This document shows, one piece after another, positions 1 through 64,000 of a DNA stretch of 64,000 nt. Both the position numbers and the translations under genes were made by a program. The DNA comes from a virus. Numbering within the stretch: the stretch's first letter is position 1; each line of letters starts with the position of its first letter. The notes beneath the pieces are model-generated. The model did not search any database. It was not told where the DNA came from and saw only the letters and a program-made list of their open reading frames with translations. The stretch spans positions 1-64,000 of IMG/VR virus record IMGVR_UViG_3300047157_000068. The stretch is one strand, 5' to 3'.

Positions 1-3000
1 TATAACACCTTCCTTTAAAGGTTTTTCAGTAACCTCAATATTATCAGCAACATCAGGCTGCTCATATATATCATCTAACTTAACAGTTGTTTGATTTAAT
101 ATAGAAGTAATTAGTGGGTTTTCTGCTAGTAATTCTTGTTTGGGTGTAGATAAAAAGTCTTGAAACCCTGTGTCAGAATCAACAAGTGATTGCTCTATAG
201 GGCTTGTATATACAGTTTCACCAGCTGCATTTTTTGTCATTGTACCTGCAGCCCATACTTGCTTTATAGCATTAAATACATTCTTTAGCTCCTGCGCTTC
301 AGCAGAGTTTTTCCACTCTTGTACAGATAAACTTGTTTTACCTGCTGCAGCCATTCTTGATTTATAACTTCTATAAGATCTCCTCAGTACCTCATCAAGA
401 TAAGGACTTATAGTTATTGTATCAACAGTTAATTTAATACCTGCATTCTCAAGCATTACATCTAAATCGGATTTCTGCTCATCAACATCTTGTCTTTTTG
501 CTTCATCCTTTTCTTCTTGAGTTATTTCTTCTTCACTAGTCTGATCTGTTTTTGTAGATTTATAAACATTTATCAGAGACTGTATCATTTTAAATTTTAT
601 ATCATGAACACCCTCAACAACTTTACCGTTTTCATCATAAAAGTCTATAAGAAAGTCTGCATTCCCTGTCTGTAAAAAAAGTACCATCTGTGCTTCATCT
701 GCATATGCACCAACTGGATCTTTAGCTAAATCATTTATTAGTTGATTTGCTAAAGTAATATCAGTATATTTCTCTAGAGCTGCTTTCATTTCTTTTGCTC
801 TTCCCTCTAGTCTATTCTTAGATAATGCTTGAGATCTTTCTACCATCTCAGCAAACTTTTCAGGGTTATTCATAAACTCAATAGCTTTGTCATATACTTT
901 TGCTCTATTATCTAAAGCATAGTAATCAACTATATCAACTAGTGCAGCATCAATGTTATCTTCATTTACAAATGAGCCTTGCTCTTTAGCCAAAAATCTT
1001 ACGTAATTTTTAAACTCATTTCTTAAGCTATCTTTTAATGCTTTGTTTCTTTTAAATGTACCATTCTTAAATCTATTCTTTTTATCAGTAACAATCTTTT
1101 GAATAGCTTTAAGTCTTGTAATTTTTTCTTGCTTTGGTGATGATGCAGTTGGCGCACCTTTTACACTAGCTCCCTCAAATGCATCTATTTCTTCTTGAAG
1201 GATTACAATCTCCCTCTCAATTGATTCTGGGTCAAGTAAAGTAGTAATATCACTTGCAGCCATTTTTGCAAACAAAGGTTCTGCTTCAAGCTTTGAGTAT
1301 ATCCCATCAGCTCTACTAACTGCAGACATAAAACTTTCATTAGTAAACATGTATAAATAACGTGCATGATCATATCCAGCCCTTGCAACTAACTCATTTA
1401 TATATTCTTTCTCTTGTGTCTTACGGTTGAATTTATTTTCATCAAAAGGATTTACATATTTATCTTTAAGCTTATTATAATTTTCTTCCATCTTATCCAT
1501 TTGGATAATGGTTTCATTTATACGCTTTCTTAACTTGCCATCCTTTTTATCTTTATTACTAACACCAGGGAATGCATCAGCTAATTCAGTATCAGTCATA
1601 TCTAAGAAACCTAATAACTGATCTCTAAAGTGTCTTGTTCCATTTGTTTCAAACATTGTAAAAAACTGTTGAAACTTAGCTGCATCTTCAGCATCTTTAA
1701 ATCCAAAGAAATCTTGTTGATAAGCAGACTTCTTCATTTTTTCAGCCATTTCCTTTTGAATCATAAAATTCAATCTGTTGACATCAAACAACTCTGATGG
1801 ATCTATAGCTTGCTCATTCCATGATTTATTATAAGAGTCAACAATTTTTTCAATCATTTCATCTCTTGTTTTTCTAAACTCAGCAAATGTTTCTTTTTGT
1901 TTTGCCGTAGCTAAACCAATACCAGCTTCTTGCAATCCATACTTATATATAGAAGGCACACCCTGCATAAAAGCTCTTTGTACAGGCTGTACAAGACCAC
2001 CCATTAAAAAACCAGACATAAATACATTAAATCCTTCACCAGAAAACTGATCACCCATTGCAGATAGTATCATTTGATTCTGTAATGCAACACCACCTTG
2101 TGCTGGATTTTGTAGTATTTCTGTATAATAACCAACAGTAGCTGCAGATATTGCTTCTTGAGAAACCTCTTGAATACCTTCAGCAACATTAGCTGCAAAG
2201 TAATCTAACATAACTATACCACCACTACCAGCAACACTTTTCCATCCACCCGCAGCTTTAATTTTTGCACCTAGTCTTTTAAGACCTAAGAAACCTTTTT
2301 CTTTTCCTCCTAAATATTTAAAAGGGTTTTTAATTACTTTACCCGCAGCATCAACTACTTTTTTACCTGCTGTATTTATTACATTTTTAGCAATCCCTTT
2401 ACCAAATGCTGAACCTATTGTACGCTGAATACCTCTTTGGAAACCACCTAATGCATTGCCAAGAACTAACCAGTTACTTGCATATATTATTGGTGCATTG
2501 GCCATCATTGTTTTAAATGCAGCTTGATCAGCAGCATTATTTATTCTAGCCATCTCATATTCATCAACACCCTGACCACCATTAGCAGCAGCGTAGTTAT
2601 TCATACCATTTTTAAGTACTTGATTATATGCCATACCAGCTTCTAACTTGCTCTCAGCCATAGCTAAATTAACAGCTCTCATATCTCTATAAAAACCACC
2701 AAACTTTGCATTCATCTTAGCAAGATTACTCATATTTTGACCAGCATTTTTTGCAGTCTTAATATCTCTAAATGCTTTTACTGTATTAGGTGTAAAACCT
2801 CTACCAAGTAAATTTCCTGCAGCTTTTAATCTTTCACCGCCTTTAGCAGCAACCCAGAAATCTCTAGCATTTTCAATTGCTTTAGCTTGCTTTAATATAT
2901 CTCTTGTACGTTCGTACATTTTTGTGAAACTAAAAAAGCCTTTAACACCTTTAACAACGTTTGCACCTGTCTTAGCTATAGTAACTGGTGCTGCTGTACC

Positions 3001-3783
3001 TCCTGAAAGTGCTGTAACACCCGCTAACACTAGCTCTTCTGCAGCAATAGATATAAGTATACCTCCTGTATATGCAGAGTTAGCTGCTAGGTTATTCATA
3101 AACCCACCAAAACCTCCTCTGGTAGAATTCATTATACCCATCTTGTCTTCAAAAGCTGTAGCTGAGTCAAGATCTGGCTCAAGATAATCAGAACCACTAA
3201 ACATAGATCCATATACAGAACTTAATCCTGTACCAACTAATGACCACCAATTACCTCTCATTCTGGAAAAGTCATCATAAATTGTAGAATTTGCATTATA
3301 AAAACTTTCCATATTAGAATATGGAGAATATCCTAACTTATCAAACTCAGGATGTTCAAAATATCTCATAAACTGAGTTTGCCTCATTCCTGTAAATGCA
3401 GGGGCAACTTTTTTTTCTGATACAGGTGTATCATTTAAAGTCAATAACCTCTTCGTCATTGAAAAGGTGTTCTCAGTATTATCAGGTCTGCTTTGAGTAA
3501 CAGGATTATATGTATCAGTAGCAGGACCGGGATCAGCTATACCTAAACTTGCCATAGCACCCACACCATACTTATCTATTGCTGCTGTGTATTCATTAAC
3601 ACCTGATATATCATCAGCTGCTAAATCACCGCTCATAGCATAATTATTAAAATTCTCTTCTGGAGTTTCAAATAATTCTTCAATAGGTTCAAAACGGAAC
3701 TGCCCATCAGGTATTACACTTGGGGCAGGTCTTTCAGCTTCTCTATTAAGTTGTTGTAATGGTGTTTTAGATTCGTTTTCCAT
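1..3783 (-). CDS. Very large virion 'cargo'-type protein, partial (C-terminus beyond left edge)
   Basis: A single frame is open without a stop from the ATG at 3783 to the left edge, giving at least 1261 residues. The first ~200 residues are acidic and low in complexity. A central stretch (about residues 230-560) is rich in Gly, Ala and hydrophobic residues with Lys/Arg between them, and could be membrane-active or amphipathic. The rest is charged and helix-rich. I recognise no catalytic motif. It lies last in a run of five giant proteins downstream of the ring and muzzle genes, the position where crAss-like phages encode ejected cargo proteins followed by a giant virion RNA polymerase. It is therefore inferred to be a virion protein ejected with DNA. 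RNA polymerase motifs such as DxDxD were not seen in the visible part. Confidence 0.6.
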   Translation of the reverse strand, partial: MENESKTPLQQLNREAERPAPSVIPDGQFRFEPIEELFETPEENFNNYAMSGDLAADDISGVNEYTAAIDKYGVGAMASLGIADPGPATDTYNPVTQSRPDNTENTFSMTKRLLTLNDTPVSEKKVAPAFTGMRQTQFMRYFEHPEFDKLGYSPYSNMESFYNANSTIYDDFSRMRGNWWSLVGTGLSSVYGSMFSGSDYLEPDLDSATAFEDKMGIMNSTRGGFGGFMNNLAANSAYTGGILISIAAEELVLAGVTALSGGTAAPVTIAKTGANVVKGVKGFFSFTKMYERTRDILKQAKAIENARDFWVAAKGGERLKAAGNLLGRGFTPNTVKAFRDIKTAKNAGQNMSNLAKMNAKFGGFYRDMRAVNLAMAESKLEAGMAYNQVLKNGMNNYAAANGGQGVDEYEMARINNAADQAAFKTMMANAPIIYASNWLVLGNALGGFQRGIQRTIGSAFGKGIAKNVINTAGKKVVDAAGKVIKNPFKYLGGKEKGFLGLKRLGAKIKAAGGWKSVAGSGGIVMLDYFAANVAEGIQEVSQEAISAATVGYYTEILQNPAQGGVALQNQMILSAMGDQFSGEGFNVFMSGFLMGGLVQPVQRAFMQGVPSIYKYGLQEAGIGLATAKQKETFAEFRKTRDEMIEKIVDSYNKSWNEQAIDPSELFDVNRLNFMIQKEMAEKMKKSAYQQDFFGFKDAEDAAKFQQFFTMFETNGTRHFRDQLLGFLDMTDTELADAFPGVSNKDKKDGKLRKRINETIIQMDKMEENYNKLKDKYVNPFDENKFNRKTQEKEYINELVARAGYDHARYLYMFTNESFMSAVSRADGIYSKLEAEPLFAKMAASDITTLLDPESIEREIVILQEEIDAFEGASVKGAPTASSPKQEKITRLKAIQKIVTDKKNRFKNGTFKRNKALKDSLRNEFKNYVRFLAKEQGSFVNEDNIDAALVDIVDYYALDNRAKVYDKAIEFMNNPEKFAEMVERSQALSKNRLEGRAKEMKAALEKYTDITLANQLINDLAKDPVGAYADEAQMVLFLQTGNADFLIDFYDENGKVVEGVHDIKFKMIQSLINVYKSTKTDQTSEEEITQEEKDEAKRQDVDEQKSDLDVMLENAGIKLTVDTITISPYLDEVLRRSYRSYKSRMAAAGKTSLSVQEWKNSAEAQELKNVFNAIKQVWAAGTMTKNAAGETVYTSPIEQSLVDSDTGFQDFLSTPKQELLAENPLITSILNQTTVKLDDIYEQPDVADNIEVTEKPLKEGVI

Positions 3784-3794
3784 TTACTTATGCT

Positions 3795-6700
3795 TTATTT
3801 TTTACCATAAATAGCCTGATCCTTTTCTCTCAAAGCTTGGTTATTTCTTCTTATCTCTTCATACTGAGCTTTCATAGCCATCATCTGCTGATCAATACCC
3901 ATTAAACCATTTCTAAAATCCATTTGTATAGTACCTGAATCTGTAGTATACTCAGTATAATTTTCTGCATCAGGATCATAAGGATTATAATAATTTACAT
4001 TATAACTAAAATTATAATCACCAGTTCCATTTTTTATAACTCTATACTCTGCAGTATTAGTTATACCATTATCATTAGGAATTGTATAGTCATGATAGTT
4101 ATTATTATCTCCACCTAATATATCTATTTCTGTTGAAGAATAATAATCATTCTTTTTAGCTTTAACGTTCATATCATCTTGTTGATCATAAACTAAGAAT
4201 ATACCACTCTCATTGTTGTCTGTACCAACACCTTTTAATTTCTTTATGTCTTCTGTTGTTAATGAACCATACTGTGAATCTTTTGGCCCTTTAACTTTAG
4301 ATGCTAGCCATTCTGGACTAAACTTAAGCTCATATCCTGCATGAGTTTTATCTCCTACTTTAGCTTTGTCATACACAGGCATATAAGCTAATGTCCCTAT
4401 TGGAGCTATGGCATCTGTGTTAGATCTCTTAGGATTATTAATCCACGTATTTAAATCTTCTATCCACAAATTATAGACTTTTAATGCTAAATCATTTTTT
4501 TGTTCTAACTCACTATCCTTACCTAATGTACCAACACCCATTCCAAATGTAGAGTTGTTAGCTTGTAAAGTTTTAATTTGATTAATCATGTTAGCCATTT
4601 CTTGCTCATTGTCAGCATTTCTTGCTAAAGGATTAATAGCATAGTTATATGTAGGATTACTTACAACATCAGTAAAGCTTCCATCAATACCATATCTAGC
4701 AGAATTAAAATCTCCTGAATTTACATTAGCATCTAACTGACCTGTAAGTCTTTTGTTTAATCCTTTTTTAATTGCATCATATACCATACTTGCTTCTGAT
4801 TCAATTGCGGTATTATCCATCATCATTGCTCTAGAACCATCCTTATTATATCTTGGAATTTTCGTAACACCACTTGTTTTGGACGCAGGGTTAATTTGTA
4901 AATCATAAGCAGGTACCATATAATCTTTATTATTAGTTCCAACATCTACTTTCCAATTTAAATCAACATTGGTAATTGTACCATCCTCAACACCTTTCTT
5001 AACCAAAGCAATATACTCAGTTTTATTTAAAGGTATACCGTCTTTAAAAATGTTTGGGAAATTACCATTATCCATTAAGTTTTTAACATGCTTATTTTGT
5101 TTTTTAACATTAACAGTAGTAATATTATTTGCTTCATCAAATTTTTCATATGCTGTTGTTACAAATTGTTCTACACCTTTTATCTGAGTGTTAGTACCAT
5201 TAATACCATTCATTTTTTGATACAACGCATCATACTGATTTCTTTGATCTTTTGATAATACCATATTTGGATTATCTAAAGCCTGCTGTCTAGTGTTTGA
5301 AAACTGTTCATTTTTGTCACTATATATTTTATTAATCAAATCTCTATTAACATAACCAGTAGATTCCCCGTCTTCATTAGTAGTTTGTTCTAATAGTTTT
5401 GTTTTTATTTCTGATATAGATCCTCTAAATTCTTTTTGTTCTCCATTTTCTCCTGTTACAGTAATACCATAAGTTTGATCCTCACTTTCATTGTCACCTC
5501 TAGGATTCATCAAACTCATCATGCTAACAATATCATTTACTTGATTAGCAGCTAATTTAGTATCAGCTTCTTGAAATTGAGTTTTAGTCCTTTCAATCAT
5601 GTCAGTATTCTGGGTAACCTCATTTTTTTTATTAGTGGCTAAATCTATTGTATTACCATCACCCAATGTTGTATAGCCAGAAGATAGTGCATCACCAAGC
5701 GGACTGTTTATACCAGTACCTTCTAAGTCACTTTTATATTTTTCAAGGTCAAGTCTGTTTTGTTGTTTAACTTTCTCTAGGTTGAGAGCATTAGCAGCAT
5801 TAGCTCTAATCTTGCTCATGTCATACTTGAACTGTTTTTCTTTTAAAGCATATGGGTTGGCATTCATTTCATATTCATAGTCTCTTGCGCTAAATGCTTG
5901 TGCAGATTCTCTCATATCATTCATGATATTATTCTGCATAAGCATACTATATGCTTTATTTAAAGTATTATTTAATGTTTTACTAGGTAAAGCTGCTTCT
6001 TCTCTAATTCTTTTTTTAGCTTCTAGTGCTGCTTTAAATTGTTCTGTTCTTGATAATTGTTCTGTATTAGCATTATCAAGTTGTGAGCCTTCTATTATAC
6101 CATTAGCACCTTTATAGTTTGCCCAAGAAACATTAGCTTTTTCTGCTTTAGCTAAAGCTTGCATATCTTGAGCTATTCTAAGTTCATTAATACCTTCAAT
6201 TCTTCTAATTGTTTCAGAAGCCCAAAGCTCTTGTCCTTGCTCTAAGTTAGCTGCTCTACCTTCTTTAACTGCAGCTGTTGCCCAATCCATACCTTTTACA
6301 TATGCTTCTGTTTGATATGCAGCTTGTACTCTTGGATGTTCCATAAGTCTATTTCTGATTTGCTGTAATGCAGCACCAGTTACTTGAGCACCATTTTGTT
6401 CAGTAATTATCCAATCAGAATTTATAATTTCTTTTGGGTTAGTTGCAGATATAGGCTTATTAGGATTATATTTAGGATTAGGTTTTTTAGCAAACCTATC
6501 TCTTTTCATTTTTAAAGGTGGGTCCATGTTCTCTAATAGTTGCTGACCCATTTCAAATAAGTTAGCATCAGGAACATATTTTGGAAGAGCCATTTGCATA
6601 GCTTTATCAGGACTAGCATTAATAAATGCATCCATTTGATATTGCATTGCTCTTTCTCCTGTTTTCCAATATTTACTTTGTACACTTCTATCAGGTGAAT

Positions 6701-7079
6701 TCAGCAATAAATTTGCTGTTTTCATTTCTTCTCTATATCTAGAAGTAAACAAAACATCTTTTACAGTAATATCATCTTCATAGAATGGGGCAAACACGTC
6801 CCTAGCTGCATTGACATTTTGTTGTAATGATAAATCCATACCAGATATTTTTTCAATCTGTGGTGCAATTTGTTCTGCGTACTGATCTCTTCTTTCTTTA
6901 GTATCTTCTCTTGACAAATCAGCATAAACTACTTTATTATATAATTCATTAGTAGCTTTAAAATTAGTATCATACTTATCTTGTCTTGTCTCCAATACAG
7001 CAGACAAGAATTTATAATCCGGTGTAAACGGTTTAATATCCGGTAAGTATGTATCTGCTCCTTTTATGTATGTTGCCAT
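3795..7079 (-). CDS. Large virion 'cargo'-type protein
   Basis: 1094 residues with an ATG start and TAA stop, 11 bp upstream of the next leftward gene. The N-terminus (GADTYLPDIKPFTPDY) is followed by long helical, Gln/Asn/Lys-rich stretches and a C-terminal half rich in Asn, Asp and Tyr. The last ~30 residues are a charged helix rich in Met, Gln and Arg. I see no transmembrane segment and no enzyme motif. Its place between other giant proteins downstream of the muzzle gene suggests a structural protein packaged in the capsid or tail and ejected into the host. The role is inferred from position only. Confidence 0.6.
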   Translation of the reverse strand: MATYIKGADTYLPDIKPFTPDYKFLSAVLETRQDKYDTNFKATNELYNKVVYADLSREDTKERRDQYAEQIAPQIEKISGMDLSLQQNVNAARDVFAPFYEDDITVKDVLFTSRYREEMKTANLLLNSPDRSVQSKYWKTGERAMQYQMDAFINASPDKAMQMALPKYVPDANLFEMGQQLLENMDPPLKMKRDRFAKKPNPKYNPNKPISATNPKEIINSDWIITEQNGAQVTGAALQQIRNRLMEHPRVQAAYQTEAYVKGMDWATAAVKEGRAANLEQGQELWASETIRRIEGINELRIAQDMQALAKAEKANVSWANYKGANGIIEGSQLDNANTEQLSRTEQFKAALEAKKRIREEAALPSKTLNNTLNKAYSMLMQNNIMNDMRESAQAFSARDYEYEMNANPYALKEKQFKYDMSKIRANAANALNLEKVKQQNRLDLEKYKSDLEGTGINSPLGDALSSGYTTLGDGNTIDLATNKKNEVTQNTDMIERTKTQFQEADTKLAANQVNDIVSMMSLMNPRGDNESEDQTYGITVTGENGEQKEFRGSISEIKTKLLEQTTNEDGESTGYVNRDLINKIYSDKNEQFSNTRQQALDNPNMVLSKDQRNQYDALYQKMNGINGTNTQIKGVEQFVTTAYEKFDEANNITTVNVKKQNKHVKNLMDNGNFPNIFKDGIPLNKTEYIALVKKGVEDGTITNVDLNWKVDVGTNNKDYMVPAYDLQINPASKTSGVTKIPRYNKDGSRAMMMDNTAIESEASMVYDAIKKGLNKRLTGQLDANVNSGDFNSARYGIDGSFTDVVSNPTYNYAINPLARNADNEQEMANMINQIKTLQANNSTFGMGVGTLGKDSELEQKNDLALKVYNLWIEDLNTWINNPKRSNTDAIAPIGTLAYMPVYDKAKVGDKTHAGYELKFSPEWLASKVKGPKDSQYGSLTTEDIKKLKGVGTDNNESGIFLVYDQQDDMNVKAKKNDYYSSTEIDILGGDNNNYHDYTIPNDNGITNTAEYRVIKNGTGDYNFSYNVNYYNPYDPDAENYTEYTTDSGTIQMDFRNGLMGIDQQMMAMKAQYEEIRRNNQALREKDQAIYGKK

Positions 7080-7138
7080 AATGTAAAATTAATATAATTA
7101 TATAAGTTTACAAAGTGTTTTGTATAAACCCTTTAAGT

Positions 7139-10132
7139 TTACATTCCCATCTTACCACTGTAAAATGGTACTGCCCACTTTGATAAACGCTTTTTATTCT
7201 CTTTTGTCTCCAGACCCTTTTTACCTTTTTGTACATAACCTGGGGGTAATCCATTGGAGGACAAATCTCTTTGTGCATTATTCAATCTACTATTTTTACT
7301 TGTAGTTTGAGAATAATAACCAGGATATAAAAACTCAAGATATTCTTTTGTTACTGGTCTTTGTACACCCTCATTATCTTCTCCTATTAGTTTTTGAGCT
7401 CTTTCAAAATCTTTAGCTCTTTGATATGCCTGATCATATTTTCCTTCTTCTGTAAATTTTCTACCATCTTCAGTAAATTCAATTATACCAAACTGATTTG
7501 GGTTAGTATTGAAATTTGGATTAATTGTATTTAAGTTATATGTATTAGCCAAATTAGTTAAGCCTGCATTAAACAGTTCATTATACTTTCCTGTTCTCCA
7601 ATTAGTAAAGTTGTCCTTCTGCTGGAGAGCGGTTATAGTATCATCATAAAGCTGCTTATTAGTTGCATTGTTTAACTGATCTACTTTCATATTAAGTTGA
7701 GGTTGCATAACTCCAACTTGATTCATGGTTCTAACATTATTTTGATTAACTTGATTAATTGCTTTTGCATTAGCATCTAAAGTTTTACCAAAAACATTAC
7801 TTCTTGAAATAGCCTGTGGACCATATGCACCTAGTGCATTAACCATAGTATTTAATGCAGAAGTATTAGCATTTACTCTACCTGTATAATCATCAAGTAC
7901 ATAATCTATTTTTTGATCTTCTAATACAGGTGCATATGGTAAACGTAAAGTATCTTTTATAGCTCCAACAGTATTAAGATTATTAATGTCTTGAGCCCAC
8001 CATAATTTATCTGGGCCCTCATATTCTTTAACATCTGTTGTTATTATTTCTTTATCCGGCTCTGGTAAATCCATCATTCTAATATCTTCAGGACTATAGT
8101 CTATATCAAACCCTGGAGCATTATATGTATATCCACCTCTTGCACCATCAAATCTTCTTTTCTTCCATTTTCTATCTATTTTACCATCACCATCTTCATC
8201 ATAGGTTTTTGGATCATCTTTAAATGCTGCTGCTAAAGATTCATCAGTAAAGAAATATGGTATATAAGGAAGATCTTTCTTTTTAAAATACTCCCTTCTT
8301 TTTTCTTCATATTTATTTTGAAATGATCTCCAGTTTTTATCATAACCTTCTCTGTCTGATCTAGGAAAATTATATTTCCAATTTGGTCCTAACTCATCAA
8401 TGATAGATTGATTTCTAAATCTAAAATCTTCTTCAGCTTCTTCTGAAGAAAATAAAGAAGAACCATAACCAAATTCATCAGCTGTAGCTTGTTCATCAGG
8501 TAATTTTACATTATCATACATACCAGGTATAAAAGATGCTATTCCAGATGCATCTGTTATCTTTTGTTGTTCTTGTACCTCATCTGTATATACATCAGAT
8601 CTATTTCCACTACCTACTATATCAGCTTCTGTTGCTTCTCCTTTTTGTCTAACTCTAGTATCTTTTCTTTCATCTGACGCAGGTTTAATAAACTTTAGTT
8701 GTTTTTTACCATCTATAGTAACTACAACAGGAGAGTATCCTTCTTTAATATTTAAATTAAACTCATTATGTTCTTTAGTTCCTGCTTTAAAAGGATTTTT
8801 ATTTCCTTCTACTTTAGCTTCTTCTTTTTTTGTTACTGGTATTTCTGTGTCAGAAACCTCTTCGTTTTGTCTTTTTTGTACATTAGTTTGTTTAGGACCT
8901 ACAAAGCCTTCTACATCTTCAGGAAACTGTACAGCAAATTCTTCTTCAGTAAGTGAAAGATCACCGTCATTAGATTTTGCTAAAGTCATTGGATCATAGT
9001 TATCAATAGGAGTTAATGCTTTACCATATAAATACTTTTCTCCCACAGTTAACTGATCTAAAAATTTAGGATTTATAGAACCATCAAATTCTCTATGTAA
9101 ATTATGTCTAATAAAATAATCATAATATTCTGCTCTAGTAGCTGGTTGGCCATTTAAAGTATAAGTACTTTTTTTCTCACCATTACCCTCTTGTGCTTTC
9201 TTTATAAAGTCTCCTAACTCTGTACCAAATTTAGCAGTAGTTAATGCTCCTTCATCCCCCAAAGCCATAGCCAGTGGATCTGCACCCATAGGCTGTTGCA
9301 TTTGCTGAGAAGGCATCATTTGTTGATTACCTTGAGGTGCCATTTGCTGTTGATCTTGCTGAGCTAAAAATTGTTGCAACATCATTATTTGTTGTTGTTG
9401 CTCAGGAGGTAAAGCAGCTAATGCTTTTTGTTGTGCTTCTCTTCTTGATATTTCCTCAACCTTAGCTGTAAACTCAATTGGATCTTCTCCAATAGACACT
9501 AAGTAAGGATGAGATGCTAATGGTACACCATCAGAAAATTCTTTCTTTGCTTCTTGCATAAATGCTAACCTAGAAAGATCATTCATGTTTTTCTTTAACA
9601 TTAATTCAGCACTTGTTGCAGATATGTTATCAGAGTATTGTGAGTTTAACTCGCCATAATATTCTTGTAAGCCAAATTTCTTTGACACTTTAGCTGGAGT
9701 TTTTTTAGCTCCACCCATATCAAATTCTGACATCTCATCTTTTGATAGTTTTAATTTACGTGTATCAGAAAAAACAAAAGATTGCTCTGGCAAAAACATT
9801 GGTACACCACCACTTGTATGTCTAGGACCTGTTATATCATATAAACCAAATGTCCCATCATTATTTAAATCAGTCAAAACTGTTTCTCCACCTTCTGCTT
9901 CTAAATTAGCATCTTCTCTTGGTACACTTGATAAACTATATCTAACTGATTCATCTTGTGAATCATTAAAATTAGTGTTTCCATAGTATGCCTGTGGAGT
10001 TGTAACCAAACCATAATCAGCTTGATCACCTGTTGTCATACCACCATCTCTCATAGATTTAGTATCTTCTACAACTTTACCATTGCGTATAGCAAATCCT
10101 TCAGGTAGTTTATTTATTTTAATTTTTGCCAT
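7139..10132 (-). CDS. Large virion 'cargo'-type protein with Ca-binding-like loops
   Basis: 997 residues, ATG start, TAA stop; its start is 2 bp from the stop of the next upstream gene. The N-terminal ~160 residues are Asp/Gly-rich and contain the EF-hand/dockerin-like loop DLNNDGTFGLYD and the segment TGPRHTSGGVPMFLPEQSFV, which I associate with crAss-like and other large aquatic phage virion proteins. Residues ~240-280 are a Gln/Met-rich low-complexity stretch. A second loop of the DxDxDG type (DEDGDGKID) lies near residue 645. The C-terminal third is Asn-rich and helical and ends with a basic tail. It is probably an internal virion protein; calcium binding is inferred from the loop pattern alone. 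Confidence 0.6.
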   Translation of the reverse strand: MAKIKINKLPEGFAIRNGKVVEDTKSMRDGGMTTGDQADYGLVTTPQAYYGNTNFNDSQDESVRYSLSSVPREDANLEAEGGETVLTDLNNDGTFGLYDITGPRHTSGGVPMFLPEQSFVFSDTRKLKLSKDEMSEFDMGGAKKTPAKVSKKFGLQEYYGELNSQYSDNISATSAELMLKKNMNDLSRLAFMQEAKKEFSDGVPLASHPYLVSIGEDPIEFTAKVEEISRREAQQKALAALPPEQQQQIMMLQQFLAQQDQQQMAPQGNQQMMPSQQMQQPMGADPLAMALGDEGALTTAKFGTELGDFIKKAQEGNGEKKSTYTLNGQPATRAEYYDYFIRHNLHREFDGSINPKFLDQLTVGEKYLYGKALTPIDNYDPMTLAKSNDGDLSLTEEEFAVQFPEDVEGFVGPKQTNVQKRQNEEVSDTEIPVTKKEEAKVEGNKNPFKAGTKEHNEFNLNIKEGYSPVVVTIDGKKQLKFIKPASDERKDTRVRQKGEATEADIVGSGNRSDVYTDEVQEQQKITDASGIASFIPGMYDNVKLPDEQATADEFGYGSSLFSSEEAEEDFRFRNQSIIDELGPNWKYNFPRSDREGYDKNWRSFQNKYEEKRREYFKKKDLPYIPYFFTDESLAAAFKDDPKTYDEDGDGKIDRKWKKRRFDGARGGYTYNAPGFDIDYSPEDIRMMDLPEPDKEIITTDVKEYEGPDKLWWAQDINNLNTVGAIKDTLRLPYAPVLEDQKIDYVLDDYTGRVNANTSALNTMVNALGAYGPQAISRSNVFGKTLDANAKAINQVNQNNVRTMNQVGVMQPQLNMKVDQLNNATNKQLYDDTITALQQKDNFTNWRTGKYNELFNAGLTNLANTYNLNTINPNFNTNPNQFGIIEFTEDGRKFTEEGKYDQAYQRAKDFERAQKLIGEDNEGVQRPVTKEYLEFLYPGYYSQTTSKNSRLNNAQRDLSSNGLPPGYVQKGKKGLETKENKKRLSKWAVPFYSGKMGM

Positions 10133-10134
10133 AA

Positions 10135-12723
10135 TTATAATTTTTCTATATCAGCTCCGGCTGCAATTAACTTTGCTAACATTCTTGAATCTACTTCTAG
10201 AGTTTCTCCACCTTGTTTCAAACCTTTAGTTTTCATTGCTAGTTTTATACCTTGTTGAGTAGCCCAACTAGCATCATCATAAAAATCTTGATCATAAACA
10301 TAGTCTCTTACTTGTTGTTTATCTATCCCTGCTTCTTGCATTAATGCTTTAAGATCTTTCTTTTTAACACCTGTAAAGAAATCTAAACCTTCTCCTACAC
10401 TAGAAATATTTTTAGCTTGATCATAAATATCCATAAGATTTGTTGCAGTGTTTGGTTGAATTCCCAAAAGTTGCTGTCCCATTTTTGATTCCATAAAATC
10501 TTTCGGTAAACCTGATAGTATTGCAGCTGTATCAACAACTGCGGTACCACCACCTATTTGCATATTCTTAAGTATATTGTGTTGTACATAATCAGGAAGT
10601 GCTTTAAACCCTTCATTATTAACTCCACCACCTTCTTTAGCAACATTCATATATAGGCCTGTAGTTCTATCTCCTTCACTACCAAATCCACCTGGATTCA
10701 CTAGCTCTCCCTTACCACGTTTGAAATTCATATCATACATAACACCAAAAGTATTATCAGCTATAGTATCTACAGTTTTTAAATCTTTTTCTGCTTGTTT
10801 ATTACTTTTTGCTTCTTTAATATCATTGGAAATTCTAAAACCTTGATAAACTGCATTTGATCCTTTACTATAAAGTTGACCCATTGCAGTATTAGGAAAA
10901 TCTTCCATAGCAAACAAAGGATCTCTTTTTCTTTTAACTGTAGGTTTATTTATCCTACTTCTTAATTCATCTGCAGATGGGCTTCCTGCTGTACCTGGTG
11001 TTCCTTCCCCTGTACCATCACCTCCATCTATATCTATGTAATCAGGTATACCGTCACCATCTTCATCAAGAAAATTACTATTTGATTGTTCTGACTCTTC
11101 TGTTCTATTACCATATGTCCCATCATCAATAGCTGCTCTCTTTACTAACTCAGTATCTTGCATATAATTTGTTTGACCAGCATTTTTCATAAAATCTGCT
11201 AAATCATCTGTATAAGGATTAAATCCTCCTCCAGTCAAATCAAATTCAGATTCTTGTTTACCATACATAAAATCTGGAATATTGAACTGTGCTTTTGGTA
11301 AATTAGAACCACCATATCTTTTAGATTCACCATTAGGAAAAAACTTACCTTTTAAATTTTCATATAACTGCTTACCTTTCTCAGACAAATTATCTATATT
11401 CATATTAAGAAACTTCTTAATTTCAGGATCATTAACATCAATGTTTTCTGTAGAAATTTCATTTGCTATTTTTTCTGACTCTTGAACAAGATTTCCTAAT
11501 ATATCTTTTTCAGGGTTTTCATATTTCCATTGTGTAACATAATCATCAAAGGCTTTTTGATTTTCTTCAGTTACATCAAATTTAATCTTATACTCTGAAT
11601 TTTTTAACTTAGTTAATTTATCATCAACCCTGTTTTGCTTAAAGTTACTAATAGCACCATCTTCACCAAAGAAATCACTAGCTACACTTGCAGTAGTATT
11701 TATTATATCATTTATATTAATGCTTTGATCTCCAAAAGCTGCAGGATTTAAATACATTGGGTTAGGCGCTAAATAACCATTATCTTTATTTTGTATAACT
11801 TTATTTTTATTAGATTTAGAAGCTATATTTATAAAATCAGATAACTGATTTACTGTTGGATCATTGGCAAACTTTTGTTCTAATTTAGATTGTGCTTGGG
11901 GATCAGGGTTAAAACCAATTGGGACATAACCACCCACATTCATTTCTTTTATATAAGAACCAGGCGTTCTATTAGATACAGGTGTATCATAAATACCTTC
12001 TCCACCATCTTGTGCTTTAGGTGCATCATGAGTATATCCTGCTTTCTTTAGTCTAAGATGTGCTTCATGATCTCTTGCTCTGATCTTTCTATCACCTTTA
12101 TACATAAAGTGTGGCTCAAATTCACCACCTTCTTCCTTCTTCCATCCAGCAGCATTCTTAGCAAAATTAGCCATCTTAACTACACTTGGTGGATAAGCTT
12201 TAGTATTTGACATAACTTTGTTATAAGCTTGCTTAACAGTCATACCACGTGATTTAGCCCATGCTGTAAACTTACCTTCATTTTTAGGATCTATTTCAAT
12301 ACCTGACTTGGCCATATTGATTGGATCAATATTCATATCCATAGCTGGTGCATCTTCTTGCATTGATTCTGCCCTTGCTAATTGTTGTGGGTTGTTTGTT
12401 ATTTCTTGAGGGCTAGGTTCTTGTTGTCTTTGAGACTGCTCTATTTGTTTAAATAATTCTAACACCATATCTTGTTCATAACCCATAGTCATAAGTGCTT
12501 GACCTATAAGGTTTTGATCAACATCTTGTGCCATCAAGTTCATTACTATCTCTTGTGGTTGCTGTCCTTGATTCATTGACTGAGAAAAAACCTCAGTTAT
12601 CTGCATAACTTGAGGATCAACTTGAGGTTGCTGTTGCATTCCCATAGGTTGTTGTTGCATACCTGGTTGTTGAGGTATCATTGCTCCTCCTTGCTGTTTT
12701 ACACTTTTTTTGTTTAAATCCAC
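10135..12723 (-). CDS. Large virion 'cargo'-type protein with thrombospondin-3-like Ca loop
   Basis: 862 residues from a GTG at 12723. A possible alternative ATG at residue 15 has AAGGAGG just upstream on the minus strand; most genes here lack such a site, so the longer form is kept, but the start is uncertain. Residues ~15-120 are Gln/Met-rich. At ~145-235 there is a basic domain (FTAWAKSRGMTVKQAY, then NFAKNAAGW) of a kind I recall from other large phages and aquatic viruses. Near residue 555 the segment DEDGDGIPDYID fits the thrombospondin type-3 calcium-binding pattern. The C-terminus is helical. A promoter-like motif lies 19-31 bp upstream. Probably an internal or ejected virion protein. 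Confidence 0.6.
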   Translation of the reverse strand: MDLNKKSVKQQGGAMIPQQPGMQQQPMGMQQQPQVDPQVMQITEVFSQSMNQGQQPQEIVMNLMAQDVDQNLIGQALMTMGYEQDMVLELFKQIEQSQRQQEPSPQEITNNPQQLARAESMQEDAPAMDMNIDPINMAKSGIEIDPKNEGKFTAWAKSRGMTVKQAYNKVMSNTKAYPPSVVKMANFAKNAAGWKKEEGGEFEPHFMYKGDRKIRARDHEAHLRLKKAGYTHDAPKAQDGGEGIYDTPVSNRTPGSYIKEMNVGGYVPIGFNPDPQAQSKLEQKFANDPTVNQLSDFINIASKSNKNKVIQNKDNGYLAPNPMYLNPAAFGDQSININDIINTTASVASDFFGEDGAISNFKQNRVDDKLTKLKNSEYKIKFDVTEENQKAFDDYVTQWKYENPEKDILGNLVQESEKIANEISTENIDVNDPEIKKFLNMNIDNLSEKGKQLYENLKGKFFPNGESKRYGGSNLPKAQFNIPDFMYGKQESEFDLTGGGFNPYTDDLADFMKNAGQTNYMQDTELVKRAAIDDGTYGNRTEESEQSNSNFLDEDGDGIPDYIDIDGGDGTGEGTPGTAGSPSADELRSRINKPTVKRKRDPLFAMEDFPNTAMGQLYSKGSNAVYQGFRISNDIKEAKSNKQAEKDLKTVDTIADNTFGVMYDMNFKRGKGELVNPGGFGSEGDRTTGLYMNVAKEGGGVNNEGFKALPDYVQHNILKNMQIGGGTAVVDTAAILSGLPKDFMESKMGQQLLGIQPNTATNLMDIYDQAKNISSVGEGLDFFTGVKKKDLKALMQEAGIDKQQVRDYVYDQDFYDDASWATQQGIKLAMKTKGLKQGGETLEVDSRMLAKLIAAGADIEKL

Positions 12724-12741
12724 GTTGATAATATTATATTA

Positions 12742-12754
12742 TTAATATACAAAT
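12742..12754 (-). promoter_or_regulatory. Promoter-like motif ATTTGTATATTAA
   Basis: On the minus strand this matches the consensus TTTGTATATTRT seen upstream of several other leftward genes (29.7, 37.3, 41.2, 42.6 and 58.8 kb). It lies 19-31 bp upstream of the GTG at 12723, in the 60-bp gap after the gene ending at 12784. Confidence 0.45.
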
Positions 12755-12783
12755 AATTAAGGAGATTCACTAATCTTTAGGGT

Positions 12784-15700
12784 TTAAGAATCTTTAATAA
12801 GTTCTGTCATTATGAAATTTGGAACACTCATACCTCTTTGTTTAGCTTCTTGATAATGTTTTGCATTAAGTTTATTATATAATTCTGTTGCACTTTTTTC
12901 TCTATATGTTCCATCATATTTACCAGATATAAAGTTATTGTATACACCGTACTCTCCTCCTTGTGCCATAGATGACATTTCAAAAGGTGATGGATCTTGG
13001 TCTACAGAAGCAAATCTTTCAGGAAATAAATCTGATCTATATTTATTTACTTTTTTAATATAAGAGTCAGCAGGTTTTTCTAATCCAACTGCTTGAGCAA
13101 TCTCAAACACTTGCTGACCTACTCCAGGAATATGCTTATAGTTAGTTGAACTTATATCTGCTAATGTAGCATCGTACAATTCTCTTAAAGCTTGCACCTC
13201 TTCTTGTGAAGTTCTATTATCATCTACACGTCCTGTTTTTAATAATCTATTAGATCCTTGATTATATGCTAAAATTGCCATGTTTCTTATATCAGTTTCT
13301 GTCAAACCTAATGAAGGATATTCTTTTGCATAGTCTTTAAAAAGCTCATAGTTTTTAGTTATCATATATGTTATTGCATCTAAACCTTTATTGTCATCTT
13401 TAAAGTCTTCTACACTATTAATATCAAAATATTCTTTTGCAAAACTATCTAATGATGCAAGTTTAGTTTTACCAATACCTAATGAAATATCTTTATCCTT
13501 TTTTCCTTTAAGATCATATACTACTCCTTTAACAAAAGAAACATCATCTCTTGATCTTGGTACATTACTACCAACTCCTGTTTCAACACCTGTTATACCA
13601 ATAACAGTTGACTCAAGCCAATCAGGATTCACAGAAGAATTTAATATCTTGGGTATTTTTAAAGAATTATATTTTGCTCTTTTAAATATATTCTGAAGTT
13701 GTTCAAGTCTTTCCCCTTCATAAACAACTTTATCTTCTTGAGAGCCTGAATATCTAAATGCTAAATTTTGTATTGCATTATCATTTACTTGAATATCCTC
13801 TATTCCATCAACATTATACTTTGATTTAATATCAAGATTTTCATTAGGTCTCCTGATCCATGCTGTAGTTAATTCATTATATGGTTGTTGTCTAACAGAA
13901 CCATTTACATTATGCGTAATAATTGGAACACCATCAATTATATTTGATACAAATCCACTATGAGTGTTATGTGTTTTTGACTTTAATGTTTCTTCATGAT
14001 GACTTGATCCATCCCAATATAAACCAACTATATCACCTATTTTATAATCTGATGCTTTTGTTTGTTTTTTCTTTTTTATTTGTTTAGTAATTCTTTTTAA
14101 ATCTTCTACTGAATTAACATTTTTAAATGCGGCATCATCATATATATTAAAAATAGTATTACTGTTTTTAGTTCTGTCCATATTTTCATATATGTCCCAG
14201 GCATCTTTATATTTAACACCCAACGCATCTGTCATTACTTCATTTCCCTCAAGTATAGTACACATACCAGCCGCACATCTTGTTTCTTCTAAACTGCTTG
14301 GTATAAAATCAAACACAAGAGCTTGAGGATCTTCTTCAGTATTAGCAGTGTTATATGCATCTAATGCTTCTTTAGTTTGGTCACCAAACTTTCCATCAAT
14401 ACTACTTGTGTTTTTATTAGGTAAGGTAGGAGAAAGATAACCTTCATCAACAAGTTTTTGTTGAATACCCATTACTTCTTGTTTAGTATCTGAAGAATAT
14501 TTTTTATGATATCTGGATATTGATGTAGGATTTAAATTTAAATCATCTACCATAGCCTGATGAGCAGCATATGTATTGCGTCCATATATACCATCTACTC
14601 CAGTATAACCAATGTTATATCCTTTACTTAGCAAAACTTCTTGTAAATCTTTAATTTCTGTTTCACTAGCATTACTCATATCTTTCCAACCCCTTGAGTA
14701 TTCATTAGATTTTCTAATAAAATCAGCAATTAAATTAGGACTATCATATGGTGTCATTAATTTTTCTTCTTCAGATATATCTTGCATTAACTTTTCATAA
14801 TCACCCTTAGCCATACTCTCTGGATTAAGTATACGCTGTTTGTTAAAATTAGGAATGTTTACGGCTGTATTATCTTGTGCAATTACCCTGTCTCTTCCAT
14901 AATCATCATTAAGTTGAGTTGGGTCAGGGAAATTTAAAAAGTCTTGTAATGGTGTACTTGGTTCAAAATTTAAATCAGGTAATATATCAAGTCTGGGTCT
15001 AACAACTCTGGTATTATCTTGTGGTATAGTATATCTTTCTTCACCATTACCATATTGTTTTTTATAATATGGTCTTGTTATATCTAAATATTCAGTTGGT
15101 GTCTTATTAGCTTGTTTAATAGTTTTTCCATATAGGTTAGGATAAACATCAGCTAAAGTTTTACCATCTCTAATAACATTACCAAAATACTCTCTTGTGC
15201 CTTGTCTACCTAAAAAATTTGATAAAGCTATAATATCCTCATAAGAAAAATTAAAGCCTTCTATTTGTGGCTTATACTCGTTCATCAAATCAAATGCATC
15301 TTTTAATAAAGGAGTTGTATTATTTGATTTTAAACCTTCATTAAGTCTTATACCAAATATTCTATTTTGTGCATCTATATCAGCTATAAACTCATCTCTT
15401 GTTCCATCATATAATTTTCCTTTTTGTAATTCAGAAAAACGTTGTCCATATAATCCAGAAGCCGTTGAATCAGGATTTTTCATAAGTTTACCATTTAAAC
15501 TTTCTGCCTGAGCAATTGCTCTTTTTAATTTTTCTTGATCAATATACTTAATTGTATCTTGCCATGTTTCAGGTTGTGCGGGTTGTCCACCATCTTGATA
15601 AACTCTACCACCAAGCTTTTTATAGAAAGCATCTAGGTTTTTCATAATTGATTCAGAATTACCTATCATAGTATTAAATCCTGGACCACTGGTACCTTCT

Positions 15701-16743
15701 CTCATAATTTTAACTAAAGCTGGTGGTAAAACGTATTCACCCCGCATAGGTGCGTTACCCACACCCCCGCTCATACTTCTAGCAATTGATGTACCTTGTG
15801 AACTAACATCAAAAAGTTTTGCATCTGCAGGATCTAAATATGCTGACATAACTCTTTTAGGATCTGCAGGATTTAATAAACCACCCTTCAAAGTATTCTT
15901 TGCATTGTTTAAATAAAAAGGTTGAATATCATCACTAAACCAATTACCATCTTCATAGTTTGTAAATGTTTTATTGTTTACATTTGCATCTTCAATTCTA
16001 TTTAATCTTACAGCATCTGTTTTCTTCATAAGTTTTTTAGAACCATCTGAAGTAAATACTTCTACCATGTCATCAGTTTTATTTAATAATGGTTTTACTA
16101 CTTCTTTTGCTTTATTAACTACCGGTTTTACTAGTTGCTTAATTGGTTCTTTTAAATTTTTACCCTTAGCCAACCATGCAGGTACAACAGGTATAGCACC
16201 CAAAGCATCAAAAGTTGCATCTACATATTCTCCTTCTTCAATATTTTGATTGGCATTTTCTGCATATTGTTTCCATGCAAAAGGATTAACCATATCTATT
16301 ATTGAATCAAAAGCATTTCTTTTAGAATTATTTACATTTAATCTATCAGGAATATCTTGACCACGTGCACTAAAGCCAAATGCTGTCATAGGATTAGCCA
16401 TTATATCAGCAGCTTTTTCATACCATGATTGTTCTTCATATTGAGATATGGTTGGTTGTTCTTTACCACTTTGAGCCATAGGTATTTCAACAACATAATC
16501 TGCATCACCATAGTTATAATTTTCTTTTCCGGGTATCATATCTTGAACAATGCCATTATTACCATATCCTCTAACTGGAAAATCTACACCCTCCATAGTA
16601 ATATCTGATGATGGTATAATGTTAAAAGGGTTATTTACATCAGGGCTATTTCTTTTATATCCTTCTGTACTAAACATTTCTGATACATGTGTTATGTATT
16701 CATTTGGTCCGCCTGGTAATCCTATGCTTTTTTTATTTGCCAT
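12784..16743 (-). CDS. Multi-domain virion-associated peptidoglycan hydrolase
   Basis: 1319 residues; the ATG overlaps the stop of the upstream gene (TAATG). After a hydrophobic/amphipathic N-terminal region, residues ~395-520 resemble a lytic-transglycosylase domain (AIAQAESLNG, then TASGLYGQRFSEL). Residues ~690-800 hold two PG_binding_1-like repeats (GYNIGYTGVDGIYGRNTYAA; IDGKFGDQTKEALDAY). Residues ~815-960 look like a CHAP/NlpC-type cysteine peptidase, with Cys in CAAGMC and a downstream HSGFV...THNVNG block. Residues ~1050-1190 look like a second SLT-type transglycosylase: catalytic-Glu candidate in ITGVETG, then SLGIGKTK and ILAYNQG. The family role would be local cell-wall opening during DNA ejection. 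The position beside the muzzle and cargo genes supports this. Each domain is a motif-level call. Confidence 0.65.
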   Translation of the reverse strand: MANKKSIGLPGGPNEYITHVSEMFSTEGYKRNSPDVNNPFNIIPSSDITMEGVDFPVRGYGNNGIVQDMIPGKENYNYGDADYVVEIPMAQSGKEQPTISQYEEQSWYEKAADIMANPMTAFGFSARGQDIPDRLNVNNSKRNAFDSIIDMVNPFAWKQYAENANQNIEEGEYVDATFDALGAIPVVPAWLAKGKNLKEPIKQLVKPVVNKAKEVVKPLLNKTDDMVEVFTSDGSKKLMKKTDAVRLNRIEDANVNNKTFTNYEDGNWFSDDIQPFYLNNAKNTLKGGLLNPADPKRVMSAYLDPADAKLFDVSSQGTSIARSMSGGVGNAPMRGEYVLPPALVKIMREGTSGPGFNTMIGNSESIMKNLDAFYKKLGGRVYQDGGQPAQPETWQDTIKYIDQEKLKRAIAQAESLNGKLMKNPDSTASGLYGQRFSELQKGKLYDGTRDEFIADIDAQNRIFGIRLNEGLKSNNTTPLLKDAFDLMNEYKPQIEGFNFSYEDIIALSNFLGRQGTREYFGNVIRDGKTLADVYPNLYGKTIKQANKTPTEYLDITRPYYKKQYGNGEERYTIPQDNTRVVRPRLDILPDLNFEPSTPLQDFLNFPDPTQLNDDYGRDRVIAQDNTAVNIPNFNKQRILNPESMAKGDYEKLMQDISEEEKLMTPYDSPNLIADFIRKSNEYSRGWKDMSNASETEIKDLQEVLLSKGYNIGYTGVDGIYGRNTYAAHQAMVDDLNLNPTSISRYHKKYSSDTKQEVMGIQQKLVDEGYLSPTLPNKNTSSIDGKFGDQTKEALDAYNTANTEEDPQALVFDFIPSSLEETRCAAGMCTILEGNEVMTDALGVKYKDAWDIYENMDRTKNSNTIFNIYDDAAFKNVNSVEDLKRITKQIKKKKQTKASDYKIGDIVGLYWDGSSHHEETLKSKTHNTHSGFVSNIIDGVPIITHNVNGSVRQQPYNELTTAWIRRPNENLDIKSKYNVDGIEDIQVNDNAIQNLAFRYSGSQEDKVVYEGERLEQLQNIFKRAKYNSLKIPKILNSSVNPDWLESTVIGITGVETGVGSNVPRSRDDVSFVKGVVYDLKGKKDKDISLGIGKTKLASLDSFAKEYFDINSVEDFKDDNKGLDAITYMITKNYELFKDYAKEYPSLGLTETDIRNMAILAYNQGSNRLLKTGRVDDNRTSQEEVQALRELYDATLADISSTNYKHIPGVGQQVFEIAQAVGLEKPADSYIKKVNKYRSDLFPERFASVDQDPSPFEMSSMAQGGEYGVYNNFISGKYDGTYREKSATELYNKLNAKHYQEAKQRGMSVPNFIMTELIKDS

Positions 16744-19700
16744 TATCTTTGTGATAGTAAAAGTTTAGTATTATTTAACCTCAATAGCATTTTTCTGTTT
16801 CCTGATACATTTCTACGTAAAATTAAGTTATTAGAATAATGTCTAAACTTCTTGCGTTCAGTTGGAGATTTTTGATAATTAAGGTTAATTGTATTTAATG
16901 GTCTTATATATCCATTTGATTCTGTGTTAAATATAGACTGCTCAACATTAGTAAACTCACCTCTGTCTCTTGTAATATCCCAAAATTGATTAAATCTAAA
17001 CTTGTGTTCAACTTTAGATACTAATATATCTATACTATTTAAATTTACTATTGGATAATTTAAATTAGCCCACGGACTATTAACTGGTTGTGGGTTTAAT
17101 TCAAGTAAGCCTGATGTTTGATCATTGTTATAAATAATAGATGCATCAAAATTAAAATCTAAATCTTCCCATTTATCACCCCCACACATATTATATTGAG
17201 GATCTCCTTTATAAACATATGTTTCAAGTTGGTATTCAAAACTTCTAATTGTATTTACAGCTTGTCCTGTATTAGATATTAAATCTATTTCCCAAGGATA
17301 ATCCACATTATAAAAATTAGCAAATGAATCACAACGTACATTGTGTCTCCAAATACCTCCATACACATAATTAGCTTGTGTACTTATATAATAAAAATAG
17401 TTACATCTAGCAGGATCAGGTTGTATAAAGTTAGGATCACCAATTTGATAAATTAATGGTGCACTATCTGGACATGTTCCTAGTTCTGTTACAACAGTAC
17501 CTGGCACTGTAATAGGTGGACATTCACATTCTACCTTTCTACATATAGGTGCTAAGTTTGGATCATCACTACATGTACCAGTAGATGAACTATATGTTGA
17601 TGTACTTGGGTCAGGATAAACTAGTGTATAACCTGTAGGACATTCACATACAAAAGGTATAGAACAAACATCACCAGCTATTGCAGTTGCTGAATCTAAT
17701 AATGATTGATTATTATTAGCAGCCATTGTATATTGATTTGGACCTGGTGTTGAATTAGGAACATCATATGTTGTATTACTTATACTGTCTAATAAAGCAG
17801 TTACACCAGGAACTGGATTAGTAGCCCCACAATAAACAGCAAATATTTCTTGTTTATGCTCATCTTGTAAATCTATGTCTGCTGATTGATTTGCTCCTGC
17901 TGCCCAATTACCTGTATTAGCATTAGGTCTACCCGTAGCAATTATAGCAGAATCCTGATACTGAGGTACACCATTTGCTGTACTATTAGCATTAGCACCC
18001 TGTGTTCCATCTGTGACAACAATCAATACTTGTCTAAAACTAGGATCTTGTGTTCTACCAGGATATTGTGCACTAAAACTTGATGCAGACTTATTATTTA
18101 ACATTGCTAATCCCCCATTACCTGTTAAAGGATTATTGATTCCACCAGTACCAAAAATAGCATTATTAGCACTAGTTCCACCACCAGCTGGCCAATTTGC
18201 AGTATATAGATTACATAATGATACACCTGTTGCATTAGAGTTCATACTCAAACCACCCTGAAGTAATTGAGTGCTAGCACCTGCCCACATTGTAGTACCT
18301 ATTTGCATTGTTCCTGCAGCTAAAGCATCAGTTACTTCTGTGCTATTCATAAATACATCTAACCAACGTAATTGTGCTGTACCATTATCTGTATTACCCA
18401 TAACTCCTGTACCAGGAACTAAATTTCCAGCAGCATCAAATACCATAGGAGTATAATTAGGAGGTCCACTAGGTGTAGTACTTCCAGATACATCCATTGC
18501 AATAACAATATCTAATAAACAATTAGTTGCTCCACCTGTAATATCAGCTGCTATATTAGTAACAGTTACTTCAGAATCTTCTACCTCATTTATACTTATT
18601 TCACATAAACCATTTACTGGGTTAAATGTATATCCTGGAGGACAAGATGGATTGTTTAAATCTTCAAAAGCATTAGTAGTAAAAAAATGATTTATGCTTG
18701 GTAACGCTAATCCCGGATGCCAATCATGAAATGATATCCATGCTTTAGCTTTTGGATCATAACTAACAGTCCATGAGCAGTCATCAAAATATAGTGGATC
18801 TCCTATATCTACAGGAATACTATTAGCTCCTAAAGTAATAGTAATTGGTTTAGCTATGCTATCAGTAAATTCAGCTGTTGCTATATATTGTGATTTAAGT
18901 TGATAATCCTTTTTCATAAAGTATACTATATCATCTACTGAATCATAAATGACATGACACCCAACTCCTGCAACAGGGTTATCTGACCAAACAGAATTCT
19001 CTGATTCTGGAAACTGTTTTACAAATTTAGAAGGTAAGTATTTTGCAAACCACCATTTCATTCCATTATTAGAAATAGGATCTAAACCTTTACCTCCATA
19101 CTGAAATATTTTACCTTGAGCTTGAGATATAAAAAATAAACCTAAAGGTGTATTTATAACTCCTCTTAAACTTTCTGATGAACCATATTCATTTGATAAA
19201 TCTGCATTAGCAACATTTTGAAATGGTTGGCTAAACAATCCTCCGTCACCTATAGTAAGTTTAGTATCTAACTGTGTTCTTAAAGTATCAAGACCTTGGA
19301 ACATTTGAGGTGATAAGTGAGGAAAGAATATTAATGCTCCACTTTTATTTATTGGTTTTATTACACTAACATCATTTTTAAAGTCTTTATAATTGTTTTG
19401 CAAAAAGACTCTCCAAAAATCTTTCTTAGATTCTTCCTGTGCTTGTAATGAGTAGATTAATCTTTTTGGATAATTTACAAAACATTCCTCTGCAGTTATT
19501 GGATCATAGTCTAAAGGTTGAACAAGACCAAAAGATGTCATTTGTGTAGGAAACTTACTAGGGCTTAATGACTCATCATATTTATAAAAGTTATCTGCCT
19601 TTTCAATCCTTGCATGAAATAATGCATCTACATCATTATAATCATAAGGCTCATATATTCTTTTTTGTGGTTCATCTTCCCAATCTCTGTGTGCTAAATT

Positions 19701-22700
19701 TACATCTGATTCAACATAAAAATCTAATATACCATTAGTATGCGTATAACCATATGCATATCTCATTTCAAAAAACCCATTAGGGTCACTACCATTCCAT
19801 GTTGAACTATCAAATGCACCTCCACATGAGTTTTCTCCTCTATCTAAATAATATAGATCATTTGGAACTATATCATCCCAACCACCAATAAGACCTGTGA
19901 GACCTAAACTTGATACTGCTCTAGCTAAATTAGTTATATCAAATCTTTGTGAGTTCATCCAATATCTTGGATAAGGTATGTTTACATATAAGGCATAATC
20001 AAATGTAAAACCATCTGGTTCTCCAAGCAAGTACCTGGTAAAAATAGGCATTATGGTTTTTTCTGTGTATCTTCCAACAAACGTATCACCAGCAAAACTA
20101 GGTGCTGATGAATATAAATAACCTAATGGCTTTTCTGGATCTAATAGTTCAACACAGCCTCTCATAGGTATTTGTTTAATACCTGAAAGCTGTCCATATT
20201 GATTATCAAAATTAAATTTTAATGCACCATAGTGTGCTGATATATCTGAACCACGTGGATTATCTTTTCCTGGAGATACAAAATAATCATCACTGTGAAC
20301 ATTCTCTGTACCATCAGCATTAACAGAACCACCTACTACAAATCTTGAATTATCTTGAACAGTAGGATTTGCAATTTCTTCACTCAATGATACTGCTACA
20401 GTTGTTGGTCTAAATAAATTGTTTATTTTATATTTTCCACTATCAAATGTTTGAAAAGAAGATCCTAAATAATTAGAGTCTTCATTTTTAATTCTCCATA
20501 AACCATTGTTAATTGGTGTAAAATCTGTAAACTGACCATCAGAATTATACTTCCACATGTAGTCTCTGTAATCAGTAGAATTATAAAATGCATCAATAAT
20601 TTCATTACCTGCAATAGCTATGTTTGTTTGAGTACTCAATAAGTTTGTGGCAATCTTAAGAAACTGTGGTAAGTTTGATACATTTGTATCATTACTACGT
20701 GTTCTTTCTACCTTACCAGTTTGAATTCCCGGAATTGCACCATCCTGTTGGTCTTTTTCAGCGTTATAATCTTCTGCATTTCGTGCAGAATTACCACCAA
20801 TATATAAATCACCTATCCCTGCAAGTGCATCAATAAGGTTTGTAGCGTTAAGATCAAAATCTATTCCTGCTGCGTTTTCATTTCCTCCTGCAGCTTCAGC
20901 TGATGCAACAGCTTGATCTCTTGCAGCATCAATATAATCATTAAATCTATCATCCCATGGTCCTTGAAAATCACCACCAGAAATTTCACCCCCACTTCTT
21001 GGAGTCCAGTTTACCGTAGCAACACCAGGTGGTACAGTTAACGTAACAAATCCATTGTTACCCCTTTGCGCTTTACCTTTTATTTCTTCTCCTTTAACTG
21101 TTGTACTAGATAGGTTAGTACTATTACTTGTAGCATTTCTACCAGTAGTACCTCTTAACTGATGCAAAGCATAACCAAATCCAATTATAGCTGAGGCAAA
21201 TGCAGCAATCCCTCTTATTATTTTTTGTTGAGGGTGATCTTCTGATGGTATAAAGTATCCTGATGATCTTCCTGATAATTCACCATATAAACGTGTCTCA
21301 TATGCATTTAAAAAAGGCTGCTTAAACATTAAGTCAGGAGATGAAAATGTAAAAACTGATTTTGAATATCCATCTAAAGGAGCAAAATCATCTATAGATT
21401 CTCCAAATTTATTACATCCTTCAGTTAATTTATCATTAACACCATCTTGAAAATACACATCAGGTCTTAAATCATTATAAGGATGATTAGGATATAAACC
21501 TTGAACAGTTTCACCTCCTATCAAATCTTCAGGATTAGGCACAGTATATTCTCTCATGTTTCTAAACAAGCCCTTTCCTAATATAGATTTAGCTCCTAGT
21601 CTTGAACCTCTTAGAAGTTCATACCCTACAACATTTGGTATATATGTACCATCATTATATTTAGGTCTTTCAATGTTATTAAATTGAACTCCTAAAATGT
21701 TTATTAAATCTATTCCAGTATTTGACAATGCAACAGTAGGTCCAACTTCTTCAGTTGGCATTTTATGATGTCTTATTGGTTTACCACATAAATCACCCCA
21801 TATATCTGGTTCATTTGGATATCTTTCTGTTGACTCCCAATAACCCATGTTACCTCTAGATGTTATTGTAGATCCATCAGGTAACTGTGAGACAGCAGTA
21901 CTTTCAACAGATGCTGTATTATATACTTTAAATAATTTTTCCCCGTCTGTTGTATTTAATACATTAGCTCCATTAAAAAATTCATCTTCATTATAAACAT
22001 CAGGACCTGGTACATTTGTAATTTGTCTAGTTACAACATTATACAATTCTGGAGCCCTACCGGGTATATGATATGAAGAAGATCTTTCCCCTGTATTATA
22101 TATCCATCTTATAAAAAAAGCATACTGCTCATCACGCAAAAAATTATATTTATTACCTCCCTTATGGTAATAGTTAGAAGGTAAAGAATTGGTAACCCAT
22201 TCAACCTTTATGTTATTTGCTAGTGGTTGATAGTTAAAGTCAAATTGTTCAACGGGTCCTTGTCTTATAAGCCAGTCATTTACAACAAACATTGATTCAG
22301 ACTTTTCATAAGCAGGACTCATTAAAGGTATTTGAATTAAGTCTACTGGAGGAAGCGCTTCATCAATATAATCAATGTTAATTTTCTTTTGTTGAGTGCT
22401 ATATAATCCTATTTTCTTTGCAGATGTTTGACCTTGATTTCTCCTGAGTATTACTAATTCATAGTATTCATATTTTTCATCTAAATTAGAAACTTCAATA
22501 TCTAATGATCCACTAGTACCTAAATGATCAAATATTGTTTGAATATTTGATATACCTATGTAGTCACCAACCTTTTGCTCATTTTCTGTATAAGCTATAA
22601 ATGCTTGATAAGATCCATTAGAAATCATACCTGAATCAACTGACTGAGATAAATTAATACAAGGTGTATCAACTAATGGTGCTAATCTTATTTTTTCACA

Positions 22701-23258
22701 ATTTAATGTTCTAGGAATAATATCTTCATATTCAACACAATCAGACCCATCAATATCTGGACCTGTAACCTGTATTTGATTCCATGGAATTTTATCTATA
22801 TTTAATGTTCTTGATGGGTTATTACCATCATCCCAATATACTTGCCATGTACAATCAAAATTTTCTTTAGCAGCTCCAGTAATTAAAAACTTTTTATTAA
22901 AATTTAAACACTGATCATTCACTAATGTTGTGTATGTACATTCACTATCATCAAATGTACCTATCTCAGAGTTTATATCATCTGTAGAATAAATAACCCA
23001 TTCATCTCCATATCTATGTATTGCACCTATAACTGTATAGGGTATAACACCACACATTAAATTTGATGGCTCATTTCCTATCATACCTAAATCTCCATCT
23101 TCAGAATTATTTGCTGCATTACGTGCATGCCACCATGATTGCTTACCTTCAAAAGAAGGAGCAACATCTTTATTCATACCTTTAGTAAATGAATTTGTGT
23201 TTACTGAAGATGTTCCTTGTGCAGCTGCACGTGGAGAAGAAGATTTCTTTTTTGCCAT
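16743..23258 (-). CDS. Giant tail muzzle/stabilisation-type protein with an inserted von Willebrand A-like domain
   Basis: 2171 residues, the longest ORF in the window, uninterrupted. The N-terminus (NTNSFTKGMNKDVAP) followed by a beta-rich region with many Tyr, Trp, Asn and Gly is typical of the long tail 'stabilisation' or muzzle protein of crAss-like podoviruses, which closes the distal tail. At ~1575-1790 there is a von Willebrand A-like module: strand CLLDIVIAMDVSGST with a MIDAS motif DxSxS, and a later strand VLIVVTDGTQG supplying the Asp. Cys-rich linkers (CECPTGYT, CECPPI) flank it. The C-terminus returns to beta-rich sequence with a basic end. The ring protein gene lies 15 bp upstream. 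The vWA module may mediate metal-dependent binding to the host surface (inference). Confidence 0.75.
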   Translation of the reverse strand: MAKKKSSSPRAAAQGTSSVNTNSFTKGMNKDVAPSFEGKQSWWHARNAANNSEDGDLGMIGNEPSNLMCGVIPYTVIGAIHRYGDEWVIYSTDDINSEIGTFDDSECTYTTLVNDQCLNFNKKFLITGAAKENFDCTWQVYWDDGNNPSRTLNIDKIPWNQIQVTGPDIDGSDCVEYEDIIPRTLNCEKIRLAPLVDTPCINLSQSVDSGMISNGSYQAFIAYTENEQKVGDYIGISNIQTIFDHLGTSGSLDIEVSNLDEKYEYYELVILRRNQGQTSAKKIGLYSTQQKKINIDYIDEALPPVDLIQIPLMSPAYEKSESMFVVNDWLIRQGPVEQFDFNYQPLANNIKVEWVTNSLPSNYYHKGGNKYNFLRDEQYAFFIRWIYNTGERSSSYHIPGRAPELYNVVTRQITNVPGPDVYNEDEFFNGANVLNTTDGEKLFKVYNTASVESTAVSQLPDGSTITSRGNMGYWESTERYPNEPDIWGDLCGKPIRHHKMPTEEVGPTVALSNTGIDLINILGVQFNNIERPKYNDGTYIPNVVGYELLRGSRLGAKSILGKGLFRNMREYTVPNPEDLIGGETVQGLYPNHPYNDLRPDVYFQDGVNDKLTEGCNKFGESIDDFAPLDGYSKSVFTFSSPDLMFKQPFLNAYETRLYGELSGRSSGYFIPSEDHPQQKIIRGIAAFASAIIGFGYALHQLRGTTGRNATSNSTNLSSTTVKGEEIKGKAQRGNNGFVTLTVPPGVATVNWTPRSGGEISGGDFQGPWDDRFNDYIDAARDQAVASAEAAGGNENAAGIDFDLNATNLIDALAGIGDLYIGGNSARNAEDYNAEKDQQDGAIPGIQTGKVERTRSNDTNVSNLPQFLKIATNLLSTQTNIAIAGNEIIDAFYNSTDYRDYMWKYNSDGQFTDFTPINNGLWRIKNEDSNYLGSSFQTFDSGKYKINNLFRPTTVAVSLSEEIANPTVQDNSRFVVGGSVNADGTENVHSDDYFVSPGKDNPRGSDISAHYGALKFNFDNQYGQLSGIKQIPMRGCVELLDPEKPLGYLYSSAPSFAGDTFVGRYTEKTIMPIFTRYLLGEPDGFTFDYALYVNIPYPRYWMNSQRFDITNLARAVSSLGLTGLIGGWDDIVPNDLYYLDRGENSCGGAFDSSTWNGSDPNGFFEMRYAYGYTHTNGILDFYVESDVNLAHRDWEDEPQKRIYEPYDYNDVDALFHARIEKADNFYKYDESLSPSKFPTQMTSFGLVQPLDYDPITAEECFVNYPKRLIYSLQAQEESKKDFWRVFLQNNYKDFKNDVSVIKPINKSGALIFFPHLSPQMFQGLDTLRTQLDTKLTIGDGGLFSQPFQNVANADLSNEYGSSESLRGVINTPLGLFFISQAQGKIFQYGGKGLDPISNNGMKWWFAKYLPSKFVKQFPESENSVWSDNPVAGVGCHVIYDSVDDIVYFMKKDYQLKSQYIATAEFTDSIAKPITITLGANSIPVDIGDPLYFDDCSWTVSYDPKAKAWISFHDWHPGLALPSINHFFTTNAFEDLNNPSCPPGYTFNPVNGLCEISINEVEDSEVTVTNIAADITGGATNCLLDIVIAMDVSGSTTPSGPPNYTPMVFDAAGNLVPGTGVMGNTDNGTAQLRWLDVFMNSTEVTDALAAGTMQIGTTMWAGASTQLLQGGLSMNSNATGVSLCNLYTANWPAGGGTSANNAIFGTGGINNPLTGNGGLAMLNNKSASSFSAQYPGRTQDPSFRQVLIVVTDGTQGANANSTANGVPQYQDSAIIATGRPNANTGNWAAGANQSADIDLQDEHKQEIFAVYCGATNPVPGVTALLDSISNTTYDVPNSTPGPNQYTMAANNNQSLLDSATAIAGDVCSIPFVCECPTGYTLVYPDPSTSTYSSSTGTCSDDPNLAPICRKVECECPPITVPGTVVTELGTCPDSAPLIYQIGDPNFIQPDPARCNYFYYISTQANYVYGGIWRHNVRCDSFANFYNVDYPWEIDLISNTGQAVNTIRSFEYQLETYVYKGDPQYNMCGGDKWEDLDFNFDASIIYNNDQTSGLLELNPQPVNSPWANLNYPIVNLNSIDILVSKVEHKFRFNQFWDITRDRGEFTNVEQSIFNTESNGYIRPLNTINLNYQKSPTERKKFRHYSNNLILRRNVSGNRKMLLRLNNTKLLLSQR

Positions 23259-23272
23259 AATATATTACTTCT

Positions 23273-24217
23273 TTAACAAGTTGGACATGATGCTGATGAT
23301 CCTGAAACAGACGGTGCTGTAACAACTCTTGGATTTGCAGGAGCATAACTTAAAAACATATTATAATAATTATGATATTGTGCTCTTCTATTCATTGTCC
23401 ATACTTTTCTCATCTCTTGGAAATTAGGTGTATTAACAAAACCAAGTGCATTATTTCTTGCTGCTCTCAATCTAGTTTCTACTAACCCTAATTGTTGTGA
23501 TACATTTTCACCATTCCAAACCATGTTTTCTAATATTCTTTGTTTTATTGCATACTCATAATATTCATTGCAATATGGTTGATCTAATACTAGCAAATCT
23601 CCTTCAGCATTTTCCATTGCTCCTTGAAAACTTAAATAGACTTTACCTGTACGGAATGTTGTAATTAAAAATCCGTCTTTAATTTCTGCTATATCTATAG
23701 CTTGAGCACCTAAACTAGGACAATAACAAACTTTATCATTAACATTTTTTATCCTTAGTTCAGTCCAATCTGTAAATGTTCTAAACTGACCTCCCCCTAT
23801 TCTTTGAACTAATTGATATTGATTTTTATCATTACAAGTCTTAACTACACATACGTCCTTACAAGCTTCTCCATCTTCACATGGTGCAGCATCATCTGGT
23901 GCTGGTATATATGGTACATCATTATATGTTTCTACGTGTGTGCCTGATGGCATAGAATTGTTTACTGTATATGAACCACATCTAAATGCATAATTTAAAT
24001 ATTGAAAATCAGAAGGCAATTGACCTTTACCATGTTCTATATCTATAATAACTTCTTTAGTTCTATGTATACGTAAACCCAAATCATAATTTACTCTTTG
24101 TGCAACTTTAATCAATTGTGCAGGTTCTATCATTCCTTCTAACGCATAGTTAGAAAAATCAATAGATACGTCTTCCATTAATTGACTAAATGTTCTATAT
24201 TTTTGTGATACCCCCAT
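23273..24217 (-). CDS. Tail ring (tail-tube/collar) protein
   Basis: 314 residues with an ATG start and no Shine-Dalgarno. The opening QKYRTFSQLMEDVSIDF and LIKVAQRVNYDLGLRIHRTK matches what I know of the ring proteins of crAss-like tails. A Cys-rich insert (residues ~110-130: CEDGEACKDVCVVKTC) could be a disulfide or metal site and is unusual. It lies between the other ring-like gene and the muzzle gene in a tight leftward operon (gaps of 10 and 14 bp). It probably stacks in the tail barrel. Confidence 0.65.
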   Translation of the reverse strand: MGVSQKYRTFSQLMEDVSIDFSNYALEGMIEPAQLIKVAQRVNYDLGLRIHRTKEVIIDIEHGKGQLPSDFQYLNYAFRCGSYTVNNSMPSGTHVETYNDVPYIPAPDDAAPCEDGEACKDVCVVKTCNDKNQYQLVQRIGGGQFRTFTDWTELRIKNVNDKVCYCPSLGAQAIDIAEIKDGFLITTFRTGKVYLSFQGAMENAEGDLLVLDQPYCNEYYEYAIKQRILENMVWNGENVSQQLGLVETRLRAARNNALGFVNTPNFQEMRKVWTMNRRAQYHNYYNMFLSYAPANPRVVTAPSVSGSSASCPTC

Positions 24218-24227
24218 TGTTATAATT

Positions 24228-24902
24228 TTATGTTCTTGCTAGGTTACGTTTATTATCTGAATCTTCAGACGGTATTTTTAATGTACCCACCATAGTCTGT
24301 ATTACTTGACTTTCTATTTCAGCAAACAATGCTTCAGGTATATATATTTCTTGTTCATATCTAGGTGTACAATCATCTTCAGTATCACAATTCCATTTTG
24401 TAATGTCTGAATCAAAAACCCCTTCTACTTTAATTGCATCCCAAGCTATATTTGGACAATAGATATATCCATCAAGCCACCAAAAATAAAGAGTTTTATT
24501 ATATTTAAAAGATGTACTTTTAGTTAAAGAGGTATAAGTACCCGGCTGTGTGCCTTGTAATTCTTGAGATCCATCTATTGAACTAATAGTACGGATTAAT
24601 GGTCCCCAGTATCCTTCAAACATTGAAGGCAGTCTATGTTTTGTACGCTTTATAGTACAACCGCTTTGTATACCTGCACAATGAGCTTCAACTTTATCTA
24701 CGTCAATTAATTCTACATAAGGTAATGTTTTCCAGACTGAATTAAATTTTAATAATTTGTTTGCGTAATCTTGCCTTCTCATTAAAACCTGAGCATACTT
24801 TTCAATTAAGCTATAAATATATCTATCAGTAGTAAAGGCATCTTGAACCTCCGCTTTTACTTGGCCTCTAATTCTAGATATTGTTTCTGCTATTGTTGCC
24901 AT
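24228..24902 (-). CDS. Tail ring (tail-tube/connector) protein
   Basis: 224 residues. The N-terminus (ETISRIRGQVKAEVQDAFTT) and the middle part (SMFEGYWGPLIRTISS, with SFKYNKTLYFWW) agree with the connector/ring protein of crAss-like phages, a tail-assembly component below the portal. It has ATG and TAA, and spacing of 5 bp and 10 bp to its neighbours, so it is almost certainly co-transcribed with the two tail genes downstream. The assignment comes from recalled family similarity and synteny. Confidence 0.65.
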   Translation of the reverse strand: MATIAETISRIRGQVKAEVQDAFTTDRYIYSLIEKYAQVLMRRQDYANKLLKFNSVWKTLPYVELIDVDKVEAHCAGIQSGCTIKRTKHRLPSMFEGYWGPLIRTISSIDGSQELQGTQPGTYTSLTKSTSFKYNKTLYFWWLDGYIYCPNIAWDAIKVEGVFDSDITKWNCDTEDDCTPRYEQEIYIPEALFAEIESQVIQTMVGTLKIPSEDSDNKRNLART

Positions 24903-24907
24903 GTTTT

Positions 24908-25474
24908 TTATTTTTCAAATTCATTATAGTACTTTAATGCTTTGCTGGTTTCTTCAGGGTTTTCATCATAAAGATGAGCCACCTTATATTTGTTCTTCAT
25001 AACTAAATACTTGGTCCAGTTGACAGGGTAATTTTTTGCCACGCTTCTTTTAAATTCTCTGCATGCTACAAATCTCCATAACTCTCTATTTTTGAATCTA
25101 TATTTAGTTGAGTAATTTGTATAAAATATTTTTCCTAAATTGCCATCTGTTTCCCAGTTTTTATTTTGTAAAACTTTACCATATTGTTTTGATAATGCAT
25201 AATTAGTATTAATTGATTTAGATGAAGGACATGTTCCAATAAACAAATAACCTAATGAATCAGGCAATTCTACTCCATCTCTATTATCTACTACAGTATT
25301 CCAAAGTTTAACATTATATAATTTAATTATCTTTTTTAATTTAACGTTATCTATGTCAGAGTATAAAGGTTTTTTATCTTTAAACTCCTTAAATGTTTCT
25401 TCATTTAATAACCCAAGTCTTTTCTCTCTATATCTAGGAGCATTTAAATTGGGTTTTTTAAAATTGTTGATCAT
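24908..25474 (-). CDS. Conserved-type phage protein of unknown function in the tail operon
   Basis: 188 residues, basic, with many Lys, Tyr, Trp and Asn. It opens NFKKPNLNAPRYREKRLG and contains ELWRFVACREFKRSV. No signal peptide, membrane segment or catalytic motif is visible. It is the first gene after a terminator at 25496-25531 and sits 5 bp before the ring protein gene, so it may be a minor virion component or an assembly factor. I cannot name it. Confidence 0.55.
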   Translation of the reverse strand: MINNFKKPNLNAPRYREKRLGLLNEETFKEFKDKKPLYSDIDNVKLKKIIKLYNVKLWNTVVDNRDGVELPDSLGYLFIGTCPSSKSINTNYALSKQYGKVLQNKNWETDGNLGKIFYTNYSTKYRFKNRELWRFVACREFKRSVAKNYPVNWTKYLVMKNKYKVAHLYDENPEETSKALKYYNEFEK

Positions 25475-25495
25475 ACAGTTATATTTATAATTTAC

Positions 25496-25531
25496 AAAAA
25501 AAACCCCACTTAATGAAATTAAAAGTGAGGT
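25496..25531 (-). terminator. Rho-independent terminator after the metallophosphoesterase gene
   Basis: On the minus strand CCTCACTT...AAGTGGGG forms an 8-bp stem followed by a run of Ts. It begins directly after the TAA of the gene ending at 25534. Confidence 0.75.
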
Positions 25532-25533
25532 CT

Positions 25534-26757
25534 TTACAATGCTTGATATGTTAATTCACATATATTACCCATTGTAGGGTGTTGTAATTCAAGTTTACCA
25601 GATCTTCTATTACCAACATATTTATTGCTATAATGATAGTAATCTGTCTTTCCTAAACTTGGTAGCGTCTTTTCAATAAAACCTGCTGTCTCATTGGATG
25701 TCATATACTCTACCTTTCTGTCTGTATGTATATGACCTTTAAATAACGTTCTGTTTGTTGTAGCACCCCATTGTTTAGGATACTCTGATGCATAGATTAA
25801 AGGATTATTTTTGCTGCGTTTATCACCATGCTCAAAAGCATTAAAGTTATTATGCCAAACGTGAACTTTTCTTTCTTCATATTTAGTATCCCAAACTATC
25901 TCATCACTAATAATAGACTTAGATAAAGCATGAACTAAATGAAAAGAAGATAATCTATCATGATTACCTGGAACATATACAACAACTAATTCTTTACAAT
26001 ATGCTTTGATATAATTTATAGCCCAATGCATTGCATCAAATGCTTGCATATAAGCTTTTGTAGCAGGCATACAGTTATCTAATCCTGTTCCGCTAGTGGT
26101 AGTACCATCAAATGTATCCATGTTGATTAAATCACCTCCTACAACAAAGTACATTCTCTCTATATAATTAACTGGAGCTGCCTTTTGTATTAAGTAAGTA
26201 ACTGTATCTTCAAAATCTTTATCTATGGTATCATTACCTTCTTTCCCAAAATGAATATCTTGTAATGATATTACACCACACACAGGATCATTTGAGACAA
26301 TATTCTTTAGATTTACTTTAGGTAATTTATAAGTCTTAGGTTTCCAGTTTTCCAATAACTCTTTAAAAAGCTTTTCTTCTGGGTTTTTAATTTGAGATAT
26401 TAATGCTGACACTCTCCAGTGATCACCCATTTGTTTATTCCAATACTGAGATAGTTTCCATCTGTCAGTATCTATTTTTAGTAACTCAATTATTTCTTCT
26501 GCACTTTTAGGTTCATGATCAAAAGTTCCTGATATCTTACCTTCCCCTTTTTCTAAATCAATTGCTTCCACAACCTGAGCATTTTCTGCTGCTTTGCTGA
26601 AAAATATTGATTTCTTTTTTTTATTCTTCCTCTCAGCTAGTAATTCTTTTTTAATTTTTCTGTATTGTTTCTCAGTTATACCAAGTCTTTCACTACTAAT
26701 TGAAGGGTGTTTTTTCCACTTTAATGATTCTAATACTCTTTGTTTTAAATTGTCCAT
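25534..26757 (-). CDS. Calcineurin-like metallophosphoesterase with N-terminal HTH
   Basis: 407 residues from the ATG at 26757; a longer frame to 26856 runs through an upstream terminator and is rejected. Residues 1-45 look like a helix-turn-helix (QRVLESLKWKKHP...LGITEKQYRKIKKELL). The catalytic part has the ordered metallophosphoesterase motifs: QDIHFG (~165), GGDLIN (~207), GNHDR (~264), HGDKR (~309) and GHIHTD (~341), which bind two metal ions. Such enzymes hydrolyse phosphomono- or diesters; SbcD/Mre11-type nucleases share the fold. Its place among tail genes, isolated by terminators on both sides, leaves open whether it acts on DNA, RNA or a signalling nucleotide. Confidence 0.85.
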   Translation of the reverse strand: MDNLKQRVLESLKWKKHPSISSERLGITEKQYRKIKKELLAERKNKKKKSIFFSKAAENAQVVEAIDLEKGEGKISGTFDHEPKSAEEIIELLKIDTDRWKLSQYWNKQMGDHWRVSALISQIKNPEEKLFKELLENWKPKTYKLPKVNLKNIVSNDPVCGVISLQDIHFGKEGNDTIDKDFEDTVTYLIQKAAPVNYIERMYFVVGGDLINMDTFDGTTTSGTGLDNCMPATKAYMQAFDAMHWAINYIKAYCKELVVVYVPGNHDRLSSFHLVHALSKSIISDEIVWDTKYEERKVHVWHNNFNAFEHGDKRSKNNPLIYASEYPKQWGATTNRTLFKGHIHTDRKVEYMTSNETAGFIEKTLPSLGKTDYYHYSNKYVGNRRSGKLELQHPTMGNICELTYQAL

Positions 26758-26786
26758 AAAAATTTTTTTGATTATTGTAAAGATAT

Positions 26787-26820
26787 AAAAAAAAAAGAGA
26801 CTGGAATAAATCCAGCCTCT
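26787..26820 (-). terminator. Strong rho-independent terminator
   Basis: Minus strand GAGGCTGG-ATTTATT-CCAGTCTC followed by ten or more Ts. It lies downstream of the gene ending at 26867 and upstream of the metallophosphoesterase start, separating the two units. Confidence 0.85.
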
Positions 26821-26866
26821 TCCAACGTTTGTAGTAGAAAACCAACAAACCACCACTTGTTGTTTT

Positions 26867-27427
26867 TTATTGTGCTCCTGTAGAAATTAAAATTTCAATT
26901 GGTTTACATGAAGCCCCTATTCCCTCATCCACAACTTTAATTTTATATTGTGTATTAGGTACTAGATTTGTTATTTTAAAATTATTTATAGTTGGCTGTA
27001 TTGGTGTTGCATTTGCTAATGTCCAACTACCCGCTCCTATTTGAGTTTGATAATAAACATTTAATCCAGTGCTATTACTCCATACACCATTCCAAAGTAC
27101 TTCAACTGAATTTTTAGTTACTACTCCAGCATAAACATTATATGGATCATGCTGAACATCATCTGATGTACATGCACCCAAGCCGTTTGCCAAGATCATA
27201 GAAAACTTTTGTATAATAGAGTCTAATCTTTCACCAGAAGTTATAACTATTTTGCTACCAGTTTCACCAATTTGAAATGATGTACCACAGTAGCTTACAC
27301 ATGATGCACATTGAACATCATCACATCTTTCGCTACCTACACTGCAATCAGTATAAGTACATGCATTAGTTATTGCTGTGTCAGCGCAACTACAATTTTT
27401 ATTACATTTTGTACAATTACAAGCCAT
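26867..27427 (-). CDS. Cys-rich protein with a fibronectin type III-like domain (virion adhesin candidate)
   Basis: 186 residues. The first ~50 residues are extremely Cys-rich (CNCTKCNKNCSC, then further Cys clusters), suggesting metal binding or disulfide cross-linking. A helix containing ERLDSIIQKFSMILANG follows. Residues ~90-186 form an FnIII-like beta sandwich: VEVLWNGVW, VYYQTQIG and the signature ITNLVPNTQYKIKVVD. FnIII modules in phages are usually on virion surfaces and bind carbohydrate weakly. It is 15 bp downstream of the 740-residue adhesin and last in that operon before a terminator. Confidence 0.6.
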   Translation of the reverse strand: MACNCTKCNKNCSCADTAITNACTYTDCSVGSERCDDVQCASCVSYCGTSFQIGETGSKIVITSGERLDSIIQKFSMILANGLGACTSDDVQHDPYNVYAGVVTKNSVEVLWNGVWSNSTGLNVYYQTQIGAGSWTLANATPIQPTINNFKITNLVPNTQYKIKVVDEGIGASCKPIEILISTGAQ

Positions 27428-27442
27428 TTTTTATTTTTTATT

Positions 27443-29665
27443 TTATGAGCAACCTGCTACTATGTCCGCACTAATTTGAGAAGCATCTGCTGATGAATTA
27501 TATACACCTCCAGTTTGTGTTGCCAATTCTCTCCAAGGATATATCGGAGATGTCATACCAGACAATGTTTGACTTAAATTTACACCAGGTCCACAAACAT
27601 TATATTTAATTCCGTTATCATTTGCAAAAGCTATCATTGACTGAATACCAGCCCATGTAGTTGCGTCAAATGCATCTGACGTTCCTCCTGGTAAATTGTC
27701 AGTTACAATAATAACATACTTAGCTACATTGCTTCTAAAGGTTCCACTTAATGCAGCAGCTCCAACAACTAGTTGTGAAGCATAATCACATGGCTCAGGA
27801 CCATTAATCCCAGAACCTATATTAACACATGTTCCATCAACACCCCCGTTTAGTTTATCTAGTTGTGATGTAAACGTTGTTCCATTGTTAGTAGAAAATT
27901 GTTCCCAAGATGTTATAATTTGATATTTACCACCTGTTCCTAGATTTCTTACTTTTTGATTATTTGGTAAACCAGTATAGTCTACACAACCATCATATGG
28001 TGTAAAATCACTACTTGATTCATCTGCAGTAACTAATGCTAATCTATAATCATTAGAACCTGATGCTGTATCTATTGTATTAACAAGAGACGCTACACCT
28101 GCTTTTACATTATTAATGATTGGACTCATACTTGATGTATAGTCTAAAACAAATGCTACATCCATTCCTTCACTACAAGGAGCAGATCCTGCTACAGTTG
28201 TAAAACTTGTAACAAACGGACATTCTTTTGTAGCACCATCAATAACTATTTTTAATTTAGCTTCATATGCTGTATTAGGTGTTAAACCTGTAAATGTATG
28301 AGCTATTGAGCCACCAGGATTATTAAATACTTCTGTATCTACTACAGTTCCTGATTGTACTAAGTCTAGTGTATATTGTGCTGTTATTCCTAAATTATTT
28401 ATAAAAGACAGACTTACTTCTGTTGATCCTATATTATCTATCAAAACAGTAGGGCATGGTACAATTCCATCGGATACACTTGTTATTCTTGATTCACATG
28501 TATCACTACCATTTGATACTGCAAAATCAACTGTTATACTTATATCTTGAAATACATTTAATGAGCCGGTAGAAATGTTTACTCCAGATGCATTATTTTG
28601 CAATGAAGCTACATTTACTACTGAGCTAAGTGAACTACCGTTTGCATCAGTCAATGTAATAATTGAATGACCAGATGTATCATCAAAACCAACAGGTATT
28701 GTTGATCCGGTAAAATCAAAGTTAATTAAGTTTATTACACCTACTGTATTAGTTTGTCTTGATGTAGAGTAATCAAATACAACTGAATCACATCCACCAG
28801 GACAACAATTAGTTTGTATACTTTGTATAGCATTGTACATGTCATCTATAACTATCCAAGCATTTTGCACTGATTGAGCTAATGTAGATGGAGATGTATT
28901 ATATCCTGCTATTGAATTATATGTAGCATTTTCTGTTCCTAACATTGATGTTGAACCAATGATTACTGTTTGTGCCACAGCATTACTAATTAATGCAGGA
29001 GTACCTACAGCATCTCTTAAAGAACAAAAAGCACTCTCAAGTGCTAAAACTACAACTGATACATCAGTCAATTGACCAACTGTACTTACACATGTTGGAA
29101 TAATTTGTTCTTCAGTTGATAAACCAACTTGACATACATCACCAACAAATACACAATTTTCTATCCTAGTAAGTCTTGTATTTATATTAGCTATCTGTGC
29201 TTTAGCATCATTTATTTCTTGAACATTGTCACAGACTTTTTGAGCTATTAAAGTAGCGTACTCATCTAAAGGAAGTTGAGTTATTGGATTACCGTTTCTA
29301 TCATCTACTACTAAACATTGCTGCAATGTCATTATAGGTAAATCAATTGATTGTGCTCTTCTAGTTGCTGGATTAGCATTAGCACATATTTGTACTACCA
29401 TAGCTTGTAGTACAGGTACTATCTCTGTTGGATCAGTACCAGGTAAATCTAAACATGATAAATCTAAACCTGCTAAATCAGGATTTGCTTGAACACCACT
29501 TTCAATAAGGTCACATAATTTAGTAGCTAATTTAAATACTACTTCTGAAATAGTATCTCCATTACATAAATCTATGCAAGATATATCTGGTCCTTGCCAT
29601 ACTACACAATTAGAAGATATGCTATCACATCCATTTGTGGTGCCGCTTGAGTTTGTTGGGATCAT
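27443..29665 (-). CDS. Tail adhesin with FnIII-like and C-terminal von Willebrand A domains
   Basis: 740 residues. The N-terminal ~280 residues are Cys-rich and helical (repeated CIDLCNG-type segments). The middle is beta-rich. Residues ~395-490 contain an FnIII-like module (TGLTPNTAYEAKLKIVI). From ~495 to the end there is a vWA fold: first strand MDVAFVLDYTSSMSP carrying a DxTxS variant of the MIDAS motif, then NDYRLALVTAD, and KYVIIVTDNLPGG near residue 660. vWA domains bind protein ligands through a metal; here host-surface adhesion or cross-linking between tail proteins is plausible. The motif TTTTGTATATTAT lies 52-64 bp upstream of the ATG. Confidence 0.65.
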   Translation of the reverse strand: MIPTNSSGTTNGCDSISSNCVVWQGPDISCIDLCNGDTISEVVFKLATKLCDLIESGVQANPDLAGLDLSCLDLPGTDPTEIVPVLQAMVVQICANANPATRRAQSIDLPIMTLQQCLVVDDRNGNPITQLPLDEYATLIAQKVCDNVQEINDAKAQIANINTRLTRIENCVFVGDVCQVGLSTEEQIIPTCVSTVGQLTDVSVVVLALESAFCSLRDAVGTPALISNAVAQTVIIGSTSMLGTENATYNSIAGYNTSPSTLAQSVQNAWIVIDDMYNAIQSIQTNCCPGGCDSVVFDYSTSRQTNTVGVINLINFDFTGSTIPVGFDDTSGHSIITLTDANGSSLSSVVNVASLQNNASGVNISTGSLNVFQDISITVDFAVSNGSDTCESRITSVSDGIVPCPTVLIDNIGSTEVSLSFINNLGITAQYTLDLVQSGTVVDTEVFNNPGGSIAHTFTGLTPNTAYEAKLKIVIDGATKECPFVTSFTTVAGSAPCSEGMDVAFVLDYTSSMSPIINNVKAGVASLVNTIDTASGSNDYRLALVTADESSSDFTPYDGCVDYTGLPNNQKVRNLGTGGKYQIITSWEQFSTNNGTTFTSQLDKLNGGVDGTCVNIGSGINGPEPCDYASQLVVGAAALSGTFRSNVAKYVIIVTDNLPGGTSDAFDATTWAGIQSMIAFANDNGIKYNVCGPGVNLSQTLSGMTSPIYPWRELATQTGGVYNSSADASQISADIVAGCS

Positions 29666-29716
29666 AAATGTTTTATTTTACTATAATGTACTGCCGTCTT
29701 GTAAACTATACATTTA

Positions 29717-29729
29717 TAATATACAAAAT
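29717..29729 (-). promoter_or_regulatory. Promoter-like motif TTTTGTATATTAT
   Basis: Minus-strand copy of the recurring TTTGTATATTRT motif, 52-64 bp upstream of the adhesin start at 29665. It overlaps the end of an inverted repeat. Confidence 0.5.
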
Positions 29730-29771
29730 TTTTTAAAACCAAACAAGTTAATGCCAGTTTTAAAAAATTTT
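29725..29771. repeat. Perfect 15-bp AT-rich inverted repeat (probable bidirectional terminator)
   Basis: AAAATTTTTTAAAAC at 29725-29739 is exactly complementary to 29757-29771, with a 17-nt loop. It lies just downstream of the gene ending at 29795 (minus) and overlaps the putative promoter of the next gene. Its A- and T-runs could serve as terminator tracts on either strand. Confidence 0.6.
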
Positions 29772-29794
29772 GCAAACAGTTATGAAAAGTAAAT

Positions 29795-30055
29795 TTAAGC
29801 TTTTTCTAAAGTAGCTTCTTCTTTTTCAATATCAGATATAGTCCCATCTTCAAGACTAATGTTTACTGAACCATATTTTTTCTCTAAAGATTCACTTACA
29901 GTCTTCCACTCAACTTGTAATTCTGCATGTCTAGATACTAATTGGTTCTTAACTAATTCAGCATTACCAATATTCATTAGTAATGTATTAATTTGATTTT
30001 GAAGCTCTTTTACTTCATTCAATTCCTTTTTAGAAATCTTTTTTGATTTTGCCAT
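29795..30055 (-). CDS. Small coiled-coil protein in the tail module
   Basis: 86 residues, nearly all predicted helix with heptad-like spacing (ELNEVKELQNQINTLLMNIG), ending in an acidic segment (NISLEDGTISDIEKEE). Short coiled-coil proteins with a 'KYGxVNIxLEDG' tail recur beside structural genes of large phages, and may be assembly chaperones or virion linkers. No enzyme motif. ATG start, TAA stop. Confidence 0.5.
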   Translation of the reverse strand: MAKSKKISKKELNEVKELQNQINTLLMNIGNAELVKNQLVSRHAELQVEWKTVSESLEKKYGSVNISLEDGTISDIEKEEATLEKA

Positions 30056-30110
30056 TATAATTGGTTTTTAAAAATTTGTATACTCTTCAAAGATAATAAT
30101 ATTTTCTAAA

Positions 30111-30560
30111 CTACCAAGGAAGATCAACAACTAAATTTGTATCAGGTAATAAATCTTTCTTAATTATATTCTGCATTCCTTTTATATAATCATCCCGTAA
30201 ATACTTTACTAAAAATGTTTTTACATCATTTTTAGATAATGATTTATAATCTTGTTTTGCTACAACTCCTTCATCAGTATCTTTTACTATGTATGATCCG
30301 TGTACAGTAACACTTTTCTTTTCATATGTTGATTTTAATGACTTGGGTATTACTAATGAACCTGTATAAGTAAATACTATCTCCTTTATTAAAGAATTAC
30401 CATCTGTAACTAAAGACTCAATATCAAAATAAAATCTTTGAGATAAGTGCTCTTTAACTACAGGTGCCTCTACTTTTTTAATAGCTTTCTTTTTTACTAC
30501 TTTTTTCTTAGTAGGTTTTTTAATTACTTTTTTGCTTGATGTTTTTTTCTTTTTTGCCAT
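30111..30560 (-). CDS. Lys-rich (H1-like) N-terminus protein of unknown function
   Basis: 149 residues. The first ~35 residues are almost pure Lys with Thr, Val and Ala (KKVIKKPTKKKVVKKKAIKK), like a histone H1 tail, which suggests nucleic-acid or polyanion binding. The rest is a compact beta/helical domain (FYFDIESLVTDGNSLIKEIV) I do not recognise. It ends at TAG; reading through would add only about nine codons before TGA. It lies between the collagen-like fibre and the coiled-coil gene. Confidence 0.5.
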   Translation of the reverse strand: MAKKKKTSSKKVIKKPTKKKVVKKKAIKKVEAPVVKEHLSQRFYFDIESLVTDGNSLIKEIVFTYTGSLVIPKSLKSTYEKKSVTVHGSYIVKDTDEGVVAKQDYKSLSKNDVKTFLVKYLRDDYIKGMQNIIKKDLLPDTNLVVDLPW

Positions 30561-30577
30561 AATAGTTAGTTTAAATA

Positions 30578-33500
30578 TTAAAATCTAGGACAATCACCTG
30601 CATTAAAACAAAGTTGTGTTCCATCTTCTAATGTTATCATCATAACAGGGAATTTTTGTCCTTCAACAAAAAAGTCCATTCTGTTAATTGCACTTGTTTT
30701 ACCATCAAGTGAAACTGGAAAACTTGCACCATCATCACCTTTTGGCCCCTGCGGTCCAGTTGGACCTGTAGCACCTGTGTTACCCTTTGATCCAGCAGGT
30801 CCTTGTATTCCTTGTGGTCCTTGACTTCCAGTTGCACCTGTATTACCAGTAGGTCCTCTAGAACCTGTTGGCCCTTGACTACCAGTTGGCCCTTTATCAC
30901 CTTGTGGTCCTTGCGGTCCTTGACTACCTGTAGCTCCGGCTGATCCTGTTGCACCTCTAGGTCCAGTAGCTCCAGTTGCACCTGGTGCTCCATCACTACC
31001 ATCAGTTCCATTACTTCCTGCAGGTCCTTGTGAACCTGTATTTCCTTTAGCTCCAGCTGGTCCCTGGGCACCGGTAGTACCTGTAGCTCCTCTTGGTCCC
31101 GTATCTCCTGTATCCCCTTTAGGTCCTGTCAAACCTGTTGGATCACCTACCCATTCTCCTTTAGCATTAATTACATCACTACCATTAATTCTAACATATC
31201 CTACATCAGCAACATTCTTAACTTTTAAATTACCTGAAGTAGTTAATGACATTGCACCGTCACTATTTGACTGACCTTCATACTTCCAAACCCATCCACG
31301 GTCTGAGTCATTATTCATTTGAAATACTGTAGCATAGTCATTTAAATAACCATAGCTTTGACCAGATTGCATTCCTATACCATAAGTAGATGAGGTACCC
31401 CAGAATCTATATTTACTTGCATTATCACCTGAATTAGTATAGTGATATGTTCCACCATTAGGTCCGGCTGGACCTTGAGAACCAGTATCACCTTTTGGAC
31501 CTTGAGATCCCGTGTCTCCTTTTGCTCCTGCTGCACCAGCAGATCCAGTAGCACCACGTGCACCCGTATCTCCCTTAGCTCCTGCGGTTCCCGGATTACC
31601 TTGAATACCTTGTGAACCTTGAGGACCTCTGTCTCCAGTGTCACCCTTGGCACCTGCAGCTCCAGCGGCTCCTGCAGGTCCTCTTGATCCTGTAGCTCCT
31701 GCATCACCTGTATCACCTTTTGCACCAGCTGTTCCAGTTAATCCACGTATTCCTTGTATTCCTTGTATACCTTGTGATCCTGTATCTCCCTTAACACCTT
31801 GTATTCCTTGAGACCCTGTGTCTCCTTTAGGACCTTGAGGGCCTGTATTAGTTGGCATTGTTACAGAGTTACCATCACTAATTGTAAGTGTTTGACCTGA
31901 TACAGCAAGAGTTTGTTGATCTGCACAAATAGTAACAGTTCTTGCTTCTTCATCAATTTCTACATTTGTTCCTTTACAACCTTGTAAAGTTAAAGTATCA
32001 TTATTGCTACCCGCTTTAATAATACCTTTGCCATTAGTTACGTTTTTAAATATAGTTTGAGAAGAACCTCTATCTGTATTTGTAATAGTAATAGTACCTC
32101 CACTAGATGTAGAAGTCATTTCTGATTGTATACCACTACCTTGTGCTATTGTTAATGTCTCACCATTTGTAACTGCTGTACTTTCTGTTCCATTCCCTTC
32201 TTTAATAGTCCATGAAGACATAGTACCTTGTGGATTACTAAATGATGTAGTAAAGTACCACCATCTTTTTGTGTAAGTGTTAATGTTATTGTAGAAGAAC
32301 CTGAATCACTAAAGCCAGTAATCATGTTATCATACGCAGAGTTAGATTCTGCTGAACTACCACCTGACTCCAAGTTACTGCACCACCTACAGCTAAAGCA
32401 TTTGTTACCATTAAAAGTTAACCCTGAATCACTTGTTATATTTGATGCCATTCCAGTATGCAACTCTACCAGATGAACCACTACCTGTTACATTACCTAC
32501 TTGTGTATTATCTATCTTTTGCCAAGCATCTGTAGCTTGATCAGAGAATACAGCCCAATCTCCTACAGCCCAATCTGTAATGCCGTCTAAATTTGTAGAT
32601 CCAGCTTTGAAACTATGTAATATTCTCCTACTGTTCCTGATCCACTTGTTAATGTTGGTGAGTTTGTACAGCATTCCAACTCCTTCATATTTTAATACTC
32701 CTGTTACAGCTGTATTAATAGCTGTTTGTATCTGTGCACCTGTTGCTAAGTTAGAAGAAGAAGAACTTACTGCACCAGTTTTTGGTGTTAATGTTACTGC
32801 ACCAATTAATGTTGTTCCGCTAGAAGTTAATGTGTTACTATTTCCAGTATTTGCAGTTAACACCGTTAGATAAAACTGCTGGTACTCCAGTGTCTGATAC
32901 TTTCTTAGAGTTATTTACAATAGCAGTTGCCTGTGTAGAAGTAATAGTTGTTGTATTACCTGCCATAGCAGTTGTTGCTGTTGTACCAATAACTAAGTTT
33001 GACGTACCACTTCCTGTACCTGCTCCTATAAGAGTTCTTACCTCTGATGCACTTATTCCTGTATTTAGAGTTGGACTTGCACCATCAGATAATATTGCAG
33101 GTCTACCAGTATCTGGTAATGTGTTAGTAATAGTTATAGTTCCACCACTACTTGTTGATGTCATCTCAGATGTAATACCTGTACCCTGAGCAATAGTAAA
33201 TGTTTCTCCATTAGTAACAGCAGTTGATTCAGTACCATTACCTTCTTTTATTGTCCAAGAACTCATAGATCCTGAACCTGTTCCAGCCCCAATTAATGAC
33301 CTTACTTCTGCTCCAGTTACACCGGAAGCTAAAGTTGGTGTACCACCACCACTAAATATACCCGGCTCAGCATAAATAGTAGAACTATTAAATGCATTAC
33401 TTCCATATGTATATGTTTGATTTGTAGTACCACTAACGCTAAACGTAAGTGTGTTACCTGATTTAGTTATACCATCAAGATAAAAGTTTGAAGCAGATGT

Positions 33501-33785
33501 TAAATATCTACCATCTAAATCTACTGTAAGGTCTGCTAGACCTGAACGTGTTAATGTTAAAACTCCATTACTAGTATTAAAGCTTATACCTGATACATAG
33601 TTATTTGTACCTGTCTGATCATCAATCCATTTTACAGCTGTACCTGTAGTACTAAGAACTTGACCATTAGTACCAGCAGATCCACTACTATCTAATATTC
33701 TACCACCTGCCCCTAAAGAAACAGTAGTATCTACAGTGTTACCTTCTAAAGATAATAATCTTTGTGAGCCAGTTATTGTTGCCAT
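30578..33785 (-). CDS. Collagen-like tail fibre (several frameshifts in the sequence as given)
   Basis: About 1069 residues when restored. The frame opens at 33785 and shifts near 32862, 32440, 32380 and 32250; homologous sequence resumes after each shift. The apparent start at 32221 is not a real one, because the same block ([15 protein letters not shown]) occurs inside the intact 5' part. The N-terminal part has Gly/Ser/Thr-rich tail-fibre repeats. Two long Gly-X-Y blocks follow (~31480-31850 and ~30730-31140), with repeated [10 protein letters not shown]-type units, separated by a ~110-residue globular domain. A ~50-residue C-terminal cap ends [10 protein letters not shown]. Collagen-like phage fibres form trimeric rods. 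Probably a host-binding fibre. Confidence 0.7.
32080..33265 (-). repeat. Duplicated ~50-residue fibre module within one gene
   Basis: Segments at ~32080-32220 and ~33110-33265 encode nearly the same peptide ([16 protein letters not shown] followed by [14 protein letters not shown]), but with many synonymous DNA differences. This points to an old internal duplication rather than an assembly repeat. Confidence 0.7.
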
Positions 33786-33786
33786 A

Positions 33787-35532
33787 TTATTTCTTTTTTC
33801 CTCTTAATTTAAACTTAGTCATTTTTTGTTTAATAGCAGGATCCATTTCTGATGCATACTTAGTTCCACACATCATAAAATCTTCTGTTTCACTCATCTT
33901 ATATGCATTTTTAGATATGTCACCTGATGCAGATAATTTTAACAAAAGTTTATTTCCTGGTTTTGAAAACGTATGTTCTGCAGTATCAGTACCGGAATAT
34001 ACTTCCCATGTTGCTCCATCATCATTAGACACATAATAACTCAATGTACAACCATTAGGAATAAAATAATCTACTCTATTCCAAAAAACAAAATCAACAG
34101 AAGCTGAGTTATCTAATGTATAAGGTCCATATACTATTTCCCAATTAGGTATAAAATGATTAGCATATTTTGCATCCCATATTCTAAAACCATGTCCATC
34201 ATATCCATAACCCATCTGAATCCACCATTCTGCACCGCCTGTAGAATACATTCTAGTAATGTTACATCCATAATCAGCTCTATAAGATCTTCCTCTTCCC
34301 TCTGATGTGGTATCTTCAACAACTGTATCATGTCTACGTAAAGCAACATATCTATCATTATCTTGATCTAAGAATCCTGGTATCATAGCTCCACCTCTAT
34401 CTGCTGCAGTAGGAATAAAATTAGGATAACCTACCATTTTATCAGTTGGTTTACCACCTTGAGCATCTTGATACTTTACTCCAGCTCTAAATAAAATACC
34501 ATAGTTATTACCTGGATTAGTAGAACCTTCATATGTAATTTGCAAAACAGTGGCTTTATTACCAGTAAGACATGGAGTCACATCAAGTTTGGTATGTCTA
34601 CCAGACGCACCAACCCAAAATACATTAGGTTCATTTATTGGATCGGGTATAAACCATCCTTGTTCATAACCATCATCTCCCTGACTTATATCTCCCATAT
34701 CTACATAAACTGATTTAGGTTTGGCTGTAGATGCATCTAATATTAGAGAAAAGTTTGCATTATAGTAATAAGCATATAATATCCTGTCATTAATTTCATC
34801 ATACATAATCCAACCTCTGTATCCATTTCTATCTACAGGTTCGGAGCCTTCAAACATTATATTTCCTGCTGTGGCATCCATATATAATCTTTCTTCAACA
34901 CCAGTTTTCATGTTTCTACGCATACATCTTTTATAATGTCTTGCATCATAGTCACTTGCATATGCCCATTCTCCTGCTGCACACAAGCCTCCTACATAAT
35001 ATAGACCTGTGCTTTCTACATAACCTCCACCAGTATCTTGTGACCCTATATATATTTGAGGATTACTGTGTGTTGGTCTTGGATCTTTAACAAAGGTTGA
35101 TCCTCCATTCATAAGACCACTGTAGTCAAATGTAGTATAGCCATTAACATTATAAGTCATAACTACACCTTTCTTGTTTATTTTATCAATACAAATAGAT
35201 TGCATATGGTTGTATGTAGATGTTGTATCTCTCCATAAAAAGTTACTGTCAAAAAATAACCTTGTCATAGTACCATCATCATTTAGTCTACGTACAGCAA
35301 AGCCATCACCCCAACCAACTGTAAAAAGTAAGTCACCATCTATTTCAAAAGCAGTTGTATAACCAATAAGTCTGTCACCACCATCATATTCACCACTACC
35401 AGAAGACACAGTAACATTACTCATACCTCTTTTAGTTACAGGTACAATAGCTACTTGCCCACTATAATTATTAGAGGCACATCCTACAATGGATTTTATA
35501 TCACTATTACTTACGTTAGTTGCTTTAAACAT
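33787..35532 (-). CDS. Beta-rich receptor-binding/tail spike candidate
   Basis: 581 residues. It is Trp-, Tyr- and Gly-rich with repeating beta segments (TVGWGDGFAVRRL, YYVGGLCAAGEW, WIMYDEINDRILYAYYY, FWVGASGRH), suggesting a beta-propeller or similar solenoid, ending in a Lys/Arg-rich tail (KFKLRGKKK). No signal peptide and no obvious depolymerase residues. The start overlaps the 3' end of a 60-residue gene by 22 bp and the stop is 2 bp from the collagen-like fibre gene. In this setting a host-range determinant is the best guess. The fold assignment is inference. Confidence 0.55.
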   Translation of the reverse strand: MFKATNVSNSDIKSIVGCASNNYSGQVAIVPVTKRGMSNVTVSSGSGEYDGGDRLIGYTTAFEIDGDLLFTVGWGDGFAVRRLNDDGTMTRLFFDSNFLWRDTTSTYNHMQSICIDKINKKGVVMTYNVNGYTTFDYSGLMNGGSTFVKDPRPTHSNPQIYIGSQDTGGGYVESTGLYYVGGLCAAGEWAYASDYDARHYKRCMRRNMKTGVEERLYMDATAGNIMFEGSEPVDRNGYRGWIMYDEINDRILYAYYYNANFSLILDASTAKPKSVYVDMGDISQGDDGYEQGWFIPDPINEPNVFWVGASGRHTKLDVTPCLTGNKATVLQITYEGSTNPGNNYGILFRAGVKYQDAQGGKPTDKMVGYPNFIPTAADRGGAMIPGFLDQDNDRYVALRRHDTVVEDTTSEGRGRSYRADYGCNITRMYSTGGAEWWIQMGYGYDGHGFRIWDAKYANHFIPNWEIVYGPYTLDNSASVDFVFWNRVDYFIPNGCTLSYYVSNDDGATWEVYSGTDTAEHTFSKPGNKLLLKLSASGDISKNAYKMSETEDFMMCGTKYASEMDPAIKQKMTKFKLRGKKK

Positions 35533-35693
35533 TCTTGTATTTCAAATTGTAACATTTTAATCATACTATCATTAGAACCTGCTGGAGCTACATTTACCAT
35601 GTTTAACTCTTCAGCCAATGCTTCTTCAAATTCAGCTAGACAATCTAACCAATATTGTCTGTCATCTGTTATTTCAGTTCCTCTTTCTGACAT
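35511..35693 (-). CDS. Small acidic helical protein, possibly a fibre-assembly factor
   Basis: 60 residues, acidic and helical (YWLDCLAEFEEALAEELNMV, then IKMLQFEIQECLKQL). It overlaps the next gene by 22 bp and starts 2 bp after the stop of the preceding fibre gene, so it is probably translationally coupled to both. Small proteins between fibre genes are often assembly chaperones. I see no direct evidence for that here. Confidence 0.5.
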   Translation of the reverse strand: MSERGTEITDDRQYWLDCLAEFEEALAEELNMVNVAPAGSNDSMIKMLQFEIQECLKQLT

Positions 35694-35694
35694 C

Positions 35695-37287
35695 TTATGT
35701 TGTTATTACTTCTACCCAAAACTGGTGAAAATTCCTACTTACTCCTACACTATGCATATAAGATGAATTCATTCCGCTATAAACCAATGACGCATTAGAT
35801 CTTGATAATGCACCTTGAGTTGTTGCTGAATCCATGTATATTTCTATGTGGTCTATAAATCTTGACAAAGGCAAATCATATTGAACATAATATGCAGAAG
35901 GTAATTCTATTACTGACATATTAATAACAGACAACGCACCTGCTGTATAAGCTTGACTTACTAATGAAGGACTTGAATATACACCTTCTTTAACGGCATA
36001 TATTCTATATGACATTGTACCACTAGTATTAAATGTAGTATCTACAATAGTCATTGTGCCAGAAAAATCATCTATTGGTACTTGACCTATAATACCAAAG
36101 TCTGCACCATCATCTGATGACCAAACTTGATAGTAATCTATATTATTTGAACTTGATTTACCAAATACAACCTCTATTGTTTGACCAACCACTGAAGCTG
36201 ATACATTAGTAGGAGCACCTGGAGCTGCAGGTCTATGATTGCTTATAGCATTATCTACATATGTTTTATTTGTTGCATCTGTACCAGATGAAACTGTATC
36301 TACCCCTTGTATTCTACCAGTTCCCCCAAGGGTAATGTCACCACCAGAAACTGTTATATCATTAGCAAAAGTAGAATTACCACTTGAATCATTTATTGTT
36401 GTTGTTTTTCTACCTGCCCAGCTACTACTCCAATTATCAGGGGAAGAGTTTATCTGTATTCCTGACTCAGCATTTAAATAAACTAACTCACCTGTTTGTC
36501 CTGATGCGTAACTAGATGATTCTCCTGCATTAAGTACAAGTTGTTGACCACCATAAGTTCTTACTTGATTAGTTCTTAATCCATCTCCATTGGAAAAATC
36601 AGCTCTACTTGTAAATGTTTTTACATCACCAATGGATTGTGCACCTGAAGTTCTTACTACTGTACTATCTACTTCAATTGTACCTGTTGAGGTTATTGTA
36701 CCTCCTGTAATACCATTTGATGTAGCTATAGAAGTAACACCTGAGCTTGTAACATATCTTCCATCAAGATCAACTGTTACTGCAGTAAGTCCAGATCTAT
36801 TAAGTGTTAATACACCATTACCTGTATCAAAAGATGCAGAACTTAAATAATAGTTTGTTGTTGTATCCTTAGATATAATCTCAATAGTATCTGTACTTGC
36901 ATCAGTCTTTATTGTAATATTACTACCTGCTTTAAATGTAAGTGTATCATTATTATTATCTGCAACAATGTTAGATTGACCAGCTGCTGCAATATTTTTA
37001 AATATGTTTTGAGCTGAACCTCTATCACTATTTGATAAGGTTATTGTACCACTTGATGTTATTGTACCTGTACCAGATAAACCATTAGAACCTGTAACAG
37101 TAACTGAAGTCACAGTACCTGTTCCTGAACCTGCACCAATATCTGATAAAAGTTGAGCTTTAGTTCTGTACTTCAATCCTGAACCATCCCATACTAATAT
37201 ACCAGTATATGTACTGTTATCATTCGCTATACTAGTGACAGTACATGATCCGTTTATTTCTATTGAAGATAAAAAACTTATAGCCAT
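35695..37287 (-). CDS. Tail fibre with repeat N-terminus and FnIII-like domain
   Basis: 530 residues. The N-terminal ~340 residues are Gly/Ser/Thr-rich fibre repeats (GTGTVTSVTVTGSNGLSGTG), sharing the blocks NGVLTLNRSGLTAVTVDLDG and NSDRGSAQNIFKN with the collagen-like fibre. A linker (HRPAAPGAPTNVSASV) leads into an FnIII-like domain (~350-450). The C-terminal ~80 residues are beta-rich. It starts 22 bp after a copy of the promoter-like motif. Likely a fibre or adhesin sharing exchanged modules with its neighbours. Confidence 0.65.
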   Translation of the reverse strand: MAISFLSSIEINGSCTVTSIANDNSTYTGILVWDGSGLKYRTKAQLLSDIGAGSGTGTVTSVTVTGSNGLSGTGTITSSGTITLSNSDRGSAQNIFKNIAAAGQSNIVADNNNDTLTFKAGSNITIKTDASTDTIEIISKDTTTNYYLSSASFDTGNGVLTLNRSGLTAVTVDLDGRYVTSSGVTSIATSNGITGGTITSTGTIEVDSTVVRTSGAQSIGDVKTFTSRADFSNGDGLRTNQVRTYGGQQLVLNAGESSSYASGQTGELVYLNAESGIQINSSPDNWSSSWAGRKTTTINDSSGNSTFANDITVSGGDITLGGTGRIQGVDTVSSGTDATNKTYVDNAISNHRPAAPGAPTNVSASVVGQTIEVVFGKSSSNNIDYYQVWSSDDGADFGIIGQVPIDDFSGTMTIVDTTFNTSGTMSYRIYAVKEGVYSSPSLVSQAYTAGALSVINMSVIELPSAYYVQYDLPLSRFIDHIEIYMDSATTQGALSRSNASLVYSGMNSSYMHSVGVSRNFHQFWVEVITT

Positions 37288-37308
37288 GACATTTTATTCT
37301 TTGTTTGC

Positions 37309-37319
37309 AATATACATAT
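37309..37319 (-). promoter_or_regulatory. Promoter-like motif ATGTATATTGC
   Basis: Minus-strand variant of TTTGTATATTRT, 22-32 bp upstream of the fibre gene start at 37287 and immediately after a terminator. Confidence 0.4.
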
Positions 37320-37322
37320 TTT

Positions 37323-37369
37323 AAAAAAAAGGGGAAACACTAAATTCTAGATTTAAATGCTCCCCCTTT
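37323..37369 (-). terminator. Rho-independent terminator after the 801-residue fibre gene
   Basis: Minus strand AAAGGGG...CCCCTTTT stem closing an AT-rich inner hairpin, followed by a run of Ts. It lies 16 bp after the TAA at 37385. Confidence 0.7.
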
Positions 37370-37384
37370 AAATTCTACTCTTTA

Positions 37385-39790
37385 TTATCCTACAAGTTGC
37401 ATTACTACTGTAATGTCATTTGCACCCATATTAGCACTTGTAGTAAATGTTACAGTTCCTGAAGCTTTATCTGCAAGAACATCCATAAATACTTGATTTC
37501 CTTTAGAATCATAAGTTTGAATAATCCAAGGTCCATTAGCTAATCCATGAACACCAGTAGCAATACTAAAAGTGTTTGTAGTAGTTGCTGGATAAGTACC
37601 TGTGTATGATCTTTTAGATTGAGCACTTGCCAATGTTGCTGGAGTTACATATCTAAATGTATCTGTTCCCGCATCAACTTCAGCTTGTGTTGCTATCTCT
37701 GTAACACCAACTGATCCTGTTGCAGCATTAGGTAATGTTCTTTTACTCATTGATGTAATAACACCATCTGTAACATTAATCTGATCTACAACGTCTACAT
37801 CACTTGTATCAAGATCTGTACTAGTACCAATCTCTTTGTTGAATGTACTTGCTAGTTGAGCATCACTAATTCCACCTGCTTTAACAGTAATAAATCCAGT
37901 TGCTGTACCAGCAAAAGTTGCACTACTAAATCCAGCAACACCTTTTTCAGTTGCTCCATCTGTAGCACCTACTCCTGCAATGTTTTGATCTTGAATAACA
38001 ATAGCATAATCTGAAGCTGGAGGATTAGAACTTGCTGCAATTGCTTGATTAGCATAAATTGTATCTCCAACCTCTACATCTACATTACTTCCATTAAATG
38101 CTATAGTACCATCTTTAGTAACAACAAAGAAATCCCCGGTTGTTAGTGCAATGTTACTTGCTCCTGCTATTGCTGGTGAGTTTGCTGATGCATCATATCC
38201 ACCTTGGAATACACCAACTCCGGCTACAAGTGCTTGTACTTGTCCTAAGTTAACTGCATCTTTTGATGCTGTACCATTTGCTAAAGCTGTAAGTTTGAAA
38301 GCTCCAAAACTTAAATCAGCAAAAGGTGCATCAAATACAGATAATGAAACTTTACCAAGCGGTTGTTTAACTGTTTCTCCTTTACCACTTGCTACATCTT
38401 GTATTAATATAAGGTCATCAATCAGTGGATTTTGTGCCATTGGTGGAGCATCTTCTATAAGACCAGTTATACCATAATCAACTTCAACTGTTCCTGTAGC
38501 TGTAATTGTTCCACCTGTAAGACCTTTACCTGTACCAACACTTGTTACTGTACCAGTTGTATAAGTACCTAAAGTTAAATCACCAAGTACTACTTGACTT
38601 GATGAACCTGCTCCTGCAATGTTTATTGTACCTGAAGTAGTAATTGGTCCACCTGTAATTGTTAATGCATTACCTGTTTCTGTTATTTCAATACTTGTTA
38701 CACCTGAACCAGAATCATTAACCCACTCTACTACACCTAATGAGGAAACAGCAAGTCTTTGCCCACTTCCACCAATTCCTAATGTAGCTAATGAATTTGC
38801 ACCATCTGCAAATAATATATCTCCTTTGGTATATGATGCTAATCCTGTACCTCCGTTTACTTCGTTTAATGTACCAGCTAAAGTAATTGTTCCAGAAGCT
38901 GTAATTGGACCACCACTTGTTGTTAAACCAGTAGTTCCACCACTAACATCAACAGAAGTTACAGAACCTGCACCTGCATTAATATAACTTGCTACTTGAG
39001 ATAAGTTTGCAAATTTAGCATTGCTATCTGTATCATCAGAAAATAAAATTTTATCATCCGCAACTAAAGTAACAGCTGTTCCATCAGCACCATCTAAAAT
39101 TATGTTATCAGCTCCTGCATATTGTACAGATATTGTACCTGTTGCAGTAATGGCACCACCAGTTAAACCAGCTCCAGAATCTACAGAAGTTACTGTACCA
39201 TCTTTACCAAACCCTGGCATTTTATCAATTGATGTCTTGTAGATAACATCATCTGCTTGAGCTGAAAACCATAAAAAGTCTTCTGATGTTGGACTCTGTG
39301 CAGTTGCTGCTAAGATTGCATTCGCTGCAGTATCATATAGAATATTTACTGTAGGTACGTCTGTTGATTTACCAGTTATACTAATACCAGTACCAGCTAC
39401 AACATCTGTTACTGTACCAACGTATTGATCAGCTGAATTAATAGTGAATGTAGAACCGGCACGTGTTACTGTAGTTGTACCAGAACCTGTATATACTATT
39501 GAATCAGTACTAGCTGGATTTGAAGCAACTAAATTTAATGTTGCTGTTCCGTTACCAGATCCTGTTGCTGTTAAGTCATAGGTTGTGTTACCATCTGCAC
39601 CTGTTGTTATATCTACCCAAGCAGAACCATCATATAATTTTAGTTTATTTGTACCAGAGTTATAATAGATTTTACCTGCAATTCCTGACGGGTCAGCGCC
39701 AAGAGGCTGAATGATCACATTTTGTATTTGATTATCATTCAGATTTAAATTTCCTTGGACATTAAGTCCCGTTAAAAATTGTACTGCCAT
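37385..39790 (-). CDS. Large tail fibre protein
   Basis: 801 residues built of Gly/Thr/Ser/Val-rich repeats with the recurring pattern TGGxITxTGTxxVxY (for example GLTGGAITATGTISVQYAG and GPITASGTITLAGT), typical of elongated trimeric phage fibres. The N-terminus (FLTGLNVQGNLNLNDNQIQN) is a common virion-attachment type. The C-terminal ~100 residues (YVTPATLASAQSKRSYTGTY) form a compact distal domain ending ANDITVVMQLVG. Intact, ATG/TAA, followed by a terminator. Confidence 0.75.
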   Translation of the reverse strand: MAVQFLTGLNVQGNLNLNDNQIQNVIIQPLGADPSGIAGKIYYNSGTNKLKLYDGSAWVDITTGADGNTTYDLTATGSGNGTATLNLVASNPASTDSIVYTGSGTTTVTRAGSTFTINSADQYVGTVTDVVAGTGISITGKSTDVPTVNILYDTAANAILAATAQSPTSEDFLWFSAQADDVIYKTSIDKMPGFGKDGTVTSVDSGAGLTGGAITATGTISVQYAGADNIILDGADGTAVTLVADDKILFSDDTDSNAKFANLSQVASYINAGAGSVTSVDVSGGTTGLTTSGGPITASGTITLAGTLNEVNGGTGLASYTKGDILFADGANSLATLGIGGSGQRLAVSSLGVVEWVNDSGSGVTSIEITETGNALTITGGPITTSGTINIAGAGSSSQVVLGDLTLGTYTTGTVTSVGTGKGLTGGTITATGTVEVDYGITGLIEDAPPMAQNPLIDDLILIQDVASGKGETVKQPLGKVSLSVFDAPFADLSFGAFKLTALANGTASKDAVNLGQVQALVAGVGVFQGGYDASANSPAIAGASNIALTTGDFFVVTKDGTIAFNGSNVDVEVGDTIYANQAIAASSNPPASDYAIVIQDQNIAGVGATDGATEKGVAGFSSATFAGTATGFITVKAGGISDAQLASTFNKEIGTSTDLDTSDVDVVDQINVTDGVITSMSKRTLPNAATGSVGVTEIATQAEVDAGTDTFRYVTPATLASAQSKRSYTGTYPATTTNTFSIATGVHGLANGPWIIQTYDSKGNQVFMDVLADKASGTVTFTTSANMGANDITVVMQLVG

Positions 39791-39826
39791 TTTATTTTTT
39801 TTATTTGTTATTTATTTGTTTATTAT

Positions 39827-40369
39827 TTAATTTAAAAATACACATCCTGAAAATGATGCATTAAAAGTTATAACTAATTGTTGTGTGCTTTTGTAGTCCA
39901 CATTACCTACTACTACTGTATTACCGCTATCAACAACCGTAACAGAGGGGTAACTTCCCAAATTATGTGTAACAGTCCATATACTAGATGCATTCTCAAA
40001 ACATTGTGTATATGTACCTTTATCTTCTAATATTTCTTCTAAATCTAATACTGTACAAACACTTGATGGTGTCTCTGGACAACTCATGCTTGCTTTTAAA
40101 TTTATTTCAGCCAGTGGCTCAACAAAAACACCGGGTGATTCTGTAGCTGCAACTACTTTAAAGCTAGCAGCGTTTTGCCAATCACATATATCTTTTCGTA
40201 GTATAGCTTGCTCCATATCCGTGTAGCAACATGCTTCTATTCCAAATCTAATAGATTGAAAATTTGCATATACTTGCTGAGCAAAAGTTTGTTCAACTTT
40301 AATTCTTTTTATTAAAGCCTGCTCTTTTACTTGTTCTGCATTAGAATATGATCTGATTGCTTTAGCCAT
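39827..40369 (-). CDS. Tail-associated protein with fibre-type C-terminal domain
   Basis: 180 residues. The helical N-terminus (EQVKEQALIKRIKVEQTFAQ) is followed by a Cys-containing middle and a C-terminal beta domain with WTVTHNLGSYPSVTVVDSG and FSGCVFLN, a signature I know from the C-terminal domains of many tail fibre/appendage proteins. It starts 1 bp before the stop of the zinc-knuckle gene. Probably an adaptor linking appendages to the tail. Confidence 0.6.
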   Translation of the reverse strand: MAKAIRSYSNAEQVKEQALIKRIKVEQTFAQQVYANFQSIRFGIEACCYTDMEQAILRKDICDWQNAASFKVVAATESPGVFVEPLAEINLKASMSCPETPSSVCTVLDLEEILEDKGTYTQCFENASSIWTVTHNLGSYPSVTVVDSGNTVVVGNVDYKSTQQLVITFNASFSGCVFLN

Positions 40370-40370
40370 A

Positions 40371-40544
40371 TTATTTATTTCTTAAATCTTGTATTTGTTG
40401 TCTAGCCAATTGTTTATTTACATTGTTAGTGTTACTTGAATCAGCTTTAGCTTTACATTGTTTACATACTACTACTCCATTTCCTAATGAAGCTTTCTGG
40501 CATCCGCAGGTAAATCTTTTATTACAGTGTGCACAATTTGACAT
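40371..40544 (-). CDS. Small zinc-knuckle protein
   Basis: 57 residues. It begins MSNCAHCNKRFTCGCQKASL and continues to VVVCKQCKA, giving CxxC, CxC and CxxC pairs that could bind one or two zinc ions; the tail is polar and helical. ATG at 40544, TAA at 40371. Small Cys-rich proteins of this kind occur in the same place, among connector genes, in Bacteroidota phages I recall. Role unknown. Confidence 0.6.
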   Translation of the reverse strand: MSNCAHCNKRFTCGCQKASLGNGVVVCKQCKAKADSSNTNNVNKQLARQQIQDLRNK

Positions 40545-40554
40545 TTTATTTGGT

Positions 40555-41130
40555 TTATATTAAATATGTTTTACTTGATCCACAGTTCCCTGATGGACAT
40601 GCAATTTTGTTTAATCTACTTTTAGCATAATTATATAACTGCATACCATGTGCAGAAGATTGACAATATTCTACATTTGCTACTGCTGCATCAATTATTG
40701 TTCTTATATAACTCATTTCAGATAGTATTGATTGTTTATCTGAATCTGGTTGACAAGCCTGTACTTCTAAATCACATAATACTTCATAATAAGTGGTTAG
40801 CAATCTAGTTACTCTTAAATGATTATATTCTACATAAACCTTAGAGTTTGGAGATACACTGTATTTAATAACGTATATTCCGTCTGGTATTTTATCTTGT
40901 GAGGTTCCACAATTATTTTTTTGTAAGGCAAGTGTACAAGCAGTAAGACACATGTCAAACTCTTTATCAACTTTTATAAGTACAGGTACAGAAAAACCAG
41001 GAAGTGTAATTAGCAACTCTTCACAGTCAACTGCCAATTCTGAACTGTATTGACTTGTATCTTTAATACATAATAAATCACAGTTAGATACTGTGGGTAT
41101 TTCTAAACTTAATATATGTTTGCTTGCCAT
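40555..41130 (-). CDS. Cys-rich structural/connector-like protein
   Basis: 191 residues. The N-terminal ~110 residues are beta-rich (LLITLPGFSVPVLIKV, DGIYVIKYSVSPNS). The C-terminal ~70 residues are helical with several Cys (LCDLEVQACQPDSDKQSI, ACPSGNCGSSKTYLI). No enzyme motif. Proteins of this type sit beside connectors in Bacteroidota phages, so a minor virion role is inferred. A promoter-like motif lies 28-40 bp upstream and an upstream terminator isolates the unit. Confidence 0.5.
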   Translation of the reverse strand: MASKHILSLEIPTVSNCDLLCIKDTSQYSSELAVDCEELLITLPGFSVPVLIKVDKEFDMCLTACTLALQKNNCGTSQDKIPDGIYVIKYSVSPNSKVYVEYNHLRVTRLLTTYYEVLCDLEVQACQPDSDKQSILSEMSYIRTIIDAAVANVEYCQSSAHGMQLYNYAKSRLNKIACPSGNCGSSKTYLI

Positions 41131-41157
41131 TTTTTAGTACTTTATTACACTATATAG

Positions 41158-41170
41158 ATAATATACAAAA
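41158..41170 (-). promoter_or_regulatory. Promoter-like motif TTTTGTATATTAT
   Basis: Full match on the minus strand to the recurring intergenic motif, followed by TATATAG. It lies 28-40 bp upstream of the ATG at 41130. Confidence 0.5.
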
Positions 41171-41190
41171 AATTACAGACAATATAAAAT

Positions 41191-41220
41191 AAAAAGAGCA
41201 GGAGATTTCTCCCCTGCTCT
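41191..41220 (-). terminator. Strong rho-independent terminator
   Basis: Minus strand AGAGCAGG-G-GAGAAATCTCCTGCTCT, a stem of about 10 bp with a bulge, then TTTTTATTTTA. It lies 23 bp after the TAA at 41244. Confidence 0.85.
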
Positions 41221-41243
41221 AATATTAAAATAGAGTTCTCTAA

Positions 41244-42476
41244 TTAAGCAGATACTGTAATAGCATCTATATCTTGCTCATAAGGAACAAAGTTTCCAGC
41301 TGAATCAGCCCATACTGACAATGCAGTCATAAGCTTTTCAATTTCACCTTGTGCAGCTTCGTCAGAACACTTCACAAAGATTTTATATACATACTGATCA
41401 TTATCAAACACTCCTGATGGATTGTTGAATCTTGGCACAGAATGTTGAATATAATATGCTTTGTAAGTTGAACTTCTATCTACAGCAGCAAGAAGTTGGC
41501 TAGATTGCTCAATTTCTCTGATTCTTGAACTGTCAGCGTTTCCTTGGTTAAAAGGACTTTGACGGTATCTTTCAGACATAATTAAATCTCTAATTACTTC
41601 TTCACCTTGAGTTTGTTGCATTTGACCTGGAGTTCTTGATGCTACACCACAGTCATTACAAGGATTACCAGTTTCATCTAGTAATGAAGCAATGATTTCT
41701 ACTGGCTCAGCATTGAAATGATCTCTTGTATCAAAAGAACAGTTTCCAAATTCAGTATCAACATAAGCTCCTACAAAGTGAACTGAAACAGATACTTTAT
41801 CAACTCCATTAGGATCAGTAGAAGCAACATATGTTCCATCTAATACCTGAGCAATTGTAAAAGTAGTTGTTGTTGCTACACCACCTGTAGTTACTGTTAC
41901 ATCTACACCACCACCATTTTTCTCAGCTACAAAAGGCTTGATTAATGGATCTGAAAGAACCATATCCGCCATTGTTGCAGCTACTAAAGCTGGGTCAATA
42001 AACTCTTGCCCTTCAACACAGCATACATTAGCTGAATCTCCAATAGCATAAGCATTGTGGTTTAAGAATCTTAGTGCAGGTGAACCCTTTACATCCATTC
42101 TCATAAATTGTGTTTTACCACATGGTGCACAATCAGAAGCTAAAGATAAGCTTGCTGTAGCTTGTACAGCTGACTGACATGTTGCATCCCATAATCTTGT
42201 AATATATCTTGGGTTGATCCCTTTAGATTTTACAGATTCTTTGTACCCTCCGTGACCTGGATTGTTTCCAATAGTATCTTTAGCGTAGAATGAACCTTGA
42301 ACTACGTAGCCAAGTGCTCCCTTTGCAGGTGCTCCTGGTAATGCTACTGATGCCCAAGTTGCATCACTTACTAAAGCTACTTGACCAGCAGTAAGAGCAC
42401 TTGTTGCAGTACCCGCTGTATCTAGCGTGCTATCTGCAATAAACGTCTTGTTAAACGCATGATTAAAATAAGCCAT
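41244..42476 (-). CDS. Probable abundant virion structural protein
   Basis: 410 residues, Ala/Gly/Thr-rich, uninterrupted. It opens MAYFNHAFNKTFIADS and has a Cys-containing middle (CAPCGKTQFMRMDVKG, CCVEGQEFID) and a helical C-terminus (QYVYKIFVKCSDEAAQGEIE). The gene has its own promoter-like motif with a ~95-nt leader and its own strong terminator, as expected for a highly expressed virion component such as a head-decorating or tail-barrel protein. I do not recognise the family with certainty. Confidence 0.6.
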   Translation of the reverse strand: MAYFNHAFNKTFIADSTLDTAGTATSALTAGQVALVSDATWASVALPGAPAKGALGYVVQGSFYAKDTIGNNPGHGGYKESVKSKGINPRYITRLWDATCQSAVQATASLSLASDCAPCGKTQFMRMDVKGSPALRFLNHNAYAIGDSANVCCVEGQEFIDPALVAATMADMVLSDPLIKPFVAEKNGGGVDVTVTTGGVATTTTFTIAQVLDGTYVASTDPNGVDKVSVSVHFVGAYVDTEFGNCSFDTRDHFNAEPVEIIASLLDETGNPCNDCGVASRTPGQMQQTQGEEVIRDLIMSERYRQSPFNQGNADSSRIREIEQSSQLLAAVDRSSTYKAYYIQHSVPRFNNPSGVFDNDQYVYKIFVKCSDEAAQGEIEKLMTALSVWADSAGNFVPYEQDIDAITVSA

Positions 42477-42570
42477 AATTATTAATTTTGTGTGAGGACC
42501 ATTACCCTCACTGGTTATAAATAAATGATTTTAACAGTTTACTCTGTCCGTAACTTCCTTGTTACTATAA

Positions 42571-42583
42571 TAATATACACATT
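42571..42583 (-). promoter_or_regulatory. Promoter-like motif ATGTGTATATTAT
   Basis: Minus-strand match to the recurring motif, followed by TATAG. It lies 95-107 bp upstream of the start at 42476, leaving an unusually long leader. Confidence 0.45.
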
Positions 42584-42602
42584 TTTTGTTTAAAATCATA
42601 TA

Positions 42603-43308
42603 TTAATTATTTCTTTCTGCAGTTTGTGTACCACGTTGTGCTTGATACAGATTCTCTATGTCACCTGCAATAATAGAAGCAGTGTCATCTAACATTACTT
42701 CAACCAAGTCATCTTTAAATTCACAATCTACATTTACTAAACTTGTATTTCCTGTATATGGATCAACACATCCTTCAACTTGAATTAAGGTTGGTTTTTG
42801 ATAATAAGTTAAAACAGGATTAACAATATTAAAGTTAGCATTTCTATATATTCTTATTGTATTACCAAGCATTGTACAAAATGTTTCACCCCATTCAAAA
42901 TCAGGATTCTTTAAAGGATCTCTTAATAATAATGATACATTTGCTTCTTCAGCTAAATATACTGTCATTGATCTTGGAGTACAACAATCATCTTTTGCTT
43001 GTGTAGTAACACGTTTAAATTCTAAATATGTATCAACTGGAAAATTGTCTGTTTCAAAATAATTTTCTGTCTCAGTGCCAGTAAGAGATAATTCTCTAAG
43101 TAATGGTTGTAAATCATCTATTCTTTTTTTAGATAATTCATCTCCTTCCTTATACATATTACCTCCGTGTAAATTTCTTCTACACCACTCTATCTGTGCT
43201 TTATTAAAAGCCTCAACAAATTGCCAACATTCAATATTATCATAATCTTGACTATCAAGTTTATTTAGCCTTTGTTTAAGCTTTAAGTAAGAGTGTACTA
43301 TTTTCCAT
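42603..43308 (-). CDS. Head-completion/connector-type protein (one frameshift)
   Basis: About 234 residues when restored. The start is the ATG at 43308 (MENSTLLLK); one extra A in CTTAAAGCTT near 43281 shifts the frame, after which LKQRLNKLDSQDYDNIECWQ leads into the long ORF. The visible 184-residue part contains KRIDDLQPLLRELSLTG and, in its beta-rich middle, VNPVLTYYQKPTLIQVEG. It lies between the major capsid cluster and the tail genes and resembles head-tail connector proteins of large Bacteroidota phages by position. The frameshift is most likely a sequencing error. Confidence 0.55.
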
Positions 43309-43320
43309 TATTAATTATAT

Positions 43321-43737
43321 TTATGAATTCCAATATGGTTCAACTTTATCCATCAAAGAAAGAAGCTGTTCTTCATTATCAGGTTTTTGTAAAAACTCTA
43401 ATACTTCAGAAGGTCTTTTACCCATTCTTACACCACTGTCAATTGGTTCAATCCAACCACCAGCTTTTGTTGTAATAAATCTATAATAAAGACCATCTTT
43501 AATTAATGCTCTAATTTTTAATTCTTCCATTCCTAATTTTGAAACTTCTAAGAATTGAGAGGCTGCTCTTTTTTTGTTTGATTCAGCACCATGACCGTTA
43601 ATATATGTATCCATATTTTCATACATAATATCATTAGGGGTATTCTTTGTATACTGTACACTATCTACATCAGCTACTTTAGCTACATACATTAATTTTG
43701 TAGGGTTGCTATCATATAACTCTTGTAATGCTGACAA
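43321..43737 (-). CDS. Unrecognised small head-cluster protein
   Basis: 138 residues. The N-terminal part is polar; the C-terminal half contains LGMEELKIRALIKDGLYYRF, RMGKRPSEVLEFLQ and an acidic end. No catalytic motif, signal or membrane segment. Its start is 4 bp from the stop of the upstream gene and it is part of the leftward head operon. It is probably a virion or assembly protein. Confidence 0.5.
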   Translation of the reverse strand: MSALQELYDSNPTKLMYVAKVADVDSVQYTKNTPNDIMYENMDTYINGHGAESNKKRAASQFLEVSKLGMEELKIRALIKDGLYYRFITTKAGGWIEPIDSGVRMGKRPSEVLEFLQKPDNEEQLLSLMDKVEPYWNS

Positions 43738-43741
43738 TGCT

Positions 43742-44342
43742 TTATTTTTTAATCTTAGTTAATTCAGTTCTTGTTGTAAGTGTTTCCTCAACAGTATCTA
43801 AATAAAACTTAGGATTATTTTGTGCTTTTTTAGCTTCTTTTAATGAACCTGCAACTATAGAAAATCCTCCTGCTTTTATAGCATATAGTTTTATTCTATC
43901 ATATGGATCTACATCAGCATCTAAAAATACTGGATCATTACCACATCTTAATTGTATCTTATCCCAAAATTTAGAATTATCAGGTTTCATTACAGTTAGT
44001 TTATTCCAAAATTCTTTATCATCTGGATCAACTAAATTAGCTGCTAATTCTGCTTCTAGTTCAGAAACAACTTTTCTGATTTCAGCAATTTTCTTTTTCT
44101 TTTCTTTAGGAGGTAAGCATTTTTACTTCAGGTGCAAACTCATTTAATCCAGTAATATATCTTTTAACACCATTCATTTCTAAACATGCTAAAGACTCTT
44201 GATGAAATACTCCATCATGTAATGATAATCCATATTGTTCTAACCCCATATTTTCTTTATTTGGATTAAAATAAGGTCTTATAGCAATAGTGCTACTTTT
44301 TTTTGCTTGTTGATACTTTTCAACAATTGTGTAATCTTCCAT
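43742..44342 (-). CDS. Head-cluster protein (one frameshift)
   Basis: About 200 residues when restored. The N-terminal part (44342 to ~44110: MEDYTIVEKYQQAKKSST) runs into a second frame through ...KMLTPPKEKKKKIAEIRKVV, a charged helix (SELEAELAANLVDPDDKEFW), then the C-terminal 82 residues with CGNDPVFLDADVDPYD and KLYAIKAGGFSIVAGSLKEA. Reading the two frames as one gives a single coherent protein without extra sequence. It lies next to the capsid gene and may be a head protein. Confidence 0.55.
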
Positions 44343-44429
44343 TTTTTGGTTTTTTTTAAAAATTAATAATTATTACTCTAGTCAAATAATGCACCGTAGT
44401 GTACAATCTATTATTACTAATATTTCTAA

Positions 44430-44449
44430 AGCAAGGTTTTACCCTTGCT
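44430..44449. terminator. Small GC-richer hairpin between head genes
   Basis: AGCAAGG (44430-44436) pairs with CCTTGCT (44443-44449). A short T-run (AAAGTTTTT) follows on the plus strand; on the minus strand only a weak T-rich tail follows. It lies just beyond the end of the small gene at 44468, so it may be a weak terminator or an RNA-stability hairpin. Confidence 0.4.
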
Positions 44450-44467
44450 AAAGTTTTTGACTATGTA

Positions 44468-44668
44468 TTAAACTACTATCTTCAAATCTCCTGCATTGAA
44501 TGATATATATCACCTTTAGCTAAACCAGCTGCTTTTGCTGCAGCATTATCAGCATAGATCTCTGACTAACATATCAATCCAAATGCTTTTGAAGCAACAG
44601 TATTTTATCTACACTTGAGTTTGAAAACTCATATGTTCTTGTTTGCTAATTTTAATGTCTAGTGCCAT
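44468..44668 (-). CDS. Small capsid-adjacent protein, heavily frameshifted in this sequence
   Basis: About 66 residues when restored. The ATG at 44668 opens MALDIKISKQEH; further fragments in shifted frames read YEFSNSSVDKIL, then SEIYADNAAAKAAGLAKGDI, then GDLKIVV and TAA. The pattern 'AAAxAAGLxxGDxY' is one I recall from small genes immediately downstream of the capsid gene in many Bacteroidota phages. At least three indels are needed. Because each fragment keeps its expected amino-acid sequence, errors in the sequence are more likely than decay. It would otherwise be missed as an empty 390-bp gap. Confidence 0.45.
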
Positions 44669-44690
44669 GATTATCTATTTATAGTTAAAA

Positions 44691-44720
44691 ATAAAAAGGG
44701 AGGAGGCATAAACCACCTCC
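44691..44720 (-). terminator. Strong terminator after the major capsid gene
   Basis: Minus strand GGGAGGTGG-TTTAT-GCCTCCTCCC followed by TTTTTATTTTT. It lies 17 bp after the TAA at 44737, as expected for a very highly expressed gene. Confidence 0.85.
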
Positions 44721-44736
44721 CCTTTAATTATAGTTC

Positions 44737-46356
44737 TTAGAATGATCCTCCTGTAACAGGGTTTCTCATTACAATTTTTAGAACTTTGGTTGGATCTTTA
44801 ACCCATATAGCTGGCATGGTCTGAGTCATATAAACTCTGTATCCATTAAACTGACCAGTAGAAGCAAACCCTTGAGTTCTTCCCATGTAGTCCATAGTAC
44901 CATTTTGGTAGAACCACTTAAGTTGATTATCCCAAGAAAGTTTCAACAAGTGAATGTTGTCATTTCCTTCATCAGTTACATCAAAGATAATAAAGCTAAA
45001 TGAACTTAGAGGTCTACCATCAATTAATGGATTCTCAATGTCATTAGTATTTAAGTTATCAAATGCTGGATTCAATACAAACTTAACGTTAGCTAAGAAA
45101 GGAATAGTAAAGCTTGTGTAAGCAAAACCATAATCTAAATCCATACCAGAACCTTTAACAGCTCCTATATCAGATGCATTTTGAACTAAACCAGAACCAT
45201 ACACTTCATCAGCAATTGCTTTGTTGATTAGTTGCATACCACCAATACCTGTTTGTACAACAAGTGATCTTTGTGGGTCTGGCCCTTTAAATTCAACTTT
45301 ACCTTGATAGAAGTTGTAAAGCTCAGACTTAAACATGTCAAGAGTAAATGAAGACTTGTTATATACTCTTTTGAAAGAGTTATCTAACTGTGCCCATAAA
45401 CCTACAGATAATCTAATATCATCTGGTCCGTCTTGTTTAATTCTACCACCTTTACCCCACATTAGGTAAGTTTCAATATCCGTTGCAATTTTAGATAAGT
45501 GAGCTGCTTCCATATTTGTAATGAAAGTTCTTGTAAGAGTTCCATTTTCAAATGCTTCTCTTGCACCTGCTTTACCCATGTTGCTACTAAGTCCTTCAAT
45601 ACTAGGTACTGATGGATTGTTTGGATCTGTGTCAAAGTTTCTCCAGATTTCAGTTACAGGTACAGTACCATCAGCGTTTAATCCACCTTTGATCATTAAA
45701 TCTGCTCTTGAAGAAATTGAATAGTGTACGTGTGCTTCTGCTCCTCCTACAAAGTTGTAGAATTCACGGAAACCAGAACCTGTTTCAATGTCAGAGAATC
45801 TTTCTCCGTACTCACCTCTTGCAGAACCTTTTCTGAAGAATTTAGTACCTTTAGCTAAATACTTGTTATCCAAGATAGCCGCATTGTTGTTGTTAACTAA
45901 TTGAACAGTGTAAACAAAACCGTCACCTGCTGGGATAATATCATCTGCTGTGATGTAAAGTTCAAGTCCATTATACTTATCATAAGTAATAATGTCACCA
46001 TGTCCAAAAGTTCTTTTGTTAATTTTGATCTTAAACGTTGTACCATCTACACCTTTACTTGCATTAGCTGGTTCAATATCCGCTACTATGTAAGGAAGAT
46101 CTTGTGCAATAGGAGTTTGCCACTTGTACTCACCTCTAGCGTTATCCACCATGATTGTATTCTTTCCACCAAAAGAAGCCATTTGATATAAAGGCATTTC
46201 TACCTTTTGGGTCATAGCCCATAAATCAATTGGTCCCATATCCATAGGCTCAGGATTACCAAGCATTTGGGTAAGGTGATAAGAATCAACATGTGAACTT
46301 GCTTTGTAGCTTGTATCACGTAGGAAAATCCCATTATTTAAAACTGGAGTTGCCAT
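44737..46356 (-). CDS. Major capsid protein (HK97 fold, crAss-like type)
   Basis: 539 residues, intact. The protein forms the icosahedral shell. The opening LRDTSYKASSHVDSYHLTQM and the blocks PEPMDMGPIDLWAMTQ, GSARGEYGERFSDIETGSGF and FKGPDPQRSLVVQTGIGG agree with what I recall of capsid proteins of crAss-like and related phages. The position also fits: scaffold-like gene and portal upstream, strong terminator immediately downstream. No Shine-Dalgarno is visible before the ATG (AAAAATTATGG), as usual in Bacteroidota. The HK97 fold is inferred from the family. Confidence 0.85.
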   Translation of the reverse strand: MATPVLNNGIFLRDTSYKASSHVDSYHLTQMLGNPEPMDMGPIDLWAMTQKVEMPLYQMASFGGKNTIMVDNARGEYKWQTPIAQDLPYIVADIEPANASKGVDGTTFKIKINKRTFGHGDIITYDKYNGLELYITADDIIPAGDGFVYTVQLVNNNNAAILDNKYLAKGTKFFRKGSARGEYGERFSDIETGSGFREFYNFVGGAEAHVHYSISSRADLMIKGGLNADGTVPVTEIWRNFDTDPNNPSVPSIEGLSSNMGKAGAREAFENGTLTRTFITNMEAAHLSKIATDIETYLMWGKGGRIKQDGPDDIRLSVGLWAQLDNSFKRVYNKSSFTLDMFKSELYNFYQGKVEFKGPDPQRSLVVQTGIGGMQLINKAIADEVYGSGLVQNASDIGAVKGSGMDLDYGFAYTSFTIPFLANVKFVLNPAFDNLNTNDIENPLIDGRPLSSFSFIIFDVTDEGNDNIHLLKLSWDNQLKWFYQNGTMDYMGRTQGFASTGQFNGYRVYMTQTMPAIWVKDPTKVLKIVMRNPVTGGSF

Positions 46357-46419
46357 AATTTTTGATTGTTTTTTTGTTAATAATTAATTTTACTCTGTTT
46401 ATATTTAATTTACTTCTAA

Positions 46420-47760
46420 TTAAATTCGTTTAAATATGTTGGTTAGGTCTTTGAATCTTTCTTTTTGAGCTTTTCTTTGAACTTTCTTTTCTGCTTGATT
46501 AACACCTAATGATGCTCCACCTGCATTTGACTGTTCACTCTTAAGTTTTCTAACCGTTTTTCTCAACACTCTTTTGTGCACCCTTATCCATTATTTTTGC
46601 TTTATATCCTGACTGGATCTTGTAATAACCACAAGCTTCAGAAATTAATGCATAATTAGGTTCCACAAATTGATATTTTTCTAGTAGGTGTCCTAATAAA
46701 TTAGTATTACGTTCCACTTACTGATGGATAATTAGGTTGAACTAAACCATTATATAACATGGCTTGAGTTTTTCTATCTACTTTAATATCTCCTAATTTA
46801 CCTTCTTTTAATGTTTCATATACATTTTTCATGTACGCTTGAGATGCATTTTCTTGTTGTTTCTTTTTAAGCTCTTGCTCTTCTAATTTTTGTGCAACAA
46901 CTTTTTCTTGCATCTTATCTAACTTTGGTTTGAACTTACTTGCTTGTGTTTCAAGCTTACCTAAGTCTTTCCAAATTTCTATTTCTTCTTGAATATCTTC
47001 AGCAGTACCATAACCTGTTGCACTTAAATATTCTGTTATAATTTTTTCTTGATCCAGTGACTTTTTTAATATCAACTGGTTTATAGTTTCCTCTACTTGT
47101 GATAGTTGTGAAAATAAGCCTTTAAATCTTTACCACCATCTGCAACATATCTTGCTGCTATTTGTAATTCTTGTGGTAAGCTATGAAAAAATTGCTTAGG
47201 TGTTTCACGTCTTACTTGATTAGCTTTTTCTTCTAAATTAGCTTCAATAAGCTCCTCCCAATCTTTTGCAGTATACTCATCTAAAGTTCTTTATCATCAT
47301 CAAAAGGAACTATTTTATCATCTTTAATTAGTTTTGACCAAATACATCAGATATACCGTTAATAGATCTTTCTGCCTCTTTTTTCTTTTTTGTTTCTACT
47401 ACTTCTTCAGTTTCTTCTTGTCTAAGTTCACCAAAGATTTCTTCAACACTTTCTTTTAGAAGTTTCTTTATTTTCTTAACTACCTCTTCAGTTTCAGTAG
47501 TTTCTTTTACCTCTTCTGTAGCATTTTCTTCTTTTTCTTCTGATTTTGCTAAATCATCTGTTGCATCATCTTTATCAGGATCAGCAAAAGACATATCAGC
47601 TTTTTCAGTTAAGCCCTGAGAAGATATTTTTAGGTTGAGATTTAGTATCTTGAATCATATCAGCACCACTTGGAGCAGCGTTGAATATCTCATCTAAATT
47701 AACTTCTACATTTTGTGCTACGTTACTTTTCACAGGTTGTGTTTCTGTTGTTGTACTCAT
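46420..47760 (-). CDS. Acidic scaffold-like/head-assembly protein (multiple frameshifts)
   Basis: About 446 residues when restored. The ATG at 47760 opens MSTTTETQPVKSNVAQNVEV. Shifts occur near 47608, 47330, 47293, 47113, 46705 and 46570, and the end is NIFKRI-TAA at 46420. The N-terminal third is very acidic (EEKEENATEEVKETTETEEV). Then come DWEELIEANLEEKANQVRRE and FHSLPQELQIAARYVADGG, a long charged coiled-coil helix (KMQEKVVAQKLEEQELKKKQ) and a basic C-terminus. Charged coiled-coil proteins just upstream of the capsid gene are usually scaffolds, and this block matches the crAss-like arrangement. The breaks are probably sequence errors. Confidence 0.6.
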
Positions 47761-47889
47761 AATATTTGTTGGTTTTAATATTAATAACTTCTTACATATA
47801 TAATATAAGAAATGTTTCTTATATAATTGTCAAGTTAAACTTAAAATATTTTTAAAAAAGTGAAAGTTTTTTGCAGTATATAGCTAACG

Positions 47890-50647
47890 CTACTTTTTAT
47901 CTTTCTTTTTTTGACATCATACTTATTTTTGTTCTCTCTTGCTATTTGTAGTTTAGTATCAGCTATTTGTTTTGAAGCAGCAATTTTTTCTCTTTCAACA
48001 GCTAATCTATTATTTTCCATGAGCATGATTTAGACAGCACTTTCTTCACGTTTAAATTCATTTGTTCTCTATACTGTGTAGTTTCTCTAATATCTTTCAT
48101 AGCATCTTGATAATCAGATTGTTGATTTTGATTTAATATCAACCATTGATCCATATCCTGCTGATCTTATTTCAGCTAATAGTAACATCATTCTGTCTGT
48201 CTTTATCATTTTCAGACATTTCAACTTGAAGTTTTTGTTGTTCTTCTTGTTGCTTTAGCTTTTAAGTTGTTGCTCTTGCATTTGACGTTGCTGTTGCATT
48301 TCTTCTTGTCTTTGCTTCTGAATTCTAGTTTCAGAATCTTTAAGTATATCTGATACTTCTGCAATTGAGTCTGCTTTAACAATATTACCTAAGTTCATAT
48401 ATACTTGCTCCTGTAGTATTATTAGTTAAGAGCCATTTGCTTTAAGTTTTCTAATATAGCTCTATGATTAGTTTTAGTTGTTGCAAATACGTTAAAGTCT
48501 CTAAGTAATAAATCTGTACCATTTATTTGGAAATTAACTTTCTCTGCTTCTGTAGATATATATTGTAGTCTAATACTTGGATTAGTACTATAATAATATT
48601 GTGCTAAGTCAGTTCTCATTTGATGTATACGTGGCATCAAATGATCAGAGTGTTGTACAAAATACATCTCTGTTTGTGCATATGATTGTTGCATAGCTTG
48701 TACAACCCCTGTAGCGGTTTGAGCTGATACAGCTCCTCCTAGACGTTGTGGGTTAATACCTATTGCATCAAAACATTGTTGTTTAAAATAATTTGCAAGT
48801 TGAATTCTAGACATCAATCTATTAGTCTGCTCCATGTTTAGAGTTTGATAATGATTAAAGTTAGTTGCATTCTCAGTATTTGTAATAGATGTATCAAGAG
48901 GTAGCATTTGAAAATCTTTCATTGCTACGTATGCTTTTGCATAATTGTTCTTACCCCAGTCTTCTCCCATTGAGTGACGTGGCAAAGCATTTTGATCAAA
49001 CATTATTACTGTTCCTAATTCATCTATTAGAATGTCAGCAATCTGGTTATTAACCATATTGTATCCAACTTGATATGCTTTCATTAAATCAACTAATGAT
49101 GTAGATCTAGTATTTCTATCTGAAAATACTCTACCTTCTACAGGTAATTTACACCCATATAAGTGATGTATCTCCTTTAAATTGAAATGGTAATCTACCA
49201 GGTTTAGTTCTATTAATTCCTAAATAAATAGGATTAACATTATCACCCATTGTAGATTGCCACATAGCTGGTAAGTTTGGTCCAATTTTTACACCACCCC
49301 ATACTTCATTTATCCAAATCCAATCAATATGTTCACCTTCTAATAAATTATCTTTTGTCTTTTGTTTAAATATAGAAGTATCATATATGGCCTTTTTAGT
49401 AATCTTAAAAGTCTCATCTATGATCTCTTGTGTTACTTCACCATCATCTTCTATTTTAGTTAAATGACCTACTCTACGTTGTGTTTTCCAATATATTGTT
49501 GCAACTCTCATTAAGTTACCTTCACCCCACATAGATACATCTTCATTCTCATCTAGTATTTCACTAAGTATATCTCCACCTCTTGCAGGGATCATTCCAA
49601 TAATTACTAGTGTATTGTCTATAAGCTAACCTGGCGCATTAGTATTCCATTCATGTGATCTTGTTGCATCATAATATGCACCATCATTTTGATAGCCATT
49701 AACTTGATATTGTGCAGATTTAGCTGGATATATCTTTTGTAAAGATTTTAATTGTTTTTCATCCATTAAATAACCATATCTATCAACTACATCTGATACA
49801 GTCATTAAATCTACTTTACCAGCATAATTTGAATCTGCAATATATCTTTGATCTGGAGATTTTTGATAGAAAGTTAATACAGGATTCCATAGCTCTACAT
49901 CATAGTCATCTTCTAACATTCTAAAATGCCAGAATTCTCTATCTGCAATAAGCATATCACGGAAACCTCTTTCTTCAAGTTCTTGCATTTTGAATCTTTC
50001 TTCATCTACTGCAAGTTGATGTGATGCCCACTCTTCTACCATACTTCTGTAAGACTTACTAAAAAAGTCTTCTATTTCTGGTAATGTTTTTAAACCTTCT
50101 GGAGATAGTTGCTTTTGTGCTTCTTCTGAACAGGGTCCATACCCATCTCAACCATCTTACCAACTAAGTTTGCTTCTGCTTCTGCTAATAAAGCTTCTTC
50201 TATTTGAACCTTTTTTGCGTCAAGCATTTCATTATAAGATGCATCATCAACAGCTCTAAACTGTACTTTAGAATATCTTTTAGCAAACTCCCCTGTAAGA
50301 ACATTTATTACATTAGGTACAATAGGATAAAATTTTAATTCTAATGCTGAGTCATTCTCAGCAGTTAAAGTATCCATAAGATCTTTATATTCATTATCTG
50401 GCTCAACAATATAATCTGTTTTATCAATTATACCTTTAGCTAACTTATAATTTTTAAGAAGTCTTCTAGAATTTTGACGTAGAAATTCAATACCTTGAAG
50501 TTCTAACCAATCTAAATTCCATGCTGCCCAATCATCATCTTTTTGCTTATAAGGTAAAAACTGAACCGGTTGTGTTAAGCTAGAAAATGTAGGCCCGCTT
50601 TCAGCTTTTGCCCCATTCTTCATTTGCATTGCATTTAATACTCTCAT
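47890..50647 (-). CDS. Portal protein (crAss-like), interrupted by several apparent indels
   Basis: About 919 residues when restored. The dodecameric portal forms the DNA gate at one capsid vertex. The N-terminal 185 residues (50647-50090; LLKNYKLAKGIIDKTDYIVE, NVLTGEFAKRYSKVQFRAVD) are followed by frameshifts near 50125, 49160, 48430, 48400, 48262 and 48175, plus a lone in-frame TAG at 49626. Further recognisable blocks are WNPVLTYYQKSPDQRYIADS-like sequence near 49900, MIPARGGDILSEILDENEDV, LPVEGRVFSDRNTRSTSLVD and GVVQAMQQSYAQTEMYFVQH. The C-terminus is a long coiled coil (EREKIAASKQIADTKLQIAR) ending at TAG, 47890-47892. The gene lies 12 bp after TerL. The family call is strong; the breaks are probably errors. 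Confidence 0.8.
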
Positions 50648-50658
50648 ACCTGTTTAGT

Positions 50659-52850
50659 CTATTTTATATTCTTGAATCCGGATCTTCTTATTTTAGAACC
50701 ACCAAATGTCTTGTTACGCCCAATATTTCTAAAAGGACCATTATACTTTAATTTACTCATTTTTTCTGAATTATCCAAAGAATTACCTTCAGATTCACGT
50801 CTCTTAGTATAACCTCTATTTGACTGTTGAATTTTAACAAATGCAATTAATGCACCAAATGTTACAAGTCTATCTACGTTTAATCCAGGATAATATGCAA
50901 GCATTTCTTTTAATAAGCATTGGATCAGGTATTCTTTCTATACCTAATGTTTGATTCATGACATTACCATTTTCATCTAATTCTTCATCTATTACTTCTC
51001 TTAAAAATTCAATAGCATATGATATTAAATGACTTTTAAATAATGTACCTGTATTTTTCCAACCATATTCTTGATATACAGTTCTATTAGATCCTAAGTC
51101 TTTTAAGAAAAGTATTTGCTGCTTAGGTACAAGATATCTTTGTTTTTTTCTAGCAATCATGTGTTGAATAAATAATGATATATTATTTTCAACAATAGTC
51201 CATGCATTATACCACTCAATGATCATTTCTAATCTTTCGTGTGTTTTATTTATATCATCAAAACGCCCACACCATGCAGCAACAATTTTATCTTTTTCAA
51301 TAAATTGTTCTACTTCACCTGACGCAGTTGTTCTTATAACTTCTACTAGCATTTTTGTATATGTATATACTACATAATGAATCAGATGTTGTTGTTTTTC
51401 CTTCTGACACAGGGTCAATTGATCCATAATACTGGCCAAACTCAGGACTTTTTACTGGTCTTTCCCAAACAACTATTGATCCTGTTTTATCAATTTCTTT
51501 TTTATTTACAGGAAAAGAACTTATAGGTAGCTTTCTAGTACGCTTTGCTACTATACCTGTTTTATCTCTATCTAATTCAATTAACTCATAGGGGTATTCT
51601 TTCTCTTCTATACTTTTTAATTGCTTACTTAAGATACCTTGTGGAAAGATAGACTCTTTTCTATATGCAAATGCTTCAGCTATATTAAGTGGTTTTTGAG
51701 ATATTCTTAATTGATACTGTTCTCCACTTAATTCATTCTTCCATCTGCTTCTTTCAATTATTATAGCCTCTATTGCTTCTTGAACTTGTGAGTTACCGTA
51801 ATCATCAATATAAGGCGGCATAGACCATTGTTCTGGGATAAATAATCCTGCCATACCAATTGCTCCCTCAGCATCCATTAGATTTGTTTCTACAGCATAT
51901 ATATCATTAGCACTTGGATTAAGTATCATTTCTTTTAATGGACCACATTGTTCTAAATCACCCACTGATCCAGCAGCTATAAACATACCTGTAGTCATCA
52001 TACCGGATGACATTGCAGGACGCAAATACTCATATGTCTGCATCATGTTTTTAGCAATTCCTGCCTCCTCATGAAAGAAATATGTACATGGACCCCCTAC
52101 CCCTGTAGTAGCATTCTTTTCAAATGAAGCACCTTGTATCTTTGATTTGAGACCTCTTGATGTTTTTCTATTGTTTACTTTGACCTCAATTTGCTGTTGC
52201 CATAGTAAAACCTTTTCAGGATTACTTGGTCTATACCATGCGGTATGTTCATTAAGAAATGTTTTATATTCTTCTAAAAACTTCCATGAACCTTTATCAT
52301 TAATATAATCTTTTAATGATGCTCCTACTTTACAAATTGAACCTTCTTCAAACCAATATTGATTTATAATCTTACCCATATGAAAATATGAGGATGCTAT
52401 CTGACGTTTTTTAAGTATTGCAGAATGCTGATTATTTAACTCAGCTAATAGCTCATATAAAGCCATGTGATACTGTGCATCTCTTACCTTAGCAAAACCA
52501 TAATGCTTTTCTTCTTTATCAAATATTGGTAAGAAGTTTAACCACATGTAATAATCTCTAGTTAAATACCATTCATTATCACCATCTTTATATATAACTC
52601 CTACTCTACATTTATTTTTTTGATCTTCCCAATAAGCAGTAAAATCTTTTGATCTAAATGGCTTATTACAATAAAACCCTTGCTCATTAAATACCCTTGC
52701 CTCTTTATTAAATTCAAAAGCTATTTTAGTAAAATTATATTTACCAGGTTCTTTAAAAATACTATATAGATATTCTGCAAAGTCTTCATCACTTTTAAAT
52801 GATGTTACATCCCACTTTCCATTTTCATATGTAGGTATGATTCTACTCAT
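50659..52850 (-). CDS. terL: Terminase large subunit (two apparent frameshifts)
   Basis: About 730 residues when restored. It is the ATP-driven DNA-packaging motor and nuclease. In the first 511 residues a Walker-A-like segment (LKKRQIASSYFHMG, ~145) and a Walker B with catalytic Glu (CTYFFHEEAG, ~257) are visible, and YYGSIDPVSEGKTTTSDS (~478) starts the RNase H-like nuclease domain. An extra A near 51348 shifts into the frame carrying MLVEVIRTTASGEVEQFIEK, and a second shift near 50905 joins MLAYYPGLNVDRLVTFGALI and the C-terminus GGSKIRRSGFKNIK. It overlaps the GroES-like gene by 8 bp. Family call strong. Confidence 0.85.
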
Positions 52851-53121
52851 ATCTTATGATAGCATATACATCACCTACTTGTAATAACAAATGATCTTCT
52901 CCTTGGTGTTTCATTGGTGTAGGCATTGCATGTTCTGCATATTGAACAACATCACCTATTTGTATTTCAGTAACCTCATCACCTCTACCTACCACTTTAC
53001 CTTGAAATGTTTGCTTAAGTGCTATCTCAGGTAGATATAACCCTGACTTAGTTTTTGTTTCTGGTTTTATCTCTTTTATTAAGAGTTTCATCCCTACTGG
53101 TACTACTACTTGATTTTTCAT
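52843..53121 (-). CDS. GroES-like cochaperonin
   Basis: 92 residues from the ATG at 53121; an in-frame ATG 13 codons upstream gives a poorer N-terminus. The order of motifs follows Cpn10: VVPVGMKLLIKEIKPETKTK, mobile-loop region KSGLYLPEIALKQT, KVVGRGDEVTEIQIGDVVQY and the C-terminal strand LLLQVGDVYAIIRYE. Length is close to the usual ~97. GroES caps GroEL; phage homologues such as T4 gp31 replace it so that the capsid protein can fold. The gene is directly upstream of TerL and the head genes, which fits a role in capsid folding. Which GroEL it partners is unknown. Confidence 0.75.
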   Translation of the reverse strand: MKNQVVVPVGMKLLIKEIKPETKTKSGLYLPEIALKQTFQGKVVGRGDEVTEIQIGDVVQYAEHAMPTPMKHQGEDHLLLQVGDVYAIIRYE

Positions 53122-53200
53122 TTTTTTTATTTGTTGATTTATAATTAAATTCCGGTTCATCCCAATAGCAAAATAACCATTGTGTTTTGTTTTTACTCAT
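53048..53200 (-). CDS. Possible 50-residue overlapping small gene
   Basis: ATG at 53200 immediately follows the TAG of the upstream gene (TAGATG). It reads MSKNKTQWLFCYWDEPEFNY and then becomes Lys/Ser/Asn-rich, overlapping the 5' end of the GroES-like gene in another frame for ~75 bp. The aromatic N-terminus and coupled start are suggestive, but the overlapping tail looks non-selected. It may only provide translational coupling. Confidence 0.3.
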   Translation of the reverse strand: MSKNKTQWLFCYWDEPEFNYKSTNKKNEKSSSSTSRDETLNKRDKTRNKN

Positions 53201-53719
53201 CTACATTTGATCATAAGCAAGTCCTGCACCTCCACGTACTGAGCTTTCTTGTTCTTGTCTCATATCTGTAAATGCACCTTTATATGACTGTCTTATATTT
53301 TCAAACTTAGCAGCTGCATTTACCATAGCATTGATATTTCCGTCTCTACCGTGTTCTATTGCCGTAACTTCCATATACTTAGCCAATCTATCTAACATAG
53401 ATTTTATACCTACATATGCTCTATATGTTGGAGTTTCATATAATTTCTTACACATATCTAAAGCATATCTTATTTTACTGTCTTCAGGAGATTCTTCAAG
53501 TTGTATTTCTTCTATAATTATATCCTCTTTTTCATGTTCAGGTAAATTAAAAAAAGGATTTAGATCAGGATTAGGACATGACATATAAAATAAATATTGG
53601 TATACTGCCATATGTGTATCAGGATATTCTTCCATTATACCTTTTAAAAATGGTAATGCATAACAGTGTTCTGTTAATACAACTTTACTATTTTGAATAT
53701 CAAATAATCTTATCACCAT
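53201..53719 (-). CDS. Unknown protein upstream of TerL
   Basis: 172 residues. Helical, with a Pro-containing loop (MSCPNPDLNPFFNLPEHEKE), an acidic segment (DIIIEEIQLEESPEDSKI) and a polar C-terminal helix (NAMVNAAAKFENIRQSYKGA). It ends at TAG. The position just upstream of the TerL cluster makes a packaging role such as a small terminase subunit possible. I see no HTH that would prove DNA binding. Confidence 0.5.
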   Translation of the reverse strand: MVIRLFDIQNSKVVLTEHCYALPFLKGIMEEYPDTHMAVYQYLFYMSCPNPDLNPFFNLPEHEKEDIIIEEIQLEESPEDSKIRYALDMCKKLYETPTYRAYVGIKSMLDRLAKYMEVTAIEHGRDGNINAMVNAAAKFENIRQSYKGAFTDMRQEQESSVRGGAGLAYDQM

Positions 53720-53979
53720 TATTTATTTATTTTTTGAAATGTTAATACATCTTTTTTTAATTCTTCATATCCAATAACTAAAATGATTGGTTTAGTTTGA
53801 CCAAATAGCAATACTTCTGCATGTGTATTCTGAAACTTATCTGTAGCTACATGAAAGTATTCTTTAAACCACACTACTTTACCTAGATCAATACATATTT
53901 TTGTTTGCTCAAATCTAAAATCAGTAGGTACTTTAGATTTTCTTGATTGTATTTCTACTGCTGCTGTATATTCTTTCAT
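53719..53979 (-). CDS. Unknown small protein coupled to the nuclease gene
   Basis: 86 residues from the ATG at 53979, chosen over the ATG at 54000 because it overlaps the TGA of the nuclease gene in an ATGA junction. Sequence KEYTAAVEIQSRKSKVPTDF, then beta strands (KICIDLGKVVWFKEYF, KPIILVIGYEEL). Its stop overlaps the next start by one base. No recognisable motif. Confidence 0.5.
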   Translation of the reverse strand: MKEYTAAVEIQSRKSKVPTDFRFEQTKICIDLGKVVWFKEYFHVATDKFQNTHAEVLLFGQTKPIILVIGYEELKKDVLTFQKINK

Positions 53980-54791
53980 AGTTTGTTGTCTTTTAACCAC
54001 ATTATAATAGAATTAACTTCATCCTTTAGATATGGTAGTTCATAGATTTTAATATTTTCTAAAACTGGCTCTCCATTTACATGTTCATTAATAGGATAAC
54101 CATTAGCATCTTCACCAACTTGTTTAAACTTTACATGTTGTATAGTTAGTTTGCCTATTTTTAATTTAGGGTTGTGCTTTTTAATAATATACGCATAAAT
54201 ACTGAGCTGTAAGTTATAATGATTTAAATTACAATCATCTAAATGATTAACAGGCTTATACATTTTATTAGTTATTCCTTCCCAATTAGTAAATCCTTTT
54301 TCTTTTATTTCTTTATTTGTCTTGTAATCATTGATATTTATGTAACCATTAACTACTTCAACTACATCTGCTTGACCACATAAACCAACTGATTTTAAAT
54401 ATACTAAATGTTCAGGATAAACTCCTTCATCAAGTTTTTGCTTTGGTGCAATTTTAATTCCTTGTTCATCAATAATAGGTTTAATGATAGGAACTTCCAC
54501 ACCATGTCTACCAATTGTTTTAAGATCTAGCATATCCGCTTCTCTTTGGTTATGATAAAAGTTACCAAGTTTAATTGCTCTTTCAGTTTCACCATCCCAT
54601 GCAGCAATAATCTCTTTTGGTGTCATACCATACCACTTAGATCTTTTATTCTTAGATGATTTTTTGGCTTGACCATCTCTATCAAACTTAGGTTTAAACT
54701 TAGCAATGAATGATGTTACACTTAGCCAGTTTATTTTTTCTTCGTTAGTGCTTTCATACACATGACCTTCTTCTATAAATTTTAGTCCCAT
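53976..54791 (-). CDS. PD-(D/E)XK nuclease (RecB/Cas4-like)
   Basis: 271 residues. The PD-(D/E)XK exonuclease core is visible: GNFYHNQREAD (~78), GQADVVEVVNGY (~139, metal-binding Asp), NDYKTNKE (~156, D-xK) and LQLSIYAYI (~197, the QxxxY helix typical of RecB/Cas4). Crassvirales members I know of carry such a nuclease. Likely roles are processing DNA ends in replication, recombination or packaging. It is coupled to the downstream small gene by an ATGA overlap and preceded by a 78-bp gap that may hold a promoter. Confidence 0.8.
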   Translation of the reverse strand: MGLKFIEEGHVYESTNEEKINWLSVTSFIAKFKPKFDRDGQAKKSSKNKRSKWYGMTPKEIIAAWDGETERAIKLGNFYHNQREADMLDLKTIGRHGVEVPIIKPIIDEQGIKIAPKQKLDEGVYPEHLVYLKSVGLCGQADVVEVVNGYININDYKTNKEIKEKGFTNWEGITNKMYKPVNHLDDCNLNHYNLQLSIYAYIIKKHNPKLKIGKLTIQHVKFKQVGEDANGYPINEHVNGEPVLENIKIYELPYLKDEVNSIIMWLKDNKL

Positions 54792-54869
54792 ATCTATGAT
54801 ATTGTAGTATACCAGTATGAGTTAGTATTCTTTATCTCTAAAGAAGTTACAGTATCATTGTATACATAG

Positions 54870-55205
54870 TTAATTATTAATTTCATTATCTTCTATTTGT
54901 TTTGTTATTAATTCTTCTTGTTCTTCTGATGTATATGAATCCCAATATCCTTTTGGACACTCAGAAGATAAAGATCTTACTTTAAAAGCTAAACTGCAAC
55001 CACAACTTGCACAACAAGGCTGAGTACCAGGAGCCATACACTTATCACCTCCTGCATCAAATAAAGAACATTTGATACAAACCTGAAATCTATCAGTTGC
55101 TACTGCTTCAATGTGTTCTTTTTTAAAAATGCTATTCTTAATTCCTTCTGCAATTTTATCTGCATTTTTAAATACATCAAGATATTTACTCCACTTCCCT
55201 TTCAT
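54870..55205 (-). CDS. Zinc-ribbon-like Cys-rich protein
   Basis: 111 residues. A helical, basic N-terminus (KYLDVFKNADKIAEGIKNSI) precedes a cluster of about nine Cys: VCIKCSLFD, CMAPGTQPCCASCGCSL and SSECPKGYW. This pattern can bind one or two zinc ions and recurs in Bacteroidota phages as a protein of unknown role. The C-terminus is acidic. It overlaps the IHF/HU-like gene by 20 bp, so the two are probably co-translated. Nucleic-acid binding is plausible but unproven. Confidence 0.6.
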   Translation of the reverse strand: MKGKWSKYLDVFKNADKIAEGIKNSIFKKEHIEAVATDRFQVCIKCSLFDAGGDKCMAPGTQPCCASCGCSLAFKVRSLSSECPKGYWDSYTSEEQEELITKQIEDNEINN

Positions 55206-55551
55206 TTCTAAATTCTTTTTTCTTTAGTATGTCTTTTTCTAATTGATCCATAGCGGCATTCATTTGCTTTATGTTATTGTGAATTTCTTCACTTTGTGCA
55301 AAACCGTTATATGTTCTTTTAGTTATATTACCCAATAAACTTTTGTTTTTTAAAATAGCCTTTTCAAGTTTATTTTTTCTTAGGTAAAATGTACCTAATC
55401 CATCTATATTTATTCTAGGATAAGCTAAGGTTGAAAGTTTCTTTCTAACTTTTGCATAATAAAATGATATAAAATCATCTACAACTGATGGATGAACTCC
55501 AACCTCATCTGCAATACCCTTTCTCAAGTCTTTATGATTCTTCGGATTCAC
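55186..55551 (-). CDS. IHF/HU-family DNA-bending protein
   Basis: 121 residues. The N-terminal helices (DLRKGIADEVGVHPSVVDDF, SFYYAKVRKKLS) followed by YPRINIDGLGTFYLRKNKLE match the HU/IHF core, where the beta-arm region begins after 'GLGTF'. The arm is short or altered, and the C-terminal ~50 residues are an added charged helix. crAss-like phages commonly encode IHF-like subunits. Expected roles are genome compaction, replication or packaging architecture. It overlaps both neighbours by 20 bp. Confidence 0.75.
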   Translation of the reverse strand: MNPKNHKDLRKGIADEVGVHPSVVDDFISFYYAKVRKKLSTLAYPRINIDGLGTFYLRKNKLEKAILKNKSLLGNITKRTYNGFAQSEEIHNNIKQMNAAMDQLEKDILKKKEFRNEREVE

Positions 55552-55903
55552 GGCCTAATATTTTATAGTCTAATAAAACTAGACCATTGGATTGAACATT
55601 AATATTAGGATTTAATTTAATTGTTTTTTTATTGTGTCCCGTTTTAATCAATAAACCCTTTTTTTCTGCCTTAGTAATAGCATTTCTAGCAGATTGTGCA
55701 CTTTTAAATATGTTAGTTTCAACAGTATTAGTGCAAAATTTAGTTAATTCAACGCCTTTTTGTTTTGCTAATTCACTTAAAAAATCTAAGTCAGAATTAC
55801 TTATACGTATATCATTAAAGAAACAATATGTGACTATCTGATACTTTATTGATACATTGATATCTACTTGGTGCTTAAGATCTACTTTATTTACTAGTGC
55901 CAT
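55532..55903 (-). CDS. Winged-HTH-like regulator/replication protein
   Basis: 123 residues. A mixed N-terminal half is followed by KSAQSARNAITKAEKKGLLI and KTIKLNPNINVQSNGLVLLD, the recognition-helix-plus-wing pattern of small winged-helix proteins. I recall similar proteins in other large Bacteroidota phages, often described as transcriptional or replication factors. It is 1 bp after the endolysin stop and overlaps the IHF-like gene by 20 bp. Confidence 0.55.
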   Translation of the reverse strand: MALVNKVDLKHQVDINVSIKYQIVTYCFFNDIRISNSDLDFLSELAKQKGVELTKFCTNTVETNIFKSAQSARNAITKAEKKGLLIKTGHNKKTIKLNPNINVQSNGLVLLDYKILGRESEES

Positions 55904-55904
55904 T

Positions 55905-56828
55905 TTATAAACTCATTATCATATCAACAAAATCAGGATGAGGATAACAATCCATCTTTCCTTTTCTAACATTGGTATGTGTTAACAATCCTTTGACTTT
56001 ACCGTAATATGCATCTTCTTGAAAATCAAATCCTTTTGTTGGACCAAACTTTTTTATGTATTGCTTTAATCCAAGTCTTATGTCTATCTCATCTCTTTCA
56101 GCAACATACTTAATCCACTTTTCAGTTTCTTTAATCTGTTCATCTGAGTAGTTATGCCAATGTAATTTACCTTTAAAATGCTCAGGTAACTCACATACTT
56201 GTTCTTTAATACATTTAGAACCTACATAAGTAGTAAGATCTTTACTATCTAAGTAGCCCATATTACATATTTCTAATCCTACAGAATGACGGTTCATATA
56301 ACCAGATCCTGTTCTACCTAAATGCCAACCCTGACATCCTTCTGGAAATGCCTGAACCATAACACCATTAAATTCATCATCACCATTTCTATGATTAATA
56401 CCACCTAAAACAAATTCAGTAGCAATTCTACCTCTTGAATCTCTTCCCCAGTGATCAATACATCTGTATGGGTTTGGGTTTCCTGCTGTATGATGTAAAA
56501 ATATATAGTGATTTTTTATTGGGCCTTTAATATATTCTCCTTTAGGTAAATAATGTCTGTGGATTACTTGATCAAATCTTGTAGTAAAATACTGTGATGT
56601 TGAATCAGTATCCTCATCTATTGCCTCATCTATAGTATACTCCATGTTAAGTACTAATACCCACATGTCTGCATCAACTACTCCAGTCACCATTAGACCT
56701 TTGTCTAATTGAAATCTTTCTACAGCTTTTTCTGTTAAGGGTCCAAAGACCCCATCTGCGGTAAGTCCTAATGCTGTCTGTAGAGTTTTTACATCAGAAC
56801 CTCTGCTACCTTTCTTAAGCTGTTTCAC
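55905..56828 (-). CDS. Endolysin: N-acetylmuramoyl-L-alanine amidase with N-terminal peptidoglycan-binding domain
   Basis: 307 residues. Residues 1-62 are a PG_binding_1 repeat (GSRGSDVKTLQTALGLTADG). The amidase_2 domain (~100-305) has the zinc His in FLHHTAGNP, the core strand SVGLEICNMG, and a late THTNVRKGKMDCYP block supplying the other ligands (His and Asp/Cys). It cleaves the lactyl-amide bond between MurNAc and the stem peptide at lysis. There is no signal peptide, so it needs a holin; a candidate lies at 57986-58207. It overlaps the upstream gene by 14 bp. Confidence 0.85.
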   Translation of the reverse strand: MKQLKKGSRGSDVKTLQTALGLTADGVFGPLTEKAVERFQLDKGLMVTGVVDADMWVLVLNMEYTIDEAIDEDTDSTSQYFTTRFDQVIHRHYLPKGEYIKGPIKNHYIFLHHTAGNPNPYRCIDHWGRDSRGRIATEFVLGGINHRNGDDEFNGVMVQAFPEGCQGWHLGRTGSGYMNRHSVGLEICNMGYLDSKDLTTYVGSKCIKEQVCELPEHFKGKLHWHNYSDEQIKETEKWIKYVAERDEIDIRLGLKQYIKKFGPTKGFDFQEDAYYGKVKGLLTHTNVRKGKMDCYPHPDFVDMIMSL

Positions 56829-57126
56829 CTTGCATTGCTTTTACCATTGCTTCTTGAAATGCTTTACCTTCTTCTGTATTAGGATCTGGAGCACCTTCAC
56901 CTTTTTGAGCAGCATACTGTTGAGCCATAAACATTTGAGCTTGCATACGCTCTGCTCTAGCTTTTTCAATAGCAGCTAAAAGTGTTTCATAATCTGCTTG
57001 AACTTCTAAATGAGGAATGTTGTCTTTGTAGAATTGAGTTATCTCTTCTCTACGTGCTGCCATTTCTTCTTTTGACATTTCTGGATTAGTATCCTGAAGA
57101 TTTGGGTTGGTTTTTGAATTTGACAT
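56815..57126 (-). CDS. Unknown charged helical protein next to the endolysin
   Basis: 103 residues. Acidic N-terminus (NPEMSKEEMAARREEITQFY), then an Ala/Met/Gln-rich helix (ARAERMQAQMFMAQQYAAQK) and an acidic end. Soluble, no membrane segment. It overlaps the endolysin start by 14 bp and is probably co-transcribed with it. Virion component or lysis accessory are both possible. Confidence 0.5.
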   Translation of the reverse strand: MSNSKTNPNLQDTNPEMSKEEMAARREEITQFYKDNIPHLEVQADYETLLAAIEKARAERMQAQMFMAQQYAAQKGEGAPDPNTEEGKAFQEAMVKAMQGETA

Positions 57127-57186
57127 GTTACTGTTTTTAAAGTTAATAAAAACAAAAGTAACAAAAATAGTTTAAATAAAAAAAGT

Positions 57187-57447
57187 TTAGATAGTTATTT
57201 TAGAAACCGTATTACGTCTAAGTACGTCAATTAACATTTTGGCTTCCGAATATTGCCATATTTTGATTGTCATTGCAGGATCTTGAATATACCATCCTCC
57301 ATCTTCTTCAGCTTCATCATTACCTCCAGTATGAAACAGCATGTCTCCAAATTCAATGCTAAAATAATAATATCCTTCTGGCCAATCATCATCTTCATGA
57401 TGACCCATTTTAGTAAATCCTAGTTCTTTCAAATTTGCTGCTGTCAT
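57187..57447 (-). CDS. Unknown small acidic protein
   Basis: 86 residues, rich in Asp, Glu, Trp and Gly (GHHEDDDWPEGYYYFSIEFG, then GGWYIQDPAMTIKIWQ). It looks like a compact beta protein. ATG at 57447, TAA at 57187; 3 bp after the stop of the basic gene at 57451. No known motif. Confidence 0.5.
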   Translation of the reverse strand: MTAANLKELGFTKMGHHEDDDWPEGYYYFSIEFGDMLFHTGGNDEAEEDGGWYIQDPAMTIKIWQYSEAKMLIDVLRRNTVSKITI

Positions 57448-57450
57448 ATC

Positions 57451-57744
57451 CTACCATTTAACTTTGTCTGCCCAGTAAGCAGCAGACATTTTGCCTTTCT
57501 TTATGTTTTTGCCATGCCTAGCCTTAAAACTTTTACGTTTAGCTTTCATTTTAGCTGACTCACCTGCTTTTGGTTTACCGGCAGTCTTTGCACCCTTTTG
57601 TCCAAAACGTATAGTCTTAATCTTGTCTCCTTCTTTGGCTACAACAATATGAGATTTCTTTGGGTGTCCTGGTGTACGTTTAGGCTTGTTATATCCTGAT
57701 ACACCAGCTTTAGCTAATCTACTATCTTTTTTCTTAACTGCCAT
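57451..57744 (-). CDS. Highly basic small protein of a family shared with aquatic phages
   Basis: 97 residues, extremely Lys-rich. Blocks VSGYNKPKRTPGHPKKSHIV, IRFGQKGAKTAGKPKAGESA, AKRKSFKARHGKNIKKGKMS and AAYWADKVKW are ones I recall, almost unchanged, in marine phages and large aquatic viruses as a domain of unknown function. It ends at TAG after the conserved ADKVKW, which supports TAG as a true stop. A DNA-binding or condensing role is likely from charge, not shown. Start and stop overlap neighbours by one base at 57744. Confidence 0.7.
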   Translation of the reverse strand: MAVKKKDSRLAKAGVSGYNKPKRTPGHPKKSHIVVAKEGDKIKTIRFGQKGAKTAGKPKAGESAKMKAKRKSFKARHGKNIKKGKMSAAYWADKVKW

Positions 57745-57986
57745 TATCTTTTCTTTCCTTTATGCAAACCATGTTTTGCGTGTTGTTTACCTTTCTTGGT
57801 AGCAGCACGTTTCTTTGCATTAGCTGCAGCCAATTTCTTTTTACCTTTCTTAGTACTCTTAAGTTTAGATATAGTTCTAGAAGGTGCATATACCTCTCCG
57901 GTTTCGGAAGATTTCTTTCCGCTTGCCGTTCTCCATTTCTGCTTAGTCCATCTAGTTAGACTTTTTTGTTGTTTAGTCTTTGCCAT
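57744..57986 (-). CDS. Second highly basic small protein
   Basis: 80 residues. It begins KTKQQKSLTRWTKQKWRTAS, followed by GKKSSETGEVYAPSRTISKL and a Lys/Ala/His-rich tail (KKRAATKKGKQHAKHGLHKG). The 'KWRTxSGKKSSxTGExYxP' pattern is a domain of unknown function I have seen in aquatic phages and giant viruses. It is coupled to both neighbours by TAATG-type overlaps. It may bind nucleic acid. Confidence 0.65.
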   Translation of the reverse strand: MAKTKQQKSLTRWTKQKWRTASGKKSSETGEVYAPSRTISKLKSTKKGKKKLAAANAKKRAATKKGKQHAKHGLHKGKKR

Positions 57987-58207
57987 TACTTACATCTTGA
58001 TTCTTGTAGCCTAATAATTTCTTTTTCTAATTCTACAATCTTATCTTCCGATTCATTGATCATTTTTATTTTTTTTTCTAGCCTAGATTCTAGTACAATC
58101 ATATCATCTGATAATTGTGCTATTTGGCTATATGCTATACCCATTGTGAATATAATACCTATGATCCAGATTATATTACCAATATTTAGCGTTAGGTCTT
58201 TCATCAT
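57986..58207 (-). CDS. Small membrane protein with coiled coil (holin or spanin candidate)
   Basis: 73 residues (or 72 from the second Met). One hydrophobic segment (NIIWIIGIIFTMGIAYSQIA, residues ~10-30) is followed by a charged coiled coil (VLESRLEKKIKMINESEDKI). This layout fits an inner-membrane i-spanin or a class III-like holin, and the endolysin is ~1.2 kb further along the same operon. No lipobox partner is seen next to it. The lysis role is inferred. Confidence 0.55.
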   Translation of the reverse strand: MMKDLTLNIGNIIWIIGIIFTMGIAYSQIAQLSDDMIVLESRLEKKIKMINESEDKIVELEKEIIRLQESRCK

Positions 58208-58410
58208 TTCTTGGATTTGTATCCACCTCCGTTAGCTTTGTAACGTTTAGCAAGCATTTGAGCTTTACGTGCAGACCATTGACCCGGTGCACCACCTTTA
58301 CTACCAGCCTTGATAGAATTAAATAATCTTTTACGCATTCCCGGTTTAGTGTAGTTACCACTACTATTTACGGTACTTTTCTTTTTAGTTGTTTTTCTTT
58401 TTAATGCCAT
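58204..58410 (-). CDS. Third highly basic small protein (KPGMRKRLFN family)
   Basis: 68 residues: a Lys/Thr-rich start, then GNYTKPGMRKRLFNSIKAGS and GGAPGQWSARKAQMLAKRYK and a Gly-rich end. I recall the same blocks in small proteins of many aquatic phages, with no known function. Its TGA overlaps the ATGATG of the next gene. Three basic proteins in one short operon suggest a shared role, such as DNA condensation. Confidence 0.65.
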   Translation of the reverse strand: MALKRKTTKKKSTVNSSGNYTKPGMRKRLFNSIKAGSKGGAPGQWSARKAQMLAKRYKANGGGYKSKK

Positions 58411-58414
58411 AACT

Positions 58415-58738
58415 TTATGCTTTGTATGTTTCTGGATACGCCTTAAACATTATATCTCTTAATTTTGCACACTTTTCATAGTCTTCTTCTTCTACGAAGT
58501 ACGCTATTATATTTTCTAATTCTTCAAGTTTTGGTCCGTTATCTGGATCATAAGCCATCACTAATTCTTTTCCTTCACTGAATTGACTTGATATAAGTTC
58601 GTCAAAAGTTATTTCTCCGGCCAGCAACATCCAAGCATTATTGTATGCAGTATCTAATATAATAGCATCCATTTGCATTTGTTGTATATCTGACAGTCCA
58701 CCCCCTTCTGTCTTATCATTATCATCCCAGTCTGCCAT
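58415..58738 (-). CDS. Unknown acidic protein with UVR-like helix; first gene of the leftward operon
   Basis: 107 residues. Acidic start (DWDDNDKTEGGGLSDIQQMQ), a helix-rich middle and a C-terminal helix pair (LEELENIIAYFVEEEDYEKC, AKLRDIMFKAYPETY) resembling UVR-type protein-interaction motifs. It opens the whole leftward transcription unit; a promoter-like motif lies 34-46 bp upstream. Confidence 0.5.
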   Translation of the reverse strand: MADWDDNDKTEGGGLSDIQQMQMDAIILDTAYNNAWMLLAGEITFDELISSQFSEGKELVMAYDPDNGPKLEELENIIAYFVEEEDYEKCAKLRDIMFKAYPETYKA

Positions 58739-58771
58739 ATCATTTTATTTAGTGAGTAACTCTTCTATAAG

Positions 58772-58784
58772 AACAATATACTAA
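58772..58784 (-). promoter_or_regulatory. Promoter-like motif TTTAGTATATTGT
   Basis: Minus-strand variant of TTTGTATATTRT followed by TTATAG, 34-46 bp upstream of the first leftward gene (58738). Confidence 0.45.
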
Positions 58785-58899
58785 ATTTAAAAATCCTATG
58801 AAAATTTTTCTAGCACAACATGCCCCCGCCTACTGTAAAATTGTCCCTACGCCCCACCAAAAAATTGTGTGTTTGGCACTTTCAAGAGGTATTACTGTA

Positions 58900-58913
58900 C
58901 TGCTCCCCAACTA
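58900..58913 (+). repeat. Motif CTGCTCCCNAACTA, copy 1
   Basis: CTGCTCCCCAACTA. Matches copies 2 and 3 at all fixed positions, but no clear TTCC hairpin precedes it. Confidence 0.55.
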
Positions 58914-58963
58914 AGTTTTGCACCGGTGGTACCCCCTATCAACATTGGCTACTGCTGTGCAAC

Positions 58964-59026
58964 TTGTGTAGAGATACAAAACAAGTGTACTAAAAAATAA
59001 AATGTACACATCTGTATCTCTCACAA
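58964..59026. repeat. Long imperfect inverted repeat
   Basis: TTGTG-t-AGAGATACA (58964-58978) pairs with TGTATCTCTCACAA (59013-59026), 14 bp with one bulge. Nested inside, GTGTAC (58985-58990) pairs with GTACAC (59004-59009). Candidate operator pair, cruciform or structured leader in the divergent region. Confidence 0.65.
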
Positions 59027-59063
59027 CGGAGTAGTGTAGTGCTACTGTGTCAACGTAAGTATC

Positions 59064-59078
59064 TACTGAATATCAGTA
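59064..59078. repeat. Palindrome TACTGA-ATA-TCAGTA
   Basis: Perfect 6-bp arms around ATA; candidate operator site in the divergent region. Confidence 0.5.
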
Positions 59079-59140
59079 CATCATTGATTTGTTTGTATTC
59101 ATCAGTAACTATAGTACGTACACACACTCACTACATAAAG

Positions 59141-59171
59141 GCATTTTCCAATGCCTCTGCTCCCAAACTAT
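59141..59171 (+). repeat. TTCC-loop hairpin plus CTGCTCCCNAACTA motif, copy 2
   Basis: GGCATT-TTCC-AATGCC directly followed by TCTGCTCCC and AAACTA. It lies ~83 bp upstream of the ATG at 59254, probably in its leader or promoter. Confidence 0.65.
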
Positions 59172-59253
59172 ATAACGCATAGGTAATTATGCTTAATAAA
59201 CTTTCAGTAAATGTATTACCACATTTATAATCAAAAATTAAATATTAAACATT

Positions 59254-59724
59254 ATGAATTTAGTAACAGTAAGAAAATCAGAAGACGGATTAACAGTAAG
59301 AACATCTAAAAACCCATTATACGGCTTTGTAGTAATGGAACAAAAAGGTGCATTTGCTGTATCAGCAACAGGCTGGGTGGATATAAAGACACCAACGTGT
59401 CTAATCCAAGGTACTATGGAAAACCTTAAAGCAATGGAAGAAACATTGAATAAAGGTTTAGTAGGTAAGATTGTGCATAAGGAAAGCTTAGAGCCTTTCA
59501 ATCTAAAAAATCCTATGAATGATATTAAGTATGCAGGTAAAACAAAGATAGCTTGCTCTGTAAAAGGAAAGCCTATCTATAGAGTATCTACATTTAGTGC
59601 TGATATTAATGCTGTAGATGAATTGATTGCTCATGATAATGGTAAACAAATATCTGAAGCTAACTTAAAAGGTCAGGCTGTAGAGAGTTTAAGTGCTCTT
59701 AAAGCAGAACCTGTAACTGCGTAA
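59254..59724 (+). CDS. Unknown early protein, paralogue of the gene at 63702
   Basis: 156 residues. Mixed alpha/beta: PLYGFVVMEQ, a Trp-containing strand (GWVDIKTPTCLIQG), helix MENLKAMEETLNKG, then GKIVHKESLEPFNLKNP and DIKYAGKTKIACSVKGKPIY. The gene starting at 63702 has the same order (YGFIRLGQ, GWLAP, LGKTLPGKIVVIESLEPFNS, KYAGQTG), so the two are paralogues. No catalytic motif. The stop is followed within 20 bp by a copy of the hairpin/CTGCTCCC element, and another copy lies upstream, so the gene is bracketed by them. ATG preceded by an A-rich leader (TTAAACATT). Confidence 0.65.
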   Translation: MNLVTVRKSEDGLTVRTSKNPLYGFVVMEQKGAFAVSATGWVDIKTPTCLIQGTMENLKAMEETLNKGLVGKIVHKESLEPFNLKNPMNDIKYAGKTKIACSVKGKPIYRVSTFSADINAVDELIAHDNGKQISEANLKGQAVESLSALKAEPVTA

Positions 59725-59744
59725 CTGTAACATTAGGCTGTAGG

Positions 59745-59777
59745 CGTGCATTTCCATGCACGTCTGCTCCCTAACTA
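59745..59777 (+). repeat. TTCC-loop hairpin plus CTGCTCCCNAACTA motif, copy 3
   Basis: CGTGCAT-TTCC-ATGCACG directly followed by TCTGCTCCC and TAACTA. The stem differs from that of copy 2 but is fully complementary, while the loop and tail are conserved. Confidence 0.65.
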
Positions 59778-60105
59778 CAGCATGTTAGAACAAAATAGTT
59801 AACATTAACTAACAAAACTAAAAATGTTAGACTATAGTTACAAAACAGTTAGATAAACTTATTTATTGTGGTAATTTTATTTTATTTGTGTGTGTCACTC
59901 TGAATGTGAGGTCTTATACCCACTAAATACCACCTTTTACCACTCTTGTAACTATGAGTGTTACTAATAATATAAATATAGCTAACGTTACTACAAGCGT
60001 AACAATTACACTCAACAATACAACAAGGGTAGTCTTTGTCTCTTCCTCTATAGGATAAGAGCCATATTACCCGCAATATCAATAATCCTTAAATACTAAA
60101 TCATT
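59778..60105 (+). other. 328-bp gap with short repeats and no convincing gene
   Basis: GTGGTA (59868) is complementary to two TACCAC copies (59928 and 59938), and CACTC/GAGTG (59941-59960) forms a small hairpin. A 34-codon ATG ORF (59955-60059) is too short to support. It probably holds leader or promoter sequence for the gene at 60106. Confidence 0.4.
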
Positions 60106-60444
60106 ATGCAAATCAAATCAAAAACTAAATTACCAGAAACTGTAATAACTATCAGGTTAACCTCAGCAAAAGAAATGTATGACTTCAGTGAACTTACACA
60201 TAGCCATACAGAGTATGATACTGATTGGGATGAACTACTGTATACATTGAGTGAGTACAAAGGTATTGATTCACATATATATCTTCAGTATCCATCAGAT
60301 ATGCAACTCAAGAATGGGGATGTAGTTTGCACTATAACTTTGTATTGTAAAGATTATGAGAAACTAGATTATCTTGAGGCAGAGATAACCAAAAGAATAT
60401 CAACTGTATTAACAGTTACTTGGCCTTGGGAAAGGGATAACTAA
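60106..60444 (+). CDS. Unknown early protein
   Basis: 112 residues. Beta/alpha pattern (LPETVITIRLTSAKEMYDFS, YDTDWDELLYTLSEYKGI, GDVVCTITLYCKDYEKL) ending TVLTVTWPWERDN. Soluble, no motif recognised. The start is preceded by ACTAAATCATT, a leader also seen before neighbouring rightward genes. Confidence 0.5.
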   Translation: MQIKSKTKLPETVITIRLTSAKEMYDFSELTHSHTEYDTDWDELLYTLSEYKGIDSHIYLQYPSDMQLKNGDVVCTITLYCKDYEKLDYLEAEITKRISTVLTVTWPWERDN

Positions 60445-60468
60445 ATCATTCACTAAAACTAAATCGTA

Positions 60469-60645
60469 ATGGAAATAGCAAACATAGAAAGAAACTACAA
60501 CAAGCATGAAGATAAATATGAAATCGTTATGTGGGTAAAAGATACCGTAAATCATTCTAGAACACCAATAGTAGTAAAAGATACTACAAACAATAGCCTT
60601 AACTATGCTTATGCAAGTAAGCTATTTAAATCTTGGAATAAATAA
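60469..60645 (+). CDS. Small unknown early protein
   Basis: 58 residues, too short for the usual ORF cut-off. Reads MEIANIERNYNKHEDKYEIV, then MWVKDTVNHS and a polar C-terminus (YASKLFKSWNK). It has the leader ACTAAATCGTA, and its stop overlaps the next ATG (TAATG), so the two are translationally coupled. Function unknown. Confidence 0.55.
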   Translation: MEIANIERNYNKHEDKYEIVMWVKDTVNHSRTPIVVKDTTNNSLNYAYASKLFKSWNK

Positions 60646-60815
60646 TGTTCTTTGAAGATGCACAAGATGCTTGGGATTTATATAGTATAAGTCCTGAGCT
60701 AACATGTACCTGTGATGAAGTACATACATGTCAACAATGCTATGAAGAATGGCAAGAAGAAAAGAAACTTAGACTTCAAAGACTTGAAGATGCTCTGAAA
60801 GAGAGTAAAGAATAA
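60645..60815 (+). CDS. Small Cys-rich protein, possible zinc site
   Basis: 56 residues: MFFEDAQDAWDLYSISPELT, then CTCDEVHTCQQC, which could supply four Cys and one His for zinc, then a charged helix (YEEWQEEKKLRLQRLEDALK). The start overlaps the upstream stop. Its 3' end runs into a structured non-coding region. Function unknown; small zinc proteins in early regions often target host machinery, but nothing here shows that. Confidence 0.55.
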   Translation: MFFEDAQDAWDLYSISPELTCTCDEVHTCQQCYEEWQEEKKLRLQRLEDALKESKE

Positions 60816-60885
60816 TAACTAATAATCCTACCGTATGGATGGAGGTAAATAACGGAGTGAATATCTCTATTAGTTATATCTTTTT
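60815..60885 (+). terminator. Hairpin with T-run at the end of the small-gene operon
   Basis: ATAACTAATA (60815-60824) is exactly complementary to TATTAGTTAT (60868-60877), followed by ATCTTTTTAA. The 43-nt loop is long for a simple terminator and has its own pairing potential (ATCC/GGAT). Confidence 0.45.
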
Positions 60886-61092
60886 AACCCGTGGCAACGG
60901 GAGTGCTGGGTGTCACTTTGTACACCAAGAGGAATAGTTTGTCAGCTTAACCTCGTATACGTTAGGGCCAATGTGCCTGTAAGGTTTGACAACCTGAAAC
61001 CGTGTATTTGACTTGTCTGTTGAATATGTAACAGTCATCGTCAACCGGGTAAACGGTCGTTAAGAGGTAATCAGGCTCTTTATTTTTAACTA
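60883..61092 (+). ncRNA. Candidate structured RNA, domain 1
   Basis: No ORF. GC content is visibly above the flanks. Helices seen: CCCGT/ACGGG around GGCA; GGTGT/ACACC; TTGTCA(gctt)AACCT (60939-60953) with AGGTTTGACAA (60982-60992); TTGAC/GTCAA plus inner CTGTT/AACAG (61008-61044); ACCG/CGGT (61044-61057); and AAGAG/CTCTT (61062-61080) followed by TATTTTT. CCTGA (60993-60997) can also pair with TCAGG in that last loop, forming a pseudoknot. It could be a small RNA, riboswitch-like leader or ribozyme; no known family is recognised. Confidence 0.45.
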
Positions 61093-61226
61093 CACTGATT
61101 GATGACACTAGAGATCAGTATAAATGTATGTGTCAAAAACTTAGAGCAATGAGTCACGCAATACCACTGACTATTCTGTAATAGTGTCAGCCAATAATGG
61201 ATAAGCACTCTAAGTTATTTTTAATC
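61093..61226 (+). ncRNA. Candidate structured RNA/leader, domain 2
   Basis: ACTGAT (61094-61099) pairs with ATCAGT (61114-61119), while TGACAC (61103-61108) pairs with GTGTCA (61130-61135). The two helices interlock as an H-type pseudoknot or as alternative hairpins. Then AACTTAGAG (61138-61146) pairs with CTCTAAGTT (61208-61216), closing CTGAC-TATT/AATA-GTGTCAG, followed by ATTTTTAA. It is directly upstream of the lipoprotein gene at 61244, so it may control it. Confidence 0.4.
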
Positions 61227-61243
61227 ACTAATACTAAATCGTT

Positions 61244-61423
61244 ATGAAAAAGAAATTTTGTTACCTTATGCTACTCCTATTCATAGGAGGACCAATACTT
61301 CAATCATGTGGATCATCTCGTGGTTGTAAGAAAATGAGAAAATACCGTAAGAAAAGAAGTAAAACTTCATATGCATATCAAAATGCATTAATCATTAATC
61401 AATTAAATACTAAACTATCATGA
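61244..61423 (+). CDS. Small basic lipoprotein
   Basis: 59 residues. Type II signal peptide: KKKF start, hydrophobic core YLMLLLFIGGPI, lipobox LQSC with the lipidated Cys at ~22. The mature part is short and strongly basic (CGSSRGCKKMRKYRKKRSKT). It has no acidic export motif after the Cys, so it should stay facing the periplasm. Leader ACTAAATCGTT precedes the ATG, and its TGA overlaps the next gene's ATG (ATGA). The structured region lies just upstream. Candidate for altering the host envelope. Confidence 0.65.
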   Translation: MKKKFCYLMLLLFIGGPILQSCGSSRGCKKMRKYRKKRSKTSYAYQNALIINQLNTKLS

Positions 61424-61881
61424 AAAATTTAATCTTATCCTTATTTATTGGGCTATCATTTGCTTCTTGTCAGAAAGAAGAACTTGAAATAGTTCAACCA
61501 ATGCCACCAAGTAATACATCGTATGAAATATATGCTATGTCAAGTACTGGTGCAGGTGCATCTTTACTATGGACATACTTTATGTATGAGTCTATTGATA
61601 GTAATGGAGTAACCGCAGCTGATAAACTCGTAGCTAACTATAATGCTTGGCAACTTGTTTGTACTGAATGTGACAATGAGGATGAGTATTATATTTATTC
61701 TATGGACACAAGTCTAGTTAGTAATCCTGACGCAGTTGTAATAAGCTCGTTTAATTACGTAGACTTTGCAACAGTATATTTTAATAATGCTAACTCGCCT
61801 GTTGGTGATGGTAGATTTTATCTCTATCCTCATGACATGTTAGATAGCTACAACAATCTAGATCAAGTAACCTTATATTAA
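61420..61881 (+). CDS. Predicted surface-exported lipoprotein
   Basis: 153 residues. Signal peptide NLILSLFIGLSFASC with the lipobox Cys at ~17, immediately followed by QKEELE. In Capnocytophaga and other Bacteroidota, a lipoprotein export signal of the type QKDDE next to the Cys sends the protein to the cell surface, and QKEEL fits that pattern closely. The mature domain is acidic with Tyr/Trp/Asp-rich beta segments (LLWTYFMYESIDSNGVTAAD, WQLVCTECDNEDEYYIYSMD). Coupled to the upstream lipoprotein by ATGA. A role in blocking superinfection at the surface is an inference. Confidence 0.65.
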   Translation: MKNLILSLFIGLSFASCQKEELEIVQPMPPSNTSYEIYAMSSTGAGASLLWTYFMYESIDSNGVTAADKLVANYNAWQLVCTECDNEDEYYIYSMDTSLVSNPDAVVISSFNYVDFATVYFNNANSPVGDGRFYLYPHDMLDSYNNLDQVTLY

Positions 61882-61900
61882 TCAAATCAATAAAACTATC

Positions 61901-62215
61901 ATGAAACAAATTTCAAAGTATCTAATCAAATTACTTTATGTAATTATCATTCCACTAGCTGTAACCTATGTATTCATAGAAATATTAGCTAGTGATGGCA
62001 CAGTATCAACAGAGAGCTTAGCTCTTATCATGGCATTTTGGGTTATAACATTCTTTAATGCAGTTTTCTGGCTTATAAACATGAAAACAACTCATCTTTT
62101 ACCTAAAATGAAATGTCAGTGGAGAACTGGCTTTGGTATTTATATGAGAAAGGTCAACTTCCACTGGGAGTTAGATTTACCACTATTCACTATAATCTTC
62201 CAAAGAAGAAAATAA
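61901..62215 (+). CDS. Two-helix membrane protein
   Basis: 104 residues. Two hydrophobic segments (KLLYVIIIPLAVTYVFIEIL, and ALIMAFWVITFFNAVFWLIN) followed by a basic, amphipathic C-terminal tail (TGFGIYMRKVNFHWELDLPL). No signal peptidase site. It follows the two lipoproteins by 19 bp and looks part of the same envelope-targeting cassette, although one start is preceded by its own ACTATC leader. Function unknown. Confidence 0.6.
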   Translation: MKQISKYLIKLLYVIIIPLAVTYVFIEILASDGTVSTESLALIMAFWVITFFNAVFWLINMKTTHLLPKMKCQWRTGFGIYMRKVNFHWELDLPLFTIIFQRRK

Positions 62216-62236
62216 AAGGCTCACATATGAACCACT

Positions 62237-62280
62237 AACAACACCAGTAATTATATCTATATATTAATACTAGTGTTGTT
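62237..62280. repeat. 12-bp inverted repeat with one mismatch
   Basis: AACAACAC-c-AGTA (62237-62249) pairs with TACT-a-GTGTTGTT (62268-62280). It lies between the membrane protein gene and the next gene. No T-run follows, so it may be an RNA-stability hairpin or operator rather than a terminator. Confidence 0.5.
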
Positions 62281-62306
62281 GGCTGTGTTCGCAATCAATA
62301 ATTATT

Positions 62307-62860
62307 ATGCAAAAACAATATAACGTTCAGCAAGAGATACTTAAAGGTATCTTACATAAATTATTTGACGGTAAAGCTGTCAATCAAGTAAAGAATCTAA
62401 GTTTAATAACAGATATTATCTTTAGAGACCTTAAAGAGTCAGCTCTAGAAGCTATTACTCATCTTATGTTAACTGAAAAAACATTTATACCAACAAAATT
62501 GGTGATTATGTCAAAGTAATACCACCTAAGTACCATGAAGGTAGTGAATTTGAGGTAGATGTACTTGAAGACATGGGTTTATTGGGTAAAGGAGATGAAT
62601 ACAGTCCATACTATGTCTATGGTCGTGTTAAAGGAGATACATCATGGGGATCTGATCCTTATGATCCATTTCATAGTACAATAAAAGTTGATCTTATGTA
62701 TCATGATGAAAATAAAGTAATTAAACATGTAGAAGGAACATTTAGTCCTTTACATGCTCTTCATGTACAGAAAAGATTTATACCTTTTTTAAAAGACATT
62801 AATCAAACAGAATTAAAATTTCAAGAAAATGGCACAGATATCAATGGAGTTACTGCATAG
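62307..62860 (+). CDS. Unknown early protein (one frameshift)
   Basis: About 185 residues when restored. The N-terminal helical part (QQEILKGILHKLFDGKAVNQ) runs to TFIPT; a missing A near 62500 shifts the frame, after which KIGDYVKVIPPKYHEGSEFE continues into the beta-rich C-terminal part (DEYSPYYVYGRVKGDTSWGS, GTFSPLHALHVQKRFIPF). Both parts share the phrase 'TK-(I)GDYVKV', so they are one gene. It ends at TAG and overlaps the next gene by 32 bp. Function unknown. Confidence 0.5.
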
Positions 62861-63041
62861 TGAGCAAGCATCATGGAGGTTATTAGATAACGCACTCAAA
62901 GATGCTGATGGCAAAAATATATCTTTTGGAAGGTATATGAATGATAAGTATAGTATGAATGATGATGAACTAGCTAAAGAAGAGAGTGAATCAATGGCCA
63001 TGCTTATACTTTTAAAAAGTCATGTCAAAGAAATCAGATAG
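62829..63041 (+). CDS. Small unknown early protein
   Basis: 70 residues, helical and acidic (ASWRLLDNALKDADGKNISF, NDDELAKEESESMAMLILLK). It overlaps the upstream gene by 32 bp and the HTH gene by 20 bp. Ends at TAG. It could be a partner of the HTH protein. No recognisable motif. Confidence 0.5.
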   Translation: MAQISMELLHSEQASWRLLDNALKDADGKNISFGRYMNDKYSMNDDELAKEESESMAMLILLKSHVKEIR

Positions 63042-63273
63042 ATTTGGTATAGTTAAGCATGTTGTCTGTACAGATCCTAACTTGTCTATTCAAGCTAAGG
63101 GTCTGTATAGTATTTTATGCTGTTATGCCAATAAAAACAGAATTTGTTGGCCATCAATTAGTACACTTGCAGATGACTCTGGCTCAAGTCAATCATCTGT
63201 TAAAAGATGGATAAAAGAGCTAAAAACACATAAATACATAAAAAGAATAGGTAATAAGTTAACCATATTATGA
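63022..63273 (+). CDS. HTH_36-like replication/transcription protein
   Basis: 83 residues. Starts SKKSDRFGIVKHVVCTDPNL and contains AKGLYSILCCYANKNRICWP, then STLADDSGSSQSSVKRWIKE and LKTHKYIKRIG. This is the winged helix-turn-helix pattern of the HTH_36 group found in phage replication initiators (RepA_N-type and O-like proteins) and regulators. It ends soon after the HTH, so only the DNA-binding domain is present. Overlaps the upstream gene by 20 bp. Confidence 0.7.
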   Translation: MSKKSDRFGIVKHVVCTDPNLSIQAKGLYSILCCYANKNRICWPSISTLADDSGSSQSSVKRWIKELKTHKYIKRIGNKLTIL

Positions 63274-63383
63274 TGCGTTAGCTATATTTATGCTTTTTAT
63301 TTTTGAATTAAGTCCAAATTCATTTTATATTTCTGACACAGGTTAAGTTATATTATTATCTTTGATAAACATTAAATAAGATA

Positions 63384-63656
63384 ATGATAATACAACTTCC
63401 TAATGGCAGAATCATAGAATGTTCTTTAGAACAGTACCTCTCACTCTCAGATGAGGAGTACAATGATCTTAATGGCCTTAGTTCAGCATACACAAAGGAA
63501 GTGGTTGATCCATGGTATAATAAGTTTGCAAAAGCAACTGGTAAAGCTGTCTCAGATGAAGCAATAGAGAATATTGAAGAGTATGAGCCTGCACTAGATG
63601 AGATTGAAGCTTATGAAAAACTGGAAGACCCGTATTTTCACTCTGATGATAGTTGA
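63384..63656 (+). CDS. Small acidic protein
   Basis: 90 residues, very acidic in the second half (SDEAIENIEEYEPALDEIEA). Begins IIQLPNGRIIECSLEQYLSL with a short beta hairpin, then a helix containing SDEEYNDLNGLSSAYTKEVV. Acidic early proteins can act as DNA mimics or inhibitors, but nothing specific supports that here. Preceded by a 110-bp AT-rich gap and the leader TTAAATAAGATA. Confidence 0.5.
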   Translation: MIIQLPNGRIIECSLEQYLSLSDEEYNDLNGLSSAYTKEVVDPWYNKFAKATGKAVSDEAIENIEEYEPALDEIEAYEKLEDPYFHSDDS

Positions 63657-63701
63657 TCATCACACACAATTATTTTATTAATCATTTAAATTTTATTAAA
63701 A

Positions 63702-64000
63702 ATGCAAAATCAAGTAGAAGTCCTAGCGGATGACATGGGTAATGTTGTACGCTTAAGCAAAAACAATCCAGAGTATGGATTTATTAGATTAGGTCAAACA
63801 AGATCTATAATTACTAAAGATGGTTGGTTAGCGCCAAAGAATCTTACAACTTTAGTATTAGGTAAAGCAGAAGATTTAACAACTTATGCTAAAACTTTAG
63901 GTAAAACATTACCTGGTAAAATTGTAGTAATAGAATCATTAGAGCCTTTTAACTCTAAAGATCCAGACAGAGATTATAAATATGCAGGTCAAACTGGTAT
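63702..64000 (+). CDS. Paralogue of the 59254 gene, partial (runs off right edge)
   Basis: Open from the ATG at 63702 to the edge, at least 99 residues. Reads QNQVEVLADDMGNVVRLSKN, then PEYGFIRLGQTRS, DGWLAPKNLTTLVLGKAEDL, KTLPGKIVVIESLEPFNSKD and DYKYAGQTG. The same segments, in the same order and spacing, occur in the gene at 59254-59724. No function recognised. The copy is on the same strand ~4 kb away, so it is a tandem-type duplication with strong divergence. Confidence 0.65.
   Translation, partial: MQNQVEVLADDMGNVVRLSKNNPEYGFIRLGQTRSIITKDGWLAPKNLTTLVLGKAEDLTTYAKTLGKTLPGKIVVIESLEPFNSKDPDRDYKYAGQTG

Follow-up and report, generated by a model that had tools for sequence, protein, structure and literature searches.

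An uncultured, roughly 115-kb crAss-like phage, represented by a virus record of 115,836 bases, carries a stretch at positions 60,816 to 61,243 that holds no gene. Does this stretch encode RNA and, if so, of what kind and to what end? We analysed the first 64,000 nucleotides of the record (the window), for which a sequence-only reading had suggested an undescribed phage RNA or two. That suggestion is borne out and was conservative. Judged by comparison with related phages, the block holds three separable conserved RNA elements of the + strand, here called C, A and B, which are of kinds without a known family and each of which recurs in other phages.

The terminase of the phage shares 26-28% identity with those of gut crAss-like phages, and its major capsid protein 29% with Leptolyngbya phage Lbo-JY46 and 24% with Cellulophaga phages phi4:1/phi17:2. 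Structural genes lie left of 58.7 kb and run leftward. A rightward operon starts at 59.25 kb, comprising a conserved leader, element D (59,885-60,105, + strand), small genes, the RNA block, lipoproteins and a replication-initiation protein at 63,022, beyond which lie tRNA-Arg-Leu-Met (65,180-65,421), a cluster that recurs in relatives, and then genes that are replication-like by sequence. The block therefore has the late module on one side and the replication module on the other. It heads the early/replication operon, 4 kb ahead of the tRNAs, with C, A and B located 0.8-1.2 kb into it. The vicinity of tRNA genes is a usual home of phage non-coding RNA genes. Both immediate neighbours are on the + strand: upstream, a 56-aa gene with CxC...CxxC cysteines (60,645-60,815), whose stop codon shares bases with the beginning of RNA C, and downstream, a 59-aa lipoprotein-like gene (61,244-61,423).

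The first relatives were gathered via the flanking proteins, and blastn then gave two separable conserved pieces. Among homologues of the interval the longest open stretches differ and indels of 1-3 nt occur; no intact reading frame is conserved across it, in agreement with its description as gene-free. ARAGORN and Rfam detected neither tRNA nor tmRNA in the window, as the sequence-only reading had held for the block, and none of 4227 Rfam families matched the RNAs, either in the window and its relatives at gathering threshold or in the interval at E up to 5. Weak matches to STnc300 (E 0.24, other strand), mir-36 and SNORD10 were taken as chance. In cultured phages blastn gave no homologues of the RNAs, and when models R1 (RNA B) and R2 were run on eight crAss-like and Cellulophaga/Leptolyngbya phage records, nothing significant emerged. 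Pattern matches in L024, L063, L097, L098, L110 and L112 were discarded as due to chance or lying inside genes. Such RNAs in crAss-like phages were not described in the open papers searched, subscription papers being mostly outside our reach.

Minimum-energy folding of the whole block gave a z-score of -0.86 and single elements gave -1.1 to -1.4. Because single-sequence folding on the + strand is hardly better than that of shuffles, it was not used as evidence and the case is a comparative one. Covarying pairs were found; for A and B, covariation lay far above the controls, whether shuffled or slid, the support for C being weaker. The strand can be read from the same alignments, since A-C cells are what wobble pairs of the other strand would leave: the ratio of G-U to A-C cells is 18:2 in B, 50:1 in A and 13:0 in C (81:3 in total), which identifies the folded molecule as RNA of the + strand, running the same way as the operon. 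This tolerance of G-U and not of A-C, which double-stranded DNA would not predict, together with covariation far above controls, makes it highly improbable that the block is a DNA-level element (an origin, or a recombination or packaging site) or chance complementarity, even though the unremarkable single-sequence folding and the location between late and replication modules would suit such an element. The GC content of the interval had been noted as higher than that of the flanking genes, and it is (37.9% vs 28.8-34.5%); the excess is located in RNA A, at 45%, with B at 34% and C at 30%.

RNA C (60,815-60,885, + strand), whose homologues came from blastn and a pattern scan, comprises a 10-bp P1 (AUAACUAAUA/UAUUAGUUAU, 60,815-60,824/60,868-60,877), P2 (AUCC/GGAU, 60,825-60,828/60,837-60,840), P3 (GAGGUA/UAUCUC, 60,842-60,847/60,862-60,867) and a loop-loop pseudoknot (CCGU/ACGG, 60,831-60,834/60,852-60,855), and UAUCUUUUU follows the helices. 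In seven distinct homologues 100% of cells are paired. The fold has six variable positions among these sequences, four of them in the pseudoknot stem, where two pairs are compensated (CUGU/ACAG in L039, CCGC/GCGG in L020). As changes are few, and 43 of 500 shuffles equal the observed two covarying pairs, support for RNA C is moderate. Two pseudoknots had been suspected in the block, of which this one is backed by compensatory changes. The other is a candidate H-type pseudoknot in the linker at 61,094-61,135 (+ strand), with stems ACUGAU/AUCAGU (61,094-61,099/61,114-61,119) and UGACAC/GUGUCA (61,103-61,108/61,130-61,135). It gained no such backing, as no homologue was found, and it is only mildly unusual, 27 of 12,790 46-base stretches of the window holding such a pseudoknot. 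About 240 nt past RNA A, at the site that the linker and RNA B occupy in the window, L020, L030, L037, L108 and L109 have a gene-free stretch with the inverted repeats GTGTC/GACAC, TCTAG/CTAGA and AGGTTAATTACCT, which is possibly another RNA.

RNA A (60,886-61,087, + strand) is about 200 nt long with ten helices, has 12-14 homologues at 83-98% identity and was met in about 20 viral contigs by pattern scans. Its helices are P1 (CCCGU/ACGGG, 60,888-60,901), P2 (GGUGU/ACACC, 60,909-60,926), P3a/b (60,929-60,954), P4 (GUAUACG/CGUGUAU, 60,955-61,007), P5b (60,982-60,995), P6a/b (61,009-61,043), P7 (ACCG/CGGU, 61,044-61,057) and P8 (AAGAG/CUCUU, 61,062-61,080, then a U-run), all on the + strand. Across 12 sequences 97.2% of cells are paired, compared with 31-43% in slid controls, and there are eight covarying pairs vs 2.7 in shuffles (0 of 500). 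All complementary pairs that had been named from the sequence exist, and P6 and P8 of RNA A and P1 of RNA B are those with comparative backing: TTGAC-CTGTT/AACAG-GTCAA is P6 of RNA A, AAGAG/CTCTT with its T-run is P8, and AACTTAGAG/CTCTAAGTT is P1 of RNA B. The pair ACCG/CGGT corresponds to P7 and is consistent with the fold; being invariant, it shows no covariation either way. The long helix TTGTCA-AACCT/AGGTT-TGACAA did not survive as drawn, with no compensatory changes and one pair broken in 5 of 12 sequences, and its bases are better explained by the P3b and P5b hairpins. The loops of these two hairpins, with invariant GUC and GAC, could kiss.

Distant members of RNA A (L026, L029/L031 and L043) were found only via an 18-base string around P7, so that the invariance of P7 in them is tied to the search itself. 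They share P6, P7, P8 and, outside the search string, the P8 loop GUARYCAGU. The 3' domain P6-P7-P8 (61,009-61,080, + strand), with GUCAACCGGGUAAACGGU...GUAAYCAGN loop, is thus common to distant phages, with compensated changes that give P6b and P8 other stem sequences, and with different 5' halves. With the distant members included there are 18 covarying pairs vs 5.7 in shuffles, in an alignment that was fitted to the model and so leans towards structure. RNA A displays modular evolution across distant phages, in which a constant 3' domain is combined with an exchanged 5' half. In L021, RNA A is found without P1-P2. The same record has a match to the RAGATH-1 hammerhead ribozyme at positions 11,677-11,755, about 1 kb downstream of its A element and just above the gathering score (57.0 vs 56.3). 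tRNA genes lie near the distant elements of L029 and L043, and upstream of these two cores (L029:8560-8800 and L043:12500-12700, minus strand) there are stretches with tRNA-like ends, that is, a T-arm and an acceptor-like stem with a long insert, for which ARAGORN made no call.

A conserved 3' region, a variable 5' region and nearby tRNAs recall, for RNA A only, the ornate RNAs GOLLD and ROOL of phages and prophages, which occur near tRNA islands and have no assigned function, the 3' region of GOLLD being universally conserved and its 5' region not (PMC12286853). However, RNA A has about 200 nt where many GOLLD members have more than 800, and the GOLLD and ROOL Rfam models did not match RNA A or its distant relatives, nor did any other Rfam family match the distant loci at E up to 1. 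At about a quarter of the GOLLD size and unmatched by the model, RNA A was not classed as GOLLD.

RNA B (61,138-61,224 including a U-rich tail, the fold extending to 61,216; + strand) is a three-way junction with 59 matches, 34 of them distinct, and pattern scans placed it in about 50 viral contigs. It is closed by P1 (AACUUAGAG/CUCUAAGUU, 61,138-61,146/61,208-61,216) and carries P2 (61,167-61,175/61,180-61,190) and P3 (61,191-61,193/61,198-61,200), the latter varying greatly in length, from 3 bp up to long branched arms. About 20 junction bases, in the strands NRAUGAGUCAMGCAAUACCA and AUAAGCA, are nearly invariant, a conservation to which the search contributed in part, as 17 of the junction bases formed its pattern. 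Among the 34 distinct sequences 98.1% of cells are paired (25-45% in slid controls) and eight pairs have changed on both sides. Doubly changed cells number 57 vs 18.7 in shuffles (0 of 500), part of this excess being expected because the alignment was fitted to the model; an independent MAFFT alignment gave the same doubly changed pairs. Every record that has RNA B has exactly one copy (covariance model R1). When 150 bacterial genomes were searched with this model the only match was L099, a 114.7-kb contig in a 'Pseudomonadales' bin, and the 149 others had none. This contig carries a homologue of the gene at 60,106 and leader D, and is therefore probably a mis-binned phage relative. A string like ACCTCAACGCTGCAGGAGAGCAGATGA is common just upstream of RNA B in L047, L051, L053 and L079, and is perhaps another conserved element.

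A compact fold with several helices and many invariant bases left unpaired might also be that of a small self-cleaving ribozyme, as yet unrecognised, in which case RNA B (or C) would cut the polycistronic transcript; the hammerhead-like match downstream of the A element in L021 is in keeping with this. Nevertheless, the interval has no Rfam ribozyme match at E up to 5 and no recognisable cleavage-site pattern, and we consider such a ribozyme improbable.

The neighbours of the RNAs bear on what they may do. Genes downstream belong to at least 10 families for RNA B and at least four for RNA A, upstream genes vary too, and the distance from an element to the next start ranges from about 20 to nearly 300 nt. 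There is no linkage to one downstream gene, so the RNAs are not ordinary riboswitches. Metabolite-binding riboswitches that would control the next gene are a very improbable explanation on these grounds, even with the layout of B, a three-way-junction aptamer with a conserved core, in their favour. The orders seen are C-A, C-A-B, A or B alone, A before D, C before D and B inside D; RNA C lacks an adjoining RNA A in L067/L072/L084, and in L060, L066, L068, L073, L091 and L094 RNA B is inserted into element D, lengthening the D stem. RNA B was not found in the A-bearing records searched with the B model, nor RNA A in 17 B-bearing viral records, many of the records in both sets being fragments. 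Among the records seen, only the window combines A with B, as would suit accessory gene cassettes. The varied orders and downstream genes point to an accessory slot in which small RNA genes are exchanged.

On balance, and with moderate confidence, we read the block as such a slot, in which small RNA genes are co-transcribed with the operon and act in trans. The three unrelated RNAs would be discrete units, each closed by its own helices, and would most likely be made as part of the operon transcript. No sigma-70-like promoter was found ahead of the block, which suggests that the RNAs are released from the operon transcript by cleavage or termination. Their closing stems and U-runs may cause partial termination, or give protection after RNase processing, and so yield stable small RNAs. 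These would then present conserved unpaired bases to a protein or RNA, of host or phage origin: in B the 20-nt junction, in A and C the kissing loops, and in A also the 9-nt P8 loop. Counting against this reading, besides the lack of such a promoter, are that the standard terminator scan does not call the U-run hairpins and that, for the unpaired segments tested, the window has no complementary stretch of at least 12 nt.

The chief rival to trans-acting small RNAs is a role in cis, in 3'-UTR or intergenic positions, where the elements would stabilise the upstream mRNA, mark sites of processing or, as weak terminators or antitermination sites, attenuate transcription, and thereby tune the expression of neighbouring small genes relative to one another. 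It arises because RNAs A and B often begin within a few bases of the upstream stop codon; the elements also point along the operon, in the home clade P8 of A and P1 of C lead into T-runs, and B sometimes lies within leader D. Yet not every copy has a U-run (B in L066/L073, C in L067 and the A core in L043 do not), the terminator scan does not call these hairpins, neighbours vary on both sides, and the nearly invariant unpaired junction bases of B, like the 3' domain that A keeps in unrelated phages, go beyond what a stabiliser or terminator would require. We regard a cis role as less likely than action in trans.

To our knowledge very few phage non-coding RNAs, tRNAs aside, have an assigned role, and the literature searched yielded none from crAss-like phages. 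Species 1 and 2 of T4 are stable non-coding RNAs of unassigned function that are co-transcribed with phage tRNA genes; they resemble our RNAs in their association with a tRNA cluster, although the hosts are unrelated and the sequences were compared via Rfam only. The put RNA of HK022 is an antitermination RNA that acts in cis near the promoter, and is likewise a hairpin RNA of an early phage operon, whereas C, A and B lie well into the operon and move between sites. Racr RNA anti-CRISPRs are small phage non-coding RNAs, solitary repeat units that mimic CRISPR repeats (PMC10651486). They share with our RNAs the small size, the lack of coding and the accessory position, and differ in layout, since B and C each form a junction of several helices and A is much longer. 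C, A and B add new RNA families; their folds are compact, their boundaries defined and their alignments clear, so that they are ready for probing and covariance models. A bolder proposal, which is tentative and in our view unlikely, is that environmental crAss-like phages share, where their replication operon begins, an accessory slot of interchangeable and unrelated trans-acting RNAs for takeover or counter-defence, with A the first seen of a class defined by P6-P8. If the RNAs do act in trans, a class of environmental-phage RNA effectors becomes testable.

The surrounding operon has further features of this kind. Element D contains a hairpin around CCTCTATAGGAT, and its stems covary by eye (TGTCTATT/AATAGACA against CTCTT/AAGAG). 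The string CACTAATACTAAATCGTTATG recurs ahead of start codons along 59-62 kb, for example at 61,226-61,243, and in relatives too; it is likely a translation-start or processing signal of this phage group. Past the window, the same operon has gene-free stretches of 240-370 nt at positions 64,149-64,386 and 68,079-68,448 of the record, which are candidates for further RNAs.
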